Assembly: GCA_030693065.1 (NCBI GenBank)
Contig: JAUYBL010000010.1
Span: 62,001 to 126,000, forward strand
Length of the DNA: 64,000 nt
Direction of reading: 5' to 3'
Origin: Methylococcaceae bacterium
GTDB taxonomy: Bacteria > Pseudomonadota > Gammaproteobacteria > Methylococcales > Methylomonadaceae
Every line of letters starts with the position of its first letter. Within the stretch, counting starts at the first letter, position 1. A program made the translations under genes and the position numbers. A model generated the notes under the pieces. That model was not told where the DNA came from, searched no databases, and saw nothing but the letters and a program-made list of their open reading frames with translations. Below are positions 1-64,000 of the stretch, one piece after another.

Positions 1-803
1 TTGAGTTGATGGAGCAAATTATTCCAGGTTGTGACAACGACTTGGTCACGCCGCTCTATCGTCACATTAAAAAGCAATATAAAAACATCTGGCTGAACAC
101 CAAAGTGGCCGGCATTGAAGCACATAAAAAAGGCTTACAAATCAGCTTCGAGGGTAAAGACGCTCCTGCTTCGGAACAATACGATGCAGTCTTGGTTGCT
201 GTCGGCCGAAGACCCAATGGCAAAAAAATCGCCGCCGAGCTGGCTGGTGTCAATGTTGATGAGGCGGGATTTATCAACGTCGACAAGCAACAACGTACAA
301 ACGTTGCCCACATCTTTGCCATTGGCGACATCGTTGGCAACCCAATGCTTGCTCACAAAGCCGTGCATGAAGGCAAAGTAGCTGCAGAAGTGGCTGCTGG
401 TCATAAATCTGCCTTTGACGCATTGACCATACCCTCAGTCGCCTATACCGACCCAGAAGTCGCATGGATGGGCTTGACTGAAAATCAGGCGGCTGAACAA
501 GGCATTGCCTATGATAAAGCGGTATTCCCGTGGGCCGCCAGTGGTCGTTCATTAAGCATCGGCCGCAAAGAAGGCTTAACCAAAATAATCTGCGAAAAAG
601 ACACCGGTAGAGTTCTTGGTGCCGGCATAGTCGGCACTAACGCCGGAGAATTAATTGGCGAAGCTGTGTTGGCGCTGGAAATGGGTGCTGATGCTGAAGA
701 TATTGGTTTGACCATCCATCCGCATCCAACCTTGTCAGAAACTTTCGCTTTCGCAGCGGAAATGATTACCGGCACGATTACTGATCTGTACCTCAAAAAA
801 TAA
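1..803 (+). CDS. lpdA: dihydrolipoamide dehydrogenase (E3), C-terminal part, cut by window start
   Basis: This is the C-terminal part of a flavin disulfide reductase that reoxidises the lipoyl group of 2-oxoacid dehydrogenase complexes and makes NADH. The reading frame is already open at the window edge, so the redox-active CxxxxC segment and FAD-binding start lie upstream. Visible are the GRRPN strand of the NAD domain, the FAD-binding FAIGDIVGNPMLAHKA segment, and the dimerisation domain ending in HPHPTLSE, whose first His is the usual catalytic acid/base of the family. The stop TAA is at 801-803. Assignment to dihydrolipoamide dehydrogenase rather than glutathione or mercuric reductase rests on these C-terminal motifs. 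Which complex it serves cannot be seen. Confidence 0.9.
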   Translation, partial: ELMEQIIPGCDNDLVTPLYRHIKKQYKNIWLNTKVAGIEAHKKGLQISFEGKDAPASEQYDAVLVAVGRRPNGKKIAAELAGVNVDEAGFINVDKQQRTNVAHIFAIGDIVGNPMLAHKAVHEGKVAAEVAAGHKSAFDALTIPSVAYTDPEVAWMGLTENQAAEQGIAYDKAVFPWAASGRSLSIGRKEGLTKIICEKDTGRVLGAGIVGTNAGELIGEAVLALEMGADAEDIGLTIHPHPTLSETFAFAAEMITGTITDLYLKK

Positions 804-810
804 TCAGTCC

Positions 811-882
811 GTAGGATGTGGTGAGGAAACGAAGCGCATCTGTCGAGAAATGATGCGCTTCACGCTGTTCAGCACATCCTAC
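811..882. repeat. palindromic intergenic repeat (REP/MITE-like)
   Basis: GTAGGATGTG (811-820) is mirrored by CACATCCTAC (873-882). A second nested arm pair, GAAGCGCATC (831-840) and GATGCGCTTC (852-861), lies inside. The element could fold as a long hairpin between the lpd gene and the small membrane genes. It might act as a terminator or mRNA stabiliser, but no U-tract follows it. It resembles the short dispersed repeats common in methanotroph genomes. Confidence 0.8.
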
Positions 883-931
883 AGACTATTTATCTCGCAC
901 GCTCAACAACCAACCGTAAGGCTCGGCGCTT

Positions 932-1123
932 ATGTTTCCAGAGTTTGGTCAAATCATCATCGTCGGCCTGATGATCGTAATTCCCATCGGCGTCATTTAT
1001 AACAAAGCCGGTTTTAATCCTGCCTGGGCTTTATTGGTGTTTTTGCCGGGCTTCGGTTTATTACTGATATTTTTGCAGCTTGGCCTGATGGATTGGCCCG
1101 CCCACAAAAATCATTCCGAGTAG
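932..1123 (+). CDS. small membrane protein, 63 aa (tandem paralogue 1)
   Basis: A 63-residue protein with two hydrophobic segments (about residues 5-22 and 31-50) separated by a short loop, and a charged His-rich tail (KNHSE). It shares the pattern KAG-(4)-W-(6)-P-...-WP with the next gene, so the two look like tandem duplicates. The second gene begins three bases after the stop of this one, which suggests one transcript. I do not recognise a function. No catalytic residues or binding motifs are visible. A role in the inner membrane is likely from hydrophobicity alone. Confidence 0.65.
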   Translation: MFPEFGQIIIVGLMIVIPIGVIYNKAGFNPAWALLVFLPGFGLLLIFLQLGLMDWPAHKNHSE

Positions 1124-1126
1124 ACC

Positions 1127-1312
1127 ATGGAAATTATCTTAATCATCGCCTTAGGCGTGTTCATCTTATGGTTGGGCTCTAAAATACTGGACAAAGCCGG
1201 AATTCACCGAGGCTGGGTATTTTGCCTGTTGATTCCGGTCGTCAATATCATCATGATTTGGCTGTTTGCCTTTACCTACTGGCCTAACAGTAAACCGCAC
1301 AAACACTCCTAA
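1127..1312 (+). CDS. small membrane protein, 61 aa (tandem paralogue 2)
   Basis: A 61-residue protein with hydrophobic segments at about residues 2-18 and 31-50, the loop LDKAGIHRGW, and a His/Lys tail. It aligns by eye with the preceding gene over the KAG...W...P...WP core. The spacing of three bases implies translational coupling. Its 3' end overlaps the convergent ABC ATPase gene by four bases, so no terminator separates the two transcripts. Function is unknown. Confidence 0.65.
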   Translation: MEIILIIALGVFILWLGSKILDKAGIHRGWVFCLLIPVVNIIMIWLFAFTYWPNSKPHKHS

Positions 1313-2949
1313 ACCACTAACCTCGGTACCGCAGACAGGAGTTTTTGGGTATAAGGATGTTGCGGCTGCCCGCAAACCTGCGCAGTTCCCCCCCGCTCGA
1401 CAATCTTGCCTTGATACATCACCACGGTCTGATCACTGAGATATTCCACCACGCCGATATTGTGAGTGATAAATAGCAAAGTCAGATTGCGTTGCTGGCG
1501 AATGTTCAGCAGCAACTGCAAAATCTCTGCCTGTACCGACACATCTAATGCACTGGTGATTTCGTCGCAAACGATAAATTCCGGGTTTAATGCCAGCGCT
1601 CGCGCCAAGCCAATTCGCTGACGTTGTCCGCCGGAAAATTCGTGCGGGTAACGCCACAGAAAATCCCGGTTAAGTTGCACACTTTCCATTAGCACACTTG
1701 CCAGTTCGATACGCTCTTCATGATTTGCGCCGATGCCATGGACTTTCATCGGTTCGGTCAACGTGGTTTCAACTAACAACCGCGGATTCAATGATGATTG
1801 CGGATCCTGGAAAGCAATCTGCATTTTTCGTCGCATTGGTCGTAATTCTCTAGCGGAAAGCCCGATCAGCTCCTGACCATCTATCTGAATACTGCCGGAA
1901 GTCGGCGGTTCCAATTGCAGTACCGCCCTCCCTAACGTGGTTTTGCCACAGCCAGACTCACCAACCAGTGCGACGATTTGGCCTTGCGGAACATCCAGCG
2001 ACACGTCATCTACCGCGCGCACATAATCAACAGTATGGCGAAACACGCCTTTTTTAATCGGAAACCAGACTTTCAAATCACGGATTTGCAGCAGCGGTTT
2101 TTGCACAACAGCCGATTGTTCCGATTGCTGCAAAGACTGCAAATGCACCGGCTTTGCCAAATTCTCAGGTAACGCCGCCAGCAACTGCTTGGTGTAGGCA
2201 TGCTGTGGATTGTGCAAAACTTCTGAGCTAGGGCCAACTTCAACCAGCTTGCCCTGTTGCATCACGCCGACCCATTGCGCCATTTGCGCAACTACCCCGA
2301 AGTCATGGGTGATAAACAACATGCTCATGCCGGTATCGTCCTGCAATTTATGCATCAGTCGCAGAATCTCGGCCTGCACGGTCACATCCAACGCGGTGGT
2401 AGGCTCATCGGCAATCAGCAATTGCGGTTCACAAGCCAAGGCCATCGCGATCATCACCCGCTGCCGTTGGCCGCCGGATAATTGGTGCGGATAATCGCGA
2501 AAGCGACCGGATGCTTGCGGGATTTGCACTTGCTCGAGTGCCAGCATCGTGCGCTCTTGAGCTTCCTCATCGCTCATGTTCGGATGGTGGATTTGCAAGG
2601 CTTCAGTGATTTGCTCGCCGATGGTCAACACAGGATTCAGCGAAGTCATCGGCTCTTGAAAAATCATTGCAATTTGCGATCCGCGTACCGCGCGTATGCC
2701 TGGATCGTCCAGCTTTAATAAATCCTGGCCGTTAAACAGTATCTCCCCGGTCGGATGCGACGCGACACCTTCCGGCAACAAGCGGATTACCGATAACGCG
2801 CTGACCGACTTGCCGCTACCTGATTCGCCAACCAGACAAAAAGTCTCGCCTTTGGGAATGCTAAAACTGACATCGTCAACAGCCCGAACTTCACGGCTGC
2901 CGGATTGCAGATAAGTGCGCAAGTTACGTATGTCCAGCAACTGACTCAT
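1309..2949 (-). CDS. yejF: peptide-type ABC transporter, fused double ATPase (YejF/GsiA-like)
   Basis: A 546-residue ATPase carrying two complete ABC cassettes in one chain, as in E. coli YejF and GsiA. It powers uptake through the two permeases encoded just upstream. Cassette 1 has Walker A GESGSGKS (about residue 41), signature LSGGQRQRV and Walker [13 protein letters not shown]. Cassette 2 starts near residue 280 with Walker [10 protein letters not shown], signature FSGGQRQRI and Walker [13 protein letters not shown]. The oligopeptide-type insert at the end of each cassette is consistent with the peptide/nickel subfamily. The start overlaps the preceding permease stop by four bases (ATGA), so the four transporter genes form one operon. 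The yej name is by architecture; the substrate is not determined. Confidence 0.8.
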
Positions 2950-4121
2950 GCGTCTTCACCTTTATCAGCGAGCTTGGGATCGATTGCATCGCGGAAGGCT
3001 TCGCCGATCAGGTTATAAGCAAATACGGTCATAAAAATCGCCCCGCCCGGAAACGCCGCCATCCACCAGTTAAAACTCGACGATTTAACGGCCTGATCCA
3101 GCATCGCCCCCCAAGAAGGTGCGTCCACTACGCCCAGCCCCAGAAAGCTTAAGGTCGCTTCTGCCAGAATAGCCCCGGCAATACCGAAACTGACTGACAC
3201 CAACAGCGGTGCCACGCCATTAGGCAGCATGTGCCGGAACAATATCGAAGTCAACGGCAAACCGCTGGCTACCGCGGCCTGCACATAGTCCTGTTTGCGC
3301 AACTTTAAAAACTCGGTGCGCACAAAGCGTGCATAGCCTGACCAGCCGGTAACACCGATGATTACCATCATCATGTAGAGGCTACGACCAAAGAACGCTA
3401 CGAAGGTCAGCAGCAAAAAAAGCGTAGGAATATCTTCGAAGATTTCCACAAGGCGCATACCCAGCATATCAACAATGCCGGAGAAATAGCCCATTAATCC
3501 GCCAACGATCACCCCGATAAACAGCGCAATACCGGAAGCAATCAGACCAATACTTAACGCAATCCGACAAGCGTGGAGCATGCGACTTAACACGTCGGCG
3601 CCGTTTTCTTCGGTACCCATCAAATGCGTATGGCCTTGCGTTTCAAAAGGCGCTTCCAGGCCTTTACTGACCATGTCTCGTAAATAATCGGTCGGCGCAT
3701 AAGGAATTGGAGGCATAATTCGCCAATCGACTTCTTTAAAGGCAGCTGTGCGAAAATCGTCGTAGATCACCAGCGCAGGCGGCTTAATAAACAAATTGGC
3801 CAATACCGCAATCAGTACGCTGCCCAGCAAAAAAAGCAGAACACGCTTACCAACTGCTATACGGAGTTGGTAAACAACTAGTACCCAAAAAAAGTTTGCC
3901 AGCACCCAGACATCTTCAACAGACAGGTATTTCAACACCGGCGCAGAAATAACACCGTTCTTACTCATCAATATGGGCATCGAATTGGCTAGAAACGGAG
4001 CGAACACGGCCGCAAACACCAACACACCTATCCAGGCAAAACCAAACTTTACGCCGACACCAGCCAGCGTCTTGCGCCAGATACGGGTACCAAAGGATTC
4101 TCGACTGACGCCACTAGTCAT
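2946..4121 (-). CDS. yejE: peptide-type ABC transporter permease (YejE/DppC-like) with extra N-terminal membrane segments
   Basis: The C-terminal two thirds is a standard BPD_transp_1 permease of the DppC class. The coupling helix region contains the EAA-type loop (AAVASGLPLTSILFRHMLPN). The motif MGTEENGADVLSRML, typical before the first core helix of DppC proteins, is at about residue 170. At 391 residues it is longer than E. coli YejE (341). The extra length is an N-terminal stretch with a first helix near 23-45 and two or three further hydrophobic helices at about 75-115. It overlaps the preceding permease gene by eight bases and the ATPase gene by four. Confidence 0.8.
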   Translation of the reverse strand: MTSGVSRESFGTRIWRKTLAGVGVKFGFAWIGVLVFAAVFAPFLANSMPILMSKNGVISAPVLKYLSVEDVWVLANFFWVLVVYQLRIAVGKRVLLFLLGSVLIAVLANLFIKPPALVIYDDFRTAAFKEVDWRIMPPIPYAPTDYLRDMVSKGLEAPFETQGHTHLMGTEENGADVLSRMLHACRIALSIGLIASGIALFIGVIVGGLMGYFSGIVDMLGMRLVEIFEDIPTLFLLLTFVAFFGRSLYMMMVIIGVTGWSGYARFVRTEFLKLRKQDYVQAAVASGLPLTSILFRHMLPNGVAPLLVSVSFGIAGAILAEATLSFLGLGVVDAPSWGAMLDQAVKSSSFNWWMAAFPGGAIFMTVFAYNLIGEAFRDAIDPKLADKGEDA

Positions 4122-5190
4122 AAGTCACCCGAGGATCAGCCAATGTGTAGCAAAAGTCAGCAATTAAATAACCAATTAAGGTAAGAAAGCCGCTAACCCA
4201 GGTAATCGACAACACCAGTTCACGATCGCGGCCTTTGACGGCTTCAACTGCCAATTGCCCCATGCCGTTGATGCTGAAAATATTTTCCACAATCAACGAT
4301 CCGGCTAACAAACTGGGTAACAAACCTGCCGATACGGTAATCAGTGGCAGCAGGCTGTTACGGAACACATGCCGCCACAACACATCATTTTCGGCCAAAC
4401 CCTTGGCCCGAGCAGTGCGGGCATAATCGGAATGAAGATTTTCGAGTATTGACGTTCGTGTCAGTTTCGCCAGTGCCGCAAAACCGCCGTAGGATAAACA
4501 CAGTACTGGTAACGCCAAATGCCAGATGCGATCCAGCAGAAAACCGCGCACAAAACCTGCCTGCTCCCAGTGTGGCAAGAATGGCATATCCTGGGCCTCG
4601 CGACTGCCGATACCGGCGGTCGGGAACCACTGAAAATACTGTACGTTAGCGAAGAAACCCAGCAACAGGACGCCGGCCAGCATGGTGGGGATCGACCACA
4701 ACGCCAGCATCGACATACCCATGCCGACATCGAAAGAACCACCACGATTGGTTGCGGACTTCATCCCTACTAGAATGGCAATCAGATAGGTAACAGGAAT
4801 AGTCACCAAATTAAGCAGCAGCGTAATCGGAATACGTTCGGCAAGAATGTCGGACACCGGTCGTCCATATTGAAAGCTGGTACCTAAGTCCATGCCTTTA
4901 CTGAAAGAAAATTCGCCGCGATTACCTTGTTCATCGGTGACAAAACCGATCGGCGACACATTATTCAGCCATTTCAAATATTGCACCGGCGCCGGTTTGT
5001 CCAATCCGTAACGTTTGTTGTAATAATCTTCTATCGCTTTGCGCTGTTCCGGCTTCATTTCCATGCCGCTGGTCAACGCTTGTGGCGTAATACCACCAGG
5101 TGATAAGGCCATCACGGTGAACACGACAATCGAAATCCCCAGTAACGTAGGGATCATTAGCAATAATCGTCGAACTAGATAAGTTAACAT
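4114..5190 (-). CDS. yejB: peptide-type ABC transporter permease (YejB/DppB-like)
   Basis: A 358-residue inner-membrane permease beginning with the characteristic MLTYLVRRLLLMIPTLLGIS first helix of DppB-type subunits. A periplasmic loop of about 90 residues follows, then five further helices. The EAA loop (YARTARAKGLAENDVLWRHV, about residues 260-280) would dock on the ATPase. It pairs with the YejE-like permease immediately downstream, with overlapping reading frames. The solute-binding protein gene ends 15 bases upstream of its start. Confidence 0.83.
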   Translation of the reverse strand: MLTYLVRRLLLMIPTLLGISIVVFTVMALSPGGITPQALTSGMEMKPEQRKAIEDYYNKRYGLDKPAPVQYLKWLNNVSPIGFVTDEQGNRGEFSFSKGMDLGTSFQYGRPVSDILAERIPITLLLNLVTIPVTYLIAILVGMKSATNRGGSFDVGMGMSMLALWSIPTMLAGVLLLGFFANVQYFQWFPTAGIGSREAQDMPFLPHWEQAGFVRGFLLDRIWHLALPVLCLSYGGFAALAKLTRTSILENLHSDYARTARAKGLAENDVLWRHVFRNSLLPLITVSAGLLPSLLAGSLIVENIFSINGMGQLAVEAVKGRDRELVLSITWVSGFLTLIGYLIADFCYTLADPRVTYD

Positions 5191-5205
5191 CGTTTAGTCC
5201 TCAGT

Positions 5206-7044
5206 TTATTGCTTATATTTTTGCTGTTGCAGCGGGACGTAATTTTCCTGAGGCAAGCCACCTAGATTCAGACCGGTTTTGGTCATTTGGATATTGGCGA
5301 TGCGTTTATCGACAAACAGCAAGTCTTTGGTTCGGACTAGAAACGTATAAGGCTGATCCTCATAAATAATGCGTTCGGCCTGCTGCCACAATGGCATGCG
5401 CTTGTCGTCATTGACGGTGCTGCGAGCTTGCTCAATCACCTTATCCAATTCTGGATTTTTGTAACTGTTGCGATTACTGCCTTCTTTGGCCTGCGAACTA
5501 TGAAAAACATAATACAAGTCGCTTTCAAGCCCGCCGCCCCAGGCCAACATGCTGGCGTCGTAATCTTTCGTATTCAAGCTTTCCAGTAACACTGGAAATT
5601 CTTGCGGCGAAGGAATTAGTTTGACCCCGGCCTTGGCGAAGGCATCTTTAAGTAACAACACCAAGCGCTTATAATCTTCAACCGACTGGGTATAGATCAG
5701 TTTGAATTCAAAGGCTTGGCCAGCCTTGTCTTCCAATACACCATCGCCGTTTCGATCTTCGTAACCGGCCTCTTTAAGTAGGGCTTTAGCTTTGTCAACG
5801 TTGAATTGATAGGCTTGCAAGCTGCTATCGTGTTGTTTGGTTTTACTGCCAAAAGGACTGATGGCTGGTTCGGCATAGCCAAAATAGACTTCGTCAATAA
5901 TACGATTGACATCGGTCAAATACGTCATCGCCTGCCTAACGCGTTTATCGGAAAATCGGGTCGGTTTGCCGCCACGCTCTTGATTCCAGCCTATGTATTT
6001 ATAGCCTCGCGCCAAACTCATATATTCAAAAAGCTGACTTTTAGCGGTGATTTGTTCGTCTGTCTTTAATGCCTGATATTCCACCGGCCGGGCAAGGTAA
6101 GAATCTATTTGACCGTTGCGGTAAGTAGTTAGTCGGGCACTATCGTTCTGGATGATCTTCCACAATAAGCGGTTAAAGGCAGGTTGCACGTCTCCCCAAT
6201 AACGTTCATTACGCACCAGTTCCACATTGCCTTTATCCGGACTCCAGTTTTTAGGATCCAGCAATTTATAGGGGCCGCTTCCAAGCAATAAGCCTTTGGA
6301 CTCATTAAATTTTTGTGGTTCTTTTAAGTACCCTTCATAAAAATGTTTGGGCAAAATAGCACTACCGCCTGCCAGAGACATAGACAGAAAATAAGGCTCG
6401 TTAAAAGTAAATACCACTTCGTATTTACCATTAGCTTTTACCTCCTTAATCTTTTGCAAAGCAGCTCTATCACTTGGCGCTTGTATAGCCTCATTAATCG
6501 TAAAATTGTAAGTAAAAACCACATCTTCAGCAGTTAAAGGCTCGCCATCGGAAAAGGTGACATCCTCGCGCAATTGAAAGCTGATGGTCAAACCGTCATC
6601 ACTGATTTTCCAGCTTTTAGCGATCAGCCCTTGCCATTCTAGAGTATCAGGATCACGTGTGATTAAACTTTCCTGAACAAAGCTTTGAACGTTTGCAGCA
6701 TACCCGTCAGTAGAAATCAAAGGCGTCAGTGTCTTAAGATTTGTCTCCAGAAAATCCACAACCCAATCACCTTGCGCGTAATCAGGCAAACGCGTTGCGG
6801 CTTGGGCACGTTTAAAAGCTGGCGCGGCATCTTTAATTGTTGCCGATGCTGTTGACAAGGCGCCTGACAAAATGGCGCCACGCAGATCACGCATATCCTT
6901 GGACTGCTCTGACATTGCCGTTTCCATTTCGGTAAGTTTTAACCACTGTCGATCAATCTGATACATGGCTAGCAACAATAAAAATATCAGTACGCTAAGT
7001 AGCGAATAGAGAATCCAGTCTCTGGCGGTCAATTGTTTTTGCAT
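5206..7044 (-). CDS. yejA: membrane-anchored peptide-type solute-binding protein (YejA-like, SBP family 5)
   Basis: A 612-residue family 5 solute-binding protein, first gene of the transporter operon. The binding domain starts near residue 110 and contains typical SBP_bac_5 stretches (GLTISFQLREDVTFSDGEPL; the DVVFTYNF helix). The N-terminus is unusual. A hydrophobic helix (residues 12-27) lacks a clear cleavage or lipobox site and is followed by a roughly 70-residue Glu/Lys/Ala-rich linker likely to be helical. The protein may therefore stay tethered to the inner membrane instead of floating free. Two in-cluster permeases and a double ATPase complete the importer. The substrate is inferred only as peptide-like. 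No strong ribosome binding site is seen before the ATG. Confidence 0.78.
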   Translation of the reverse strand: MQKQLTARDWILYSLLSVLIFLLLLAMYQIDRQWLKLTEMETAMSEQSKDMRDLRGAILSGALSTASATIKDAAPAFKRAQAATRLPDYAQGDWVVDFLETNLKTLTPLISTDGYAANVQSFVQESLITRDPDTLEWQGLIAKSWKISDDGLTISFQLREDVTFSDGEPLTAEDVVFTYNFTINEAIQAPSDRAALQKIKEVKANGKYEVVFTFNEPYFLSMSLAGGSAILPKHFYEGYLKEPQKFNESKGLLLGSGPYKLLDPKNWSPDKGNVELVRNERYWGDVQPAFNRLLWKIIQNDSARLTTYRNGQIDSYLARPVEYQALKTDEQITAKSQLFEYMSLARGYKYIGWNQERGGKPTRFSDKRVRQAMTYLTDVNRIIDEVYFGYAEPAISPFGSKTKQHDSSLQAYQFNVDKAKALLKEAGYEDRNGDGVLEDKAGQAFEFKLIYTQSVEDYKRLVLLLKDAFAKAGVKLIPSPQEFPVLLESLNTKDYDASMLAWGGGLESDLYYVFHSSQAKEGSNRNSYKNPELDKVIEQARSTVNDDKRMPLWQQAERIIYEDQPYTFLVRTKDLLFVDKRIANIQMTKTGLNLGGLPQENYVPLQQQKYKQ

Positions 7045-7424
7045 GTTTGGTATGTCTAAAATTTTAGTGATGGCTTAATAACAATATTGAAAAAATTCGT
7101 TTTAACTAAGAGAAAAACATCAGATTAGGTTTAATTACTAAAATCTATGCTTAAAACAGATAACTAAAGCCTACTTTAACCTTCCGTTAAGAATTTTTAA
7201 AGCTTTGTGTTGATAGAAAATAATTGTTTTGTAAACGCTTATTATCATGCCCGCTATTAGAGGAAAATCTGATCGACAGGCATCATAGACGATTTACAGC
7301 GAGATCAATAAAGTAAGCTCAATATCACGCATGAGTGCACCTACAAAGTGCTAGACATCATTAGACTGCTCATAGATACTTGCCTGCATTCCAACAACAA
7401 ACCACTAAATTAAGGGGGAGAACT
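7045..7424. other. gene-free intergenic region between transporter operon and fabI
   Basis: About 380 bases of AT-rich sequence separate two divergent genes, so it must hold the promoters of both. I could not pick convincing -35/-10 pairs. The only clear signal is the AAGGGGGAG ribosome binding site at about 7412-7420, immediately before fabI. No RNA gene, repeat or further coding region is visible. Confidence 0.5.
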
Positions 7425-8207
7425 ATGGGTTTTATGCAGGGTAAACGCGTGTTGATTGTCGGCCTAGCTAGCAACCGCTCGATCGCCTGGGGTATCGCTC
7501 AAGCCATGCACCGCGAAGGTGCTGAGCTGGCTTTTACATACCAAAATGAAAAATTGCAAAGCCGTGTAGAAGATATGGCTGCGCAATGCAATTCAAACAT
7601 CGTCATTGAATGTGATGTCAGCATTGATGAACACATCGATAATGTCTTTAAAAAACTGGCAGAATGTTGGGATGGTCTGGATTCTATCGTCCATTCTGTG
7701 GCGTTTGCCCCACGCGATGCGTTAGATGGCGATTATGTTAATGCTACTACCCGTGACAATTTCCGCATTGCCCATGACGTAAGCTCATATAGCTTCACTG
7801 CTTTGGCCAAAGCAGGTCGGCCGCTGATGACCGGTCGAAACGGTTCATTGTTAACCTTAAGCTATCTCGGTGCTGAACGCGCAATCCCGAACTACAATGT
7901 CATGGGTGTTGCTAAAGCTAGTCTCGAAGCCAATGTCCGTTACATGGCTGTTGCCCTGGGCGCTGAGGGTACGCGTGTTAATGCAGTTTCCGCCGGGCCA
8001 ATTAAGACATTAGCCTCCGCAGGCATTAACAATTTTAAAGCGATGTTAAGTAAAGCTGCTGATACCGCTCCTTTAAAACGCAATGTAAGCATCGACGAAG
8101 TGGGTAATGTAGCTGCTTTTTTATGCTCTGATCTTGCATCAGGTATTACTGGGGAAATTACCTATGTGGATGCTGGTTACAATATTGCCGGATTAGCTGC
8201 TTCTTAA
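7425..8207 (+). CDS. fabI: enoyl-[acyl-carrier-protein] reductase (NADH), FabI
   Basis: This enzyme reduces trans-2-enoyl-ACP to acyl-ACP with NADH, the last step of each fatty-acid elongation cycle. It is a 260-residue short-chain dehydrogenase of the FabI type: the N-terminal nucleotide fold reads [20 protein letters not shown], and the catalytic pair is in the Y-x6-K motif [16 protein letters not shown] marks the substrate-binding loop. The start at 7425 is preferred over an in-frame ATG 45 bases upstream because AAGGGGGAG precedes it at good spacing and the protein then begins as in other FabI proteins. A strong terminator follows. It is monocistronic. Confidence 0.95.
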
Positions 8208-8221
8208 AAAAAGAGAGCTAC

Positions 8222-8251
8222 AAAAAAGGGAGCTTAATGCTCCCTTTTTTT
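8222..8251. terminator. bidirectional intrinsic terminator between fabI and ppiD
   Basis: GGGAGC (8228-8233) and GCTCCC (8239-8244) form a stem with loop TTAAT, flanked by an A-run on the left and a T-run on the right. Because both flanks are homopolymeric it can serve the convergent genes fabI and ppiD alike. Confidence 0.9.
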
Positions 8252-8269
8252 ACCAGGTAAAAATACGTA

Positions 8270-10129
8270 TTACTTTGGTACTTTAACGGATATATCAGCC
8301 TTTGCCTGCAAGCTGTTTATCAAGGCATTAAAATCTGCTTGACCAAACGCTTTTCCGATATTTTTAAGCGCTAGCGGAAGCTGCTTTTTATCGTCGGCGC
8401 TCATTACACCTTCTTGAACCTTGGCAACGCTAACTACTGCCTGCTCACCGGAAGATAATTCTGTAGTTAATACTGTCGGTTTATCTCCGATTGGCTTAGC
8501 GGCTTTAAAAATCTCCTGCCTCAGTTCGACCGGAATATCGTTTCTGTTTCGCGCCAATCCAGTTAGTTTTTTCACTACAAATTTATTTTCTGCTGCAACA
8601 GATTGAATAGATTCACCAGAAAGCAAGCGTCCTTTTATTTGCTTAGCCGTATCAATAGCTTGTTGTTTGGCTTTTTCTGCAGACAAAGCAGCAATAACTT
8701 GAGTATTAACCTCTTGCAAAGTCTTTGCTGCAGCTGGTTTGTGTTCCAATACACGCAGCACTACTAGTCGATCGGCTCCTAGCTCTATTGGCGTGCTGTT
8801 ATTTCCTTTCAACACTTCTTCAGAAAATGCCGCATTGCGAATTTTCTCATCAGCACCAATTTGTTCACCATGCTCTCTAGTTAACAATCCAGTTTGCTTA
8901 ATTTTCAGGTTTAATGCACTGGCAACAGTTTGCAAATTATCTGGGTTTTCAAAACTGCTTTCAGTTAATCTTTCACCTGCCTCATAAAAAGCGTTTTCAG
9001 CTTGATTTTTTTGATACGCAACCGATAACTCAGATTTAACAGAATCAAACGATTTAACTTCACCAGGGATTAATTCGGTCACCTTAATCAAGTGATAACC
9101 AAATGAAGATTTAACAGGTTCTGATACCTCTCCAAGTTTTAAAGCACTAGCAGTATCTTCAAATGCTTTTTCCATATCTCCAGCATTAAATAGCCCTAAA
9201 TCCCCGCCGGCTTTCGCAGTCAATTTATCATCGGAAACTTCAGACGCCAATACTGAAAAGTCTTTGCTATCAAGTTCTACCTTGGTTTTTTTTGCCTTTT
9301 CTAATGCTTGTTGCTCATTAGTTTTATCATTGATTGCAAACAAAATATGACTGATTTTTCTTCGCTCCGGCGTGGTGTATTGGCCTTTTTGGTCTTCATA
9401 AAAGGCTTTTAATTTATCCTCTGTGACTTCGATATTCTTAGCTAAGTCTTCAAGAGCCAATTCCACATACTGCACCGAAACCTGTTCAGGGGTTTGATAT
9501 GAGTCTTGATGCAACTGGTAGTAAGCGGAAATTTCTTGGTCTGATGGCTGTGCTTGTTTTTGATAAGTAACAGTCAAATATTCAGCATCTCGCTGCTGGT
9601 TTTGAATTTTAAAAAAACTCTCCACATCATACTGGGTTGCAAAGCTGCTATCGATAATGCTCTGCTGAAATTGCTCCATGATCATAGCATTTTTGATTCT
9701 GCCAACAAATTCCGCCGATGACATTTTTTGTGCATTCAAAAGCGCCTTATAACGTTTGTCGTCGAATTTTCCATCAACTTGAAAATATGGCAGCGACGTT
9801 ATAAATTCGCGAGTAGCTTCATCACTAGCAACCAACCCTGCTTTATAAGCATATTGAAGCAAAACTTCATCCTTGATTAATTTTTCCAATGCCTGAGCTT
9901 TCAATATTTCCTCGTCAATTGAAACCCCTTGCAAACTTTGCCTATATTGCTCATAAGCATTATTAACATCTCGTTGATAAAAGTTTTTGTCTCCAACTGT
10001 TGCAACAGCAGGTTCTTTTCCTGTGTCTAAATAATTTTGAATACCCCATAACGCAAAAGGCACACAGATAATTATTAGAATTCCCCATGCAAAAGCACCT
10101 TGTGCTTTTTCTCTAATTTTCGTCAGCAT
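8270..10129 (-). CDS. ppiD: periplasmic folding chaperone / peptidyl-prolyl isomerase PpiD
   Basis: A 619-residue inner-membrane-anchored chaperone that helps proteins emerging from the Sec translocon. A single N-terminal helix (about residues 13-33) anchors it. A SurA-like N-domain spans roughly 35-200, and one parvulin domain lies at about 255-355 (RRKISHILFAI ... GGDLGLF ... SSFGYHLIKV). Length matches the family (E. coli 623). It follows lon and hupB as in many gammaproteobacteria, with tRNA-Val and tRNA-Asp in between. PpiD parvulin domains are often catalytically weak, so the chaperone role is the safer one. Confidence 0.9.
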   Translation of the reverse strand: MLTKIREKAQGAFAWGILIIICVPFALWGIQNYLDTGKEPAVATVGDKNFYQRDVNNAYEQYRQSLQGVSIDEEILKAQALEKLIKDEVLLQYAYKAGLVASDEATREFITSLPYFQVDGKFDDKRYKALLNAQKMSSAEFVGRIKNAMIMEQFQQSIIDSSFATQYDVESFFKIQNQQRDAEYLTVTYQKQAQPSDQEISAYYQLHQDSYQTPEQVSVQYVELALEDLAKNIEVTEDKLKAFYEDQKGQYTTPERRKISHILFAINDKTNEQQALEKAKKTKVELDSKDFSVLASEVSDDKLTAKAGGDLGLFNAGDMEKAFEDTASALKLGEVSEPVKSSFGYHLIKVTELIPGEVKSFDSVKSELSVAYQKNQAENAFYEAGERLTESSFENPDNLQTVASALNLKIKQTGLLTREHGEQIGADEKIRNAAFSEEVLKGNNSTPIELGADRLVVLRVLEHKPAAAKTLQEVNTQVIAALSAEKAKQQAIDTAKQIKGRLLSGESIQSVAAENKFVVKKLTGLARNRNDIPVELRQEIFKAAKPIGDKPTVLTTELSSGEQAVVSVAKVQEGVMSADDKKQLPLALKNIGKAFGQADFNALINSLQAKADISVKVPK

Positions 10130-10180
10130 AATGATCAGTCCTAAGATACAACATGGTTTTAAGCGAAATAATTAATAAAA

Positions 10181-10213
10181 AAAAAGCCCCGGACCAGATG
10201 GCACGGGGCTTTT
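10181..10213 (-). terminator. intrinsic terminator of the hupB-tRNA transcript
   Basis: On the minus strand a GCCCCG...CGGGGC stem is followed by a run of T directly downstream of the tRNA-Asp gene. It would end the tRNA transcript before ppiD. Confidence 0.85.
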
Positions 10214-10218
10214 AATTT

Positions 10219-10295
10219 TGGCGGAGTGGACGGGACTCGAACCCGCGACCACCGGCGTGACAGGCCGGTATTCTAACCAACTGAACTACCACTCC
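10219..10295 (-). tRNA. tRNA-Asp (GTC)
   Basis: A 77-nt cloverleaf with acceptor arms GGAGTGG/CCACTCC, anticodon stem CCGGC/GCCGG and loop CTGTCAC, giving anticodon GTC. The T-loop reads GGTTCGAGTCC, and the 3' CCA is encoded. It lies seven bases downstream of tRNA-Val in the same orientation, so the two are processed from one transcript. Confidence 0.97.
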
Positions 10296-10301
10296 AAAGT
10301 C

Positions 10302-10377
10302 TGGTGGGTGCTGAGGGGTTTGAACCCCCGACCCTCGCCTTGTAAGGGCGATGCTCTCCCAGCTGAGCTAAGCACCC
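10302..10377 (-). tRNA. tRNA-Val (TAC)
   Basis: A 76-nt cloverleaf with acceptor arms GGGTGCT/AGCACCC, anticodon loop TTACAAG (anticodon TAC), T-arm GGGGGTTCAAACCCC, and an encoded CCA. It begins 13 bases after the hupB stop with no terminator between them, so it is probably cotranscribed with hupB. Confidence 0.97.
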
Positions 10378-10390
10378 GACTAAAGAAAAT

Positions 10391-10675
10391 CTAGTTTACA
10401 GCATCTTTTAACGATTTGCCAGCCTTAAATGAAGGAATTTTAGCTGATTTAATTGTAATTTCTTCACCAGTCTGAGGATTACGTCCTTTACGCTCAGCTC
10501 TTTCTTTAACGGAAAATGTTCCAAATCCTACTAAAGCAACTGATCGCTTATCAGGATCTGAGTCTTTTAATGCGCCGGTTACTGCGCTTAAAAAACCATC
10601 CAATGCGCGACCGGCATCAGCTTTAGTTAATACCGCAGACTCTGCGATTGCATCAATAAGTTCCGATTTATTCAT
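10391..10675 (-). CDS. hupB: DNA-binding protein HU
   Basis: A 94-residue histone-like protein that bends DNA and compacts the nucleoid. The sequence begins [14 protein letters not shown] and contains the signature around [21 protein letters not shown], the flexible arm that enters the minor groove. Family length is about 90. It lies between lon and the tRNA pair, the usual HU-beta position in gammaproteobacteria. A strong AAGGGGGAA site precedes the ATG. Confidence 0.95.
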
Positions 10676-10698
10676 TATTCCCCCTTAGGAATTCAATT

Positions 10699-10728
10699 TA
10701 TATATGTCTGCTAGGACTTGATTGCCAA
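10699..10728 (-). promoter_or_regulatory. candidate sigma-70 promoter of hupB
   Basis: On the minus strand TTGGCA (10723-10728) and TATATA (10699-10704) are 18 bases apart and lie about 25 bases upstream of the hupB ATG. The rest of the lon-hupB gap (to 11011) is AT-rich and shows an imperfect inverted repeat near 10815-10840, but no gene. Confidence 0.5.
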
Positions 10729-11011
10729 TCCCTATACACGAACAATTTTCGGCACAGGAAACGCTTGTATTTATATCAATAGCTCTCGCACAGTGTCAAG
10801 CTATAACTCCCAGAAAGCCCGTAATTTATGGGTTTTAAGCTAAAAATCAAACACTACACAGATAATTATTGGAATAATCACATTACCAATTAAAACGCTA
10901 TGATCTTCACCACACCCATGATAATTTCCCTAACAACTAACAAAATTTGGTAAATCTCAAAAAGATCAAACTTATGTAGTCATTCATAAATTGCATATTG
11001 AGCGCGTTGCC

Positions 11012-13441
11012 TTAGTGAGCGGTTAACAGTTGCGTCTTTAACTTCGCCACTTCTGATTCGGTATGATCATCAAGCTGTTTTTTTTCAATTGCTATGGGCA
11101 AATGCTGCAATGCCACTTCTAATACTTCATCTATCCAATGAACAGGCTTAATATCAAGATTCTTTTTAATATTGTCTGGTATATCTACCAAATCCTTTTC
11201 ATTTTCAGCCGGAATTAAAACTGTGGTTATACCTCCTCGATGAGCGGCTAATAACTTTTCCTTAAGACCTCCAATTGGCAAAACCTCCCCGCGCAAAGTG
11301 ATTTCCCCAGTCATTGCAACGCAAGCTCTTACAGGTATTTTTGTTAGCGCTGAAATAATTGCAGTACACATTCCAATACCTGCACTTGGACCATCTTTAG
11401 GGGTTGCGCCCTCTGGTACGTGTACATGTATGTCTGTTTTTTGAAAAACATCACTATCAATCCCTAAAATATCAGCACGACTTCTTACGACTGTCATGGC
11501 TGCTTCAATGGATTCTTTCATAACTTCACCGAGCTTGCCAGTTGCTGAGTTTTTACCTTTACCTGGAATCACGGCCGTTTCTATAGTTAAGAGCTCGCCA
11601 CCAACTTCTGTCCATGCTAGGCCCGTCACTTGACCAATCTGATCATGTTCTTCTGCCAGGCCATAGTGAAATCTTTTTACACCCAAATAATCATCTAAGT
11701 TTTTCGAAATAACTGTAATTTTTGATTTTTCAGCGCTGAGAAGTAGATTTTTAACAACCTTACGGCAAATTTTTGATATTTCCCGTTCGAGATTTCGAAC
11801 TCCAGCCTCTCTTGTGTAATAGCGAATCAAATCTCTGACAGCTTCTTCTGTAATCTCGATCTCATGATATTTCAGACCATTGTTTTTGATTTGCTTGGGA
11901 ATCAAGTAGCGTAATGCAATATTTATTTTTTCATCTTCTGTGTAACCAGCTAAACGAATCACTTCCATCCTATCGAGCAGTGCGGGCGGAATGTTCATAG
12001 TATTTGCAGTTGCAACAAACATGACATCTGATAAATCAAAATCAACTTCTAAGTAATGATCAGAAAATGTATGATTTTGCTCTGGATCAAGAACTTCTAG
12101 CAATGCAGAAGCAGGATCTCCGCGAAAATCAGCTGCCATCTTGTCAATTTCATCAAGTAAAAACATCGGGTTGCGGGTTTTTACTTTAACTAGATTTTGT
12201 AATATTTTACCTGGCATTGAACCAATATATGTGCGTCTATGCCCTCTTATTTCAGCCTCATCTCTTACGCCGCCCAACGCCATTCGTACATATTTACGAT
12301 TTGTTGCGCGAGCAATGGACTCACCCAAAGATGTTTTTCCTACTCCCGGCGGACCAACCAAACACAAAATTGGTCCCTTAAGCTCTCCTTTTACACGTTG
12401 CTGAACAGCAAGATACTCAAGAATACGTTCTTTAACTTTCTCCAAGCCATAATGCTCAGTTTCTAAAACTTGTTCCGCAACTTTTAAATCATAGCGGACT
12501 TTCGTTTTCTTCTTCCATGGAACGCTCACAACCCAATCTATGTAGTTCCGAACGACGGTAGCTTCAGCAGACATGGGCGACATTTGCTTAAGCTTATTAA
12601 GTTCAGCTTCGGCCTTTGCTTTAGCCTCTTTGGACATACCCGCTTCTGAAATCTTATACCCTAAATCTTCAATCTCATTTGGAACATCATCCATATCTCC
12701 AAGTTCTTTTTGTATGGCCTTCATTTGCTCATTGAGATAATACTCTCGCTGATTTTTTTCCATTTGTTGTTTTACTCTAACGCGAATCCTTTTCTCCATT
12801 TCTAATAAATCAACCTCACCTTCCATGAGAGTCATCAATCGTTCTAAACGTTTTGCAACATCAGATATTTCAAGAATCACTTGTTTTTCATTGACCTTCA
12901 AGCCCATATGAGCAGCCATAGTGTCAGCCAATCTGCTTGGATCATCAATTCCCATTAATGAATTAAGCACCTCAGGTGGAATCTTATTATTTAACTTTAC
13001 GTATTGCTCAAATGAGTTAATTGCCGTGCGTTGTAATACGTCACGTTCTTGATCAGACATGACTAAAACATCTTCGATATCAACAACCTCAGCTGAAAAA
13101 AAACTGCCTGTATCTCTATAATTTACAACTTTACTGCGCTGACTTCCCTCAACTAACACCTTCACAGTGCCATCTGGCAATTTTAATAATTGCAGAATAT
13201 TAGCTAATGTCCCAATGTCGTAAAGATCATTAAATTCCGGATCGTCAGTTTCCGCCTCTTTTTGAGCCACAAGCAATATCTGCTTGTCATCACGCATTGC
13301 TGCATCCAATGCATCAATCGACCTTTCCCTTCCAACAAATAATGGGATCACCATGTATGGATAAACAACAACATCTCTAAGTGGCAAAACAGGTATTAAC
13401 GTATTTTTTTGTTGTAAGTTTTTAATTTCGGTTGTTTCCAC
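11012..13441 (-). CDS. lon: ATP-dependent protease Lon
   Basis: An 809-residue soluble AAA+ serine protease that degrades misfolded and regulatory proteins. Domains in order: N-terminal LON substrate-binding domain (about 15-205), a helical linker, an AAA+ module with Walker [10 protein letters not shown] and Walker B FLLDEIDK, and a C-terminal protease domain. The catalytic Ser is in KDGPSAGI and the catalytic Lys in the [10 protein letters not shown] segment. The start is an ATG preceded by AGGTATCC. It has its own promoter region with a heat-shock-like promoter, separated from clpX by a terminator. Its position after clpX and before hupB is the usual gammaproteobacterial order. Confidence 0.97.
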
Positions 13442-13476
13442 AATGGATACCTATAACAATATTTAAGTTGAATTGA

Positions 13477-13504
13477 GTATGGGGGCGTTAATAAAAATAG
13501 CAAG
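13477..13504 (-). promoter_or_regulatory. sigma-32 (heat-shock) type promoter of lon
   Basis: On the minus strand CTTGCTA (13498-13504) is followed after 13 bases by CCCCATAC (13477-13484). The RpoH consensus is CTTGAAA, 13-15 bases, CCCCATnT. It lies about 35 bases upstream of the lon ATG and downstream of the clpX terminator, where a lon heat-shock promoter is expected. Confidence 0.75.
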
Positions 13505-13542
13505 GACCCAAATAAAAATAATCCATTTATGGTTTTCTAAGC

Positions 13543-13577
13543 AAAAAAAAGGGAGCATATAAGATGCTCCCTTTTTT
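13543..13577 (-). terminator. intrinsic terminator after clpX
   Basis: GGGAGCAT (13551-13558) pairs with ATGCTCCC (13564-13571), with T-runs on both strands. On the minus strand it lies just after the clpX stop and ends the tig-clpP-clpX transcript before the lon promoter. Confidence 0.88.
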
Positions 13578-13591
13578 ATTCTTTTAATATT

Positions 13592-14866
13592 TCAAGCCTC
13601 TGCAGAAGCTTTTTTAACATCAGCTTCATAAACCAAAATAGGCTCAGAATCTCCAGAGATAACTCCACTATCAATAACGACTTTACTGATGTTTTCAGCT
13701 GACGGTAATTCATACATTGTATTGAGTAATATATTCTCAACAATTGTCCTGAGACCTCTTGCTCCTGTCTTTCTTTCCATTGCTTTCTGGGCAATTGCGC
13801 TCAGAGAATCAGACCTGAACTCAAGCTCAGCACCTTCCATCTCAAATAAATGCTGGTATTGCTTGATTAGCGCATTTTTTGGCTCAGTTAAAATTTGTAC
13901 TAAGGCCTGCTCATCTAACTCTTCAAGTGTTGCCACAACAGGAAGCCTACCGACAAACTCTGGAATAAGCCCGTACTTAATTAAATCTTCGGACTCTACT
14001 TCAGCAAAAAGCTGACCAACATTTTTAGCGTCATCTTTACTCTTAACCTCAGCAGAAAACCCTATGCCACCTTTTTCGGACCTTGCTTTTATTACACGAT
14101 CTAAACCAGCAAAAGCTCCGCCAACAATAAAAAGCATATTAGCAGTATTTACTTGCAAAAAATCTTGCTGTGGATGCTTGCGACCACCTTGCGGGGGAAC
14201 GGATGCAACGGTGCCCTCAATAAGTTTTAGTAATGCTTGCTGAACACCTTCTCCGGAAACATCTCTAGTAATTGAAGGATTGTCAGATTTTCTTGAAATC
14301 TTATCAATTTCATCAATATAAACTATGCCGGTTTCAGCCTTTTCAACATCGTAATCACATTTTTGCAAAATCTTCAGAATAATATTTTCAACATCTTCAC
14401 CAACATAACCCGCTTCAGTCAATGTAGTAGCATCTGCAATTGTAAAGGGCACATCTAATAAGCGAGCAAGAGTTTCAGCTAACAATGTCTTTCCTGACCC
14501 AGTCGGACCTATCAACAAAATATTACTCTTTGCTAATTCAATACCACCTTTTTTTGTCCTGCTGCGTAACCGTTTGTAATGATTATAAACGGCTACGGCT
14601 AAAATTTTCTTGGCGTTTTCTTGACCAATTACGTAAGAGTCAAGCTCTTTTTTTATTTCTTTGGGCTTTGGCAAATCAGCACCGCCAAATACAGAGTCAT
14701 CATCCTGCAGCTCATCTTTAATTATGTCATTGCAAAGCTCTACGCACTCATCACAGACATAAACGGCTGGGCCTGCAATCAGCTTTCTTACTTCGTTTTG
14801 ACTTTTTCCACAAAAAGAGCAATACAACAATTTCTCTTCATCTTTGCCGTTCTTGTCAATACTCAT
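13592..14866 (-). CDS. clpX: ATP-dependent Clp protease ATP-binding subunit ClpX
   Basis: A 424-residue AAA+ unfoldase that feeds substrates to ClpP. An N-terminal zinc-binding domain has CSFCGKSQ and CDECVELC (two CxxC pairs). The AAA+ core has Walker A GPTGSGKT, Walker B VYIDEIDK, and the pore region after GYVGEDVE. The IGF-type ClpP contact is not certain by eye. The ATG at 14866 is chosen over an adjacent in-frame GTG because AGGAG sits seven bases upstream. It follows clpP by 85 bases in the same orientation. Confidence 0.96.
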
Positions 14867-14951
14867 CACATTACTCCTGAAAACACCGCCGCCGATGTTT
14901 TTGCTTTAGATGGAAATTTGAATATATCTAAATACAAAGAAAATACCAATG

Positions 14952-15602
14952 TTATTTGTCAGACAAAGCTGCCCTGTTAGACAAAACTTTGTCGATCAAG
15001 CCATAACTAACTGCATCAGTAGCACTTAAGAAATTATCTCTATCAGTATCCTGTTGCACTTTTTCAATAGGTTGACCGGTGTGATGAGCTAAAATCGCAT
15101 TCAGTTTTTCTCTGATGGATAAAATCTCTCTAGCATGAATATCAAAATCTGAAGCTTGCCCTTGAAACCCGCCTAATGGCTGATGAATCATCATTCTTGA
15201 ATGTGGTAAACAATAGCGTTTCCCTTCAGCACCACCAGTTAAAAGCAAGGCACCCATGCTGGCCGCCTGACCAATACACATTGTACTAACGTCAGGTTTT
15301 ATAAATTGCATAGTGTCATATATAGACATACCAGCCGTGACCGAGCCACCTGGAGAGTTAATATATAAATGAATATCTTTGTCAGGATTTTCAGACTCAA
15401 GAAAAAGCAACTGAGCCACTACCAAGTTAGCCATGTAATCTTCAACTTGACCAACTAAAAAAATCACTCGCTCTTTTAATAGCCTGGAATAAATATCAAA
15501 TGAACGTTCGCCACGAGCGGTTTGTTCAATAACAATAGGAACCAAACCTCCAGCTGCTTGTGACGAAATCATTTGACTAATTAAATCGTTTTTGCTGTAC
15601 AT
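14952..15602 (-). CDS. clpP: ATP-dependent Clp protease proteolytic subunit ClpP
   Basis: A 216-residue serine protease that assembles into the barrel of ClpXP/ClpAP. The catalytic Ser is in [11 protein letters not shown] and the catalytic His in [14 protein letters not shown]; the Asp lies further on in the [10 protein letters not shown] segment. Length is close to E. coli ClpP (207). The gene follows tig after nine bases, so the two are cotranscribed. Confidence 0.96.
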
Positions 15603-15611
15603 GCAATTACC

Positions 15612-16910
15612 TTAACCTTCTTGACCTAAGACATCACTGAAAGCCAGCTCTTGCTCTGACACTTTTACCTGAGAAGCGAGCCATTCAACTGTTTGATCTT
15701 CTAATACCAACTGCTGTACATCAGCTAATCGACTTTCATCAGAATAGTACCAAGCAACCACATCCGCTGGTCGTTCGTAACTTTTCGCCATATCTTCAAT
15801 AGTAGAACGAACCTTATCAGCATCAAGTTTGATGTCATTTTTACGGATAATTTCACCTAAAATTAATCCCAATGCCACTCTACGCTTAGCTTGATCTTCA
15901 AAGTTATCTCTCGGAAGGTTTAAGTCTTCAATCTTTAGCTTACGTTTTTTTGCATTTTCGATATATGGCTGCATCAGACTTTCAATTTCCTGATCTACCA
16001 AAACATTAGGAATGTTGATTTTAATTTTTTCATACAAAGCATCCATCAACGAATTTTTCAGCTTGCCGCGTAACGCTCGCTCGAGCTCTCTTTGCATGTT
16101 TTCTTTTACATCTTGACGAAAAGAAGCTACAGAACCATTTTCAATGCCATATGCCTTGATAAAATCTTCATCTATTTCTGGCAGTACAGACTCCTCAATA
16201 CTTGAGACTTCAACGTCAAACTGAGCCATTTTACCGGCCAGTTTTTCATTGCCATATTTTTCAGGAAAGGCAATTTCAAAAGTCTTATTATCACCAGCTT
16301 TCAAACCAATCAGTTGATCTTCAAACCCGGGAATCATGCGTTTGGAGCCGATTTCAACTTGATAGTTTTCAACTTTACCATCAGTAAAATTTTCACCATC
16401 AGACACTCCTGAAAATGTGATAGTTACCCTATCGCTCTCTTGCGATAATCTATCCGCCACTTCCCATGTTTTACGCTGTTCTCTTAGCTTAAGAATCATG
16501 GCATCAACATCCGGCTCTTGGACCGATGAAATAGGCTTAATCACTTCTAACTGACCAATATTATCAATTACTATTTCTGGATAAACTTCAAATTCAGCAA
16601 TATATCCAAAGCCGTCTACTTCTTCGGTCAACTGTATTTGCGGATAGCCGGCCGGCTTTAAATTTTGATCTTGTAACGCCTTGGAAAGAGTAGTTTGAAT
16701 TAAATCTCCAGCGACTTCTTGACGTACTCGCTCACCGTACAATTTCTTAATCACTTGCTGAGGTGCTTTACCAGGACGAAACCCGTCAACTTTAGCACCG
16801 CGTGCTAAAGACTTAAGTCTCTCAGTCATTTTTTCCTGAACCACATCCTCTGGCAGGCTTACGGTCATTTTTCTGCTTAATTCTGATGTCTTTTCGACAG
16901 AAACTTGCAT
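15612..16910 (-). CDS. tig: trigger factor (ribosome-associated chaperone)
   Basis: A 432-residue chaperone that meets nascent chains at the ribosome exit. The ribosome-binding signature is GFRPGKAPQQVIKKLYG (about residues 43-59). A FKBP-type isomerase domain (about 150-240, with SDRVTITFSG and PGFEDQLIGLKAGD) and the C-terminal helical arms follow. It heads the tig-clpP-clpX transcript. The tRNA-Leu gene lies about 105 bases upstream in the same direction. Confidence 0.96.
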   Translation of the reverse strand: MQVSVEKTSELSRKMTVSLPEDVVQEKMTERLKSLARGAKVDGFRPGKAPQQVIKKLYGERVRQEVAGDLIQTTLSKALQDQNLKPAGYPQIQLTEEVDGFGYIAEFEVYPEIVIDNIGQLEVIKPISSVQEPDVDAMILKLREQRKTWEVADRLSQESDRVTITFSGVSDGENFTDGKVENYQVEIGSKRMIPGFEDQLIGLKAGDNKTFEIAFPEKYGNEKLAGKMAQFDVEVSSIEESVLPEIDEDFIKAYGIENGSVASFRQDVKENMQRELERALRGKLKNSLMDALYEKIKINIPNVLVDQEIESLMQPYIENAKKRKLKIEDLNLPRDNFEDQAKRRVALGLILGEIIRKNDIKLDADKVRSTIEDMAKSYERPADVVAWYYSDESRLADVQQLVLEDQTVEWLASQVKVSEQELAFSDVLGQEG

Positions 16911-17015
16911 TTCTTTACCTCAAATAAATTTATTATGGATTTTGTAGGGGATGCCTAAGGGCACGAAGATCTGAAAATTAACGATGATTCGCTAATCTTT
17001 GTAACTTGAATTAAG

Positions 17016-17100
17016 TGGTGCGAATGGAGAGACTCGAACTCTCACAGGATAACCTACTGGAACCTAAATCCAGCGCGTCTACCAGTTCCGCCACATTCGC
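17016..17100 (-). tRNA. tRNA-Leu (TAG)
   Basis: An 85-nt class II tRNA with acceptor arms GCGAATG/CATTCGC, anticodon stem CTGGA/TCCAG and loop TTTAGGT (anticodon TAG). It has a long variable arm, T-loop GTTCGAGTC, and an encoded CCA. It lies upstream of tig, as in some other gammaproteobacteria. Confidence 0.96.
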
Positions 17101-17116
17101 ACTTGAATGAAGAGCG

Positions 17117-17146
17117 ATTATAGCTGTATTAATGTCAGTTCAACAA
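17117..17146 (-). promoter_or_regulatory. promoter of tRNA-Leu
   Basis: On the minus strand TTGTTG (17141-17146) and a perfect TATAAT (17117-17122) are 18 bases apart, placing transcription start a few bases before the tRNA 5' end. Confidence 0.68.
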
Positions 17147-17280
17147 GCTATAACTACCTTAATTAACCAAAAAAGAACTTTTTAGATGAAAAATTACAAG
17201 CGATAACATAGTTTTTACTGCGTTCAATCTATTATTAACACTAAAATAATTAAAGTTAAATACCTCACAGGAGCACTGAA

Positions 17281-17532
17281 ATGAACGTATCTCCATCAAG
17301 CAGCGCCACTTTATTAATAAACAATGCGCAACGTAAATCATCAGATGCTGCGCAGACCATTGCAACACTACCTATTCACAAGAATGAAATCGGCAGCTCT
17401 GAATTTAACTCATCAGATGTAATCAAGCCTATATTGAATTTGAAAGAAGCCGAATTAGAGACATCAGTCGCTGCTAAATTAATTGCAGCTGACAAAAAAA
17501 TGCTCGGATCAATACTAGACATCCACGCATAA
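17281..17532 (+). CDS. small conserved protein, 83 aa, flagellar-rod-like C-terminus
   Basis: A short protein preceded by a good CAGGAG site. The N-terminal part is Ser/Ala/Asn-rich. The C-terminal half (DVIKPILNLKEAELETSVAA, then an Ala/Asp-rich helix and GSILDIHA) resembles the C-terminal helix found in flagellar rod/hook proteins and in a widespread family of small proteobacterial proteins of unknown function. No flagellar genes are nearby. It converges with the radical SAM gene, the two stops being one base apart. The similarity is by eye only. Confidence 0.6.
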   Translation: MNVSPSSSATLLINNAQRKSSDAAQTIATLPIHKNEIGSSEFNSSDVIKPILNLKEAELETSVAAKLIAADKKMLGSILDIHA

Positions 17533-17533
17533 A

Positions 17534-18385
17534 TTAGTTAGATACAGATACAGTAAATCCCAATTGCCTAATTTGATCGGCAAATTCATTCAATATTTCT
17601 TCTGGCAGTTTTTCTAACTTAACAGACTCTGGTTGAAATGAAGGCCTCGCCAAGGTATAGAGTAAAACTTCTTTGAGCCTAACATTCTTGTTAATCTTCT
17701 TTAACATGTTAAGCAATGCGGCCCTTTCAGATAATGGCAATTCGCCGCCATCATAATCAACCAAGCAAGTTTGCACTTTGGTGTGACATAGCTCAGCCGA
17801 TAACATTAAATTTTGCAAACTCAATTGACAGCTTTGTCCTGCATGATTGATTAACTGCCGACCTTCTTGGGTAGCGCTATCGAATTTAAACCAGACTTCA
17901 CCGCCGTACTCATTCAGTTTTTTCAAGCCTTTTTGCACTCCAGGGCGATGCACCAGACTACCATTGGTAATTAGCACGAAATGGCTCTCGGGAAATACAC
18001 CTAACTCTTCGGCAATATCACCTATTAATGCTACTGCCCTTTCAAACTCATTTAGACTAGTTGGCTCGCCATTTCCTGATATAGCAATATCTTTGATAAC
18101 GCGATTGCCTTCATCAACCTGAAAGTCATCGTAAAAACTGCCATTAAGCACATAATCAAGAAAATCCCTGAGCTCCTTCTCTAAAAGCTCAAAATCCATA
18201 AGCGGCGCAGCGCCAACAGTAAGATTGGGTACTTGGCAGTAAATACAACGCCAATTGCAGGCATTATTGGTATTGAAATTAATGCCTATCGACAAGCCCC
18301 CAGATCGGCGTGATACAACTGGATAGACATACTTTAAGCCAGCAACCTCGCGACTATGATTGGTAGTGGTCAATTTGGAAGTCAT
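17534..18385 (-). CDS. radical SAM domain protein
   Basis: A protein of about 283 residues with the CxxxCxxC cluster motif CNWRCIYC near residue 44, which binds the 4Fe-4S cluster and S-adenosylmethionine. The SAM-contacting GNGEPTS and ITNGSL segments of the radical SAM barrel follow. The substrate is unknown; no second cluster motif is obvious. The ATG at 18385 is chosen over an upstream in-frame TTG at 18403; neither has a clear ribosome binding site. A 118-bp palindromic repeat lies directly upstream. Confidence 0.82.
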   Translation of the reverse strand: MTSKLTTTNHSREVAGLKYVYPVVSRRSGGLSIGINFNTNNACNWRCIYCQVPNLTVGAAPLMDFELLEKELRDFLDYVLNGSFYDDFQVDEGNRVIKDIAISGNGEPTSLNEFERAVALIGDIAEELGVFPESHFVLITNGSLVHRPGVQKGLKKLNEYGGEVWFKFDSATQEGRQLINHAGQSCQLSLQNLMLSAELCHTKVQTCLVDYDGGELPLSERAALLNMLKKINKNVRLKEVLLYTLARPSFQPESVKLEKLPEEILNEFADQIRQLGFTVSVSN

Positions 18386-18421
18386 GTAATGCAATAACGG
18401 CAAGAAAAAAGTAAATTTTCA

Positions 18422-18539
18422 CTAGGGAAGCGCTGAACAAATAGATTTCGTTCATGGTTCGACAAGCTCACCACGAACGAAATCAATAGATTATTCTTCG
18501 TTCTGAGCTTGTCGAAGGATTTAATCAGCGCTTCCCTAG
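18422..18539. repeat. 118-bp palindromic MITE-like repeat
   Basis: Perfect 15-bp terminal inverted repeats, CTAGGGAAGCGCTGA (18422-18436) and its complement (18525-18539), enclose a smaller palindrome family: TTCGTTCATGG, then GTTCGACAAGCTCACC, ACGAACGAA, and a second GAGCTTGTCGAAGG half. The right end stops one base before the stop codon of the PIN-like gene. The inner GTTCGACAAGCTCACCACGAACG core recurs, slightly altered or interrupted, at 33812-33855 and 58826-58934. Confidence 0.88.
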
Positions 18540-18540
18540 A

Positions 18541-19221
18541 TTACAAACCAGCAAATTTGGTTATTTTTTGTTGGTTATAAGTAATTTTGTTGTCGGCAAC
18601 AGAAATAATGCTCTGTTTAACTAAAGCCTCAAATAAATCATCTACATTCAAAGAATCAGCTTTAAATTTGCTTTTGATGCTGTTAATTAAAGTTTCTTTT
18701 TTTACCGGCCGATTATTGTGATGATTAACTAAGTGCGCGCAATATTCCTGCAAATAGAATTGCTTTCCTTGCTGCGGCTGAACTTTTGTAACGGCAGATA
18801 GACTTTCTTTGCTTGTACCAATTCTCGTGGCACTGCGTTGCTGGCTTTTTAGTAAATTAACCACATGATCTAAATCGGCATCGTTAGAAACAATGTCAAA
18901 ATGTGCATGCTCTGGCAACTGAGCCATCAAGAAACCCGCCCAAAAAGCAATACCAAAATCTGCGGCATTTTTACCACCATTTGGCATCTTAAGAATCTTC
19001 AAGCGATTGTCATTCACCGTAGCCGTTAGCGACACAATCCAATCTACTGGAACCTTGGCCCCACTTGCTGCATAGCAAACAACTACCTGAGAATACTGTT
19101 CTAAATGATTAATTAATTCGTTTACTTGACTAGGGCAATTTTCCAAGTCAATAAATAACACCCTAGTAGTGCTTTCAACCACCCCTGAATCTGCCTGTTT
19201 AGATTGCTCAATTACTGTCAT
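18541..19221 (-). CDS. PIN-like/NYN domain protein with C-terminal winged-helix-like region
   Basis: A 226-residue protein. The first 130 residues look like a PIN-like ribonuclease fold: VLFIDLENCPSQ carries the first acidic pair, and IVSNDADLDHVV carries the distal Asp residues. The last 75 residues (LVNHHNNRPVKKETLINSI onward) look like a winged-helix module. RNA cleavage or binding is plausible but not shown. No antitoxin-like partner is adjacent. The closest genes are the fhc operon downstream and the radical SAM gene beyond the repeat. Confidence 0.68.
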   Translation of the reverse strand: MTVIEQSKQADSGVVESTTRVLFIDLENCPSQVNELINHLEQYSQVVVCYAASGAKVPVDWIVSLTATVNDNRLKILKMPNGGKNAADFGIAFWAGFLMAQLPEHAHFDIVSNDADLDHVVNLLKSQQRSATRIGTSKESLSAVTKVQPQQGKQFYLQEYCAHLVNHHNNRPVKKETLINSIKSKFKADSLNVDDLFEALVKQSIISVADNKITYNQQKITKFAGL

Positions 19222-19305
19222 CTAAATAATCCATATTGAATCGAGAACAATCTCAGCGTTTGCTTTTAACAATTGCAGAAATACTTGATCATCCGTTTTA
19301 AATCA

Positions 19306-20121
19306 TTATCCCAGCTTAACCAACACCTCACCGCGCCCAATCTCCGACATATCTCCGGCGTAACGCTGCACGCGATTGAAGGCTATTGAGGTATCAGCAA
19401 ATTTGGAATTCAGCTTTCTAAAAGACGCAAACAGGATGGGGAGAAATGCTAATGTGTGTGCTCCGCAATCGTTAAAACTGGCTGACAATTGCGGCTGATT
19501 CCAAAGCAACAATGTGCCTCTGCGCATTGCATAACCTAAAAACCGACCGGTTTGCCCCATAACAGCAATGGTTCCAGCCGTCATACGCGAACCACAATAA
19601 TCGCCGGCATTACCTTCAATCAGGATATTACCTCGGCGCATATGATCTCCAGCCCGTTCGCCAACGTTACCCTTGACCAAAATAATGCCGCCCTTCATGC
19701 CCATTTTGTTGCCGGGCAAGGCACCACCAAGAAAGTCACCGGCATTGCCGTTAATTTTAATGAAACCTTTTTTCATTTCACAACCGGCGTAAAGGCCAAC
19801 ATTGCCATCCACGATGATTTCACCGGACTTAATACCAAAGCCTAAATAAGCACCGGCATCGCCCTCAACTTTAATTGAACCATCTTGTAGCTCCTTGCCA
19901 ATAAAATCCAATTTAGCCACGCTATTTTTAATGACAATGGCTTGAGTATCGGAGCCGGAAATCGTAAATAACTCGTCGACCCGCGCTTTACGTTTGCCAG
20001 CTTGCAATTGTAATGCAGCTATCTGTGTTGACTCCAAGCCTTCAAGCAGGTGCGGTACCAATGGTGACAAATCCACACGCTGATCGGGTCTGTGTTTTAG
20101 CGTAAAGGTTAAGGCACTCAT
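19306..20121 (-). CDS. fhcC: formyltransferase/hydrolase complex subunit C
   Basis: A 271-residue protein with repeated Gly/Asn-rich turns (GxxGxYxG, GNAGDFLGG, GNVGERAGDHMRRG) that form a right-handed beta-helix, as in the glutamate synthase alpha C-terminal domain and archaeal FwdC. In methylotrophs FhcC binds FhcD in the four-subunit Fhc complex, which turns formyl-tetrahydromethanopterin into formate. It is the last gene of the operon and overlaps fhcD by four bases. Confidence 0.93.
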   Translation of the reverse strand: MSALTFTLKHRPDQRVDLSPLVPHLLEGLESTQIAALQLQAGKRKARVDELFTISGSDTQAIVIKNSVAKLDFIGKELQDGSIKVEGDAGAYLGFGIKSGEIIVDGNVGLYAGCEMKKGFIKINGNAGDFLGGALPGNKMGMKGGIILVKGNVGERAGDHMRRGNILIEGNAGDYCGSRMTAGTIAVMGQTGRFLGYAMRRGTLLLWNQPQLSASFNDCGAHTLAFLPILFASFRKLNSKFADTSIAFNRVQRYAGDMSEIGRGEVLVKLG

Positions 20122-21014
20122 GCCATAATCTCCTGTAAGTGAAAGTGGAATGGACCCAATTTACCGCCGTAGTTTCCGGCACTGATGCGCTTGATGCCGT
20201 TGGCGGCACCCAAATCACATACAGCTTGAATGCCCACGCGCATGGCCTTATCAATATCTTCTTTGGTTAAACCGTCGATAACGATTTCCATCACCGATTC
20301 AATTTCGGGCGATAGATCAGTTTTGGTCGCGCCTTTTAAGGTCGGGCAAAAGGCATCATTGGTGGATGCACCTAATGATTTGTATTTTGACCCGACTTTT
20401 GAGCCCGAGCGCACCACACCACCTGGAAACGGCATGATGACATTGGGAATTTTGCGCATTTCTTCGATTGCCGCTTCGCAAGCCGCCAGGGCTTGCGGTT
20501 GTGATTCAGCCAACACCAAGAAGTTGCCACCCCCGACCGCTTCGACTTGACCGGTAGTGGCCTCCGCTAAAAATTCACCATCCATTACCGGAATTCGCCA
20601 ATAACGCTTGCCGTCAATTAACTTGGATGCTTGAAAGCCGTCACCAAAATAACGCAGGTTTTTACCTAACGCAATGCGCGTACCGCCGTCGATACCAGCA
20701 AATAAAGCCGATGTCGGCGATGTTAACACGCACTGCCCTGCCCGCGTTTCCAGCTGTTTTGCCAAGCCTTTGCCGCCCATCGCAAAAATCATGATGGATA
20801 CGCCAGGACGACCATCGGGCGTTTCAGAAGGATCCAGCACACGCTCAATGCCCGCTTCGCAACCGCAAGCGATCACCGAGGTGGCAAAGCCGGTCATGGC
20901 TTGGGCAGAAATCATCGCCCATTTTTCATTTTGAGCAGTGATGATGGCGCGAGTCGCCTTCATCGGAAACGCTTCCGCAAAAGTCGCGTCTATCGTTACA
21001 CCGTTAATAATCAT
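20118..21014 (-). CDS. fhcD: formylmethanofuran:tetrahydromethanopterin formyltransferase
   Basis: A 298-residue homologue of archaeal Ftr, transferring the formyl group from tetrahydromethanopterin to the methanofuran-like carrier. The N-terminus MIINGVTIDATFAEAFPMKA and the segment FPGGVVRSGSKVGSKYKSL are typical of the family. It overlaps the upstream DUF1640-like gene and the downstream fhcC gene by four bases each, so translation is coupled. Confidence 0.95.
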   Translation of the reverse strand: MIINGVTIDATFAEAFPMKATRAIITAQNEKWAMISAQAMTGFATSVIACGCEAGIERVLDPSETPDGRPGVSIMIFAMGGKGLAKQLETRAGQCVLTSPTSALFAGIDGGTRIALGKNLRYFGDGFQASKLIDGKRYWRIPVMDGEFLAEATTGQVEAVGGGNFLVLAESQPQALAACEAAIEEMRKIPNVIMPFPGGVVRSGSKVGSKYKSLGASTNDAFCPTLKGATKTDLSPEIESVMEIVIDGLTKEDIDKAMRVGIQAVCDLGAANGIKRISAGNYGGKLGPFHFHLQEIMA

Positions 21015-21310
21015 ATTCCAGCACTCACTTTAAGTAGCAATGCGGTAATCAAAGCCGTTTGTAGAAATCCGGCCCCGACTATCCAACGTATCAATTCGGC
21101 TTTAGTTTCGGCAATTTTTAGCTCCAGCTTTAATTCAGATTCCCTAACGTCTTGCGTGGAAGCTGACTCGGACAAATGCAATTCACCTTGAAATTGCTCA
21201 AGAGCCAAACTTAGCGCCTCAACAACTTGAGCACGAGCCTGCTCCTCGGTAATTCCCGACTCTTTCAATTTTCGAATGAACGCGTAAGTATCAAAAGCTA
21301 ATGTTGTCAT
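21011..21310 (-). CDS. DUF1640-like coiled-coil membrane protein inside the fhc operon
   Basis: A 99-residue protein with the layout of DUF1640/CCDC90-type proteins. An N-terminal head, FDTYAFIRKLKESGITEEQA, is followed by a Glu/Leu-rich helix likely to form a coiled coil (about residues 45-75). One C-terminal membrane helix (IVGAGFLQTALITALLLKV) ends the protein. It sits between fhcA and fhcD, 29 bases after fhcA, and overlaps fhcD by four bases, so it is translationally coupled to the complex genes. No enzymatic residue is visible. A role in anchoring or assembling the complex at the membrane would be inference only. Confidence 0.75.
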   Translation of the reverse strand: MTTLAFDTYAFIRKLKESGITEEQARAQVVEALSLALEQFQGELHLSESASTQDVRESELKLELKIAETKAELIRWIVGAGFLQTALITALLLKVSAGI

Positions 21311-21339
21311 TTAGTTACCACCTGTAAATGCACCCATCA

Positions 21340-23007
21340 TCATGCTACATCTCCATTCAGCGGATGCACCGTAATACTGCCGCGTCCGTCTTCGGTAATT
21401 TCATCATCACTGATCTTAAAATTGCCCATCTTCATGGTCAGATAGCGATCGAAATAATCTTTCAAGCCTTTTTCGACCGATGGATCGTAGTCGGGCTGAA
21501 CGACGTGCGTTGTACCCCATTTTATAGAGACCACTTTGCCGTCAACAACAACTAATTGACCATCTTTAAAAACGTAATCGGGTTTTTCGAACATCTTTTG
21601 ACGATCGGTATTATCGGTATACACAGTAATATCCGCCCAATTGCCGGCACTTAAACCGCCTCGATCTTTCAGACCGATCAGCTTAGCCGCACCGGCGCGA
21701 GTCATGATGGCAATTTCTTGCAGTGTGTATTCACGCTCTATTGACGCCAACGTGGTCATTTTTTGCGCTTCTGGATGAATAGTAGACAACACGTCATTAC
21801 GGAACGTTCTGTCCATCAATAAACGGATCAAATGTGGATAGCTGGTGAATGGCGCACCATTAGGATGATCGGTGGTTAAGAAAATGCGCCAAGGATCATT
21901 GACCAGCAAGAAGGTTTCCAAACCAATCGCCCATTGCAAAGCATTAACAAAACTTTGATCTTTATATTTAAACGGCACCACGCCACAGCCGGCATCGCAC
22001 TCAATATCCATAGTCACCCATTTATTGGGACTGGCAAGCTTGTGATTGGCATGTTGACGCATGTTATCGCCGGAAGCCGTCACTGTTTGGCCAAACAGAA
22101 TCTGCCCCACATCAATGGTGATATTTTTGTTGTTATTAACCGCTTCAGCAATTTGCGCCGCGCCGGAAGAAAATTTGAAATCGCCTTCTGTGCCGTAACT
22201 GTGAAACTGAATATGCGTCAAGTGCATCGGCAAACCGCCAATACCTTGAATAGTATCTAAAGTAGTTTGAACGTTACCGGGCACCCCAAGATTACAGCCA
22301 TGCACATGCAAGGGATGCGACACGCCTAATTCTTTAACCGCAGTCGCCAGCACGTGCAAAATATCGCGCGGAGTGACACCGTAATGAGCGTTTTGCTCGT
22401 CGAGATCGAGTTTACGTTGGTTAAATTTAAACGCATTGATACCGCCGGGATTCACCACCTTAACGCCAATCGCCTTAGCAGAATGCATCGTCCAAGCCAC
22501 ATAATCATTAATGGCTTTTTGATCTTTTTTGGCTGTCAGCAAGCGCAGGAAATAATCATCGCTGCCCAACATCACGTAACCGCCTTTATCCAGAATCGGA
22601 ATATCGCCCATTTCCATATGCGCTTGACGAGCGTTGATCGGCAATACGGCAGGTTCAAAACCGGCGGTATAGCCCATTTCAGCATAACGGTAGCCTGTCA
22701 CAAAGGTGCTCGGCATTGCATGACCGCAACCGGAACGGCAAATATGAGTGCTGGCTACCGGGTCTTGACGGTGATCTTCCGGCAATAAGGTTCTGGCAAT
22801 ATTGCCTTTACCACCGCCGATGTGCGTGTGCATATCAATCGCGCCGGACATCACCACTTTGCCCTTCAGATCGTATTCCTTATCGATCAGAAAATCGCCA
22901 GTCGGCTTGTTGACGATGCGTCCATCCTGAATGTAAATGTCTTGCTGTTGCCCATCAATCCCGCTGGCAGGATCGTAAACAACGCCACCTGTTAATCTAA
23001 TTAACAT
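21340..23007 (-). CDS. fhcA: formyltransferase/hydrolase complex subunit A (metal-dependent amidohydrolase)
   Basis: A 555-residue amidohydrolase-fold subunit that hydrolyses the formyl carrier to release formate, homologous to archaeal FwdA/FmdA. The first metal motif is MHTHIGGGKGN (about residue 60). Further His ligands appear in PLHVHGCNLG and MHLTHIQFHSYG, and the Asp in FLTTDHPNGAPF. It overlaps fhcB by seven bases. Family length and motif order agree with FhcA of methylotrophic proteobacteria. Confidence 0.95.
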   Translation of the reverse strand: MLIRLTGGVVYDPASGIDGQQQDIYIQDGRIVNKPTGDFLIDKEYDLKGKVVMSGAIDMHTHIGGGKGNIARTLLPEDHRQDPVASTHICRSGCGHAMPSTFVTGYRYAEMGYTAGFEPAVLPINARQAHMEMGDIPILDKGGYVMLGSDDYFLRLLTAKKDQKAINDYVAWTMHSAKAIGVKVVNPGGINAFKFNQRKLDLDEQNAHYGVTPRDILHVLATAVKELGVSHPLHVHGCNLGVPGNVQTTLDTIQGIGGLPMHLTHIQFHSYGTEGDFKFSSGAAQIAEAVNNNKNITIDVGQILFGQTVTASGDNMRQHANHKLASPNKWVTMDIECDAGCGVVPFKYKDQSFVNALQWAIGLETFLLVNDPWRIFLTTDHPNGAPFTSYPHLIRLLMDRTFRNDVLSTIHPEAQKMTTLASIEREYTLQEIAIMTRAGAAKLIGLKDRGGLSAGNWADITVYTDNTDRQKMFEKPDYVFKDGQLVVVDGKVVSIKWGTTHVVQPDYDPSVEKGLKDYFDRYLTMKMGNFKISDDEITEDGRGSITVHPLNGDVA

Positions 23008-24278
23008 ACTGTTTCCTCGCGTAAAGCGTGTTCAATCGCATTCAACACGTCCGCCGTACTGGGCAAACCGGAATCTCTTAATTTTTTCAAACGTATAGCC
23101 ACCACGTTATCCATACGATAAGCATGACCCGCGTGATCGATACCCGGCGTACCGACAGGAATAAACACATCCGGCTCTTTTGAAAAGGTCATGCCGGAGC
23201 GACCAACAACTACCAATGGTAAGTCGGTCGCAGGAGGCACAGCATTGACATTAAAGGCATGCACCCAAACAAGGGCATCCGCTTCACCACTGTCCAGCAG
23301 CAGGTTAGTGTCATTTAAAAATGGGTCATATTCTGGATAGCCGCGGCTGAAACGGGTTCGCGCCGGGTAACCGGTCGTCCAACCGCACACCTGATTGGCA
23401 GTCTGGTCACCTTCTTTACCCGCTAAAGGCAACCCCGAACAACGTGCGTTTCTGTCATTAATATCTTTGATCAATTCCGACAAGGTTTGCACGGTCAGTT
23501 CTGCCTGTCGATAAGCCAGGGCACCTGCCGCCCAGGTCACTACCCCGTAGGTTGCTGATTTAAGTTTGTCGGCCAAAATTTGCAATTCGGTCACCGCAAT
23601 GCCGCCAACTGATGTCGCACGAATCGGCAAACCTTTAACTAATGCTCTAAGTACCGCAATCACTTCCGGCAAATCTTCTGTTGCCGACTCTAAAACTTGG
23701 GCTTTTTGTCCATTGGGTGAAGTTGAAGCATTACCGGACGGAGCCTTACCCAAATAAATCACTTCGCGCGCACTGGTATCCTGCACAAACATCGCTTCTT
23801 TGTTCCAAAGGTAGCGCTCGAAAAAGCGCGGCGCAAAGGCTTCCAGATCTGTACCTACGACTAGCAACAAATCACAGCGATTTTTAACTTCAGCCAGCGT
23901 GGTATTCATCCAGCCGGAATCCTGCAATGCCAAAAAGTTGTTTCTAGCACCGGTAAAATTGATGTTATCCACCACTGCACCGCTACGATCAGCCAATGCC
24001 AGCAAGGCGCGCATGCCGTTAACATCAGTTGCACAGCCGCCGATTACCGGCAGCTTGGTATTTTTTAGCAATTCAGCTGCCTTAGCTACAGCTGTTTCCA
24101 GACTGACTTCTTTGCCATCCACTCGTGCGCTGGTGTCAGTGATGGCCTGTTCAAATGCAGGTGTATTCACTGCGCAGCCGTTTTCAATCACTTTGAGCGA
24201 TACTCCTTCAACCCGGATGGTTAAATCATCCGTGCCGATACCGCAAAAAGGGCTCGGTACTTCTGTAATGTCAGTCAC
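23001..24278 (-). CDS. fhcB: formyltransferase/hydrolase complex subunit B
   Basis: A 425-residue relative of the tungsten/molybdenum subunit FwdB/FmdB, first gene of the operon. The N-terminus has FCGIGTDDL, where the archaeal redox enzymes have a CxxCxxxCDD-type iron-sulfur motif. Only one Cys of that set remains here. This fits the known loss of redox function in methylotroph FhcB: the complex acts as a hydrolase and not a dehydrogenase. Later segments such as GTDLEAFAPRFF and VGTPGIDHAGHAYRMD follow the family. Confidence 0.93.
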   Translation of the reverse strand: MTDITEVPSPFCGIGTDDLTIRVEGVSLKVIENGCAVNTPAFEQAITDTSARVDGKEVSLETAVAKAAELLKNTKLPVIGGCATDVNGMRALLALADRSGAVVDNINFTGARNNFLALQDSGWMNTTLAEVKNRCDLLLVVGTDLEAFAPRFFERYLWNKEAMFVQDTSAREVIYLGKAPSGNASTSPNGQKAQVLESATEDLPEVIAVLRALVKGLPIRATSVGGIAVTELQILADKLKSATYGVVTWAAGALAYRQAELTVQTLSELIKDINDRNARCSGLPLAGKEGDQTANQVCGWTTGYPARTRFSRGYPEYDPFLNDTNLLLDSGEADALVWVHAFNVNAVPPATDLPLVVVGRSGMTFSKEPDVFIPVGTPGIDHAGHAYRMDNVVAIRLKKLRDSGLPSTADVLNAIEHALREETVC

Positions 24279-24308
24279 ACGCTATCCTCTTAGTTTAATA
24301 CCTAAATC

Positions 24309-24352
24309 ATTGGGTCTCGGACACGAACAATTAATGACCTGCAAGACCCAAT
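24309..24352 (-). promoter_or_regulatory. hairpin upstream of fhcB
   Basis: ATTGGGTCT (24309-24317) and its exact complement AGACCCAAT (24344-24352) form a 9-bp stem with a 26-base loop, 31 bases before the fhcB start codon. It could be an operator, a 5'-UTR structure or a small repeat. The T-tract needed for a terminator is absent. Confidence 0.45.
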
Positions 24353-24505
24353 CCAACTACGCGCCGGGCTGTAACCCGTTTTGTGGGCGACATTCTAACC
24401 TGAATTATTGGCGTTAACACTGTTTTCGCCACTACAATGCCGCATCTTCATTTACACCCACTTACCTGCCAAGGACCTGTTTCTTAGCTTATACTGAGGC
24501 CAATC

Positions 24506-25000
24506 ATGATCTTAAAAAAACACTTCCAAGCGATTCTAGTAGTCTTATTTTTGATAACTGTTACCACAGTAAAAGCAGAAGTTGATAATTTACATGCCTT
24601 TATACCAGGCAGTTATCAGCAAATCTTGACCGACACCAACAACCAACCTTTTATGCTAGTGGTTTGGTCAATCACTTGTCCTTCGTGTCTAAAAGATATG
24701 TCTTTAATCAAAGAACTACACCAAGCGCATCCAGATTTTAAAATAATCATGTTGGCCGCCGACGACTTAGCTGCCAGCCCGCAAATTGCATCTATCTTGA
24801 AAAAAAGCGACCTAACCACTTTAGAAAATTGGGTCTATGCAGACGAAAACACCCAAAAATTGCAATATGAAATCGACCCAAAATGGTATGGCGAATTACC
24901 CAGAACTTATTTTTTCGATTCGACGCATCAACGAGAAGGCTTTAGCGGCGTGTTATCTAGACAAGATTATGAAGCGCGACTGGTCAAACTCAAGAACTAA
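24506..25000 (+). CDS. periplasmic thioredoxin-like protein (TlpA/ResA type)
   Basis: A 164-residue protein with a signal peptide (KKHFQAILVVLFLITVTTVKA) followed by a thioredoxin fold. The active-site motif is CPSC in VVWSITCPSCLKDM, and the cis-Pro is probably in GELPRTYFFD. CPSC differs from the CGPC of thioredoxin, which fits a periplasmic oxidoreductase such as a disulfide or cytochrome c maturation reductase. The partner is unknown. The M48 lipoprotein gene follows by 79 bases. Confidence 0.82.
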   Translation: MILKKHFQAILVVLFLITVTTVKAEVDNLHAFIPGSYQQILTDTNNQPFMLVVWSITCPSCLKDMSLIKELHQAHPDFKIIMLAADDLAASPQIASILKKSDLTTLENWVYADENTQKLQYEIDPKWYGELPRTYFFDSTHQREGFSGVLSRQDYEARLVKLKN

Positions 25001-25079
25001 CATCAACTGCGATTTTTGACTCTGTGTTAACAACTTACGTTAAAATGCCCCACGTTTTTAATCTGCGGGGTCTACTTTA

Positions 25080-25862
25080 ATGTTGAAAAAAATCTTGTCT
25101 CCACTTATCGCCGTCGGTTTGCTTACCGCCTGTGCCACCAGCCCCACCGGTAGAAGCCAACTCATTTTTTTACCCGATGCCCAGATTAATCAAATGGGCT
25201 TACAGGCTTTTGAAGATCTAAAAAAAGAAAAACCCATTAGTACCAACGCCCGTTATAACCAAGTTGCCAACTGTATTGCCCAAGCAATTACACAACCTTT
25301 AGGTGGATCATGGGAAGTAGTCGTTTTTGAAGATAAAACACCTAATGCCTTCGCCCTGCCCGGTAATAAAATCGGCATTCACACGGGCATGCTGACCTTG
25401 GTCGATAATCAAGATCAACTAGCTGCGGTTATTGGTCATGAAATAGGCCATGTACTTGCTAAACACAGCAATGAAAGAGCTTCGCAAGAAATGGCCGTCA
25501 GCCAAGGTATGAGCATGGTCCAAGCCGTCAGCCAACCGCAAACCGCCCTGGGCCAAACCGCTATCGGCTTACTGGGCGTTGGCGCGCAGTACGGGATTTT
25601 AATGCCTTACAGTCGCACGCATGAAAGCGAAGCAGATACGATCGGTATTGATTTAATGGCAAAGTCAGGCTTTGACCCCAGACAAAGTATTAACCTTTGG
25701 CAAAAAATGGACCAAGCCTCACAAGGCCAACAGCCAATTGAATTTATGTCAACGCATCCATCTCATGGCACGCGCATCCAACAACTTGAACAACATTTAC
25801 CTCAAGCCATGAGCTTTTACCAACAAGCGCAGGCTGCAGGTAGACAACCGCACTGCTCTTAA
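25080..25862 (+). CDS. M48 family zinc metalloprotease, lipoprotein
   Basis: A 260-residue periplasmic lipoprotein protease. A type II signal peptide ends in LLTACAT, giving lipidation at Cys18. The zinc site is HEIGH in AAVIGHEIGHVLAKH, with the third ligand Glu probably in RTHESEADTIGIDLM. It resembles LoiP/YcaL-type M48 enzymes that act in outer-membrane quality control; no TPR domain is present. It ends four bases before dapC. Confidence 0.88.
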   Translation: MLKKILSPLIAVGLLTACATSPTGRSQLIFLPDAQINQMGLQAFEDLKKEKPISTNARYNQVANCIAQAITQPLGGSWEVVVFEDKTPNAFALPGNKIGIHTGMLTLVDNQDQLAAVIGHEIGHVLAKHSNERASQEMAVSQGMSMVQAVSQPQTALGQTAIGLLGVGAQYGILMPYSRTHESEADTIGIDLMAKSGFDPRQSINLWQKMDQASQGQQPIEFMSTHPSHGTRIQQLEQHLPQAMSFYQQAQAAGRQPHCS

Positions 25863-25865
25863 CTA

Positions 25866-27062
25866 ATGACACCAAACCTGAAACACCTGCATCCCTACCC
25901 GTTTGAGAAGCTGGCGCAACTCAAACACGGATTCATGCCGCCTGCCGATCTGCCGCATATTGCTTTGTCGATGGGGGAACCGACTCACGCCACCCCTCAT
26001 TTAATTCAGGAAGCGTTACTGGAACACCTCCATGGGCTATCTAACTACCCGACCACCAAAGGTATTCCCGAATTAAGATCGACGATTGCCGCTTGGCTAG
26101 GCAAGCGCTTTCAGATTCATGCAGTAAGCATAAATGCTGAAACCCAAGTATTACCAGTAAACGGCACCCGTGAAGCCTTATTTTCATTTGCCCAATGCGT
26201 CATCGACCCGACCAACCGTCCGGTCGTCATCATGCCCAACCCCTTCTATCAGATTTATGAAGGCGCGGCATTACTAGCCGGAGCAGAACCTTATTATCTG
26301 AATACTCTGGAAGAATCTGGTTACTTACCCGATTTTGATGCCGTCCCGGAACACATCTGGCGGCGCTGCCAGCTTGTTTATATTTGCTCTCCGGGTAATC
26401 CAACCGGCGCGGTGATGAGTCAGGCTGATCATCAAAAGCTGATTCATCTGGCTGAAAAATACGACTTCATCATCGCTTCTGATGAATGCTACAGCGAACT
26501 TTACGATGACGAAGCTAACCCGCCGGTCGGTTTGCTGCAAAGCGCTTATGCAATAGGCAATACAGCATTCAAACGTTGCGTGGTATTCCATAGCTTGTCC
26601 AAGCGCTCCAATGCACCGGGTTTACGCTCTGGTTTTGTCGCGGGTGATGCAGATATTCTGCAAGCTTATTTTCAATACCGCACTTATCACGGCTGCGCCA
26701 TGCCCTTGCCTACCCAACATGCTAGTATTCGTGCCTGGCAAGATGAGCAGCACGTACAATTAAATCGCCGGTTATACCGGGAAAAATTTACCGCCTTTAT
26801 CGAAATTCTCAGTGATGTTTGCACCATCAGCAAGCCAGCTGCCAGTTTCTATATCTGGTTGAAAACACCAATTATTGACACCGAATTCGCCCAGCAATTA
26901 TTTGCTCAATACAACGTCACCGTATTGCCGGGCAGTTATTTATCTCGTGATTTTGCCGGAACAAATCCCGGCCAAAATCATGTTCGAATAGCGTTAGTTG
27001 CGCCTCTGAAAGACTGCATAGAAGCCGCTCAACGTATAAAACTATTTCTTAACTCTCTGTAA
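25866..27062 (+). CDS. dapC: succinyldiaminopimelate transaminase DapC
   Basis: A 398-residue fold-type I PLP aminotransferase. It makes N-succinyl-LL-2,6-diaminopimelate in lysine and peptidoglycan synthesis. The PLP lysine is in [15 protein letters not shown], the ring-stacking region in [12 protein letters not shown], and the Asp contact in [11 protein letters not shown]. The next gene is dapD, eight bases downstream, which makes the substrate. That supports DapC over other class I aminotransferases. Confidence 0.93.
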
Positions 27063-27069
27063 AAAAACC

Positions 27070-27888
27070 ATGTCACAACTTGAAAACATTATTAACGAAG
27101 CCTTTGAACAACGTGCCGACATCACACCGAGCACAGTTTCAGCAGAAATTCGCGATGCGGTAAACGAAGCCATCAACTTGCTTGATAGCGGACAAGCCCG
27201 TGTTGCTGAAAAAATTAATGGCGATTGGGTGACCAATCAGTGGTTAAAGAAAGCTGTGCTATTGTCGTTCAGAATTAACGAGAACCGCTTGATGGATGGG
27301 GGCAATACCCGTTATTACGACAAAGTTGAATGCAAATACTCTAATTATTCAGAAGCAGACTTCGCCAAAGCTGGTGTGCGCGTGGTGCCAAATGCCGTCG
27401 CTCGCCGCGGTTCTTACATCGCTCCTGGCGCCATCCTTATGCCATCTTATGTCAACATCGGCGCTTATGTGGATAGTGGCACTATGGTCGACACCTGGGT
27501 CACCGTTGGCTCTTGCGCACAAATTGGTAAAAACGTACATCTTTCCGGCGGCGTGGGTATTGGTGGTGTATTGGAACCATTACAAGCAGGTCCGACCATT
27601 ATCGGCGACAACTGCTTTATCGGCGCACGTTCAGAAATCGTTGAAGGCGTAATTGTCGAAGACGGCAGTGTTATTTCCATGGGTGTTTACATCGGTCAAA
27701 GCACTAAAATCTTTAACCGTATGACTGGTGAAGTCAGCTATGGTCGAATTCCTGCGGGTTCAGTCGTGGTGTCAGGCAACCTACCCTCAGCCGACGGCAG
27801 TTATAGCTTGTATTGCGCAGTAATCATCAAGCAAGTAGATGAAAGAACCCGCAGCAAAACCGGCATCAACGAATTATTAAGGGATTAA
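27070..27888 (+). CDS. dapD: tetrahydrodipicolinate N-succinyltransferase
   Basis: A 272-residue trimeric enzyme adding succinyl from succinyl-CoA to tetrahydrodipicolinate. An N-terminal helical domain is followed by a left-handed beta-helix of hexapeptide repeats ([49 protein letters not shown]). Length equals that of E. coli DapD (274). It is coupled to dapC. Confidence 0.96.
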
Positions 27889-27897
27889 AATTTACAG

Positions 27898-27927
27898 GTC
27901 TGCGAGAAATTTTAAATTCTTGCAGAT
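27898..27927. repeat. short hairpin after dapD
   Basis: TCTGCGAGAA and TTCTTGCAGA can pair with one G-T mismatch around an A/T loop. It lies ten bases past the dapD stop. It could act as a weak terminator or stabilise the mRNA; there is no T-run. Confidence 0.5.
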
Positions 27928-27981
27928 CCTACCAGCCCAAACTTAGCAGTCAACTTCAACCTCTAACTTTTTCGCCCTTCT

Positions 27982-29532
27982 GTGATCCGACCTAAAATTT
28001 TATTGCGCCTGATCCATATCCAATGGGTTTTGGTATTTCATGGCCTGGACGAAATCGTCTTAAAAACGCATTTATTCCGCCCGATACGTTATTTAGCCAT
28101 TTTTTCACCTTATTATTGGCTAAAGCGCGAAGCAGAACCGCGCGCCGTCAGAATCAGGCATGTGCTGGAAGATTTAGGCCCTATTTATGTCAAATTTGGC
28201 CAAGCCTTATCAACTCGTAAAGATTTACTCCCGGAAGATATTGCTGACGAACTGGTTAAACTTCAAGATCGCGTCCCACCGTTTCCTAACGAAGTCGCAC
28301 GTAAGATTATTGAAAGCGAACTCGGCATGTCGATTAGCGAGGCCTTTGCAGAATTCAGCACCGATCCCCTTGCCTCTGCATCAGTTGCGCAAGTCCATAC
28401 GGCAACTCTGCATAGCGGCGAAAGCGTTATTGTTAAAGTCGTTCGACCAGACATTGAAGAACGCATTCGATCCGACATTGGCTTGCTTTACGAATTGGCA
28501 CGTTTCGCGGAAAGATTCTGGAGCGATGCCAGGCGCCTACGCCCGATGGAAGTTGTCGCCGAATTTGAAAGAACTACTTTGGATGAACTTGACCTAGTCA
28601 GAGAAGCCGGCAATGCCGCCAAATTACGTCGCAACTTTGAAAAGTCCGACATCATTTACATCCCAGAAGTTCACTGGCCATTGACCCGCGAAAGGGTGAT
28701 GGTGATGGAACGTATCCACGGCGTTCCGGTCGGCGACATCGAGCAATTAAAAGCGGGTGGTGCGGATTTCAAATTACTGGCTGAACGCGGCGTGGAAATC
28801 TTCTTTACCCAAGTATTTCGCGATAATTTCTTTCATGCCGATATGCACCCAGGCAATATTTTTGTCGACCTGCCTGCCAAATATATTGCCGTAGATTTTG
28901 GCATCGTCGGCTCGTTGTCTTTATCCGATCAGCATTATCTGGCGGAAAACTTTCTGGCTTTTTTCAACAGGGATTATCGCAAAGTTGCGGAAATGCATGT
29001 CGAATCCGGTTGGGTCGCCGAATCTACCCGCATTGAAGAATTTGAATCGGCAATCCGCAGCGTTTGTGAACCGATATTTGAAAAGCCTTTAAAAGACATT
29101 TCTTTTGGTCAACTGCTGTTGCGCTTATTCCAGACCGCACGACGCTTTGATATGCATGTGCAACCGCAATTGGTATTGCTGCAAAAAACCCTGCTCAATA
29201 TTGAAGGCTTGGGGCGCCAGCTTTATCCGGACCTGGACTTATGGCAAACCGCCAAACCGTTTTTGGAAAAATGGTTTCATGAACGCATGGGGCCTAAAGC
29301 CAAACTTGATAAATTTATCAAGCAATTTCCTGAGCTGACCGAACAGTTACCAGAAATTCCAGGATTGCTGTTTAAAGCCTTGGATAATGCCACTTACGCC
29401 CGGCGACAATCGGAAGCACAGCACCGGGAATTGATCCTAATGCGCGAACAAATCAACAGTAATAACCGCATCAGCCGTTGGATTATGCTGCTTAGTGCAG
29501 CGTTGATCAGCGCAGCGATTTGGTTTCAATGA
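27982..29532 (+). CDS. ubiB: ubiquinone biosynthesis accessory kinase-like protein UbiB
   Basis: A 516-residue ABC1/ADCK-family atypical kinase needed for ubiquinone synthesis. Diagnostic motifs: KxGQ in [19 protein letters not shown]-binding [11 protein letters not shown], catalytic [11 protein letters not shown], and metal-binding VDFGIVG. A single hydrophobic C-terminal helix anchors it to the membrane, where E. coli UbiB has two. The start is GTG at 27982. It is not beside other ubi genes except ubiC further along. Confidence 0.93.
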
Positions 29533-29571
29533 CATCACCCACCACAACAAGAAAAATCAGGAGTAAACACT

Positions 29572-30744
29572 ATGTCAATTAAACGTATGGTCGATCTGGA
29601 TTTATCAGGTAAACGCGTGTTAATTCGCCAGGATTTAAATGTGCCAGTCAAAAATGGCCAAGTCACTAGCGATATTCGTATTCAAGCCAGCCTGCCCACT
29701 ATTGAAACTGCCTTGGCAAAAGGCGCTGCGGTAATTTTGCTATCGCATTTAGGAAGACCGGTTGAAGGGCAATATGACGAAGAATCATCTTTAAAACCGG
29801 TCGCTGAGCGCTTAGCAAGCTTGTTGGGCAAACCGGTCAGACTGGAAAAAGACTGGATCAACGGCGTTGCAATTCAACCCGGTGAAGTTGTTCTTTGCGA
29901 AAATGTGCGTTTTAATGCCGGAGAGGGCAAAAACAGCGATGAGTTAGGCAAAAAAATGGCCGCACTTTGCGATGTGTTTGTGATGGATGCCTTTGGCACC
30001 GCACATCGAGCCCAAGCTTCTACTCATAGCGTCGCCAAGTTCGCGCCGGTTGCTTGCGCAGGCCCATTATTAGCCAGCGAATTAGATGCTCTGGGCAAAG
30101 CATTGGAAACCCCTGCCAGACCATTGGTTGCTATCGTCGGCGGTTCCAAAGTCTCTACAAAATTGACAGTATTAAAATCACTGTCAGAAAAAGTCGATCA
30201 ACTGATTGTTGGCGGCGGTATTGCCAATACGTTTATCGCGGCCGCTGGCTTTCCAGTCGGAAAATCATTGTACGAACCTGACCTGCTGGAAAACGCACGC
30301 GAATTGATTGCCGCGGCGAAAAGCAATGGTTCAGATATTCCCATTCCTGTAGACGTCGTTTGCGCCAAGGAGTTTTCTGAAACTGCTATAGCCACAGTCA
30401 AAAACGTTGCTGATGTTGAAGCCGATGACATGATCATGGACATTGGTCCGGAAACCGCCAAGCAATATGCCGAAATTTTAAAAACCGCCGGTACTATCGT
30501 CTGGAACGGTCCGGTCGGCGTCTTTGAAATTGATCAATTCGGTAACGGTACTTTGGCATTAGCCACAGCGATTGCAGAAAGCCCGGCTTTTTCAATTGCA
30601 GGCGGTGGCGACACCCTGGCCGCTATCGACAAATACGGCATTAACGATAAAGTGTCGTATACATCGACCGGTGGCGGTGCCTTTTTGGAATTTCTGGAAG
30701 GCAAGGAATTACCGGCAGTTTCTGTGTTAAAATCACAAAGTTAG
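29572..30744 (+). CDS. pgk: phosphoglycerate kinase
   Basis: A 390-residue cytosolic glycolytic enzyme that interconverts 1,3-bisphosphoglycerate and 3-phosphoglycerate with ADP/ATP. The N-terminal substrate domain has RQDLNVPVK and LLSHLGRP, and the hinge region has [10 protein letters not shown]. The C-terminal nucleotide domain has WNGPVGVFE and GGGDTLAAI. It is preceded by a CAGGAGTAA site. A hairpin follows the stop. Confidence 0.97.
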
Positions 30745-30753
30745 CTACATATT

Positions 30754-30780
30754 GCCGGGATATATTCTATCCCGGCTCTT
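30754..30780 (+). terminator. hairpin after pgk, probable terminator
   Basis: GCCGGGATA (30754-30762) and TATCCCGGC (30768-30776) form a perfect 9-bp stem with loop TATTC, ten bases after the pgk stop. Only TCTT follows, so termination may be partial. Confidence 0.65.
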
Positions 30781-30809
30781 GATCAAATCACCTGAATCTA
30801 GGATAAAAA

Positions 30810-31079
30810 ATGGCCAGAGTTACAATTGAAGATTGCTTGGATAATGTTGAAAATCGATTCAAATTGGTTTTATTAGCCAGCGAAAGAGCCCGCCAACTGC
30901 AACACGGAGCCACTGAATTTTTACCGCGCGGTAAAGATAAAGATACCGTACTGGCATTACGCGAAATTGCTGCGGGACATGTCACTCCAGACAACATTGC
31001 TCAGTTGCATCGCATTCCCGACAATCAACCTCGGGACCGTGATCAAGAACAACTGCATTTGCAATTAACCACGTTCTAA
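30810..31079 (+). CDS. rpoZ: RNA polymerase omega subunit
   Basis: An 89-residue subunit that helps assemble the beta-prime subunit and couples RNA polymerase to ppGpp. It begins [20 protein letters not shown] and has the conserved [11 protein letters not shown] segment. It lies 15 bases before spoT, the usual order in gammaproteobacteria, linking omega with the alarmone enzyme. Confidence 0.97.
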
Positions 31080-31094
31080 TTCACCAACCTTGCT

Positions 31095-33263
31095 ATGTCC
31101 CTGATAGCCGAGATTCTGGAAACCGAACGCCCCCAAGATAAGTTGGTACAGCGTTTGCGTGAATCCCTGTCCGGTTATCTGGATTTAGCACAAATTGATG
31201 ACTGTATAAGGGCTTACGAATTCGGTGCCAGCGCGCACGCAGGACAATTTAGAAAAACCGGAGAAGCTTATATTTGCCACCCGGTATCCGTTGCGATTAT
31301 TTTGTCAGACATGCACATGGATGCCAGTGGCATTATGGCTGCTCTGTTGCATGATGTTGTTGAAGATACGCTAGTCAGCAAGGCGGAACTGGCTGACCAA
31401 TTCAACCTGGAAGTCGCCGAATTGGTTGATGGTGTCACCAAGCTTACCCAAATCGATCATAAATCACACGCCGAAGCCCAAGCGGAAAACGTCCGCAAAA
31501 TGTTTATGGCCATGGCCAAAGATTTACGCGTCATTATCGTAAAACTGGCTGACCGCTTGCATAACATGCAAACACTGGACGTGATGGCGCCGGCAAAAAA
31601 GCGCCGAATTGCACGTGAAACATTAGACATTTACGCCCCTATTGCCAATCGATTAGGCATGCGCAGCATTCAACAGAAACTGGAGACTTTAAGTCTCGCG
31701 GCAATGTACCCAATGCGCTATGCGGTCATTAAAAAGGCCATCAAAAAAGCCCGCGGCAATCGCAGAGAAATCGTTCAAACCATTGAAAATTCAATAAAAA
31801 ATCGCCTACAAGAAGCCGGTCTAAGTTGTGAAGTAGTCGGTAGAGAGAAAAATATTTACAGCATTTATAAAAAAATGCTCAGTAAAAATAATTCCTTAGC
31901 AGATGTCTTTGATGTCTATGCGTTCAGAATCTTATGCGAAAACGTAGATACCTGTTACCGCACCCTGGGTGTCATGCATAACTTGTACAAACCAATCCCA
32001 GGCCGCTTCAAAGATTATATTGCCCTGCCCAAGGCCAACGGTTATCAGTCGTTACATTCCATTCTGATGGGGCCTTTTGGCGTACCCATCGAAATTCAAA
32101 TTCGTACTTTCGACATGCATCGTATGTCAGAATCAGGCATCGCTGCGCACTGGCTCTATAAGTCAGATGATGAAAAAGCCCCTAAATTCCAAGATCGCGC
32201 CAACGAATGGCTGACCGACCTACTGGAAATTCAAAAATCAGCCGGCGATTCGCTAGAATTTATTGAAAATCTTAAAGTCGATTTATTTCCTCAAGAAGTT
32301 TTTGTATTTACGCCTAACGGCGAAATCATAAAATTACCGCGCGGCGCTACCATTGTCGACTTTGCCTATGCCGTCCACACCGACCTGGGTAACGGCTGCG
32401 TATCGGCCAGAATCGACAAGCAATTAGTGCCGCTGCAAAGTAAATTAGAAAACGGCGTCACCGTGGAAATTGTCACAGCGCCCTGGGCAAGACCTAATCC
32501 TTTATGGCTCAATTATGTCATTACCGCCAAAGCCCGCTCAGGCATTCGAAATTACCTTAAGCACTTTAAGCAGCAGGAAGCTATAAACTTAGGCCAGCGA
32601 TTGCTGGAAAAAGAACTACAGGCCCTGCATATTCACCTGGACAATATTGACGAAGCAAAAGTAAATATCATGCTCAAGTCGCTATCCATGACTTCACTGG
32701 ATGAGTTACTTGAAGATATTGGGCTTGGCAATAAAATGCCATTGTTGATTGCCAAACGCTTAACGCAAGAAGATGTCACTGCCGCAGTTAAATTGGATGA
32801 TCATGAAGCCACACATAAAACGCCTCTGATAATTAAAGGCACGGAAGGCATGGTCATTACGCTGGCAAAATGTTGCCGCCCTATTCCTGGCGATTCGATT
32901 ATTGGCTTTTTTAATCCCGGCAAAGGCATTGTTGTGCATCATCATGAATGCCGAAATCGCAATGTCGATAGAAAAAAACAAAACAACTGGCTGGACGTGG
33001 AATGGTCACCTGATGTCACCGGCGATTTTTCTGCTGAACTGCGTATCAGTGTTCTCAATGAACGCGGCTCTTTGGCTACAATTGCCTCAACTATCTCCAA
33101 TCTTGATTCGAACATTGAAAACGTCACCGTGGTTGATCAGGATGATCGCATCTGCGTAGATTTAATTACCCTAACAGTGAAAGACCGTGTCCATCTAGCA
33201 AAAATAATTCGTCGATTAAAAGAATTAGCGATTGTGTTAAAAATCACTCGAGTTAAAGCTTAA
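31095..33263 (+). CDS. spoT: bifunctional (p)ppGpp synthetase/hydrolase SpoT
   Basis: A 722-residue RelA/SpoT homologue. The HD hydrolase domain is intact (HAGQFRKTGEAYICHP, then LLHDVVEDT). The synthetase domain has FDVYAFRILCENVDTCY and PGRFKDYIALPKANGYQSLH, including the RFKD motif of bifunctional enzymes. A TGS domain (VFVFTPNGEIIKLPRGAT), a conserved Cys segment (CCRPIPGD) and a C-terminal ACT domain follow. The rpoZ-spoT context and intact HD motif favour SpoT over RelA. Confidence 0.95.
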   Translation: MSLIAEILETERPQDKLVQRLRESLSGYLDLAQIDDCIRAYEFGASAHAGQFRKTGEAYICHPVSVAIILSDMHMDASGIMAALLHDVVEDTLVSKAELADQFNLEVAELVDGVTKLTQIDHKSHAEAQAENVRKMFMAMAKDLRVIIVKLADRLHNMQTLDVMAPAKKRRIARETLDIYAPIANRLGMRSIQQKLETLSLAAMYPMRYAVIKKAIKKARGNRREIVQTIENSIKNRLQEAGLSCEVVGREKNIYSIYKKMLSKNNSLADVFDVYAFRILCENVDTCYRTLGVMHNLYKPIPGRFKDYIALPKANGYQSLHSILMGPFGVPIEIQIRTFDMHRMSESGIAAHWLYKSDDEKAPKFQDRANEWLTDLLEIQKSAGDSLEFIENLKVDLFPQEVFVFTPNGEIIKLPRGATIVDFAYAVHTDLGNGCVSARIDKQLVPLQSKLENGVTVEIVTAPWARPNPLWLNYVITAKARSGIRNYLKHFKQQEAINLGQRLLEKELQALHIHLDNIDEAKVNIMLKSLSMTSLDELLEDIGLGNKMPLLIAKRLTQEDVTAAVKLDDHEATHKTPLIIKGTEGMVITLAKCCRPIPGDSIIGFFNPGKGIVVHHHECRNRNVDRKKQNNWLDVEWSPDVTGDFSAELRISVLNERGSLATIASTISNLDSNIENVTVVDQDDRICVDLITLTVKDRVHLAKIIRRLKELAIVLKITRVKA

Positions 33264-33351
33264 AAAAATACGCTTAAACCTCCGTTTTAAAAAACTAATT
33301 CAACAATAGCTTTCTCCAATAAACCACACACTTGATCAATACAGAGCAGCC

Positions 33352-33753
33352 ATGACCAAAGAAATCATTCACACCAGCAACGCCCCTCAAGCCATCGGCA
33401 CTTACTCACAAGCAATAAAAGTTGGTAGCAGCGTTTATTTATCTGGCCAAATCCCCTTGATACCCGCCACAATGGTTTTAGTTGAAGGTGACATCGCAGC
33501 GCAAATCACCCAAGTTTTTGACAATTTACAGGCAGTTGCCGTTGCCGCAGGTGGCAGCTTCGCAGACATCGTCAAACTGAATGTGTTTTTAACTGATTTA
33601 GCGGACTTTCCAGTCGTCAATGAAATCATGGGCACTTATTTTCAACAGCCTTATCCTGCGCGTGCTGCGATCGGAGTTGCTGCGTTACCTAAAGGCGCCG
33701 CGGTAGAAATGGATGCGATCATGCATCTTGAACCCCAGGAATATCCACTTTAA
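33352..33753 (+). CDS. ridA: RidA family enamine/imine deaminase
   Basis: A 133-residue trimeric deaminase that clears reactive 2-aminoacrylate and related imines. Conserved features are [33 protein letters not shown] with the key Arg, and VEMDAIMH with the active-site Glu. It lies between spoT and recG, a common gammaproteobacterial order. Confidence 0.94.
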
Positions 33754-33811
33754 CCAGCACCACCGCAGGATTGGTACTGAGTGCTCAAAAAAAGCCCGGT
33801 CTCATAGTTAG

Positions 33812-33855
33812 TTAAGCCATTCATGGTTCGACAGAGCTCACCACGAACGGCTTAA
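33812..33855. repeat. palindromic repeat between ridA and recG
   Basis: TTAAGCCATTCATGG (33812-33826) and CCACGAACGGCTTAA (33841-33855) pair with two mismatches around the core TTCGACAGAGCTCA. It is a short member of the GTTCGACAAGCTCACCACGAAC family also seen at 18422-18539 and 58826-58934. Confidence 0.8.
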
Positions 33856-33893
33856 CGCCAAATAACTTCAATTAACTCAAAACTCGCCCGTCA

Positions 33894-35975
33894 ATGTCCT
33901 CAGCAAACAATCTGACCAAACCGGTTGCGACATTGGCAGGCATTGGTGCCCAAACTGCTCATCGCCTGGAAAAATTGGGCATCCGCGTTATTCAGGATCT
34001 GCTGTTCCATCTTCCGCATCGTTACGAAGACCGGACCCATATCACACCCATCGGCGCACTGACTGCGGGCATGAGTGCGTTGATAAAAGGCACTATCGAA
34101 TTTACCGATATGCTGCCCAAAGGACGCAGCAGTTTGATTTGTCGAATCAGTGACGGCACCGGCTTTATTTCGTTAAAATTTTTTCATTACACGGCCAGTC
34201 AGCACAATCTGTTCAAACCCGGCACCGTCATCAGCTGTTTTGCTGAAGCGCGTTTCGGCTATGCCGGATTGGAAATGGTGCATCCTGAATATAAAATCCT
34301 CAGCGACCCCGACCAATGCATTACAGATTCAAGACTAACTCCAGTTTATCCACTAACCGACGGCCTCAATCAACAGCTGCTACGTAAAGCGATTAAGCAA
34401 GCGTTGACTTTGTGCCTTGATGACTTGGCCGATTGGATACCGGCATCGGTATTGACTCAGCACAACTACCCCAGCCTAAGTAAAGCCATACAAACCCTGC
34501 ATGCGCCCGATGAAACCATCTCGGTGGCCGCTTTGCAAAATGGCCGCGTACCGGCATTAAAGCGACTGGCATTTGAAGAGCTCTTAGCGCATCAACTAAC
34601 GATGCGGCAAACACGACATAAAACCAAAGCATGGCAAGCGCCGGTATTTACCGCCAACCCGGTCAGTAGCAGACATTTTCTCGACACCCTGCCCTTTAGC
34701 TTAACCGGTGCGCAACAGCGTGTTATTGCGGAAATTGAAACTGATTTAAAGCTGGCCCATCCGATGATGCGCTTGGTGCAAGGCGATGTGGGATCAGGTA
34801 AAACTGTAGTGGCAGCCTACGCGGCGATGCTGGCTTTAACCGCCGGTTATCAAGTAGCGGTAATGGCCCCGACCGAATTACTGGCCGAACAGCATTTTAG
34901 GAATTTCAACGGGTGGTTTGAATCTTTTGACACCCAGGTACTTTTTCTAACCGGCAACATCAAAGGCAATGCCCGCAAAACCACGTTACAGGCGATGGCC
35001 GATGGTAGTGCCGGTATCATTATCGGCACCCATGCATTGTTTCAAGAAGCGGTCGCGTTTCATCGCCTGGGGCTGATCATCATTGATGAACAACACCGTT
35101 TTGGCGTACATCAGCGCATGGCGCTCAGGGAGAAAGGCCAACAAGGCTCTGTTAGACCTCATCAATTGGTCATGACCGCGACGCCAATTCCGCGCACCTT
35201 GGCAATGTTGCAATATTCCGACCTGGATATTTCCATTATTGATGAACTGCCGCCGGGTAGACAGCCGGTGGTGACCAGCGTGATTCCAAACGAACGCCGC
35301 GACGAAGTGATCGACCGCATCAACAGTTGGGTTGCTAAAAAAAAACAAGTCTATTGGGTTTGTACACTCATTGAGGAATCCGAAGTTTTACAATGCCAGG
35401 CTGCCGAAAAAACCGCCGAATACTTAATACAGGCCTTACCGAATGTCCGAGTAGGCTTGATTCATGGCCGCATGAAAGCTTCCGAAAAAGATTCCATCAT
35501 GCAGGCCTTTAAACAGCATGCTCTGGATTTACTGGTCGCCACCACTGTCATTGAAGTGGGCGTTGACGTCCCCAACGCCGGTTTAATGATCATCGAAAAT
35601 CCCGAGCGCTTGGGATTATCGCAACTGCACCAATTACGCGGCCGCGTTGGCCGAGGCAGCGACGCCAGCTTCTGCCTGTTAATGTATCAAGCGCCGTTAT
35701 CAGATACCGCACGCCACCGGCTGGGCGTATTACGTGACAGTAGCGACGGCTTTGTGATTGCCGAAAAAGACCTGGAACTACGCGGTCCCGGCGAAGTGAT
35801 GGGTACCCGTCAAACCGGGCAGATGCAGTTTAAAATTGCCGACTTGGCGCGCGATTTGGATTTGCTCGAGTCCGTCAACCAAATCGGCGAACAATTTTTT
35901 ATCGACTCCCCGCAAGCAATCCAGCCCTTGATCGACCGCTGGATTGGCCATGCCACCGAATACTCCGAGGTTTAA
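33894..35975 (+). CDS. recG: ATP-dependent DNA helicase RecG
   Basis: A 693-residue branch-migration helicase (same length as in E. coli) that remodels stalled forks and Holliday junctions. The N-terminal wedge domain has an OB-fold (MSALIKGTIEFTDMLPKGRS). Helicase motifs: Walker A QGDVGSGKT, DEQH in IIDEQHRFG, TATPIPRTLAM, and motif VI QLRGRVGRGS. The start codon ATG has a weak ribosome binding site. ubiC follows after six bases. Confidence 0.96.
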   Translation: MSSANNLTKPVATLAGIGAQTAHRLEKLGIRVIQDLLFHLPHRYEDRTHITPIGALTAGMSALIKGTIEFTDMLPKGRSSLICRISDGTGFISLKFFHYTASQHNLFKPGTVISCFAEARFGYAGLEMVHPEYKILSDPDQCITDSRLTPVYPLTDGLNQQLLRKAIKQALTLCLDDLADWIPASVLTQHNYPSLSKAIQTLHAPDETISVAALQNGRVPALKRLAFEELLAHQLTMRQTRHKTKAWQAPVFTANPVSSRHFLDTLPFSLTGAQQRVIAEIETDLKLAHPMMRLVQGDVGSGKTVVAAYAAMLALTAGYQVAVMAPTELLAEQHFRNFNGWFESFDTQVLFLTGNIKGNARKTTLQAMADGSAGIIIGTHALFQEAVAFHRLGLIIIDEQHRFGVHQRMALREKGQQGSVRPHQLVMTATPIPRTLAMLQYSDLDISIIDELPPGRQPVVTSVIPNERRDEVIDRINSWVAKKKQVYWVCTLIEESEVLQCQAAEKTAEYLIQALPNVRVGLIHGRMKASEKDSIMQAFKQHALDLLVATTVIEVGVDVPNAGLMIIENPERLGLSQLHQLRGRVGRGSDASFCLLMYQAPLSDTARHRLGVLRDSSDGFVIAEKDLELRGPGEVMGTRQTGQMQFKIADLARDLDLLESVNQIGEQFFIDSPQAIQPLIDRWIGHATEYSEV

Positions 35976-35981
35976 CTGCGC

Positions 35982-36545
35982 TTGACCACCAAAAGTTATT
36001 TATTTGCTCAGGAGCCCAATTGGCGAGAAAACCGCGCCGGGATTCGGCATACACTGCCTGTGGCTATCCAATCGTGGACTTATGAAACCGGTTCCCTGAC
36101 GCAGCGCCTCCGTGGCATCTATGGCAATAGCGTCGCTGTAACGGTTTTATATAACCATTGGCAAACGCCTTATGTCACTGAGCGGCACTTACTTAAACAG
36201 TCGGCACATCGGTATTGTTTGATTCGTGAAGTATTGCTTCATGCCGACGGTAAACCGCTAATCCTGGCTAGAACTATCATTCCCGAAGCCACTGTCAACA
36301 TCGCCAAAAGCAACTTGTCGCATTTAGGCAATCGGCCGCTGGGCGAGATCATATTTGCTTATCCAAAGTTACAGCGCCTGGACTTGAACCTGTGCGTAGT
36401 GAGTCCTGACAAATGGAGTCAAGCCGCTATTGATGCAGGCGGTATATCAAGCCCCGTCTGGGGCAGAAGAACAGTGTATGCCATCGCCCAACGGCAAATG
36501 CTGGTCAGCGAATTCTTTTTGCCGGAATTATTAAACGCCTTCTGA
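35982..36545 (+). CDS. ubiC: chorismate--pyruvate lyase
   Basis: A 187-residue cytosolic enzyme that splits chorismate into 4-hydroxybenzoate and pyruvate, the first committed step of ubiquinone synthesis. The segment RLRGIYGNSVAVTVL and the later VWGRRTVYAI with LVSEFFLPEL are typical of the UbiC family. The start used is TTG at 35982, six bases after recG, so it is probably translated from the recG message. Length is slightly above E. coli UbiC (165). Confidence 0.87.
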   Translation: MTTKSYLFAQEPNWRENRAGIRHTLPVAIQSWTYETGSLTQRLRGIYGNSVAVTVLYNHWQTPYVTERHLLKQSAHRYCLIREVLLHADGKPLILARTIIPEATVNIAKSNLSHLGNRPLGEIIFAYPKLQRLDLNLCVVSPDKWSQAAIDAGGISSPVWGRRTVYAIAQRQMLVSEFFLPELLNAF

Positions 36546-36581
36546 ATTTGTCGGGTCGGACCATAGACGAAAATAGGTATT

Positions 36582-37541
36582 TCAAGGCTTCCAAAACGTC
36601 CCTCTTTGCAACTGTTCCGACGTCCCGGTCAACGCCTGTTTACTTTGCTTATGCAACAGCACATAGACCTTTTCCGCCGCTTGTTGCTCAGCCTCTCCCC
36701 AATGTTCGATGTTACCGGCGCAATAGCTTTGACGAAGATGCTTTTGGGTTAGATCATCTTCAACTTGAATTAAGGGTCTGATTTTATGCCAGGCATCCTC
36801 TGAGCTGCATAAAGTTTGCCGGGCTTGTTTGCTGACCTCAAAAAACTGCTGCAGTGCCGATGTATGCTGATCAGCCCAGCTTTGTTTGAAAATATAACCC
36901 AAGTTGGCGACGGCTTCCTTGATCCCCAAATCCTGCAAAATGCTGCGACCATCGGTAATGGTACGGTAGCCTTCAGCTTCAAGCCGGGCGGCAAAATGCC
37001 AGAAGGTTAGCGCTGCGTCGATACCGCCATTTTTGAGCTGATCGTTGATTTGCGGCGGGGTGTTGAATACTTTTTCCACCGAGGCATCCAAGTCGATTTC
37101 TTGTTGCTGATTTGCGAGGGTTTGCAGTAACAGCCAGTTTTTATCCAGTTCGCCACCGGCAATTCCTAAGCGTTTGCCTTTAAGATCGGCTAAAGAATGA
37201 ATGCCGCTATTACTTGGTACGACCAGCGCACCTGAGGTATCTGCGTAGGGATAAAAGGTAAAGTCCGCTCCCTTCTCCCGTTGCCCGGACACCCAGATCC
37301 AGTCGGACACAATCACATCCACAGCGCCTGACTGCAAGGCAGCTTTTCCGGCTTCAATATTGGCAAGATGCTTGATTTCCAGTTCAAAATCAGCAGACTT
37401 TGTTTTTAAAGCCTCTTGTAAAACCGGCAACTCCCACTCCACTGTGCCACCGGCCTGAACGCCGAGGCGAATGATGGTTTTGTCTGCGGCATGACCGTTT
37501 GTTGAAAGCAATAAACCCAAAAGCACGTACTTCAATTTCAT
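36582..37541 (-). CDS. periplasmic solute-binding protein (TauA/SsuA-like), orphan, at end of mxa cluster
   Basis: A 319-residue protein with a signal peptide ending near HAADKT and a two-lobe solute-binding fold of the nitrate/taurine type (GVQAGGTVEWELPVLQEAL; LADLKGKRLGIAGGELDKNW; FWHFAARLEAEGYRTI). It lies downstream of the mxaL gene and a membrane protein, in the same direction, with no permease or ATPase gene near. It may deliver a cofactor or ligand for methanol dehydrogenase maturation, or act as a chaperone as MxaJ does. That is inference only. It converges with ubiC. Confidence 0.8.
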   Translation of the reverse strand: MKLKYVLLGLLLSTNGHAADKTIIRLGVQAGGTVEWELPVLQEALKTKSADFELEIKHLANIEAGKAALQSGAVDVIVSDWIWVSGQREKGADFTFYPYADTSGALVVPSNSGIHSLADLKGKRLGIAGGELDKNWLLLQTLANQQQEIDLDASVEKVFNTPPQINDQLKNGGIDAALTFWHFAARLEAEGYRTITDGRSILQDLGIKEAVANLGYIFKQSWADQHTSALQQFFEVSKQARQTLCSSEDAWHKIRPLIQVEDDLTQKHLRQSYCAGNIEHWGEAEQQAAEKVYVLLHKQSKQALTGTSEQLQRGTFWKP

Positions 37542-37580
37542 AACATCAATCCTTAAAACAAAATTTGTACATTTTTTAAT

Positions 37581-37683
37581 TTCCCCTCACCCAACCCTCT
37601 CGGCAACTGCTCCTGCATCGCCTAAAGCGCCTACTGTTGGTGCCCTACTACCTGCTTCCATGCAGGCATCCCTTTGGAGAGGG
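37581..37683. repeat. CCCTCTCC palindromic repeat interrupted by a 69-bp element
   Basis: The host repeat reads CCCCTCACCCAACCCTC up to 37599 and resumes at 37669 with TCCCTTTGGAGAGGG. Joining the two gives CCCTCTCC...GGAGAGGG, the same palindrome that lies intact in kdpB at 52741-52780. The interruption is the mobile-like element at 37600-37668. The repeat also supplies the last codons of the membrane protein gene that ends at 37648. Confidence 0.85.
37600..37668 (+). mobile_element. 69-bp nested element, TCGGCAACTGCTCC family (copy A)
   Basis: It starts TCGGCAACTGCTCC, as do copies at 44003-44074 and 58850-58921, and ends CATGCAGGCA. The middle differs from the other two copies but keeps CTACTACCTGC and the TGCAG end. 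It is inserted directly after CTC of the host repeat, without visible target duplication. It has no coding capacity. Confidence 0.75.
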
Positions 37684-38169
37684 CTCTGAGCTTTTATAAA
37701 AACTGTAAGCCACAAACGCGCCCGCCAGTGCCAGCAACTGCCAGACATAGCTATCAAAATAGGCCGCGCCGACGGCTGCCAAGGCCAGAAACACACCCGT
37801 GGCACTATTGCGCCAGCCGGTTTTAAGGCCATCCGAATACACCGTTAACGCCAAAACCAGCTGCGTAATCAGTCCGGTTTCTTCAACAAAAATGCGGCCG
37901 GAACTTAAGAAAGCATTGACGATAATGGCCGCGACCAAACCGCCCAGCCAATGCAAGCCGGTATTGATGGCTTGTGATTTTTGCGCGGCAGCATCGTTCT
38001 TAAGCTGGTAATACTGTCGGGCAACCGCGCCAGCGCCAAACAACAGCACTAAAAAAAGCCAGTAATAATGGCTGGCACTTGGCGAACTTGCGCTAATACC
38101 CACACCGATGACTGACAAAACGATATAAGCAGTAAATAAATAATGATTGGATTGCAGGTACTTGGTCAT
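37648..38169 (-). CDS. membrane protein, 173 aa, mxa cluster
   Basis: A protein with about five hydrophobic helices (near residues 10-27, 33-48, 70-88, 98-110 and 120-155). It starts six bases downstream of the mxaL stop and is thus part of the mxa operon. No family motif is recognised. The last residues (SEPSPKGCLHGSR) are encoded by the palindromic repeat and nested element that follow, so the natural C-terminus has been replaced or extended by repeat sequence. Letters such as mxaE or mxaH are used for differing proteins in other species, so no symbol is given. Confidence 0.7.
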   Translation of the reverse strand: MTKYLQSNHYLFTAYIVLSVIGVGISASSPSASHYYWLFLVLLFGAGAVARQYYQLKNDAAAQKSQAINTGLHWLGGLVAAIIVNAFLSSGRIFVEETGLITQLVLALTVYSDGLKTGWRNSATGVFLALAAVGAAYFDSYVWQLLALAGAFVAYSFYKSSEPSPKGCLHGSR

Positions 38170-38174
38170 AGCAG

Positions 38175-39146
38175 TTATTGGCTCAAAGGTTGTCGACGAT
38201 TAACAAAAAGGGACGCGGGGAAATAAACAGCGGTCAGCAGCAGCAACGCCAGTGAGGCCATGCGCCAGCGAATATCGACCTGGGCAATCTGGCTTGTGGC
38301 AAGCTGGGAGTTTTGAAGGGCTTGATAGAGATTGTCGGTATCGCTCAATCGCGTGTAAGCAAGGCCGGACTGGGCCGCTAATTGTTGAAGATAAGTTTCC
38401 TGCAACGCCGTCAAATGTTCGGTGCCGGAAGTCGCAGAACTGCCGAAGGGCGCATTGCGGGCGTTATAACCCTCGATCGAAGCGGGGTCGAGATTGGATT
38501 CGCCGAACGAACTCCGGTGCGGAACATCTTCAGCAGAATAAAAACCGGTTTGCTTACCATTGGCGTCGAACTTGGGAATCGGCACGGCTTGCAGACCGCC
38601 CGCACCGACAATCATGCCTTTTACTTTACCGACAACCGTCGAAAAATCCGGCTGGTATTTGGGGTTGATGGGCGGAGCTTCCTGACCGTCGGAAATGAAA
38701 ATAATCGCACTGTTATTTTTCTGCAGCATTTCCAGCGTACTGAACAGGCCTTTGCTGATATTGCTATCCGCCGCCCAGGCCATGCGCCAATCCACAGCAT
38801 TGATGGCGCTGTCGATTTCACCGAAAGCCGAACACACTTCCAACGGCTCGAATAACAGCGTCGAGCGCCTTTCGGTAAACAAACCCAGTCCCACTTTGGA
38901 CTGGCAAGGCAACTTGCTTAAAAGCTGTCGCAAGTTTTGTTTAACAGTTTCCAGGCGGCTGACTGCCTGATCATCCTGCTGGTAATCGGTGGCATTCATG
39001 CTGCGGGTGATGTCGATGATAAACGTCAGGTTGTAGACCGGACTTTTTTGTTCACGACTGGGAAACATAAACAAGGCTGTCATCGCCAATAATGCCAATA
39101 TCAGGGCGATGCTGCGGTAATCAGTTACTATTTTCTTGATATTCAT
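38175..39146 (-). CDS. mxaL: MxaL, VWA-domain protein for methanol dehydrogenase assembly
   Basis: A 323-residue inner-membrane protein with helices near both ends and a von Willebrand factor A domain between them. The metal site is FIIDITRSMNATDY, a DxTxS variant of the DxSxS motif. Work in other methylotrophs implicates MxaA, K and L in calcium insertion into methanol dehydrogenase. The ATG at 39146 is chosen because it overlaps the mxaK stop by one base (TAATG). The longer frame starting at 39185 would run back into mxaK. Confidence 0.87.
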   Translation of the reverse strand: MNIKKIVTDYRSIALILALLAMTALFMFPSREQKSPVYNLTFIIDITRSMNATDYQQDDQAVSRLETVKQNLRQLLSKLPCQSKVGLGLFTERRSTLLFEPLEVCSAFGEIDSAINAVDWRMAWAADSNISKGLFSTLEMLQKNNSAIIFISDGQEAPPINPKYQPDFSTVVGKVKGMIVGAGGLQAVPIPKFDANGKQTGFYSAEDVPHRSSFGESNLDPASIEGYNARNAPFGSSATSGTEHLTALQETYLQQLAAQSGLAYTRLSDTDNLYQALQNSQLATSQIAQVDIRWRMASLALLLLTAVYFPASLFVNRRQPLSQ

Positions 39147-39712
39147 TACGGCAAACCCCGCGGAAATCCGGGCACAGTCGTCCACAACTGCGTGGCCTGT
39201 TTTTTGGGATCATCTTCATTGCCGCTATTGATACGGTCCATTTCCGGCAACAAGCGCATCGCCACTTCCAGATTGTATTTGCTATCCCAGTCCTGACTAT
39301 CCAGCGCCAGAGCTTGCCGGTAGGCCTGTTTAGCCAAATCGACCAGCGGCAGTGCCTCGTTCATCTTCATCGTCTCGACATGGTTCATAGCTTGTTCCAG
39401 GTAGAGATTGCCCAGGTTGTAACGCACTTTGGCCCTGAAGGCTTGATCGCCCTGCTCCATAATTAAACTCAAGGTCGACAAGGCTTCGTCATAGCGGTGT
39501 TTTTGCTTGAGATACAAGGCTCGCGCCAAGCGTAATTCCGGCTTGCCGCTGATGACTTTACTGACGTCGACATCCTTGCCGGAAGCCAGTTGATTAATCA
39601 GTTCATTGTCGTTATGAACACTCAGCAGCGCACCGGTGTTAAACAACAACCCGCCGATGCTTAAAACTAAAGCGGTCCAAATAAGACTGTGCTGTAACGT
39701 TTTAAAACTCAT
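39146..39712 (-). CDS. mxaK: MxaK, assembly protein with TPR-like helices
   Basis: A 188-residue protein with an N-terminal membrane helix (about residues 10-29) and helical repeats resembling TPRs (RLARALYLKQKHRYDEALST; FRAKVRYNLGNLYLEQAM). It overlaps mxaC by four bases and mxaL by one. The assignment rests on the gene order C-K-L and the TPR-like character. In other methylotrophs mxaK mutants make inactive, calcium-free methanol dehydrogenase. Confidence 0.84.
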   Translation of the reverse strand: MSFKTLQHSLIWTALVLSIGGLLFNTGALLSVHNDNELINQLASGKDVDVSKVISGKPELRLARALYLKQKHRYDEALSTLSLIMEQGDQAFRAKVRYNLGNLYLEQAMNHVETMKMNEALPLVDLAKQAYRQALALDSQDWDSKYNLEVAMRLLPEMDRINSGNEDDPKKQATQLWTTVPGFPRGLP

Positions 39713-40689
39713 ACCCTGATCTCGAAAAACTTAACAGCCAGCAACAACGCCAACAAGCCCATTGCCAAGCCATAACACTGATTAGACAAATCCTGCTTGG
39801 GGATGCGTTCCAGATAATGCAGAGGCAGGTTTTCCAGATGATTGATGTCGGCGATGGCTCGCTGCAAGGCGTCCGGGCTTTCCGCCTCGTAGGCTTGGTA
39901 AGGCACGCCCAGGCTGGAAAAGAACTGGTGCAGATAACGTTCAGGCATCGCCTGCGCATTGTCATCCCGCGGATCTTCGGCCACAGAATGAATGCCGGGG
40001 CTGTTGGCGGTGCGTAAAAACAGCCAATACAACCGGACTTGTTTTTGTTTTACCCAGACGCGCAGCTTTTGCTCGCTATCCCGGTCAATCGCCGCCGCGC
40101 CGTCGGACACCAGCACGATAATGCGCGAGCCAGTCAGTGGTTGCTGGTCGAAAAACGATAAGGCCATACTCAAGCCTTTGCTGACGTGGGTATACGCCAG
40201 CGCCGGAGTGGATGTCGCGGCAATCGCCGCCTGTATTGCCTGTTTGTTTTCGGTCAACGGCATCACAAACAACGGCGCAGTGCTGTAGGCCGCCACCGCA
40301 AATAAATCGTTTTTGCGCTGATCGACAAATTTACTCAACAAGCGTCGTGCAGCGGCAGACTTCGATTCGTTTTTACCATCGGGAGTTTGTCCGGCAAAGC
40401 TGTTATCCATACTGCTGCTGCGATCCAGCAATAACACGATATGCGCGCCGTGGCCGATACGTTCGATGCTTTGTTCGCTGCGATACAGGCCCGCCAGACC
40501 CAGCACGATAGCCGCGATGGTCAGCATCGCCAGCACCCGCACACTCCATGTCACAAAGGTCGATAGCGGGTCCGGCGGCAATATTGCCAGCCATGGACTG
40601 GGATTGACCGCCATGCCGCTGCTGAACAACGGCAGCATTGCAAGTAACAATCCGGCCAATAACCACGGCGTTTCAAGCCCAAAATTCAT
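39709..40689 (-). CDS. mxaC: MxaC, VWA-domain membrane protein
   Basis: A 326-residue protein with two N-terminal helices, a von Willebrand A domain with an intact metal site (LLLDRSSSMDNS), and a C-terminal helix (YGLAMGLLALLLAVKFF). This is the BatA-like architecture. It partners the MoxR-type ATPase and DUF58 protein of the same operon, a known ATPase/VWA chaperone arrangement. The start at 40689 gives an ATGA overlap with mxaA. Confidence 0.87.
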   Translation of the reverse strand: MNFGLETPWLLAGLLLAMLPLFSSGMAVNPSPWLAILPPDPLSTFVTWSVRVLAMLTIAAIVLGLAGLYRSEQSIERIGHGAHIVLLLDRSSSMDNSFAGQTPDGKNESKSAAARRLLSKFVDQRKNDLFAVAAYSTAPLFVMPLTENKQAIQAAIAATSTPALAYTHVSKGLSMALSFFDQQPLTGSRIIVLVSDGAAAIDRDSEQKLRVWVKQKQVRLYWLFLRTANSPGIHSVAEDPRDDNAQAMPERYLHQFFSSLGVPYQAYEAESPDALQRAIADINHLENLPLHYLERIPKQDLSNQCYGLAMGLLALLLAVKFFEIRV

Positions 40690-41558
40690 AGCGCCCCCCG
40701 TTCGATCTTGCGGCACTGCTCCAACAGCTCGCGGATTTTTTGCAAATGCTCAGGCATTACGGCCTGTTTGCCGGAAAAAAAGTAGTGATAGGAATAATCA
40801 AAAAACCAGTCTAAGAGTTGGTTGATACGCTGATACTCGGTATGGCTACGGTAAAAATCAGCCAATTGATGTTGGAAAAGCGGTCGGCTATTGAGCTTGT
40901 TAAAAGCCTTATGGGCAATCGTTAGTGCTTGCGCCATGTCTCCTTCACTCAATTTTGCCAACTGTTTTAATGCCTGTTTGAAAACCCTCCGCCGGGATTG
41001 CGGGAAGTAACCGTACAAATAAGCTAAGTAAACGCCAAGCAATACACTCACCAAAAAACTGCCCCACAAACCCATTTGCGCGGCGCTACCCGACAAGAAC
41101 GGCGGCCTGACATCCGGGCGCATATATTCATGCTGCTCGTTCTTGCGCACAGCCAGTTCCCGTAATGGCGCGACGGTAAACGACCAATCCGGCACGTCCT
41201 TGCTCAAGGTGTTATCGCCCTGCGCAAACTGCAATGTAAAGCCCGGCAAGCTGAGCATTTTGACTTCCAGCGGTGCGTAAAAAATCTGATAGCGCAGATT
41301 GATGACGGTTTGCTCGCCTTGCTGCTTAACATTGATTTGCGTCAAATTCAGCCAGCGGTTGATTTGCCCGCGCGCAGGCAGGCTTGATGTTTGTAAAGCG
41401 ATACCGGAGCGCGTTTCAATCACGATGCGCTGGGCGATTTCATCACCGATCACATAGCCGAACGGGCGCGGTGTTTCTATCGCGAAATAACTCACCGGCT
41501 CGGTGACCGAGCCAGAACATCCAGCTAATAGCAGCAGTATCAAAAGCCCAACTCTCAT
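40686..41558 (-). CDS. mxaA: MxaA, lipoprotein for calcium insertion/assembly of methanol dehydrogenase
   Basis: A 290-residue protein with a type II signal peptide (LLILLLLAGCSGS, lipidated Cys14). A periplasmic beta-rich domain extends to about residue 155. One membrane helix follows (about 163-185), then a charged cytoplasmic C-terminal region with repeated helices. It overlaps mxaS and mxaC by four bases each. It belongs to the R-S-A-C-K-L accessory block. Confidence 0.86.
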   Translation of the reverse strand: MRVGLLILLLLAGCSGSVTEPVSYFAIETPRPFGYVIGDEIAQRIVIETRSGIALQTSSLPARGQINRWLNLTQINVKQQGEQTVINLRYQIFYAPLEVKMLSLPGFTLQFAQGDNTLSKDVPDWSFTVAPLRELAVRKNEQHEYMRPDVRPPFLSGSAAQMGLWGSFLVSVLLGVYLAYLYGYFPQSRRRVFKQALKQLAKLSEGDMAQALTIAHKAFNKLNSRPLFQHQLADFYRSHTEYQRINQLLDWFFDYSYHYFFSGKQAVMPEHLQKIRELLEQCRKIERGAL

Positions 41559-42391
41559 ACTGCCCTCTGCCGGAAATACTGATTAATTTGTTGGCTGCTG
41601 TAAGCCTCTTCGATAAACAACGGCTCCATGCCAAAGGCTCGAAAACAATGCGTCAGTTCGCGTTGGCGCTGCTGGTGCGCGGCAATTATTTTTTGTTTTA
41701 AGGCCGGTCGCATCAGCAAGGTTCGGGTCGTGCGGCTTTCCATGTCTTTAAAGGTCACCATGCCCCAGTCCGGTAAACGCAAGTAGTGTTGTAAATCGCT
41801 AGGTAGTAGCGGTACTACATCGTGGTTTTGTAAGGTCCGTAGCAGCATTTCCAGTTGCAGCTTAGGAAAATGACAATCTGTAAATAAAAACACCAAAGAG
41901 CGGCGTTCCGGTAAATAGACCGCAGCCTCGCTTAACGCGGTCGCCAAGCCATTAAATTGGTGGGTTTGCAGTTGCTGCGCGATCTGAATTACAGCTTGAT
42001 GCTGCCTGCCCGCATTTAATCGCCAGCGCGGTTCAATGTTTTGCGAGCAGCCGATAAAGCCAAGTTTGTCGCCGTAATCTGCCACTGCATCTGCCAAATC
42101 AAGCAACAGATTCTGCAAAATGCCAGGTTTATTGCCAGCCCCCATTGATGCAGACAAATCGGCAATCAAATAAACATTAACCGTACTTTGCTGCAAAAAT
42201 ACCCGTACCCGGTAGCCTCCGAATGGATCGAGCACACTGGCACGCAAGTCGATACGCCTGGGATCGGGACTGGCAATCAATGGCTCATGACGATTAAACA
42301 ACTGCCCGGCACCCACCATTCGGCCGGGATGAGCTCCGGGGTAAATGGAAGTTGATTGCCAAGGCAAGCGATATTGCAGGGGTTCGGTCAT
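41555..42391 (-). CDS. mxaS: MxaS, DUF58 domain protein
   Basis: A protein of about 278 residues of the DUF58/VWA-like class that usually partners MoxR ATPases. The segment RRIDLRASVLDPFGGYRVRV and VNVYLIADLSASMGAG, a VWA-like DxSxS site, are visible. The ATG at 42391 is used; an in-frame TTG lies 21 bases upstream, and neither has a clear ribosome binding site. A 440-base palindrome-rich gap separates it from mxaR. Confidence 0.86.
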   Translation of the reverse strand: MTEPLQYRLPWQSTSIYPGAHPGRMVGAGQLFNRHEPLIASPDPRRIDLRASVLDPFGGYRVRVFLQQSTVNVYLIADLSASMGAGNKPGILQNLLLDLADAVADYGDKLGFIGCSQNIEPRWRLNAGRQHQAVIQIAQQLQTHQFNGLATALSEAAVYLPERRSLVFLFTDCHFPKLQLEMLLRTLQNHDVVPLLPSDLQHYLRLPDWGMVTFKDMESRTTRTLLMRPALKQKIIAAHQQRQRELTHCFRAFGMEPLFIEEAYSSQQINQYFRQRAV

Positions 42392-42416
42392 AGGGTGATC
42401 AGAAAAAATCAAAAAA

Positions 42417-42834
42417 TTGAATCAATGTATTTTTAGGGCTCTTAGCCGTTTTGTTAATGAGTATTCGGTATACCAAGACTCACATCCCCGTATGCCGCGC
42501 CGAGCACCGGTGTATTTGCCGGGAATAGTCCGTAGGAGGGCGGAATGGATTCCGCCCGTTGCCAGAGGGGCATGGAAGCCCCTTCTGGCAACCCCCGGCA
42601 AATACACCGGCGCGCAGGACGCAAGCGGCATCCGGGCGGCCTTTTCTTTGGATACTTTCTTTTGGCCGCGCAAAAGAAAGTATCCCGCCCTCGGGTGCGG
42701 AAACCCGATTAAAAAACGTCGCGATAGCGACACCAAAAACTCGCTAGTTACACCGCAGCGCGGAGATAATGAATTCCCACGCAGCGCGTGGGAACTAGAA
42801 GTACAAAAAATGGACATTTTGCTTAGTCAAATAC
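42417..42834. repeat. cluster of nested palindromes between mxaR and mxaS
   Basis: No gene is supported here. Visible palindromes: 17-bp arms CCGGTGTATTTGCCGGG (42507-42523) and complement (42594-42610), which enclose two more hairpins (42538-42557, GGGCGGAA/TTCCGCCC; and 42559-42591, TTGCCAGA..GGGGC/GCCCC..TCTGGCAA). Next come 15-bp arms GGATACTTTCTTTTG (42650-42664) and complement (42671-42685), then TTCCCACGC/GCGTGGGAA (42774-42794). These look like several repeat families inserted beside or within one another. Confidence 0.85.
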
Positions 42835-43863
42835 CTACGGCGCCGCCACCTGCCTCAAAATTGCATCAATCAACTCGGGCAACAGCTGTTCTTTGCGGTA
42901 GGCGTATATCGGCTGCAAAAACAGCCGGTGCGTCATGCAGACCGGAAACAAAGCTTGAATATCTTCAGGCAGCACATGATCCCGACCTTGCAGCCAGGCG
43001 CGGATTTTCGCGGCACGTATCAAATAACTCATGCCGCGCGGACTCGCACCGGTGCTTAGCAAGGTAGTCATATCGACATCGGCAACTTTTACGCCGTAAG
43101 CATTTGGATCTTGCGTGGCTTGCCATAGTGCTAGCGCATAAGCCCGTAACTTGGGCGACGTTTGTACGCTGCGTTGCAGGGTGTCTGCCAGCTCATTGAG
43201 CTGGTAGTAAGGAATGATGTCGGAGGCAATGCCTGCGACTAATTGATCGGTATCGTGAAAGCGCGGGTTAAACATCAATTCATCGAGTATCTCTGGCTCT
43301 TTCGGAGTGTCGATGTTGATTTCCATCATGAAGCGGTCTTTTGCGGCCGCCGGTAATTCAAAAGTTTCTTCTTTTTCCACCCGGTTACGGTCGGCAAATA
43401 CCTGGATATGCGGCAGTTGGTAATCGCGGTTAAACGCATTGATGCTGCGTTCGGCCATGGCTCTTAACAGCAATGAATGAACTTGCGGTCGGGCACGGTT
43501 AATTTCATTGAAAAAGAAGGTAGCTAGTCTGTCGCCTTGTTTAAGTAGCGGTCCTGGATCGACACAGGGTCGACCATCGTTGTTGAGATAGGTGTAATAA
43601 ATAAGATCGGCAGGCATCAAATCGATGGTGCCTTCAATACGTTGATAATCGCCGCCCAAGCCTTGGGCAATGGCTCTAAGCAAGGTAGTTTTGCCGACGC
43701 CGACATTACCTTCAAGCAACACATGGCCTCTGGCAAACACCGCTATCAGGATATTTCTTACCGCAGGTTGCAAACCTAAAACGGTTTGATTGATTTGTTG
43801 TTCAAACTTAAGCGCTTTATCGCGCCAATCGGGCAGTTGTGCTTCTGTGATCATTGTTTTCAA
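42835..43863 (-). CDS. mxaR: MxaR, MoxR-family AAA+ ATPase
   Basis: A 342-residue MoxR ATPase that works with DUF58 and VWA proteins in assembly of methanol dehydrogenase. Walker A is EGNVGVGKTTLL (about residue 52) and Walker B TFFFNEINRA. The sensor 1 and 2 regions are in VFADRNRVEKEET and ASPRGMSYLI. The family usually has ATQNP in sensor 1; here FADRN replaces it. The TTG at 43863 is chosen because GGAG lies seven bases upstream; the next ATG, nine bases in, lacks a site. That GGAG is within the stem of a terminator just before the gene. Confidence 0.88.
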   Translation of the reverse strand: MKTMITEAQLPDWRDKALKFEQQINQTVLGLQPAVRNILIAVFARGHVLLEGNVGVGKTTLLRAIAQGLGGDYQRIEGTIDLMPADLIYYTYLNNDGRPCVDPGPLLKQGDRLATFFFNEINRARPQVHSLLLRAMAERSINAFNRDYQLPHIQVFADRNRVEKEETFELPAAAKDRFMMEINIDTPKEPEILDELMFNPRFHDTDQLVAGIASDIIPYYQLNELADTLQRSVQTSPKLRAYALALWQATQDPNAYGVKVADVDMTTLLSTGASPRGMSYLIRAAKIRAWLQGRDHVLPEDIQALFPVCMTHRLFLQPIYAYRKEQLLPELIDAILRQVAAP

Positions 43864-43900
43864 AAAAAAGCTCCGGCGGCTTGCATGAGAGCTGCCGGAG
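43864..43900 (-). terminator. intrinsic terminator between mxaI and mxaR
   Basis: On the minus strand CTCCGGC (43894-43900) and GCCGGAG (43871-43877) form a stem followed by C and a T-run to 43862. It separates the abundant structural genes mxaFJGI from the accessory genes mxaRSACKL. The GGAG used by mxaR is the 3' arm of the stem, so folding would also hide the ribosome binding site. Confidence 0.8.
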
Positions 43901-43933
43901 TAGAAGGGGGATTAGTTTTAATTTACGTATTTT

Positions 43934-44086
43934 GTAGGTTGGGTAGAGGCGGAAGCCGAAACCCAACACACGTTGCGACTTATGTTGGGTTTCGCGTTGC
44001 TCTCGGCAACTGCTCCCGGCATTGCTCTACCTCCTGCATGCCCGGTAAAGCGGGGCAGGCTCTCCATGCAGTCGTACCCAACATAC
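43934..44086. repeat. GTAGGTTGGGT palindromic repeat interrupted by a 72-bp element
   Basis: The left arm GTAGGTTGGGTAGAG starts at 43934 and the right arm ends TACCCAACATAC at 44086, with an inner GAAACCCAACA / TGTTGGGTTTC pair. Removing 44003-44074 restores CTCTACCCAAC, the complement of GTTGGGTAGAG in the left arm. It lies between mxaI and the terminator before mxaR. Confidence 0.87.
44003..44074 (+). mobile_element. 72-bp nested element, TCGGCAACTGCTCC family (copy B)
   Basis: It starts TCGGCAACTGCTCC and ends CATGCAGTCG. The 3' half can fold: CTGCATG...CATGCAG with inner GCCCG...CGGGGC. It is the same length as copy C (58850-58921) and differs from it at about ten positions. It is inserted after GCTC of the host repeat. 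Confidence 0.8.
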
Positions 44087-44092
44087 ATTTAT

Positions 44093-44377
44093 TTACTCAA
44101 TCTCATCCACGTCATAAACAAACTTGCCGGTTTTGCTTAGGTGCTGCCAGCGTTTTTCATTACGCTCTTCCATCTCTTTAATGGATTGCGATTGTTTGTT
44201 TAACTCGTTGGGATCGTGTTTGGGATCGTATTTACTGCCTGCGACCTTATCCGGATAGCCGGGTTTCGGCTCCCAACACACACCCGGCTCTTTACACTTG
44301 GTACCGTCGTAAGCGCTGACTTGAAGTGACAACCCCGCGAATACCAAGCCGGCACTGAGTAAGAGTATTTTTTTCAT
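44093..44377 (-). CDS. mxaI: methanol dehydrogenase small (beta) subunit MxaI
   Basis: A 94-residue periplasmic subunit that wraps around MxaF. A signal peptide (LLLSAGLVFAGLSLQVSA) is followed by the mature start YDGTKCKEPGVCWEPKPGYP, then a Lys/Glu-rich helical tail. The two Cys near the N-terminus form the known disulfide. The ATG at 44377 has CAGGAG seven bases upstream; an upstream in-frame start overlapping mxaG is rejected. The presence of MxaI marks the calcium-type enzyme, since XoxF enzymes normally lack it. Confidence 0.97.
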   Translation of the reverse strand: MKKILLLSAGLVFAGLSLQVSAYDGTKCKEPGVCWEPKPGYPDKVAGSKYDPKHDPNELNKQSQSIKEMEERNEKRWQHLSKTGKFVYDVDEIE

Positions 44378-44409
44378 GATGTTCTCCTGATAGTTTTTAA
44401 CCGTTAGTT

Positions 44410-44883
44410 TTATTTCAACCACTTGGCTTTTTTCGGATCACCGTTATAGATGTCGCGTATCCAAGACATAATCAATAACATTTCATCGGTGTTTAAATTG
44501 ACGTATTGCGGGCCCATCATGCCGTTGGCGCCGCCGAACAAGACTTCAAACAAACCTTTGTCGGTGGCATTGGCAGGATAAGTCCAGTAATCGTCTGCCA
44601 AACCAGGTCCTAATTTGCCTTCGGCTTCATGACCATGACAACCCGAGCAAGCCGTCATGTACAAATCGTGGCCTTTTTCGATGGCTTGCCTGTCGACGTT
44701 GTAAGGGTTTTTGCCGGTCTTAAGAAATTCCTTAAAGGCGTCGGTATTACCGCCTTTTTTGGCAAAACTCATGTCCAGCGGCATACCGGTAATAGCGTTA
44801 CGCAAGTCAATATCCGCCAGCGCTGCCGTGCTCATGACAGCCATGACTAGCGCGGATGCGGAAAGTAGGTGTTTCATGTTCAT
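44410..44883 (-). CDS. mxaG: cytochrome cL, electron acceptor of methanol dehydrogenase
   Basis: A 157-residue periplasmic class I c-type cytochrome. A signal peptide ends in STAALA. The single haem site is CSGCH, and the axial Met is probably in GGANGMMGPQYV. It takes electrons from PQQ in MxaF and passes them to a smaller cytochrome. The ATG at 44883 is chosen because AGGA lies upstream and the signal peptide then starts properly. The longer frame from 45075 runs antisense-free but back into mxaJ. Confidence 0.95.
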   Translation of the reverse strand: MNMKHLLSASALVMAVMSTAALADIDLRNAITGMPLDMSFAKKGGNTDAFKEFLKTGKNPYNVDRQAIEKGHDLYMTACSGCHGHEAEGKLGPGLADDYWTYPANATDKGLFEVLFGGANGMMGPQYVNLNTDEMLLIMSWIRDIYNGDPKKAKWLK

Positions 44884-44902
44884 TTTTATCCTGTAGTAAA
44901 AG

Positions 44903-45739
44903 TTATTTAGCATTGGGTTCCGGCAACAATGGAATGCCTTCATCTTCCAGAATTTTCGTAATGTCACTTTGCTTTTCTTCCAGCACTTTGTTGAGCTGCG
45001 AGAGTAAAGCCGTATCGTTTTTACGCACACCGAATGAAGTGCTGTAATGAAAGCCCACTTTTTGACCGTCAGCACGCACGTTGTTATCAGGAATCACCGT
45101 CATCACCAGCGGCGTGGTGGATTCCTTCACATAACGCGCAGCGGCAGGCGCCCAAAGCGCAGCAATTTCAGCGTGACCGGATGACACTTCATTCACTAAC
45201 TTAGAAGATTCGTATTTAACGTATTGATTACGTTTGGAGGTATAACCGACCAGTTCCTGAGAATAATTGAACAGGTCGTTATAACGGCCAATCGCCCGCA
45301 ACATGACTTCCACCGGGGTATCGGGTACGAAAGCGATGCGCTGCGCTTTGTGCAGCACGTCACTGTCCCAATTTTGTAAATCCAGCTTGGCATCGGCGCG
45401 GGAAATAAATACATAACCCGTGCGGTAATAAGGCTTGGTAGTTAATAAGCGCGGATCGCCAGCATCGACGCCGATAATCAGATCGCACTCGCCTTTATCC
45501 AATAAATCCCGCACGAAATAACGCGGGTCAGTCCAGGTTACCGCTTTAATAGGTCTATCCAGTGCTTTGCCGATTAGATCCGCCAGTTTGTTTTCAAAGC
45601 CTTCGCCATGTTTATTGGCATAAGGCATTTCATTTTCTGCTGTACAGACTTTTAACGGCTTACCTGCTGCTTGCGCTTGAGCCGAGAGTGAACCGGCACT
45701 CAGACACAGAGCGATTACGAAAAACTTGTTTGAATGCAT
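44903..45739 (-). CDS. mxaJ: MxaJ, methanol dehydrogenase-associated solute-binding-like protein
   Basis: A 278-residue periplasmic protein with a signal peptide (FFVIALCLSAGSLSAQAQA) and a family 3 solute-binding fold (LKVCTAENEMPYANKHGEGF; DLIIGVDAGDPRLLTTKPYY). It belongs to the quinoprotein-dehydrogenase-associated binding proteins and is needed for assembly or activity of methanol dehydrogenase. No transporter partners are present. A palindromic repeat separates it from mxaF. Confidence 0.95.
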   Translation of the reverse strand: MHSNKFFVIALCLSAGSLSAQAQAAGKPLKVCTAENEMPYANKHGEGFENKLADLIGKALDRPIKAVTWTDPRYFVRDLLDKGECDLIIGVDAGDPRLLTTKPYYRTGYVFISRADAKLDLQNWDSDVLHKAQRIAFVPDTPVEVMLRAIGRYNDLFNYSQELVGYTSKRNQYVKYESSKLVNEVSSGHAEIAALWAPAAARYVKESTTPLVMTVIPDNNVRADGQKVGFHYSTSFGVRKNDTALLSQLNKVLEEKQSDITKILEDEGIPLLPEPNAK

Positions 45740-45770
45740 ATTTTGTCCGTTGTTATTAATTTGCAGATGT

Positions 45771-45876
45771 GTAGGTTGGGTTGCCTGCTTTCAGGCAACC
45801 CAACAACTTCAAGTCAACGTTGGGTTAACGACACAGCTGTTACCAAAAGTAGGCGCCATAAGCGACCCAACCCTAC
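45771..45876. repeat. GTAGGTTGGGT palindromic repeat between mxaF and mxaJ
   Basis: Outer arms GTAGGTTGGGT (45771-45781) and ACCCAACCCTAC (45865-45876) enclose a smaller hairpin GGGTTGCCTG/CAGGCAACCC near 45778-45801. It is the same family as 43934-44086 but uninterrupted. It could protect the 3' end of the mxaF message. Confidence 0.85.
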
Positions 45877-45885
45877 AATGCATCC

Positions 45886-47700
45886 TTAATAACCCAGTGC
45901 AAATACCATCACACCGCCGCCTTGTTGCGTGTAGTGAGCCAGTTCTTTAAAGGCTCCTACCGCACCCAAGCCTGCGGTTGGATCTTGCAAGTCAAACACT
46001 AAGCCAACTCCAGGCCAGCCGCCGACGCCGTAGTAAATGGCAACAAATTGACGGCCTTTATGTTCATAGGTGATCGGGTGACCGATAACCCCGGAAGGCA
46101 GTTTGAATTTCCATAATTCCTTACCGTTGCGGCTATCGCGGGCCTTGATTTGTCCATCCAGCGTGCCGTAGAACACCAGGTTACCGGCTGTCGCAGTGGT
46201 TCCGCCCCAGACTGCAAACTTTTCCTGAACTTCCCAGGCAAATTCACCGGTGACCGAGTTCATCGCTTTCACTTGACCCAAGGTGCCTTTAGGCCCCGGA
46301 TACATGTTCAGCGTTGCTCCAACAAAGAATTGACCGGCGCGGTAAGGCAGCATGAACGGTTCCCAGTCCATACAGATATGGTTGGTCCCCATGAAGAACA
46401 GTTTTTTGTCAGGATCGTAAGATTCGATGCCTTGGTTGTGATAACCCATTGCCGACGGACAGATGCCTTTGCCTTCATGATCCATGTGGGTAGAAAATTC
46501 AGGATCGCGAATAGGCAGACCGGTTTTCAGGTCGACTTTCTTCACCCAGTTAACAGTGTCATCGATTTTGAATGCATTGACTAAATCGCCGTTTTCGCGA
46601 TTCAAGGTATAAACCAAGCCGTTACGGTCCGGATGCGTCAACAACTTGGTTAACTTGCCATCGACCACTTGCTCGGAGAGACCCATGTAGTTAACACCGG
46701 CATAATCCCACTCATCATGAGGTGTCTTTTGGTAGCCGAATTTGGCTTCGCCGCTGTTGATGTCACGACCCCAAATAGTCATCGTCCATTTGTTATCACC
46801 AGGACGCATGGTTTCGTTCCACGGCGCCGGGTTACCAGAGCCGTAATACAGCAGGTCTAAATCAGGATCGAACGCATACCAGCCCCAGTTGGTGCCGCCG
46901 CCGATTTTCCAAGCGTCGCCTTCCCAGGTTTTCAAGCCCAGCCCGAATTGACCGTAGTGCGGGTTATGGCTGTTGAAATCTTTAGACAGCTTGATGTCTT
47001 CGTCAGGGCCGGTGGCATAGGCACGCCAGGCTTGCTTGCCGTCTTTAATGTTGTAGGCAGTGACATAACCTCTAACACCCAACTCGGCTCCTGAGGTACC
47101 GACCAATACCTTATCCTTGGCGACGAACGGCGCGACGGTCAATGTCGACCCCATCGCAATGTCGGAGTTCTCCATTTTCCATAATAATTCGCCGGTCTTG
47201 GCATCCAATGCCACGATGTGTCCGTCTAATTGATTTTGGAAAATAGTGGCCGGATAACCCTCTCCCGCCGGTGCGTAAGCCAAACCTCTGTTAACCACGT
47301 CGCAGCAAGCTACGGCGCGTGAGGCTGGGTTTTGTTTGGGTTTGTATTCCCACAAAATTTTGTCGGTCTGATTTAAATCGATCGCAAAAATATTGTTAGG
47401 GAACGGTGTATGCACATACATGATGCCGTCAATAACTAACGGCCCACCTTCGTGACCATTAAGAACACCGGTAGAAAACGACCACACCGGCTGTAAATGA
47501 CGCACGTTGTTGTTGTTGATCTGGTCCAACTTACTAAAGTGGGTTGCACCGTAATCTTTGGTTTGCATGACCCAGTTGCTGTCTTCTTTAGACAACTGAT
47601 CCAATGCCTTATTTGCGTGTGCAGGTATTGCTACCGTCATCAGCGCACCACCACAAACCGCAGATGCGATTGCGGTGCGGGTGAATTTGGAAATCCGCAT
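45886..47700 (-). CDS. mxaF: methanol dehydrogenase large (alpha) subunit MxaF, PQQ/Ca2+-dependent
   Basis: A 604-residue periplasmic quinoprotein that oxidises methanol to formaldehyde. A signal peptide (to about HAN) is followed by an eight-bladed propeller. The vicinal Cys pair stacking on PQQ is in [13 protein letters not shown]. The catalytic Asp is in [12 protein letters not shown]. The residue two after that Asp is Ala, as in calcium enzymes, whereas lanthanide XoxF enzymes have Asp there. This, with mxaI downstream, settles the type. A strong AGGAGG precedes the ATG. It is the first gene of the mxa operon, divergent from mxaB. Confidence 0.98.
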
Positions 47701-47913
47701 GATTCCTCCTGGTTATAGTTAAATTTAAAGCTTAAGCAGCCTGACTCGCGGGGCGACAGTGTTCATTGGTAATAACTGGCACTCTTGATCAGGCGAAAGC
47801 ACAGGGTTAAGTCATTCCCCCGGATCAGGCAGGTGCTAATGCTACTGGAGTCGATGTCGGCAACGTTACGGAAAAGAGCCGGAAACAGCAGGGAAAATCA
47901 CTGAAAAGGCGCG

Positions 47914-47962
47914 GGAAAACTTCCCATGGCCACTGTTATTACTTTAGGAAAAGCTCCCATGG
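47914..47962. promoter_or_regulatory. paired 16-bp direct repeats in the mxaF-mxaB intergenic region
   Basis: GGAAAACTTCCCATGG (47914-47929) and GGAAAAGCTCCCATGG (47947-47962) match at 14 of 16 positions and are 33 bases apart, about three helical turns. The first contains the dyad GGAAnnnTTCC. Further GGAAA(A/C) units occur at 47870, 47881 and 47892. They are candidate binding sites for a regulator such as MxaB acting on one or both divergent genes. No clear -35/-10 pair was identified in the 47701-48016 gap. Confidence 0.6.
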
Positions 47963-48016
47963 TGTTACTAAAGCCAACAAGGCATCATGCTGAGCTATTT
48001 AGGATTGGAGTCATTT

Positions 48017-48673
48017 GTGACAAACAAGATCAATGTATTACTGGTAGATGATCACGCCGTTGTGCGTACCGGCTATAAAACCTACCTGTCTTTGTCCGAC
48101 AAAATCGGCGAAATTTATGAAGCTGACCGCGGAGAAATCGCTTGCCAGCTGTACACGCAACTCCAACCGGATATTGTCGTGCTGGATTTATCGATGCCCG
48201 GCATCGGCGGTTTTGAAAGCATTCGTCGATTGATCAGCCGTAATCCGCACTGCAAGATTTTGGTGTTTAGTATTTATAACGAATTGATTTATGTCACCAG
48301 GGCTATTAAAGCAGGCGCTAAAGGCTACATCACTAAAAACAGCGTGCCGGAAACACTAGTGGCTGCCGTATGTAAAATCGCCCGAGGCGGCACTTATATA
48401 GAAGCTGAGTTGGCGCAAAAACTGGCCGTGTCGATGGCGTCCGATCAAGATGAATCGGGGAAAATCAAATTGTTGTCGCCGAGAGAATTTGATGTCTTTT
48501 GCTTGCTGGCTAATGGCTATACCGCCAGAAAAGCCGCTGAAAAATTGTGTTTAAGCTATAAGACAGTATGTAATCACGGCACGGCAATCAAAGATAAAAT
48601 GGGCGTAGAAACCCTGGCAGAATTGACCTTACTGGCAAACCGACAAGGTCTTATTCACAGCCAGGATGATTAA
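48017..48673 (+). CDS. mxaB: MxaB, NarL/LuxR-type response regulator
   Basis: A 218-residue response regulator. The receiver domain has NVLLVDDHAVVRTG, the phospho-acceptor Asp in VVLDLSMPG, and Lys in GAKGYITKN. The C-terminal LuxR helix-turn-helix is LSPREFDVFCLLANGYTARK onward. It is divergent from mxaF, matching the mxaB position in methanotrophs, where it is thought to activate methanol oxidation genes. The GTG at 48017 has GGAG upstream and gives a start typical of the family; an ATG at 47987 is possible. No histidine kinase gene is in the mxa region. Confidence 0.88.
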   Translation: MTNKINVLLVDDHAVVRTGYKTYLSLSDKIGEIYEADRGEIACQLYTQLQPDIVVLDLSMPGIGGFESIRRLISRNPHCKILVFSIYNELIYVTRAIKAGAKGYITKNSVPETLVAAVCKIARGGTYIEAELAQKLAVSMASDQDESGKIKLLSPREFDVFCLLANGYTARKAAEKLCLSYKTVCNHGTAIKDKMGVETLAELTLLANRQGLIHSQDD

Positions 48674-48686
48674 TGCCAATCGGTGT

Positions 48687-48720
48687 GAGCGACGCCTACG
48701 TCGCGACGTAGGCGTCGCTC
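48687..48720. repeat. perfect 34-bp palindrome after mxaB
   Basis: GAGCGACGCCTACGTCG is followed without any loop by its exact complement, giving 17-bp arms. It lies 14 bases after the mxaB stop, between mxaB and the convergent mxaD. It resembles the GAGCGACGCC class of dispersed repeats and may work as a terminator, though a T-run is lacking. Confidence 0.85.
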
Positions 48721-48749
48721 CTACAACAAGTGAATTTCCTCCAGAAAAA

Positions 48750-49280
48750 CTACTTCTCCAATTCTGCTTTCAAACCTGCCAGTCCATTCTTAAAAAACGC
48801 ATTCATTGCCGCAACTGCTGAAGCATCACTCAAACTTTCAGGTGGCGTATTGCTGGTGTCGCCACGGTAAAAGCGGCTTTTTAGGGTAACTGTCGTGGTA
48901 TTGGTCGCATCGCCCGGCTTGACTTGTAATTCCACAGAATATGAGCTGACCGGCAGCGCTTTCACATTTTCAGTTTTAAGACGATAGCTGTATTCATGTT
49001 CCTTTTCGTTGTAATAATCCAGCTCATCCTGTAATTGCTCACCATCAGCCATCGTTACTGTTCGACTGCCGCCCGACTCATGCTTGCCGTCGCCGGTACT
49101 GGTTTTAACATCAGGATGCCAGTTGGCAATCGCATCAAACTGCTTAACCGCATCCCATACCTGTTCAATGTTGGCATTGATCACCACCGTTTCTTTTGCC
49201 TTTTGCGGTGTCGGCCCATGCGCCTGAGAAGATAAAGGAAGTAACAACATTCCTAGTAGTGCAAACAATGAATATTTCAT
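48750..49280 (-). CDS. mxaD: MxaD, SRPBCC-fold periplasmic protein
   Basis: A 176-residue protein with a signal peptide (MKYSLFALLGMLLLPLSSQA) and a START/SRPBCC domain (VVINANIEQVWDAVKQFDAIANWHP is its first strand-helix). MxaD-type proteins help interaction between methanol dehydrogenase and cytochrome cL. The ATG at 49280 is used so that the signal peptide begins the protein. It is separated from the rest of the mxa operon by mxaB and faces it. Confidence 0.85.
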   Translation of the reverse strand: MKYSLFALLGMLLLPLSSQAHGPTPQKAKETVVINANIEQVWDAVKQFDAIANWHPDVKTSTGDGKHESGGSRTVTMADGEQLQDELDYYNEKEHEYSYRLKTENVKALPVSSYSVELQVKPGDATNTTTVTLKSRFYRGDTSNTPPESLSDASAVAAMNAFFKNGLAGLKAELEK

Positions 49281-49566
49281 AATCAATGATCCGTTATTAA
49301 ATCGGATATTATCGAGATACATCATTAGGAACGTATTGAGTAAGTTTCCTGATATAGCTGGGAAATTTTCTGTTTTTTCGTCAAAACTCCTCATATTTTT
49401 TTTAATTGCCTGAAAACACCGCGATTTGAGAAAAGTTACTCAAAAGCGCATTGATCCGAATTTTTACATTCCCTTTACAAGCTGTTTAGTTATTTTTACG
49501 ACTTTTTTACTAGCCATTCGGTACATTGTTCGTCAGTCATTTTTCAAATTTCTAAGGGGTGTGACA

Positions 49567-49659
49567 ATGGATATAGGCTATATTGATGTTGGCAGTGATT
49601 TTTTCGCAGTAGCCATTCTGCTCATTACTGGCTTGGAGTCATTGAGGGGGTCATCATGA
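49567..49659 (+). CDS. 30-residue membrane peptide upstream of kdpF
   Basis: The frame reads [20 protein letters not shown] followed by [10 protein letters not shown]. It is preceded by AAGGGGTGTG and ends in ATGA overlapping the kdpF start. One hydrophobic helix (about residues 11-22) ends in a polar tail. Similar tiny frames precede kdpF in other proteobacteria, to my knowledge without an assigned function. Coupling with kdpF suggests a regulatory or accessory part of the K+ pump. Confidence 0.6.
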
Positions 49660-49745
49660 GCTCGATTTATTTATTAAGCGGCGGCTTGGCGATAGCCGTG
49701 TTTATTTACTTAGTGGTGGCGTTGTTTTATCCGGAGAAATTCTGA
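49656..49745 (+). CDS. kdpF: KdpF, small stabilising subunit of K+ ATPase
   Basis: A 29-residue single-helix peptide beginning [10 protein letters not shown] and ending [10 protein letters not shown], the typical KdpF C-terminus. It is preceded by GAGGGGG and overlaps the kdpA start (TGATG). It stabilises the KdpFABC complex in the membrane. Confidence 0.9.
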
Positions 49746-51553
49746 TGACTGCTCAAGGTTTTTTACAAATTACAATTTACCTAGCCACTCTGCTGGTACT
49801 GGCAAAACCGTTAGGAAGTTATATGGCGCGGGTTTATCAGGATGAATCGGCAGGCCTCAATCGCTGGTTTGCCGGTATGGAAAAGCTGATTTATCGCCTC
49901 AGTGGCATCAAGCCCGAACAGGAAATGCACTGGACGCAATACGCCATTGCCTTGATGGTATTCAACCTGTTGGGGTTGCTGGCAGTTTACGGACTGCAAC
50001 GCTTTCAAGACATTCTGCCGCTGAATCCGCAAGGTTTAGCCGCCATCAGCCCAGATTCTGCTTTCAATACCGCTGTTAGTTTTGCTACCAACACCAACTG
50101 GCAAGGCTACGGCGGTGAAACCACGATGAGCTATCTGACCCAGATGCTGGGGTTGTCGGTGCAAAACTTTGTCTCGGCCGCCAGCGGCATGGCAGTGCTG
50201 GTGGCGCTGATTCGCGGCTTTATTCGCCGCAATACCAACAGCATCGGCAATTTCTGGGTGGATTTGACCCGCAGTACACTTTATATTTTGCTGCCGCTGT
50301 CGCTACTGCTGGCTGTAGCGCTAGTCGGCCAAGGTGTAGTACAAACCTTTAAACCCTATCAAACGGTGTCGTTGCAGGAAACACTCAGCTACCAAAGCCC
50401 TAAACTGGATAAAGACGGTAAGGCTTTAACGGATGCAGCGGGTAAACCGATAACTGAAAGCGTCGAAACTAACCAGCAAACCCTCGCCTTAGGACCAGCC
50501 GCATCGCAAATTGCCATCAAGCAATTGGGCACCAACGGCGGCGGCTTTTTTAGCGTCAATTCCGCCCATCCTTACGAAAATCCGACACCACTGTCCAACT
50601 TCCTGGAGATGCTGGCGATTTTGTTAATACCGGCAGCGTTGTGTTTCACCTTTGGCGTGATGGTCGGCGATGCTCGTCAAGGCTGGGTGATATTGGCCGC
50701 AATGACGTTGGTATTTGTGGCTCTGGTATTTGTCGCTGTACCTGCCGAACAAAACGGCAATCCGGCGCTGACTGCTTTAGGTATCGATCAAATCGCATCC
50801 GATCAACAAGCCGGTGGCAATATGGAAGGTAAGGAAACCCGTTTCGGCATCGTTAACTCAGGCTTGTGGGCGGTGGCGACCACCGCCGCTTCCAACGGCT
50901 CGGTCAACTCGATGCATGATTCCTTTACCCCAATTGGCGGAATGGTGCCGATGTTCCTGATGCAGCTGGGCGAAGTAATCTTCGGCGGCGTTGGTTCCGG
51001 GCTTTACGGCATGATTGTGTTTGCCATCGTCGCGGTATTCATTGCCGGTCTGATGATAGGCCGCACCCCTGAATATCTGGGTAAAAAAATCGAAGCCTAT
51101 GAAATGAAAATGGCCGCGGTAATTATCCTAGTGCCGCCATTGGTGGTACTGGGCGGCACAGCAGTAGCGTTGATGCTGGATGTCGGCAAAGCATCGGTAT
51201 TGAACCCCGGCGCCCACGGTTTTAGCGAAGTGCTGTATGCCTTTTCTTCTGCTGGGAACAACAACGGCAGCGCCTTTGGCGGCTTGTCGGCCAACGTGCC
51301 GTTCTATAACTTAATGCTAGGCATGGCGATGTTGTTCTCCCGCTATTGGCTGATAGTGCCGGTGCTGGCGATTGCAGGTTCCTTGGCCGCTAAAAAAACC
51401 GTGCCGTTCGGCGCGGGTACGTTGCCGACGCACACGCCATTGTTTGCGGTGTTGCTGATTATTACCGTGTTGATGGTCGGGGCGCTAACGTTTGTGCCGG
51501 CATTGGCGTTAGGACCGGTAGTGGAATATTTGCAGATGATAGGGGTGAAATAG
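49745..51553 (+). CDS. kdpA: potassium-transporting ATPase subunit A (K+ channel subunit)
   Basis: A 602-residue channel-like subunit of the high-affinity K+ pump with ten predicted helices. All four selectivity-filter regions are visible: [41 protein letters not shown] and [14 protein letters not shown]. Length is slightly above E. coli KdpA (557) because of an expanded loop at about 210-235 ([20 protein letters not shown]). It starts overlapping kdpF. Confidence 0.97.
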
Positions 51554-51555
51554 TC

Positions 51556-53667
51556 ATGAGCAAACAATCCACTTCCACATCACTATTCGACCGAGCCATT
51601 CTGCAACAGGCCATAGTCGATGCATTTGGCAAACTAACGCCCCGGCAACAATGGAAAAATCCAGTGATGTTCGTCGTCTATCTCGGCAGTATCTTAACTA
51701 CGGTTTTATGGCTACAGGCACTGAGCGGCGAAAGCGAAGAACCGGCCGGATTTATTCTAGCGATCACTCTGTGGCTTTGGTTTACCGTGTTATTCGCTAA
51801 CTTTGCCGAAGCCGTGGCGGAAGGGCGCAGCAAGGCACAGGCGGCTTTTTTACGCACGGCAAAGCGCGACATCGCTGCCAAAAAACTCGATGAGCCGCGT
51901 TACGGCAGCAATTACTCCAAAGTATCCGGTTCAACCCTACGCAAAGGCGACGTGGTATTAATCGAAGCTGGCGATTTTGTGCCGGGCGACGGCGATGTGA
52001 TCGAAGGAGTCGCCTCGGTCGATGAAAGTGCCATCACAGGAGAAAGTGCGCCGGTGATTCGCGAATCCGGCGGCGATTTCAGCTCCGTCACCGGCGGCAC
52101 TCGGGTATTATCTGACTGGCTGATAGTGCGTATTTCCGCCAATCCCGGCGAGAGCTTTTTGGATCGCATGATTTCGATGGTGGAAAGCGCTAAACGCCAG
52201 AAAACCCCAAACGAAATCGCCTTAACGATTTTATTGGTGGCCTTAACACTGGTGTTTTTGATGGCGACCGTGACGTTATTGCCGTTCTCGCTCTACAGCG
52301 TCGAAACTGCCGGTGCCGGTCGGCCAATCAGCATTACCGTATTGGTGGCGCTGCTGGTGTGCTTAATACCCACCACTATCGGCGGCTTGTTATCGGCAAT
52401 CGGTGTGGCCGGTATCGGCCGAATGATGCAAAAAAACGTCATCGCCACTTCCGGTCGAGCAGTAGAAGCCGCCGGTGATGTTGATGTGTTGCTGCTGGAT
52501 AAAACCGGCACGATCACGCTTGGCAATCGCCAAGCCTCAGCATTTTATCCAGCCAAAGGCGTCAGCGAAAAGCAACTTGCCGATGCCGCGCAACTGGCCT
52601 CACTGGCCGATGAAACCCCGGAAGGCCGGAGCATTGTAGTATTGGCCAAGCAAAAGTTCGGTTTCAGAGAGCGTGATGTCGCTTCTCTGGGCGCCACCTT
52701 TGTCCATTTCAGTGCGCAAACTCGGATGAGTGGGGTTAACTTGCCCTCACCCCAACCCTCTCCCGAGGGGAGAGGGAGCGAAAACGTTCGACAAATTCGC
52801 AAAGGTGCTGAAGATGCGATTCGCAGTTATGTCGTCGAGCAAGGCGGACGCTTTCCGGACGAAATGCAAAAAATAGTCGTCGATGTTGCCAGACGCGGCA
52901 GCACACCGTTGTTGGTAGTAGAAGGCTCGCAGTTATTAGGTGTGATCGAATTGAAAGACATCGTCAAGGGCGGTATCAAAGAGCGCTTTATTGAGCTGCG
53001 GCAGATGGGCATTAAAACCATCATGATCACCGGCGACAATCGTTTGACTGCCGCTGCGATTGCCGCCGAAGCCGGTGTCGATGATTTTCTAGCCGAAGCC
53101 ACGCCTGAAGCAAAACTTGCGCTAATCCGCCAACATCAAGCCGACGGTCGTTTGGTGGCCATGACCGGCGACGGCACCAACGATGCACCGGCACTGGCGC
53201 AAGCCGATGTCGCAGTAGCCATGAACAGCGGCACCCAGGCAGCCAAGGAGGCCGGCAACATGGTGGATCTGGATTCCAATCCCACCAAGCTGATCGAGAT
53301 CGTCGAAACCGGCAAACAAATGCTGATGACCCGCGGCGCACTAACCACCTTCAGCATCGCCAACGATGTCGCCAAGTATTTTGCAATCATTCCGGCGGCG
53401 TTTGCTACCACCTATCCGGCATTGAATGTATTGAACGTCATGGGCCTGGCAACACCATCCAGTGCGATTTTGTCGGCGGTGATTTTTAACGCTTTAATCA
53501 TCATCGCGTTGATTCCGTTGGCGTTGAAGGGCATTAAATATAAACCGGTCGGCGCCGAAAAACTGCTGCAAAATAATTTATTGGTTTACGGCGTTGGCGG
53601 CTTGATCGTACCGTTTATCGGCATCAAGGCCATCGACTGGCTGCTTGTCATTATGCATTTGGTATAA
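51556..53667 (+). CDS. kdpB: potassium-transporting ATPase subunit B (P-type ATPase) with repeat-derived insertion
   Basis: A 703-residue P-type ATPase that powers the Kdp pump. Motifs: TGES in AITGESAPV, phosphorylated Asp in [13 protein letters not shown], hinge [10 protein letters not shown]. In the nucleotide-binding domain, after SAQTRMSGV, the sequence [18 protein letters not shown] precedes QIRKG. E. coli has only NIDNR between SGI and MIRKG, so about 13 residues are extra. They are encoded by a CCCTCACCCCAACCCTCTCC repeat present elsewhere in the window. The frame is kept and all motifs are intact, so the enzyme may still work. Confidence 0.96.
52741..52780. repeat. palindromic repeat inserted in frame within kdpB
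   Basis: TTGCCCTCACCCCAACCCTC leads into the palindrome CCCTCTCCC (52756-52764) and GGGAGAGGG (52768-52776) with loop GAG. The same family, split by a nested element, is at 37581-37683. Here it codes for a Pro/Ser/Glu-rich loop. Confidence 0.85.
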
Positions 53668-53677
53668 AGGAGCGCAC

Positions 53678-54253
53678 ATGTCTACTTATTTAAAACCCGC
53701 TTTTATAATGTTACTGCTGTTGACTCTATTGACTGGCGTGATTTATCCGGCCCTGGTCACCGCCATTGCCCAAGTATTCTTTGCCGATCAGGCCAACGGC
53801 AGCTTGCTTAAGGATCAACAAGGCCACCCCATCGGCTCGTCATTAGTTGGCCAATCGTTCAGCGACCCGAAATACTTCTGGGGACGACCATCGGCAACCG
53901 GGCCTTATCCTTATAACGCTGCGGCATCGTCCGGTTCCAATTTTGGACCGACTAATCCAGCGCTAGTTGCGGCTGTGACCGCTAGAATTCAAGCCTTAAA
54001 ATCGTCTGACCCTAGCAATAAAGCCGCCATCCCAGTGGATTTAGTGACAGCTTCAGGCAGCGGGCTTGATCCGCATATCAGTCCGGCGGCTGCGGAATAT
54101 CAGATAGATCGAGTCGCCAAAATCAGGCAACTTAGCAGTCAACAGGTTCGAGATTTGGTAGTCAACATGACACAAGCAAGACAATGGCACGTTTTTGGCG
54201 AGCCGAAAATTAACGTGTTGTTGCTAAATAAAGAACTTGATGAAATTCGCTAG
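53678..54253 (+). CDS. kdpC: potassium-transporting ATPase subunit C
   Basis: A 191-residue subunit with one N-terminal membrane helix (FIMLLLLTLLTGVIYPALVTA) and a periplasmic domain (SLVGQSFSDPKYFWGRPSAT, SSGSNFGPTNPAL, and SGLDPHISPAAAEYQ). It assists K+ and ATP affinity of KdpB. The ATG at 53678 has AAAGGAG upstream; a longer frame from 53645 lies within the end of kdpB. Confidence 0.95.
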   Translation: MSTYLKPAFIMLLLLTLLTGVIYPALVTAIAQVFFADQANGSLLKDQQGHPIGSSLVGQSFSDPKYFWGRPSATGPYPYNAAASSGSNFGPTNPALVAAVTARIQALKSSDPSNKAAIPVDLVTASGSGLDPHISPAAAEYQIDRVAKIRQLSSQQVRDLVVNMTQARQWHVFGEPKINVLLLNKELDEIR

Positions 54254-54320
54254 TTTATGGTTTGGCAATTAGCATTACGCTGCTGTAAATCAATATTACT
54301 CATTACCAAGGAGATACTTT

Positions 54321-55310
54321 TTGGCAAATACCATCGATAACTGCATGGTCATGAAATGCGTGGCCTACCAAAACGGCGCCAGCATCGGCGATGTCACTAT
54401 TGAAGACATCAGTGAAGTGTTGAAACGGGATAACACCTTCATATGGCTGGGCCTACGCGAAGTAGATAAAGAACTATTGCTCAAAATTCAAGAGGAATTC
54501 GGCCTGCATGAGCTGGCTGTCGAGGATGCCTGCGTGGCACATCAGCGACCCAAGATCGAAGAATTCGGCGACTCGTTATTTATCGTATTGCATACCGCGC
54601 ATTTAGCCGAAGAGGGGGTCGAGTTTGGTGAAACGCATATTTTTATGGGGCCGCGTTTTCTGGTGACGGTTAGGCATGGCTCTTCGCTATCTCATAATAA
54701 AATCAGGGGGCGATGTGAAGCCATGCCCCAACAATTAGCCAAAGGCCCCGGCTTTGCGTTGTATTCAATTATGGATTTTATTGTCGATAATTATTTGCCT
54801 GTTATCGACGGCTTGCAGGCGCGTTTCGATGCGTTGGAATCAGCGATATTTCAATACAAACCCGGTCGGCTGACAATGGAGGGGCTATACGAATTGAAAC
54901 GTGAATTACTGTTGCTGGAAAGTGCAATTACACCTGTTATCGACATTTGTAATGAACTGATGCGTTTTCATGACAGCGGCATTCCCAAGGATGTGCGGGT
55001 GTATTTTCGAGATGTTGCCGATCACGTTAAACGAATCCATCAAGCAATTCATGCCATGCGCGAAATGCTGGTCGCAGCAATGCAGGTCCATCTCACCTTT
55101 GAAACTGTACGACAAAACGAAGTCGTTAAACGGTTGGCAGGCTGGGGCGCAATCCTGGCGATACCCACCATGGTGTTCAGCTGGTACGGCATGAATTTTC
55201 GGCACATGCCGGAATTGGATTGGGAATACAGCTATCCGGCTGTCGTTATCGGCGTAGCAGTTGGAAGTATGCTGCTGTATTGGCGCCTACGAAAGTCTGG
55301 CTGGCTGTAA
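54321..55310 (+). CDS. corA: CorA family divalent metal ion transporter
   Basis: A 329-residue member of the CorA Mg2+/Co2+ channel family. A long cytoplasmic domain is followed by two C-terminal helices. The filter motif is GMN in FSWYGMNFRHMPE. The start is TTG at 54321 with AAGGAGA upstream. It lies between kdpC and kdpD in the same direction, with 67 and 12 base gaps, so it may belong to the kdp transcript. Function as Mg2+, Co2+ or Zn2+ channel cannot be told apart. Confidence 0.88.
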   Translation: MANTIDNCMVMKCVAYQNGASIGDVTIEDISEVLKRDNTFIWLGLREVDKELLLKIQEEFGLHELAVEDACVAHQRPKIEEFGDSLFIVLHTAHLAEEGVEFGETHIFMGPRFLVTVRHGSSLSHNKIRGRCEAMPQQLAKGPGFALYSIMDFIVDNYLPVIDGLQARFDALESAIFQYKPGRLTMEGLYELKRELLLLESAITPVIDICNELMRFHDSGIPKDVRVYFRDVADHVKRIHQAIHAMREMLVAAMQVHLTFETVRQNEVVKRLAGWGAILAIPTMVFSWYGMNFRHMPELDWEYSYPAVVIGVAVGSMLLYWRLRKSGWL

Positions 55311-55322
55311 TTTTATCTTGTT

Positions 55323-58043
55323 ATGAATAACGAACGCCCCGATCCAGACGAATTATTAGCGCGCGTAGAGCGCGATAACGCCAAGGCCAAACGCGGTCGG
55401 CTGAAGATTTTTTTCGGCGCGGCAGCTGGGGTCGGTAAAAGCTATGCTATGCTGCTTGCTGCTCGGGAGCGGCGTGCAGAAAACCTTGATGTGGTGGTCG
55501 GTTTGGTGGAAACCCATGGCCGTAAGGACACTGAGGCGTTACTGGAGGGCCTGGAAATATTGCCAACCAGAAAAATTAATTACAAAGGTACCCTCCTCCA
55601 TGAATTCGACATCGACGCTGCTCTAAAACGTCGACCATCGATCATTCTGGTTGATGAACTGGCGCATACCAACGCGCCCGGCTGTCGACATCCTAAACGT
55701 TGGCAAGACATACACGAACTGCTGGAAGCCGGGATTGATGTTTACACCGCACTAAATGTCCAGCATCTGGAAAGCCTGAACGACGACATCGGCCAGATTT
55801 CCGGAATACGCGTTTGGGAAACCCTCCCCGACACGGTGTATGAAGACGCGGACGAAATAGAATTGGTGGATTTACCGCCCGACGAGTTATTGATTCGACT
55901 GAAGGAAGGCAAGATTTATCTGCCGCAACAAGCACAGGAGGCAATTAACCACTTCTTCCGCAAAGGCAATCTGATTGCATTGCGCGAACTGGCATTACGG
56001 CAAACCGCCAATCGCGTTGACGCGCAGATGTTGGATTACCGAGAAGACCATGCGATACGTGAAGTCTGGCAGGTCAGTGAACGGATTATGATATGCATCG
56101 GCCCCAATTTTCTTGCTGAACGTTTAGTGCGCGCTGGTAAGCGATTGGCGGCCAGTTTGCGTGCAGAATGGATCGTGGCGTATGTGGAAACGCCGCAACT
56201 GCAACGTTTATCTGCGGAAAAGCGTGATGCGGTGTTACGGGTTTTGCGCACAGCAGAACAACTCGGAGCCGAAACGGTCACCTTGAGTTCACCGGAAATG
56301 AGTGCGGCCATTGTCGATTTCTCCAGGGAGCGCAACGTCACCAAAATCGTCATGGGCAAACCGAGCCGAAGAGGCTGGAAGCGCTGGCTGCTTGGGTCGC
56401 TAGTCGATAAGGTGATTGACGAGGCCCACAATATTAATGTCTATTTGTTGGGGAGTTCGCAAAGCGAGTCAAAAGCCCAGCAAGCCTCGATTTTTAATCG
56501 CCAACCACTGCCGGGCTTAAAAAATCGCTTAGTCAAAAAGCGTCATCTTGACTTCGTCTGGGCAACGCTGGTCATTGCACTTTGCACTTTGCTTGCCGAG
56601 ACTATGTTCGGCAAGTTTGAACTTGCCAATCTGGTGATGGTTTATCTGCTGGGTGTAGTCTTTGTGGCGACTCGTTTCGGTCGAGGACCATCAATATTGG
56701 CTTCTATACTTGGCGTTGCGGCGCTGGATTTTTTCTTTGTTACGCCGTATTTCACTTTTTCTGTCTCGCACAGCCAATATCTCGTTACCTTGGCAGCGAT
56801 GCTGGTTGTGGCGATGATTATCAGTAATCTGATGGCAAACGTCCGCTCCCAAGCAAAAGTTGCCGCGCATCGCGAGCGCCGCGCCGCAGTATTGTATGCA
56901 ATGAGCAAGGAGTTATCCGTCAGTCAAAGCGAAGAGGACGTGGTACAGATTGCCGTTCGGCATTTACATTCTGAATTCAGTAGCCCAAATGTCATTTTGT
57001 TTGCAAACAGTAATGGCCGGGTGATTTACCCGGCGCACAAGGCCATCGCCGAATCGCTGCTCGGCGCTGATCTTAGTGTCGCGCAGTGGGTGTTCGATCA
57101 TAACGAAATGGCAGGGCATGGCACCAACACCCTGCCGGGTACGCCAGCTATCTATTTTCCTATTCATAATGAAGACAAGGTGCTGGGCGTATTGGCCTTA
57201 CAACCGGTGAATTTACGCCGGGTGTTTTTACCGGAACAACAAAAACTGCTGGAAACTTTTTTGCGGCAGATCGGACAGGCGGTAACTCGTCTCCGTTTTG
57301 CAGAACAAGCCAAGTTAACCCACTTACAAATTGAAGCCGAACGGCTGCGCAATTCCCTGCTTAGCGCCATCTCCCACGATCTGCGCACGCCATTGTCAAC
57401 CATTATTGGCTCCGCCAGTGCGCTGACGGAAGACGAAGGTCATTTGCAACCGCAAGACAAACTCGATCTAAGTCGCGCCATCGTCGACGAAGCCGAACGC
57501 ATGTCGAATCTGGTCAACAATATCCTGGATATGGCGCGGCTTGATGCGGGCGTGGTGCAGCTGAAAAAAGAGTGGCATCCCCTGGACGAAATCATCGGCA
57601 CCGTTTTAACAAGGCTGCAAAAACATCTGACAGGTCGACCGGTTAAGGTCAAACTGCCACCGGGCATTCCGATGGTGTTTGCCGACGCGGTACTAATCGA
57701 ACAAGTACTGATCAACCTGCTGGAAAATGCGCTGCGCTATACGCCACCGGCTAGCGAACTGGAAATTACTGCTGAAACATCGCCAAGTTCCGTTGAAATC
57801 TCAGTCATCGATCATGGCCCAGGAATTCCGAAAGGTCTTGAAGATCAGCTATTTGAAAAATTTTATCAAGCCCGCCACGAAGCCGCACAAAGCGGCGTCG
57901 GGTTGGGATTGGCTATCTGCCGAGCCATCGTTGAAGTCCATGGCGGCCATATTTATGCGTATAACGCAGCCAACGGCGGCGCGGTGTTTACATTCGTGTT
58001 GCCGGTTGACCAACCAGCGCCGGTCATGGAATCTGAAGAATGA
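55323..58043 (+). CDS. kdpD: osmosensitive K+ sensor histidine kinase KdpD
   Basis: A 906-residue sensor kinase controlling kdp expression. The N-terminal KdpD domain has Walker A FGAAAGVGKSYAML and Walker B ILVDELAHTNAPG. A universal-stress-like domain (about 250-370) follows, then four membrane helices (about 405-505). A GAF-like region, HisKA with the phospho-His in SAISHDLRTPLSTIIG, and the HATPase domain (LLENALRYTP, DHGPGIP, GVGLGLAICRAI) complete it. It is full length (E. coli 894). Confidence 0.96.
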   Translation: MNNERPDPDELLARVERDNAKAKRGRLKIFFGAAAGVGKSYAMLLAARERRAENLDVVVGLVETHGRKDTEALLEGLEILPTRKINYKGTLLHEFDIDAALKRRPSIILVDELAHTNAPGCRHPKRWQDIHELLEAGIDVYTALNVQHLESLNDDIGQISGIRVWETLPDTVYEDADEIELVDLPPDELLIRLKEGKIYLPQQAQEAINHFFRKGNLIALRELALRQTANRVDAQMLDYREDHAIREVWQVSERIMICIGPNFLAERLVRAGKRLAASLRAEWIVAYVETPQLQRLSAEKRDAVLRVLRTAEQLGAETVTLSSPEMSAAIVDFSRERNVTKIVMGKPSRRGWKRWLLGSLVDKVIDEAHNINVYLLGSSQSESKAQQASIFNRQPLPGLKNRLVKKRHLDFVWATLVIALCTLLAETMFGKFELANLVMVYLLGVVFVATRFGRGPSILASILGVAALDFFFVTPYFTFSVSHSQYLVTLAAMLVVAMIISNLMANVRSQAKVAAHRERRAAVLYAMSKELSVSQSEEDVVQIAVRHLHSEFSSPNVILFANSNGRVIYPAHKAIAESLLGADLSVAQWVFDHNEMAGHGTNTLPGTPAIYFPIHNEDKVLGVLALQPVNLRRVFLPEQQKLLETFLRQIGQAVTRLRFAEQAKLTHLQIEAERLRNSLLSAISHDLRTPLSTIIGSASALTEDEGHLQPQDKLDLSRAIVDEAERMSNLVNNILDMARLDAGVVQLKKEWHPLDEIIGTVLTRLQKHLTGRPVKVKLPPGIPMVFADAVLIEQVLINLLENALRYTPPASELEITAETSPSSVEISVIDHGPGIPKGLEDQLFEKFYQARHEAAQSGVGLGLAICRAIVEVHGGHIYAYNAANGGAVFTFVLPVDQPAPVMESEE

Positions 58044-58067
58044 TGCAAATCCGACGGGTCTCAAGCC

Positions 58068-58763
58068 ATGGCTAAAATCGATCCTGTCATTATCGTTATC
58101 GAAGACGATCCACCGATCCGTCGATTTCTGCGCACCAGCCTTAGCACTCAAGGATTTACGGTATTTGAGGCCGACACTGGCAAGCAAGGCATCATTGAAG
58201 CCAGCATCCGTAAGCCGGATTTGGTAATACTTGATTTAGGGCTACCGGACATGGATGGTGTTGATGTCATCAAGGCAATTCGTGCTTGGTCTGAACTGCC
58301 GATCATTATTCTCTCGGCACGCAGCGGTGAACAACAAAAAATCGATGCGCTGGATGCCGGGGCCGACGATTATCTGACCAAACCATTCGGTTTCGGCGAG
58401 TTACTGGCGCGTATTCGCGTTGCCCTTCGTCATGCAATTAAACCTAGCGAACAAATGCAGGGCGAAGTATTTGTCACCGCTAATCTAAAAGTGGATCTAC
58501 ACAATCGATTGGTGAGTGTCGACGAACAGGAAATTCACCTGACGCCTATTCAATATCGATTACTGACCGTGCTAATAAAGCATGCCGGTAAAGTGCTGAC
58601 TCAACAGAAAATCCTTAAGGAAGTCTGGGGGCCGTCTTACCAGGAAAATGCCCATTATCTGCGTATCTACATGAGCCAGCTGCGTCAAAAATTGGAAGCA
58701 GATCCCACCCAGCCTAAATTTTTACTGACCGAATCGGGCGTTGGTTATCGGCTAAAAGTATGA
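58068..58763 (+). CDS. kdpE: response regulator KdpE
   Basis: A 231-residue OmpR-type regulator phosphorylated by KdpD. The receiver has VIEDDPPIRRFL, phospho-Asp in LVILDLGLPDMDG, and Lys in DYLTKPFGFGELLARI. The C-terminal winged helix has LTPIQYRLLTVLIKHAGKVL and LRIYMSQLRQKLE. It starts 24 bases after kdpD. Confidence 0.96.
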   Translation: MAKIDPVIIVIEDDPPIRRFLRTSLSTQGFTVFEADTGKQGIIEASIRKPDLVILDLGLPDMDGVDVIKAIRAWSELPIIILSARSGEQQKIDALDAGADDYLTKPFGFGELLARIRVALRHAIKPSEQMQGEVFVTANLKVDLHNRLVSVDEQEIHLTPIQYRLLTVLIKHAGKVLTQQKILKEVWGPSYQENAHYLRIYMSQLRQKLEADPTQPKFLLTESGVGYRLKV

Positions 58764-58825
58764 TTTTTGTATTGCCCCGTACACTTACAAGTATCGAATA
58801 ACAGTTGAAAACCTAGAGAATCCCA

Positions 58826-58934
58826 TTCCGCTCATGGTTCGACAAGCTCTCGGCAACTGCTCCATGCGTTGCCCTACCTCCTGCATGCCCGATGAAGCGG
58901 GGCAGACTCTCCGTGCAGTCGACCACGAACGGAA
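58826..58934. repeat. GTTCGACAAGCTCACC palindromic repeat interrupted by a 72-bp element
   Basis: The host arms TTCCGCTCATGG (58826-58837) and CCACGAACGGAA (58923-58934) flank GTTCGACAAGCTC, then the inserted element, then ACC. Removing 58850-58921 restores GACAAGCTCACCACGAAC, identical to the intact copy at 18422-18539. A degenerate second half (CCGTTCGC ... TATCGAAGTGC) extends to about 58998. The rest of the 58764-59112 gap shows no gene. Confidence 0.87.
58850..58921 (+). mobile_element. 72-bp nested element, TCGGCAACTGCTCC family (copy C)
   Basis: It starts TCGGCAACTGCTCC and ends CGTGCAGTCG. The middle, CCTACCTCCTGCATGCCCG then AAGCGGGGCAGACTCTCC, closely matches copy B at 44003-44074. 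The 3' half can fold into an imperfect hairpin. It is inserted after AAGCTC with no target duplication. Confidence 0.8.
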
Positions 58935-59112
58935 CTCATTGATTTGTCTAGGTCCGTTCGCATTTATGCCCTGTGGGTACTGAGTTTATCGAAGTGCATG
59001 GTTTTTCGAGGTTCCCAGTTATTGCTTTAAGCTAGGTCGACTTTGTACCCTCATTGTATAATCGCCGCAAAACTATTTTCGTCTCACTTCTAAATTAAGG
59101 ACTGATGCCCAC

Positions 59113-59853
59113 ATGCTCTCGAAAAAACCAACCATTCGCCGCCGTGGCATTTATTTATTACCCAATTTGTTTACCACAGGCGCGCTGTTTGCCGGTTTCT
59201 ATGCCATCACTTCGGCAATGGGCGGACGTTTTGAAACGGCTGTCGTCGCCATTTTTGTCGCGATGATTCTGGACGGTCTGGATGGCCGAGTGGCGCGTTT
59301 AACCAACACACAGAGCGAATTTGGCGCGCAGTACGACAGCTTGTCAGACATGGTGTCGTTTGCTGCAGCCCCTGCCCTGGTGATGTATTTGTGGGCGTTT
59401 TCCAGCCTTGGCAAACTGGGCTTATTCGCAGCTTTTGTCCACATGGCCGGTGGCGCGTTAAGACTGGCACGCTTTAACACGCAACTGGAAACGGCTGATA
59501 AACGATACTTTCAAGGCTTACCCAGCCCAGCTGCAGCTGCCATTTTGGCCGGCTTCATCTGGATTTGTATTGAATACAGCTATGATTTGGACGTGTTTCG
59601 ATTCTTTGCTTTAGCCTTGACCATCAGCACCGGCTTATTAATGGTCAGCAATTTCCGTTACTCCAGTTTTAAAGAAATCGACTTAAAAGGCCGCGTGCCG
59701 TTTTTTGTCGCTATCGCAGTAATGCTGGCAATTGCTTTTGTAATGGCGCAACCGCAAACCATGTTGTTCCTGCTATTTTTAGGCTATGCCATTTCCGGAC
59801 CAGTCGTTACCTTGGTGATGCGTAAGCGCAGATTGCAAGGCCGTAAGTCGTGA
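59113..59853 (+). CDS. pssA: CDP-diacylglycerol--serine O-phosphatidyltransferase
   Basis: A 246-residue inner-membrane enzyme making phosphatidylserine, the precursor of phosphatidylethanolamine. The CDP-alcohol transferase signature DGLDGRVAR...G...D...D is seen in LDGLDGRVARLTNTQSEFGA followed by QYDSLSDMVSF. About seven helices follow. It is the membrane (Bacillus-type) form, not the soluble E. coli type. leuA follows, as in many proteobacteria. Confidence 0.93.
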   Translation: MLSKKPTIRRRGIYLLPNLFTTGALFAGFYAITSAMGGRFETAVVAIFVAMILDGLDGRVARLTNTQSEFGAQYDSLSDMVSFAAAPALVMYLWAFSSLGKLGLFAAFVHMAGGALRLARFNTQLETADKRYFQGLPSPAAAAILAGFIWICIEYSYDLDVFRFFALALTISTGLLMVSNFRYSSFKEIDLKGRVPFFVAIAVMLAIAFVMAQPQTMLFLLFLGYAISGPVVTLVMRKRRLQGRKS

Positions 59854-59896
59854 AATCTGCTTGAGAGCAAAAAATCATTCGCGTATAGTCAATGTC

Positions 59897-60004
59897 ATGT
59901 TTATTCAAACTACATCACATTCTGCAGACATTTTTGTTGGCGCAACCGTTGTCAACGCTATGTTGCGCGCTGGTTTATGCCTCAGCTTACGACTGCTGCC
60001 CTGA
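59897..60004 (+). CDS. putative leucine leader peptide upstream of leuA
   Basis: A 35-codon frame lies in the pssA-leuA gap. It begins MFIQTTSHSADIF and ends MLRAGLCLSLRLLP, with five Leu codons (TTA, CTC, TTA, CTG, CTG) in the last nine. This is the pattern expected for ribosome-mediated attenuation of leuA. Its stop overlaps a short TGCCC/GGGCA hairpin. A shorter frame from the internal ATG at 59960 would give the same Leu-rich end. No strong ribosome binding site or classical T-run terminator is seen, so the call is tentative. Confidence 0.55.
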   Translation: MFIQTTSHSADIFVGATVVNAMLRAGLCLSLRLLP

Positions 60005-60091
60005 CGGGCACATCGACTTCGTTAATAATCACAATTCAATAATTTTATCTATCGGCTAACCCGCTGATAATTCTCCACGTATGGAGCTTTT

Positions 60092-61636
60092 ATGAAAGAC
60101 CAATTAATTATATTTGACACTACTTTGCGCGACGGCGAACAAAGCCCCGGCGCTTCCATGACCCGCGATGAAAAAGTCAGAATCGCCAGAGCGTTGGAAC
60201 GCCTGAAAGTCAATGTCATTGAAGCCGGATTTCCAGCCGCCAGCCCAGGCGATTTTGAATCTGTGCAAGCCGTTGCCAACATTATCAAAGACAGCACCGT
60301 CTGTGGCTTGGCTAGAGCCTTGGCAAAAGACATCGACCGCGCCGGTGAAGCCTTAAAAGGCGCAAAACAATCGCGTATCCATACCTTTATCGCGACTTCG
60401 CCGATCCATATGCAAATGAAGCTGCAGATGACACCAGAACAAGTCATCGAGCATGCCGTCAACGCGGTAAAACGCGCCCGGCAATATACTGACGATGTGG
60501 AATTTTCACCCGAAGATGCCGGACGTTCCGATGAAGACTTTTTGTGTCGAATTCTTGAGGCGGTGATTAATGCGGGCGCAACCACGCTTAATATTCCTGA
60601 CACCGTCGGCTACAGCATTCCACAGCAATTTGGGGCGACTATTGCCAATTTGATCCAGCGCATACCCAATTCTGACAAAGCCATTTTTTCTGTGCATTGC
60701 CATAATGATTTAGGGCTGGCGGTAGCTAACTCATTGGCTGCAGTAATGAATGGCGCCCGCCAAGTAGAATGCACCATCAATGGTTTGGGTGAACGTGCAG
60801 GTAATGCCTCGTTGGAAGAAGTGGTAATGGCGGTGCGCACTCGTCACGATGTCTTCGATTGCCAAACCCGAATCGATACCCGCGAAATTTTGACTTGCTC
60901 GAAACTGGTGTCGTCTATCACCGGCTTTCCGGTGCAGCGCAATAAAGCGATTGTCGGCGCCAATGCCTTTGCCCATGAGGCCGGCATTCATCAAGATGGC
61001 GTATTAAAGAATCGGGAAACTTACGAAATTATGCGCGCTGAAGATGTGGGCTGGTCAGCAAATCGCATGGTGTTGGGTAAGCATTCAGGTCGTAATGCCT
61101 TCAAAAGCCGCATCGCCGAATTAGGCTTTGATTTTAATTCCGAAGAAGAATTGAACGAAACGTTTGCACGTTTTAAGCAGTTGGCGGATAAAAAACATGA
61201 TATTTTCGATGAAGACTTGCAAATGCTCATTTCTGAAACCAGCTTTGAAGCAGAAGATGAGCACATCAAACTGATTGCATTGAAAGCGTGTTCAGAAACC
61301 GGCGAAGTCCCCAATGCGACTGTCACCTTACGCATCGACAACAAGGAACTTACCGATAATGCCGATGGCGGCGGGGTAGTCGATGCCAGTCTAAAAGCGA
61401 TTGAAAAGCTGGTGCAATCCAAAGCCACGTTGGAATTGTATTCGGTCAACAACATCACCAACGGCACCGATGCCCAAGGTGAAGTGACTATACGTCTGGA
61501 AAAAAGTGGTCGGATCGTTAATGGCTTGGGCGCAGATACCGATATTGTTATCGCTTCGGCGAAAGCGTATATCAACGCGCTCAACAAATTGCTGTCCGAA
61601 AAAAAGCGCCAGCATCCACAAAAAGGCGACGTTTAA
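60092..61636 (+). CDS. leuA: 2-isopropylmalate synthase
   Basis: A 514-residue enzyme joining acetyl-CoA and 2-oxoisovalerate, the first step of leucine synthesis. The HMGL-like barrel starts [17 protein letters not shown]. Metal-binding His residues are in [13 protein letters not shown]. The family signature is [16 protein letters not shown]-terminal regulatory domain (about residue 390 on) should mediate leucine feedback inhibition. A GGAGC site precedes the ATG. Confidence 0.97.
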
Positions 61637-61658
61637 ATCCCCCCTTAAGCAGTTGGAA

Positions 61659-62411
61659 ATGGATAACGCTACCCGTCTTCAATATCTGCAAGCCATGGGC
61701 ATCGATGTTTGGGTGCCCAGGTTATCAGCAGAACCTGCGGAAGCGTTGCCGTTAGGAACGCCAAAACCAGATACCGATCTTATTCCTGCCATTGAAAAAC
61801 CAGTAACTGTTAAGCGCGATATAGAACACCTTGTTGAAACAATTCGTTCGCACGAAGATAACTGGGAACGGTTGCAACGAGACGTTGCCGGTTGTCAAAA
61901 ATGCGACTTATGTGAAACCCGCACGCAAACAGTATTCGGCTCCGGCAGCAAGAATCCTGATTGGCTGTTAATTGGCGAAGCGCCTGGGCAAAGTGAAGAT
62001 CAGCAAGGCCTGCCTTTTGTCGGCAATGCCGGACAATTGTTAACGGAAATGTTACGGGCCTGTGGCCTGTCTCGCGATGAGGTGTTCATTACCAACATCT
62101 TAAAATGCAGACCGCCTGATAATCGCGATCCCAAGCCAGACGAAATTGCCAATTGTCACGACTATCTTGATCGGCAACTGGCATTATTACAGCCGAAAAT
62201 CATTGTGGCGGTCGGTCGCATTGCCGCTCAAGCGCTATTAAACACCCATGTTCCAATTGGCAAATTAAGGGGCAAAGTCCATCAATTTGGCTCAGCGCCG
62301 TTGGTAGTCATTTATCACCCGGCTTACTTATTGCGCTCCTTATCGGAAAAACGCAACGCTTGGCTGGATTTGCAGTTGGCGATACAAACATATAACAACA
62401 ATAAAGGTTAA
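61659..62411 (+). CDS. uracil-DNA glycosylase family 4 (iron-sulfur)
   Basis: A 250-residue protein of the family 4 uracil-DNA glycosylase group. The 4Fe-4S ligands start with CQKCDLC, and the catalytic motif is LIGEAPGQSEDQQG. The later FVGNAGQLL and IVVIYHPAYLLR-type motif (VVIYHPAYLL) agree. The N-terminal RLQYLQAMGIDVWVPR extension is common in gammaproteobacterial members. The ATG at 61659 is chosen; a longer frame from 61506 overlaps leuA. It removes uracil from DNA. Confidence 0.88.
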   Translation: MDNATRLQYLQAMGIDVWVPRLSAEPAEALPLGTPKPDTDLIPAIEKPVTVKRDIEHLVETIRSHEDNWERLQRDVAGCQKCDLCETRTQTVFGSGSKNPDWLLIGEAPGQSEDQQGLPFVGNAGQLLTEMLRACGLSRDEVFITNILKCRPPDNRDPKPDEIANCHDYLDRQLALLQPKIIVAVGRIAAQALLNTHVPIGKLRGKVHQFGSAPLVVIYHPAYLLRSLSEKRNAWLDLQLAIQTYNNNKG

Positions 62412-62413
62412 TC

Positions 62414-62953
62414 ATGCGCAGCTGGGTAGACAGTTTAAAAGATTTACTAATTTATGATGCCGATAAAGAATTTTATGCCAAGGTATTCCCTGGCTCAGTG
62501 GGTAGAAAAGATTTGATGCGCCTTAGAAAAATGACCAGTTCGGATCTGCCCGACGTCGTAAAAATCGAACAAGCCAGCTACCAATTTCCCTGGAGCGAAG
62601 ATATTTTTAGAGACTGCTTCAAAGCCCGCTACCATTGCTGGGTTTGTGAGGAGCAAGACAACGTCTTAGGCTATGCAATTTTGTCGATGGCAGTTGGCGA
62701 GGCGCATGTACTAAACATTTGTGTGGATCCTGCCGAACAGGGCCAGGGCATCGGCCGCAAATTACTTGAACACTTAATTGATGTCTCGCGAGGTGAAGCG
62801 GAGACCATGTTTCTGGAAGTCAGACCGTCCAATCCGGTGGCGATAGCACTATACGAATCGATGGGCTTTAACGAAATCGGTCTCAGAAAAGGCTATTATC
62901 CGGCTGAAAACGGCCGTGAAGATGCGCTTATGCTGGCACTGCAGATATTTTAA
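62414..62953 (+). CDS. rimI: ribosomal protein S18-alanine N-acetyltransferase RimI
   Basis: A 179-residue GNAT acetyltransferase with an N-terminal extension of about 38 residues before the usual RimI start (LRKMTSSDLPDVVKIE). Acetyl-CoA binding is in CVDPAEQGQGIGRKLLEHLI, and the C-terminal motif is LYESMGFNEIGLRKGYY. It starts two bases after the glycosylase stop. GNAT proteins are hard to tell apart, but gene order next to the glycosylase gene is typical for rimI. Confidence 0.87.
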   Translation: MRSWVDSLKDLLIYDADKEFYAKVFPGSVGRKDLMRLRKMTSSDLPDVVKIEQASYQFPWSEDIFRDCFKARYHCWVCEEQDNVLGYAILSMAVGEAHVLNICVDPAEQGQGIGRKLLEHLIDVSRGEAETMFLEVRPSNPVAIALYESMGFNEIGLRKGYYPAENGREDALMLALQIF

Positions 62954-62960
62954 GAACAGC

Positions 62961-62990
62961 TGCTGCACGGCGAAAACGCGTCGTGCAGCA
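62961..62990. terminator. hairpin between convergent rimI and suhB
   Basis: TGCTGCACG (62961-62969) and CGTGCAGCA (62982-62990) form a perfect 9-bp stem, with an inner GCG/CGC extension around AAAA. It lies between two stops, so it probably serves as a shared terminator, although T-runs are short. Confidence 0.55.
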
Positions 62991-62999
62991 AGCTAAAGA

Positions 63000-63794
63000 T
63001 TATTTCAATCTTTCGGTAACATGTGGCTGGATTAACTGGTAAAGCAGCTGATGCATTCTTGGACTTGCTGCAATGATGTTGCCTGATTCCAGGTACTTGT
63101 CATTAAATGAAAAGTCTGTGATCACGCCGCCCGCTTCTTTTATCAGCAAAGCGCCTGCCGCCATATCCCATTCCATCAAACCGATTTCCCAAAAACCATC
63201 TAATCGACCTGCAGCAAGATAAGCCAAATCCAGCGCGGCTGAACCAGCGCGGCGTATTCCGGCAGAATCAATAGTGACAGCTTTGAACATGCCCAAATAG
63301 GCATCCAAGTGTTGTTGGTTTTTAAAAGGGAAGCCGGTACCGATCAGCGTACCTTTCATGCTGGTTTTATTGGTAACGCGCAGTCGACGGTTATTTAACA
63401 TGGCACCGCCGCCGCGTTTGGCCGTAAACAACTCATCCCGTAAAGGATCATAAACAACGCCAACTTCAAGTCTACCTTTATGCTTCAAGGCGATAGAGAC
63501 GGCGTATTGAGGAAAGCCATGCAAGAAGTTAGTGGTGCCGTCGAGTGGATCAATCACCCAGACAAAATCGTTACCGGCATGCTCGCCGCTTTCTTCAGCT
63601 AGTATGCTGTGATCTGGATAAGCGGTTTTAATGATGTTGATAATCTCCCGTTCCGCCATTCTATCGACTTCACTGGCATAATCGTTGATGCCTTTTTGAT
63701 CGATTTGTAGATGGTTGACGTTATCAGCGGAACGAAGGATTAAATCGCCGGCGCTGCGAGCAGCACGAACGGCAGTATTGAGCATGGGTTGCAT
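63000..63794 (-). CDS. suhB: inositol-1-monophosphatase family protein SuhB
   Basis: A 264-residue Mg2+-dependent phosphatase, also known to act in ribosomal RNA transcription antitermination. Metal sites: Glu in ILAEESGE and the motif WVIDPLDGTTNFLHG, with a third Asp in LMEWDMAAGALLI. The start at 63794 (MQPMLNTAVRAARSAG) matches E. coli SuhB; the longer frame from 63884 is rejected as it runs into the divergent trmJ start. Confidence 0.94.
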   Translation of the reverse strand: MQPMLNTAVRAARSAGDLILRSADNVNHLQIDQKGINDYASEVDRMAEREIINIIKTAYPDHSILAEESGEHAGNDFVWVIDPLDGTTNFLHGFPQYAVSIALKHKGRLEVGVVYDPLRDELFTAKRGGGAMLNNRRLRVTNKTSMKGTLIGTGFPFKNQQHLDAYLGMFKAVTIDSAGIRRAGSAALDLAYLAAGRLDGFWEIGLMEWDMAAGALLIKEAGGVITDFSFNDKYLESGNIIAASPRMHQLLYQLIQPHVTERLK

Positions 63795-63883
63795 AGGCTT
63801 AGAATTTTTAATGAGCGTAGAAAGGCCCATAGAATAACAAATCTTTGTTAAACTTTGGGCTTTTTTAAGCACGGGAAAAGACA

Positions 63884-64000
63884 TTGTTAGCCAATATTAA
63901 GATTGTTCTGGTCGAAACCACACACCCTGGCAACATAGGGGGCGTGGCTCGGGCAATGAAGAACATGAGCATGGATAATCTCTGTTTAGTGGCCCCGAAA
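63884..64000 (+). CDS. trmJ: tRNA (cytidine/uridine-2'-O-)-methyltransferase TrmJ, N-terminus, cut by window end
   Basis: The first 39 codons of a SPOUT methyltransferase: [20 protein letters not shown] then ARAMKNM and LCLVAP. The segment [16 protein letters not shown] is the conserved N-terminal motif of TrmJ, which methylates position 32 of tRNA. The start is TTG at 63884. Divergence from suhB is the standard arrangement. The rest lies outside the window. Confidence 0.88.

Follow-up and report, generated by a model that had tools for sequence, protein, structure and literature searches.

What is the short sequence that occurs three times in the 64,000-nt window analysed here, each time within a different repeat, and how did it get there? 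The window corresponds to C26:62001-126000 of genome G000 (3,957,748 bases, 38 contigs). The spread of very short palindromic repeats in bacteria is an open question: CGTC REPs are described without a dedicated transposase (PMC3733652) and the mobilisation of SMRs has been called enigmatic (PMC3119063).

Element copies and core structure

A preliminary description of this DNA had placed three copies of the element in the window, and the sequence agrees with it on all three positions:

37600..37668, plus strand: element copy 1, 69 nt; GCA replaces TCG at the right end; common to sister genome G003
37619..37640, plus strand: 22-nt insert (CGCCTAAAGCGCCTACTGTTGG) in copy 1, as compared with the core; placed by eye
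44003..44074, plus strand: element copy 2, 72 nt; preceded by GCTC, then TACCCAAC
44039..44062, plus strand: 24 nt inserted into the loop of hairpin 2 in copy 2; placed by eye, with an uncertainty of one T at the ends
58850..58921, plus strand: element copy 3, 72 nt; both ends set by element-free host copies
58886..58909, plus strand: 24 nt inserted into the loop of hairpin 2 in copy 3; placed by eye, with an uncertainty of one T at the ends

The 14-base head has exactly three perfect matches in the window; allowing up to three mismatches raises the number to 10, against a mean of 5.1 for shuffled sequence, so that only the exact copies stand out. The core of the element is 47-48 nt long and is composed of TCG, hairpin 1, TCTACCTC, hairpin 2 and a terminal TCG (TCG GCAACtGC TCC(N)T GCGTTGC TCTACCTC CTGCA TCCN TGCAG TCG). 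Both hairpins have the same orientation and share the loop TCCN. The extra length of the window copies comes from small hairpin inserts nested in the core, near hairpin 1 in copy 1 and in the loop of hairpin 2 in copies 2 and 3. Two core copies folded as DNA form the two hairpins with z values of -3.96 and -3.91, and the window copies, with their inserts, fold only slightly above shuffled sequences (z of -1.86, -1.46 and -1.33). The core is too short for a transposase and has no room for an open reading frame (ORF), in agreement with the earlier statement that the element encodes no protein.

The structure is conserved beyond the sequence itself. In the core alignment, which used 34 of 51 distinct sequences, 96.1% of 408 cells are paired, a value that is biased upward for hairpin 2 because the selection of core copies demanded four of its five pairs; among copies selected by the loop alone, all four scored hairpin-2 pairs are present in 39 of 43 rows and three in the remaining 4. 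Five pairs show two-sided changes, with 19 such cells as opposed to a shuffled mean of 3.8, values reached by none of 500 shuffles. Examples are GCAAC/GTTGC versus GCAAT/ATTGC and GTAAC/GTTAC in hairpin 1, and CTGCA/TGCAG versus CTCCA/TGGAG in hairpin 2. A CTAC linker is found in 95 of 100 parsed units; read on the bottom strand it is a GTAG that precedes hairpin 1, on the strand opposite to the C|T cut considered below.

Two kinds of shortened or rearranged forms were also seen. Forms of 30 nt (L127:1504-1533, L134 near 2949, and L010) are without the part between two CTCCTGC repeats and look like core deletions mediated by these repeats. In a Lysobacteraceae MAG, three loci (L291, L295 and L309) are mosaics of single units resembling hairpin 2, for example TCCGGCATCCATGCCGTCG, so that hairpin 2 and the TCG behind it may form an independent unit.

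Insertion into host repeats

The sequences around the three copies were assigned to the following host repeats:

37583..37599, plus strand: left half of host repeat 3 (CCCCTCACCCAACCCTC) at copy 1, from the sequence; an element-free relative, CAACCCTCTCCAGCAGGAGAGGG, is found in L042
37669..37684, plus strand: right half of host repeat 3 (TCCCTTTGGAGAGGGC), from the sequence
43934..44086, no strand assigned: REP pair of the GTAG type split by copy 2 (host repeat 2)
58804..59016 (approximate), no strand assigned: larger repeat enclosing copy 3, with ends like GGGAACCTCGAAAAACC; G003 is without it here
58828..58849, plus strand: left half of host palindrome 1 (CCGCTCATGGTTCGACAAGCTC)
58922..58932, plus strand: right half of host palindrome 1 (ACCACGAACGG)

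Removal of the element had been said to restore the host and to leave no target duplication, and for host 1 both points are borne out by the sister genomes. When the copy-3 region was compared by BLAST with sister genome G001, the matching pieces abutted at query 550/623, which is window 58849|58922 (for example, G001:C2:5039-5078 with 5079-5180). Eleven element-free copies of host 1, six in G001 and five in G002, were aligned with two filled ones; in each, CAAGCTC is joined straight to the right flank (ACCAC in 10 copies, TCCAC in one) with no duplicated base at the join. Together these comparisons fix the boundaries of copy 3 to the base. For none of the three window copies did G001-G003 yield an orthologous site at which the host stands empty, so the evidence for insertion into hosts rests on paralogous comparison. 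Copy 1 is common to G003 (91% identity over 901 bases), and G001 and G002 are without host and element together; at the copy-2 site G001-G003 carry a different REP pair; at the copy-3 site the whole enclosing repeat is missing from G003. On this paralogous evidence, precise insertion of the element is well supported.

Host 1 accommodates approximately 25 of the 64 heads detected in the window's genome. In hosts 1, 2 and 7 (the last being TACTTTCTTTTGCTTCGCC^AAAAGAAAGTA) the break falls on the 3' edge of a hairpin loop. The element is also nested in itself, after GGTGCCC^TACC and GTTGCTC^TACC. The REP pair of host 2 resembles the pairs that flank RAYT genes of the same genome at L054, L055 and L056. 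At this intergenic place (window 43934-44086; L174:1420-1530), G000 has a REP pair of the GTTGGGT type and three sister genomes have one of the GTGGGC type, as if the pairs had been replaced in place.

Larger repeats of approximately 300 bp with TACCAATTCC-like ends were observed in the window's genome and in Shewanella (L254, L299 and other loci), and these carry the element. One of them, at approximately 15416-15719 of L189, is present with its element in G000, and G001 and G002 are without the repeat; in G001 its absence leaves a TA-like join. Pseudoalteromonas flanks (L403 and L404) end like the TACCAATTCC-ended repeats, with GGATTGGTAT. Such repeats may be carriers that spread the element between orders.

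Target site

The preliminary description had the element inserting always after CTC, a rule that the larger sample does not bear out. Among 64 deduplicated heads of G000, a count that leaves out heads close to the end of a fetched stretch, the preceding trinucleotide is CTC in 38, TTC in 6, GCC in 6, CCC in 4 and others in 10; one of the 26 non-CTC heads (L039, CGGGTAAGGG) is not the element. Across genomes, merging by flank similarity left 102 of 183 sites; 89 remained after dropping tandem neighbours, and 58 host contexts after collapsing similar hosts. In these 58 contexts, position -1 is C in 46 and the host base at +1 is T in 46 and A in 8, with a background near 25%; the set from which they derive demanded TCG at the right end and TCGG, CCGG or GCGG at the head, so those element bases are fixed by construction. 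Because part of the 183 sites came from CTC-bearing patterns, the target was counted separately on loci of the exact core 29-mer, which were fetched without flank in the pattern. After collapsing, 47 contexts remain: position -1 is C in 37 and T in the other ten, position +1 is T in 38, and CTC precedes the element in only 9. C|T junctions number 31 and C|A junctions 4, together 35 of 47. The better rule for the target is therefore C|T, sometimes C|A. The right junction of the element is G|T or G|A, not C|T.

Palindromic repeats had likewise been described as the regular targets, and across contexts hairpin hosts are favoured at most weakly. A general folding test of 89 joined sites against 712 control YC|T sites showed no difference (p = 0.29). 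Stems that start at the junction gave p = 0.004 in a rank test with the 89 sites and p = 0.08 with the 58 collapsed contexts. The most favourable of the palindrome tests was for junction stems of at least 6 bp, found in 6 of 58 contexts and in 30 of 1160 control sites (Fisher p = 0.006).

Two ways of encoding the target were considered and set aside. A guide match, in which the CTAC linker would predict the G|T or G|A right end, is not proposed here because CTAC is also present in copies ending in GCA or TAA (L106, L095 and L039). Insertion guided by a bridge RNA, as in IS110, is disfavoured by two junctions without a common core dinucleotide.

Distribution and arrays

The pattern CTCTCGGCAACTGCTCC matches G000 exactly at 26 places and, with two mismatches allowed, at 64; its reversed control matches nowhere. 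A covariance model built from the 34 distinct core copies found at least 69 places in this genome at E <= 0.1, with 150 of 2041 candidates scored. The head 15-mer, with at most one mismatch, is present in 55 of 101 genomes (G000 and 100 relatives). Nineteen of these have 10 or more places (reversed control, at most 2 per strand); one, G084, was discarded, as its matches are mostly a different word, CTCGACAACTGCTCC, in an apparent gene. The 18 remaining head-rich genomes all belong to the family of the window's genome, with G017 at the top (158 places). The window's organism probably stands close to Methylobacter, as loci of its relatives are found again in records named Methylobacter.

The exact core 29-mer was found in at least 118 stretches of GTDB genomes, and the carriers among the matches listed include Methylobacter, Methylovulum, Methylomonas, Methylomicrobium, Shewanella, Zhongshania, Endozoicomonas, Cellvibrionaceae, Lysobacterales and Dokdonella. 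Methylobacter tundripaludum SV96 is one cultured carrier. Among 127 places in these loci, 108 hold one unit and 15 hold two to six, some of them as head-to-tail arrays; parsing failed in 4. In Shewanella, the element occupies one recurrent site of the TACCAATTCC-ended repeat with 1 to 6 units. Four contigs of a viral collection contain the core and seven plasmid records contain the element whole or in part; none of 50,697 phage records matched the core at E <= 0.001. The BREX gene pglX contains 36 nt of the element, in frame, on Salmonella and Moellerella plasmids (L401:1501-1536 and L402:1501-1536); the translated piece has no stop. No Rfam family matched the element above the gathering score in four sources including the window, where only three tRNAs were recognised; their genes lie on the minus strand at 10222-10377 and 17019-17100.

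Candidate transposases

In the preliminary description, mobilisation in trans by an enzyme of the IS200/IS605 or RAYT type had been proposed. Enzymes of IS200/IS605 elements are described as binding hairpins at both ends and using guide tetranucleotides (PMC6006769). TnpA-REP is reported to cut at CT in E. coli and Stenotrophomonas and at both CT and CA in Marinomonas Mb, and the attacking 3' base of the E. coli enzyme must be C (PMC8266576). The anatomy of the element fits this proposal, and its junctions, which are not cleavage data, agree with the RAYT target dinucleotides in the 35 contexts with C|T or C|A. None of 6 Y1 loci of G000 and 30 of its relatives is bracketed by the element. The best Y1 match of G000 is a decayed transposase gene of the classical IS200 type, interrupted by two stop codons (L051; G000:C1:16148-16399); intact RAYT genes of this genome lie at L052, L053, L054, L055 and L056.

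Y1 matches were found in 20 of 20 relatives tested, element-rich and element-free alike, and thus the presence of Y1 does not discriminate between them. Among 12 element-bearing genomes reached via named loci, whose completeness is unstated, nine have a Y1 match and three, Zhongshania aquimaris, Shewanella ulleungensis and S. basaltis, have none; two of these three have element arrays. A proximity test took 28 of 29 Y1 matches from five carrier genomes and found an element start within 1 kb of two, against 0.57 expected (p = 0.11). The two are single copies, at 405 bp on C25 of G000 and at 254 bp on C27 of G017, and are at most a weak hint of a tie between Y1 genes and the element.

No long form with a gene between the ends, which would represent an autonomous copy, occurs among the element copies listed. 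We also clustered 839 ORFs (stop to stop, at least 90 aa) within 2.5 kb of 80 of the at least 118 loci. No gene family clearly tied to the element was seen among the first 30 clusters; the two largest lie on the element itself, and three more are represented in 3 loci each.

Relation to known elements

The element slots exactly into other repeats and occurs nearly unchanged in distant relatives, and hence this gene-free unit of about 47 nt with two hairpins is a very small mobile element. Its core is shorter than the 52-bp forms described among the PATEs of Haloquadratum walsbyi, one of which is thought to be mobile (PMC3119063). According to the same account, PATEs lack terminal inverted repeats and target duplications, are too short for a transposase, have palindromes near both ends that can be similar, and are found in, and attacked by, other elements. 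All of this is shared by the element studied here, whose ends, TCGG and GTCG, are not inverted repeats. Unlike the element, PATEs are reported to have a target oligonucleotide of 4-6 bases rather than a dinucleotide, and their palindromes match those of IS605-type transposons (PMC3119063); the element further differs from the PATEs described there in spanning many genera and forming arrays. An IS605-type parent with related palindromes was not found among the 6 own and 30 relative Y1 loci, although a parent could exist elsewhere. Since descent from an IS605-type transposon is not shown, we call the element PATE-like and do not file it as a PATE.

It is also not a member of IS200/IS605, having no ORF room for TnpA and a constant dinucleotide alone instead of a fixed target of 4-5 bases, nor of the RAYT-associated GTAG REPs. 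With the latter and their dimers, as described in PMC3733652 and PMC8266576, it shares short hairpin units, a mostly non-coding, intergenic location, high copy number, and a target that agrees with the C|T or CA cleavage site of RAYTs (PMC8266576). In contrast to it, REP dimers are mostly inverted, head to head (PMC3733652), whereas the hairpins of the element are direct; no RAYT gene is bracketed by the element, and its GTAG is found on the opposite strand only. REP dimers inside palindromes are already known from A. variabilis, T. roseum and H. neapolitanus (PMC3733652).

The SMRs of Haloquadratum are similarly gene-free and make no target duplication, and three of their families insert within palindromes of other elements, but they are described as approximately 80-110 bp long with prominent terminal inverted repeats (PMC3119063), which the element does not have. 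CGTC REPs are likewise small palindromic repeats of many species with no known dedicated transposase; they differ in having one hairpin, a CGTC tag, usually a CCA tail, and mostly head-to-head dimers (PMC3733652). A MITE derived from a DDE transposon can be discounted, given the lack of both terminal inverted repeats and target duplication. No published account of this sequence or family was found among the matches listed from the open-access PMC literature.

Mechanism of spread

We tentatively prefer the explanation that the copies belong to one non-autonomous mobile element and that a HUH (Y1) transposase supplied in trans moves it as a folded single strand of DNA, much as in PATEs. A RAYT/TnpA-REP enzyme would cut between the C of the host and the T of the element, and the released strand would be joined at another C|T. 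The host C and the element T would restore C|T at the left junction; new copies could then stack there head to tail, and the arrays would be accounted for. Longer copies come from nesting, when another small hairpin or a further element lodges inside the element. Larger repeats also carry the element along, the TACCAATTCC-ended repeat of Shewanella being one example. Exact ends with element-free hosts, 58 collapsed host contexts, an identical core in many genera and two-sided pairing changes argue for this mechanism, as do the C at -1 (37 of 47) and T at +1 (38 of 47), the self-nesting, the arrays of 2-6 units in 15 of 127 places and the reported cutting of TnpA-REP at C|T and, in one case, CA (PMC8266576). 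Against it stand the lack of an autonomous copy among those seen and of a bracketed locus among the 6 own and 30 relative Y1 loci, the three of 12 carriers without a Y1 match, the non-discriminating presence of Y1 in 20 relatives, the G|T or G|A right junction, and a GTAG tag, like that of RAYT REPs, which is on the strand opposite to the C|T cut.

Alternatively, the element may be mobile but moved by an enzyme outside the HUH-Y1 class, for example an unrecognised recombinase or a system borne by plasmids or phages. The three carriers without a Y1 match, two of them with arrays, speak for this, as do the lack of a clearly tied gene family near 80 loci and of a RAYT gene bracketed by the element. 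Nevertheless, Y1 enzymes suit the hairpin pair, the lack of duplicated bases and a target of C|T or C|A, and a gene can be missed in draft genomes or the mover lost after the spread, so that we regard such an enzyme as a serious but doubtful candidate. It is decidedly unlikely that the element itself is scarcely or not at all mobile and has spread with host repeats, as their passenger, and through recombination between them. The fixed single site in the TACCAATTCC-ended repeat of Shewanella, the approximately 25 of 64 G000 heads in host 1, and the joint absence of host and element from relatives at copy 1 and at L189 15416-15719 are what such passengers would show, but constant ends across 58 collapsed host contexts, element-free host copies and self-nesting are not. 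Several hosts are hairpins split at the loop edge and arrays vary from 1 to 6 units, as might result from an enzyme-free process in which template switching or slippage during replication copies hairpins into other hairpins; the constant ends, the dinucleotide target and the only modest enrichment of hairpins at the junction make this highly improbable.

Transposition by a HUH enzyme in trans thus remains our preferred reading, with single-stranded DNA as the putative intermediate. It is rather unlikely that this 47-nt gene-free, self-stacking hairpin pair, which would recreate its own C|T at the left edge and is near-constant in sequence across Gammaproteobacteria, has in at least some carriers a mover outside the known Y1 families. 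Because the family has exact ends, hosts that also occur without the element, a dinucleotide target, and carriers both with and without a Y1 match, candidate enzymes are directly testable with it.
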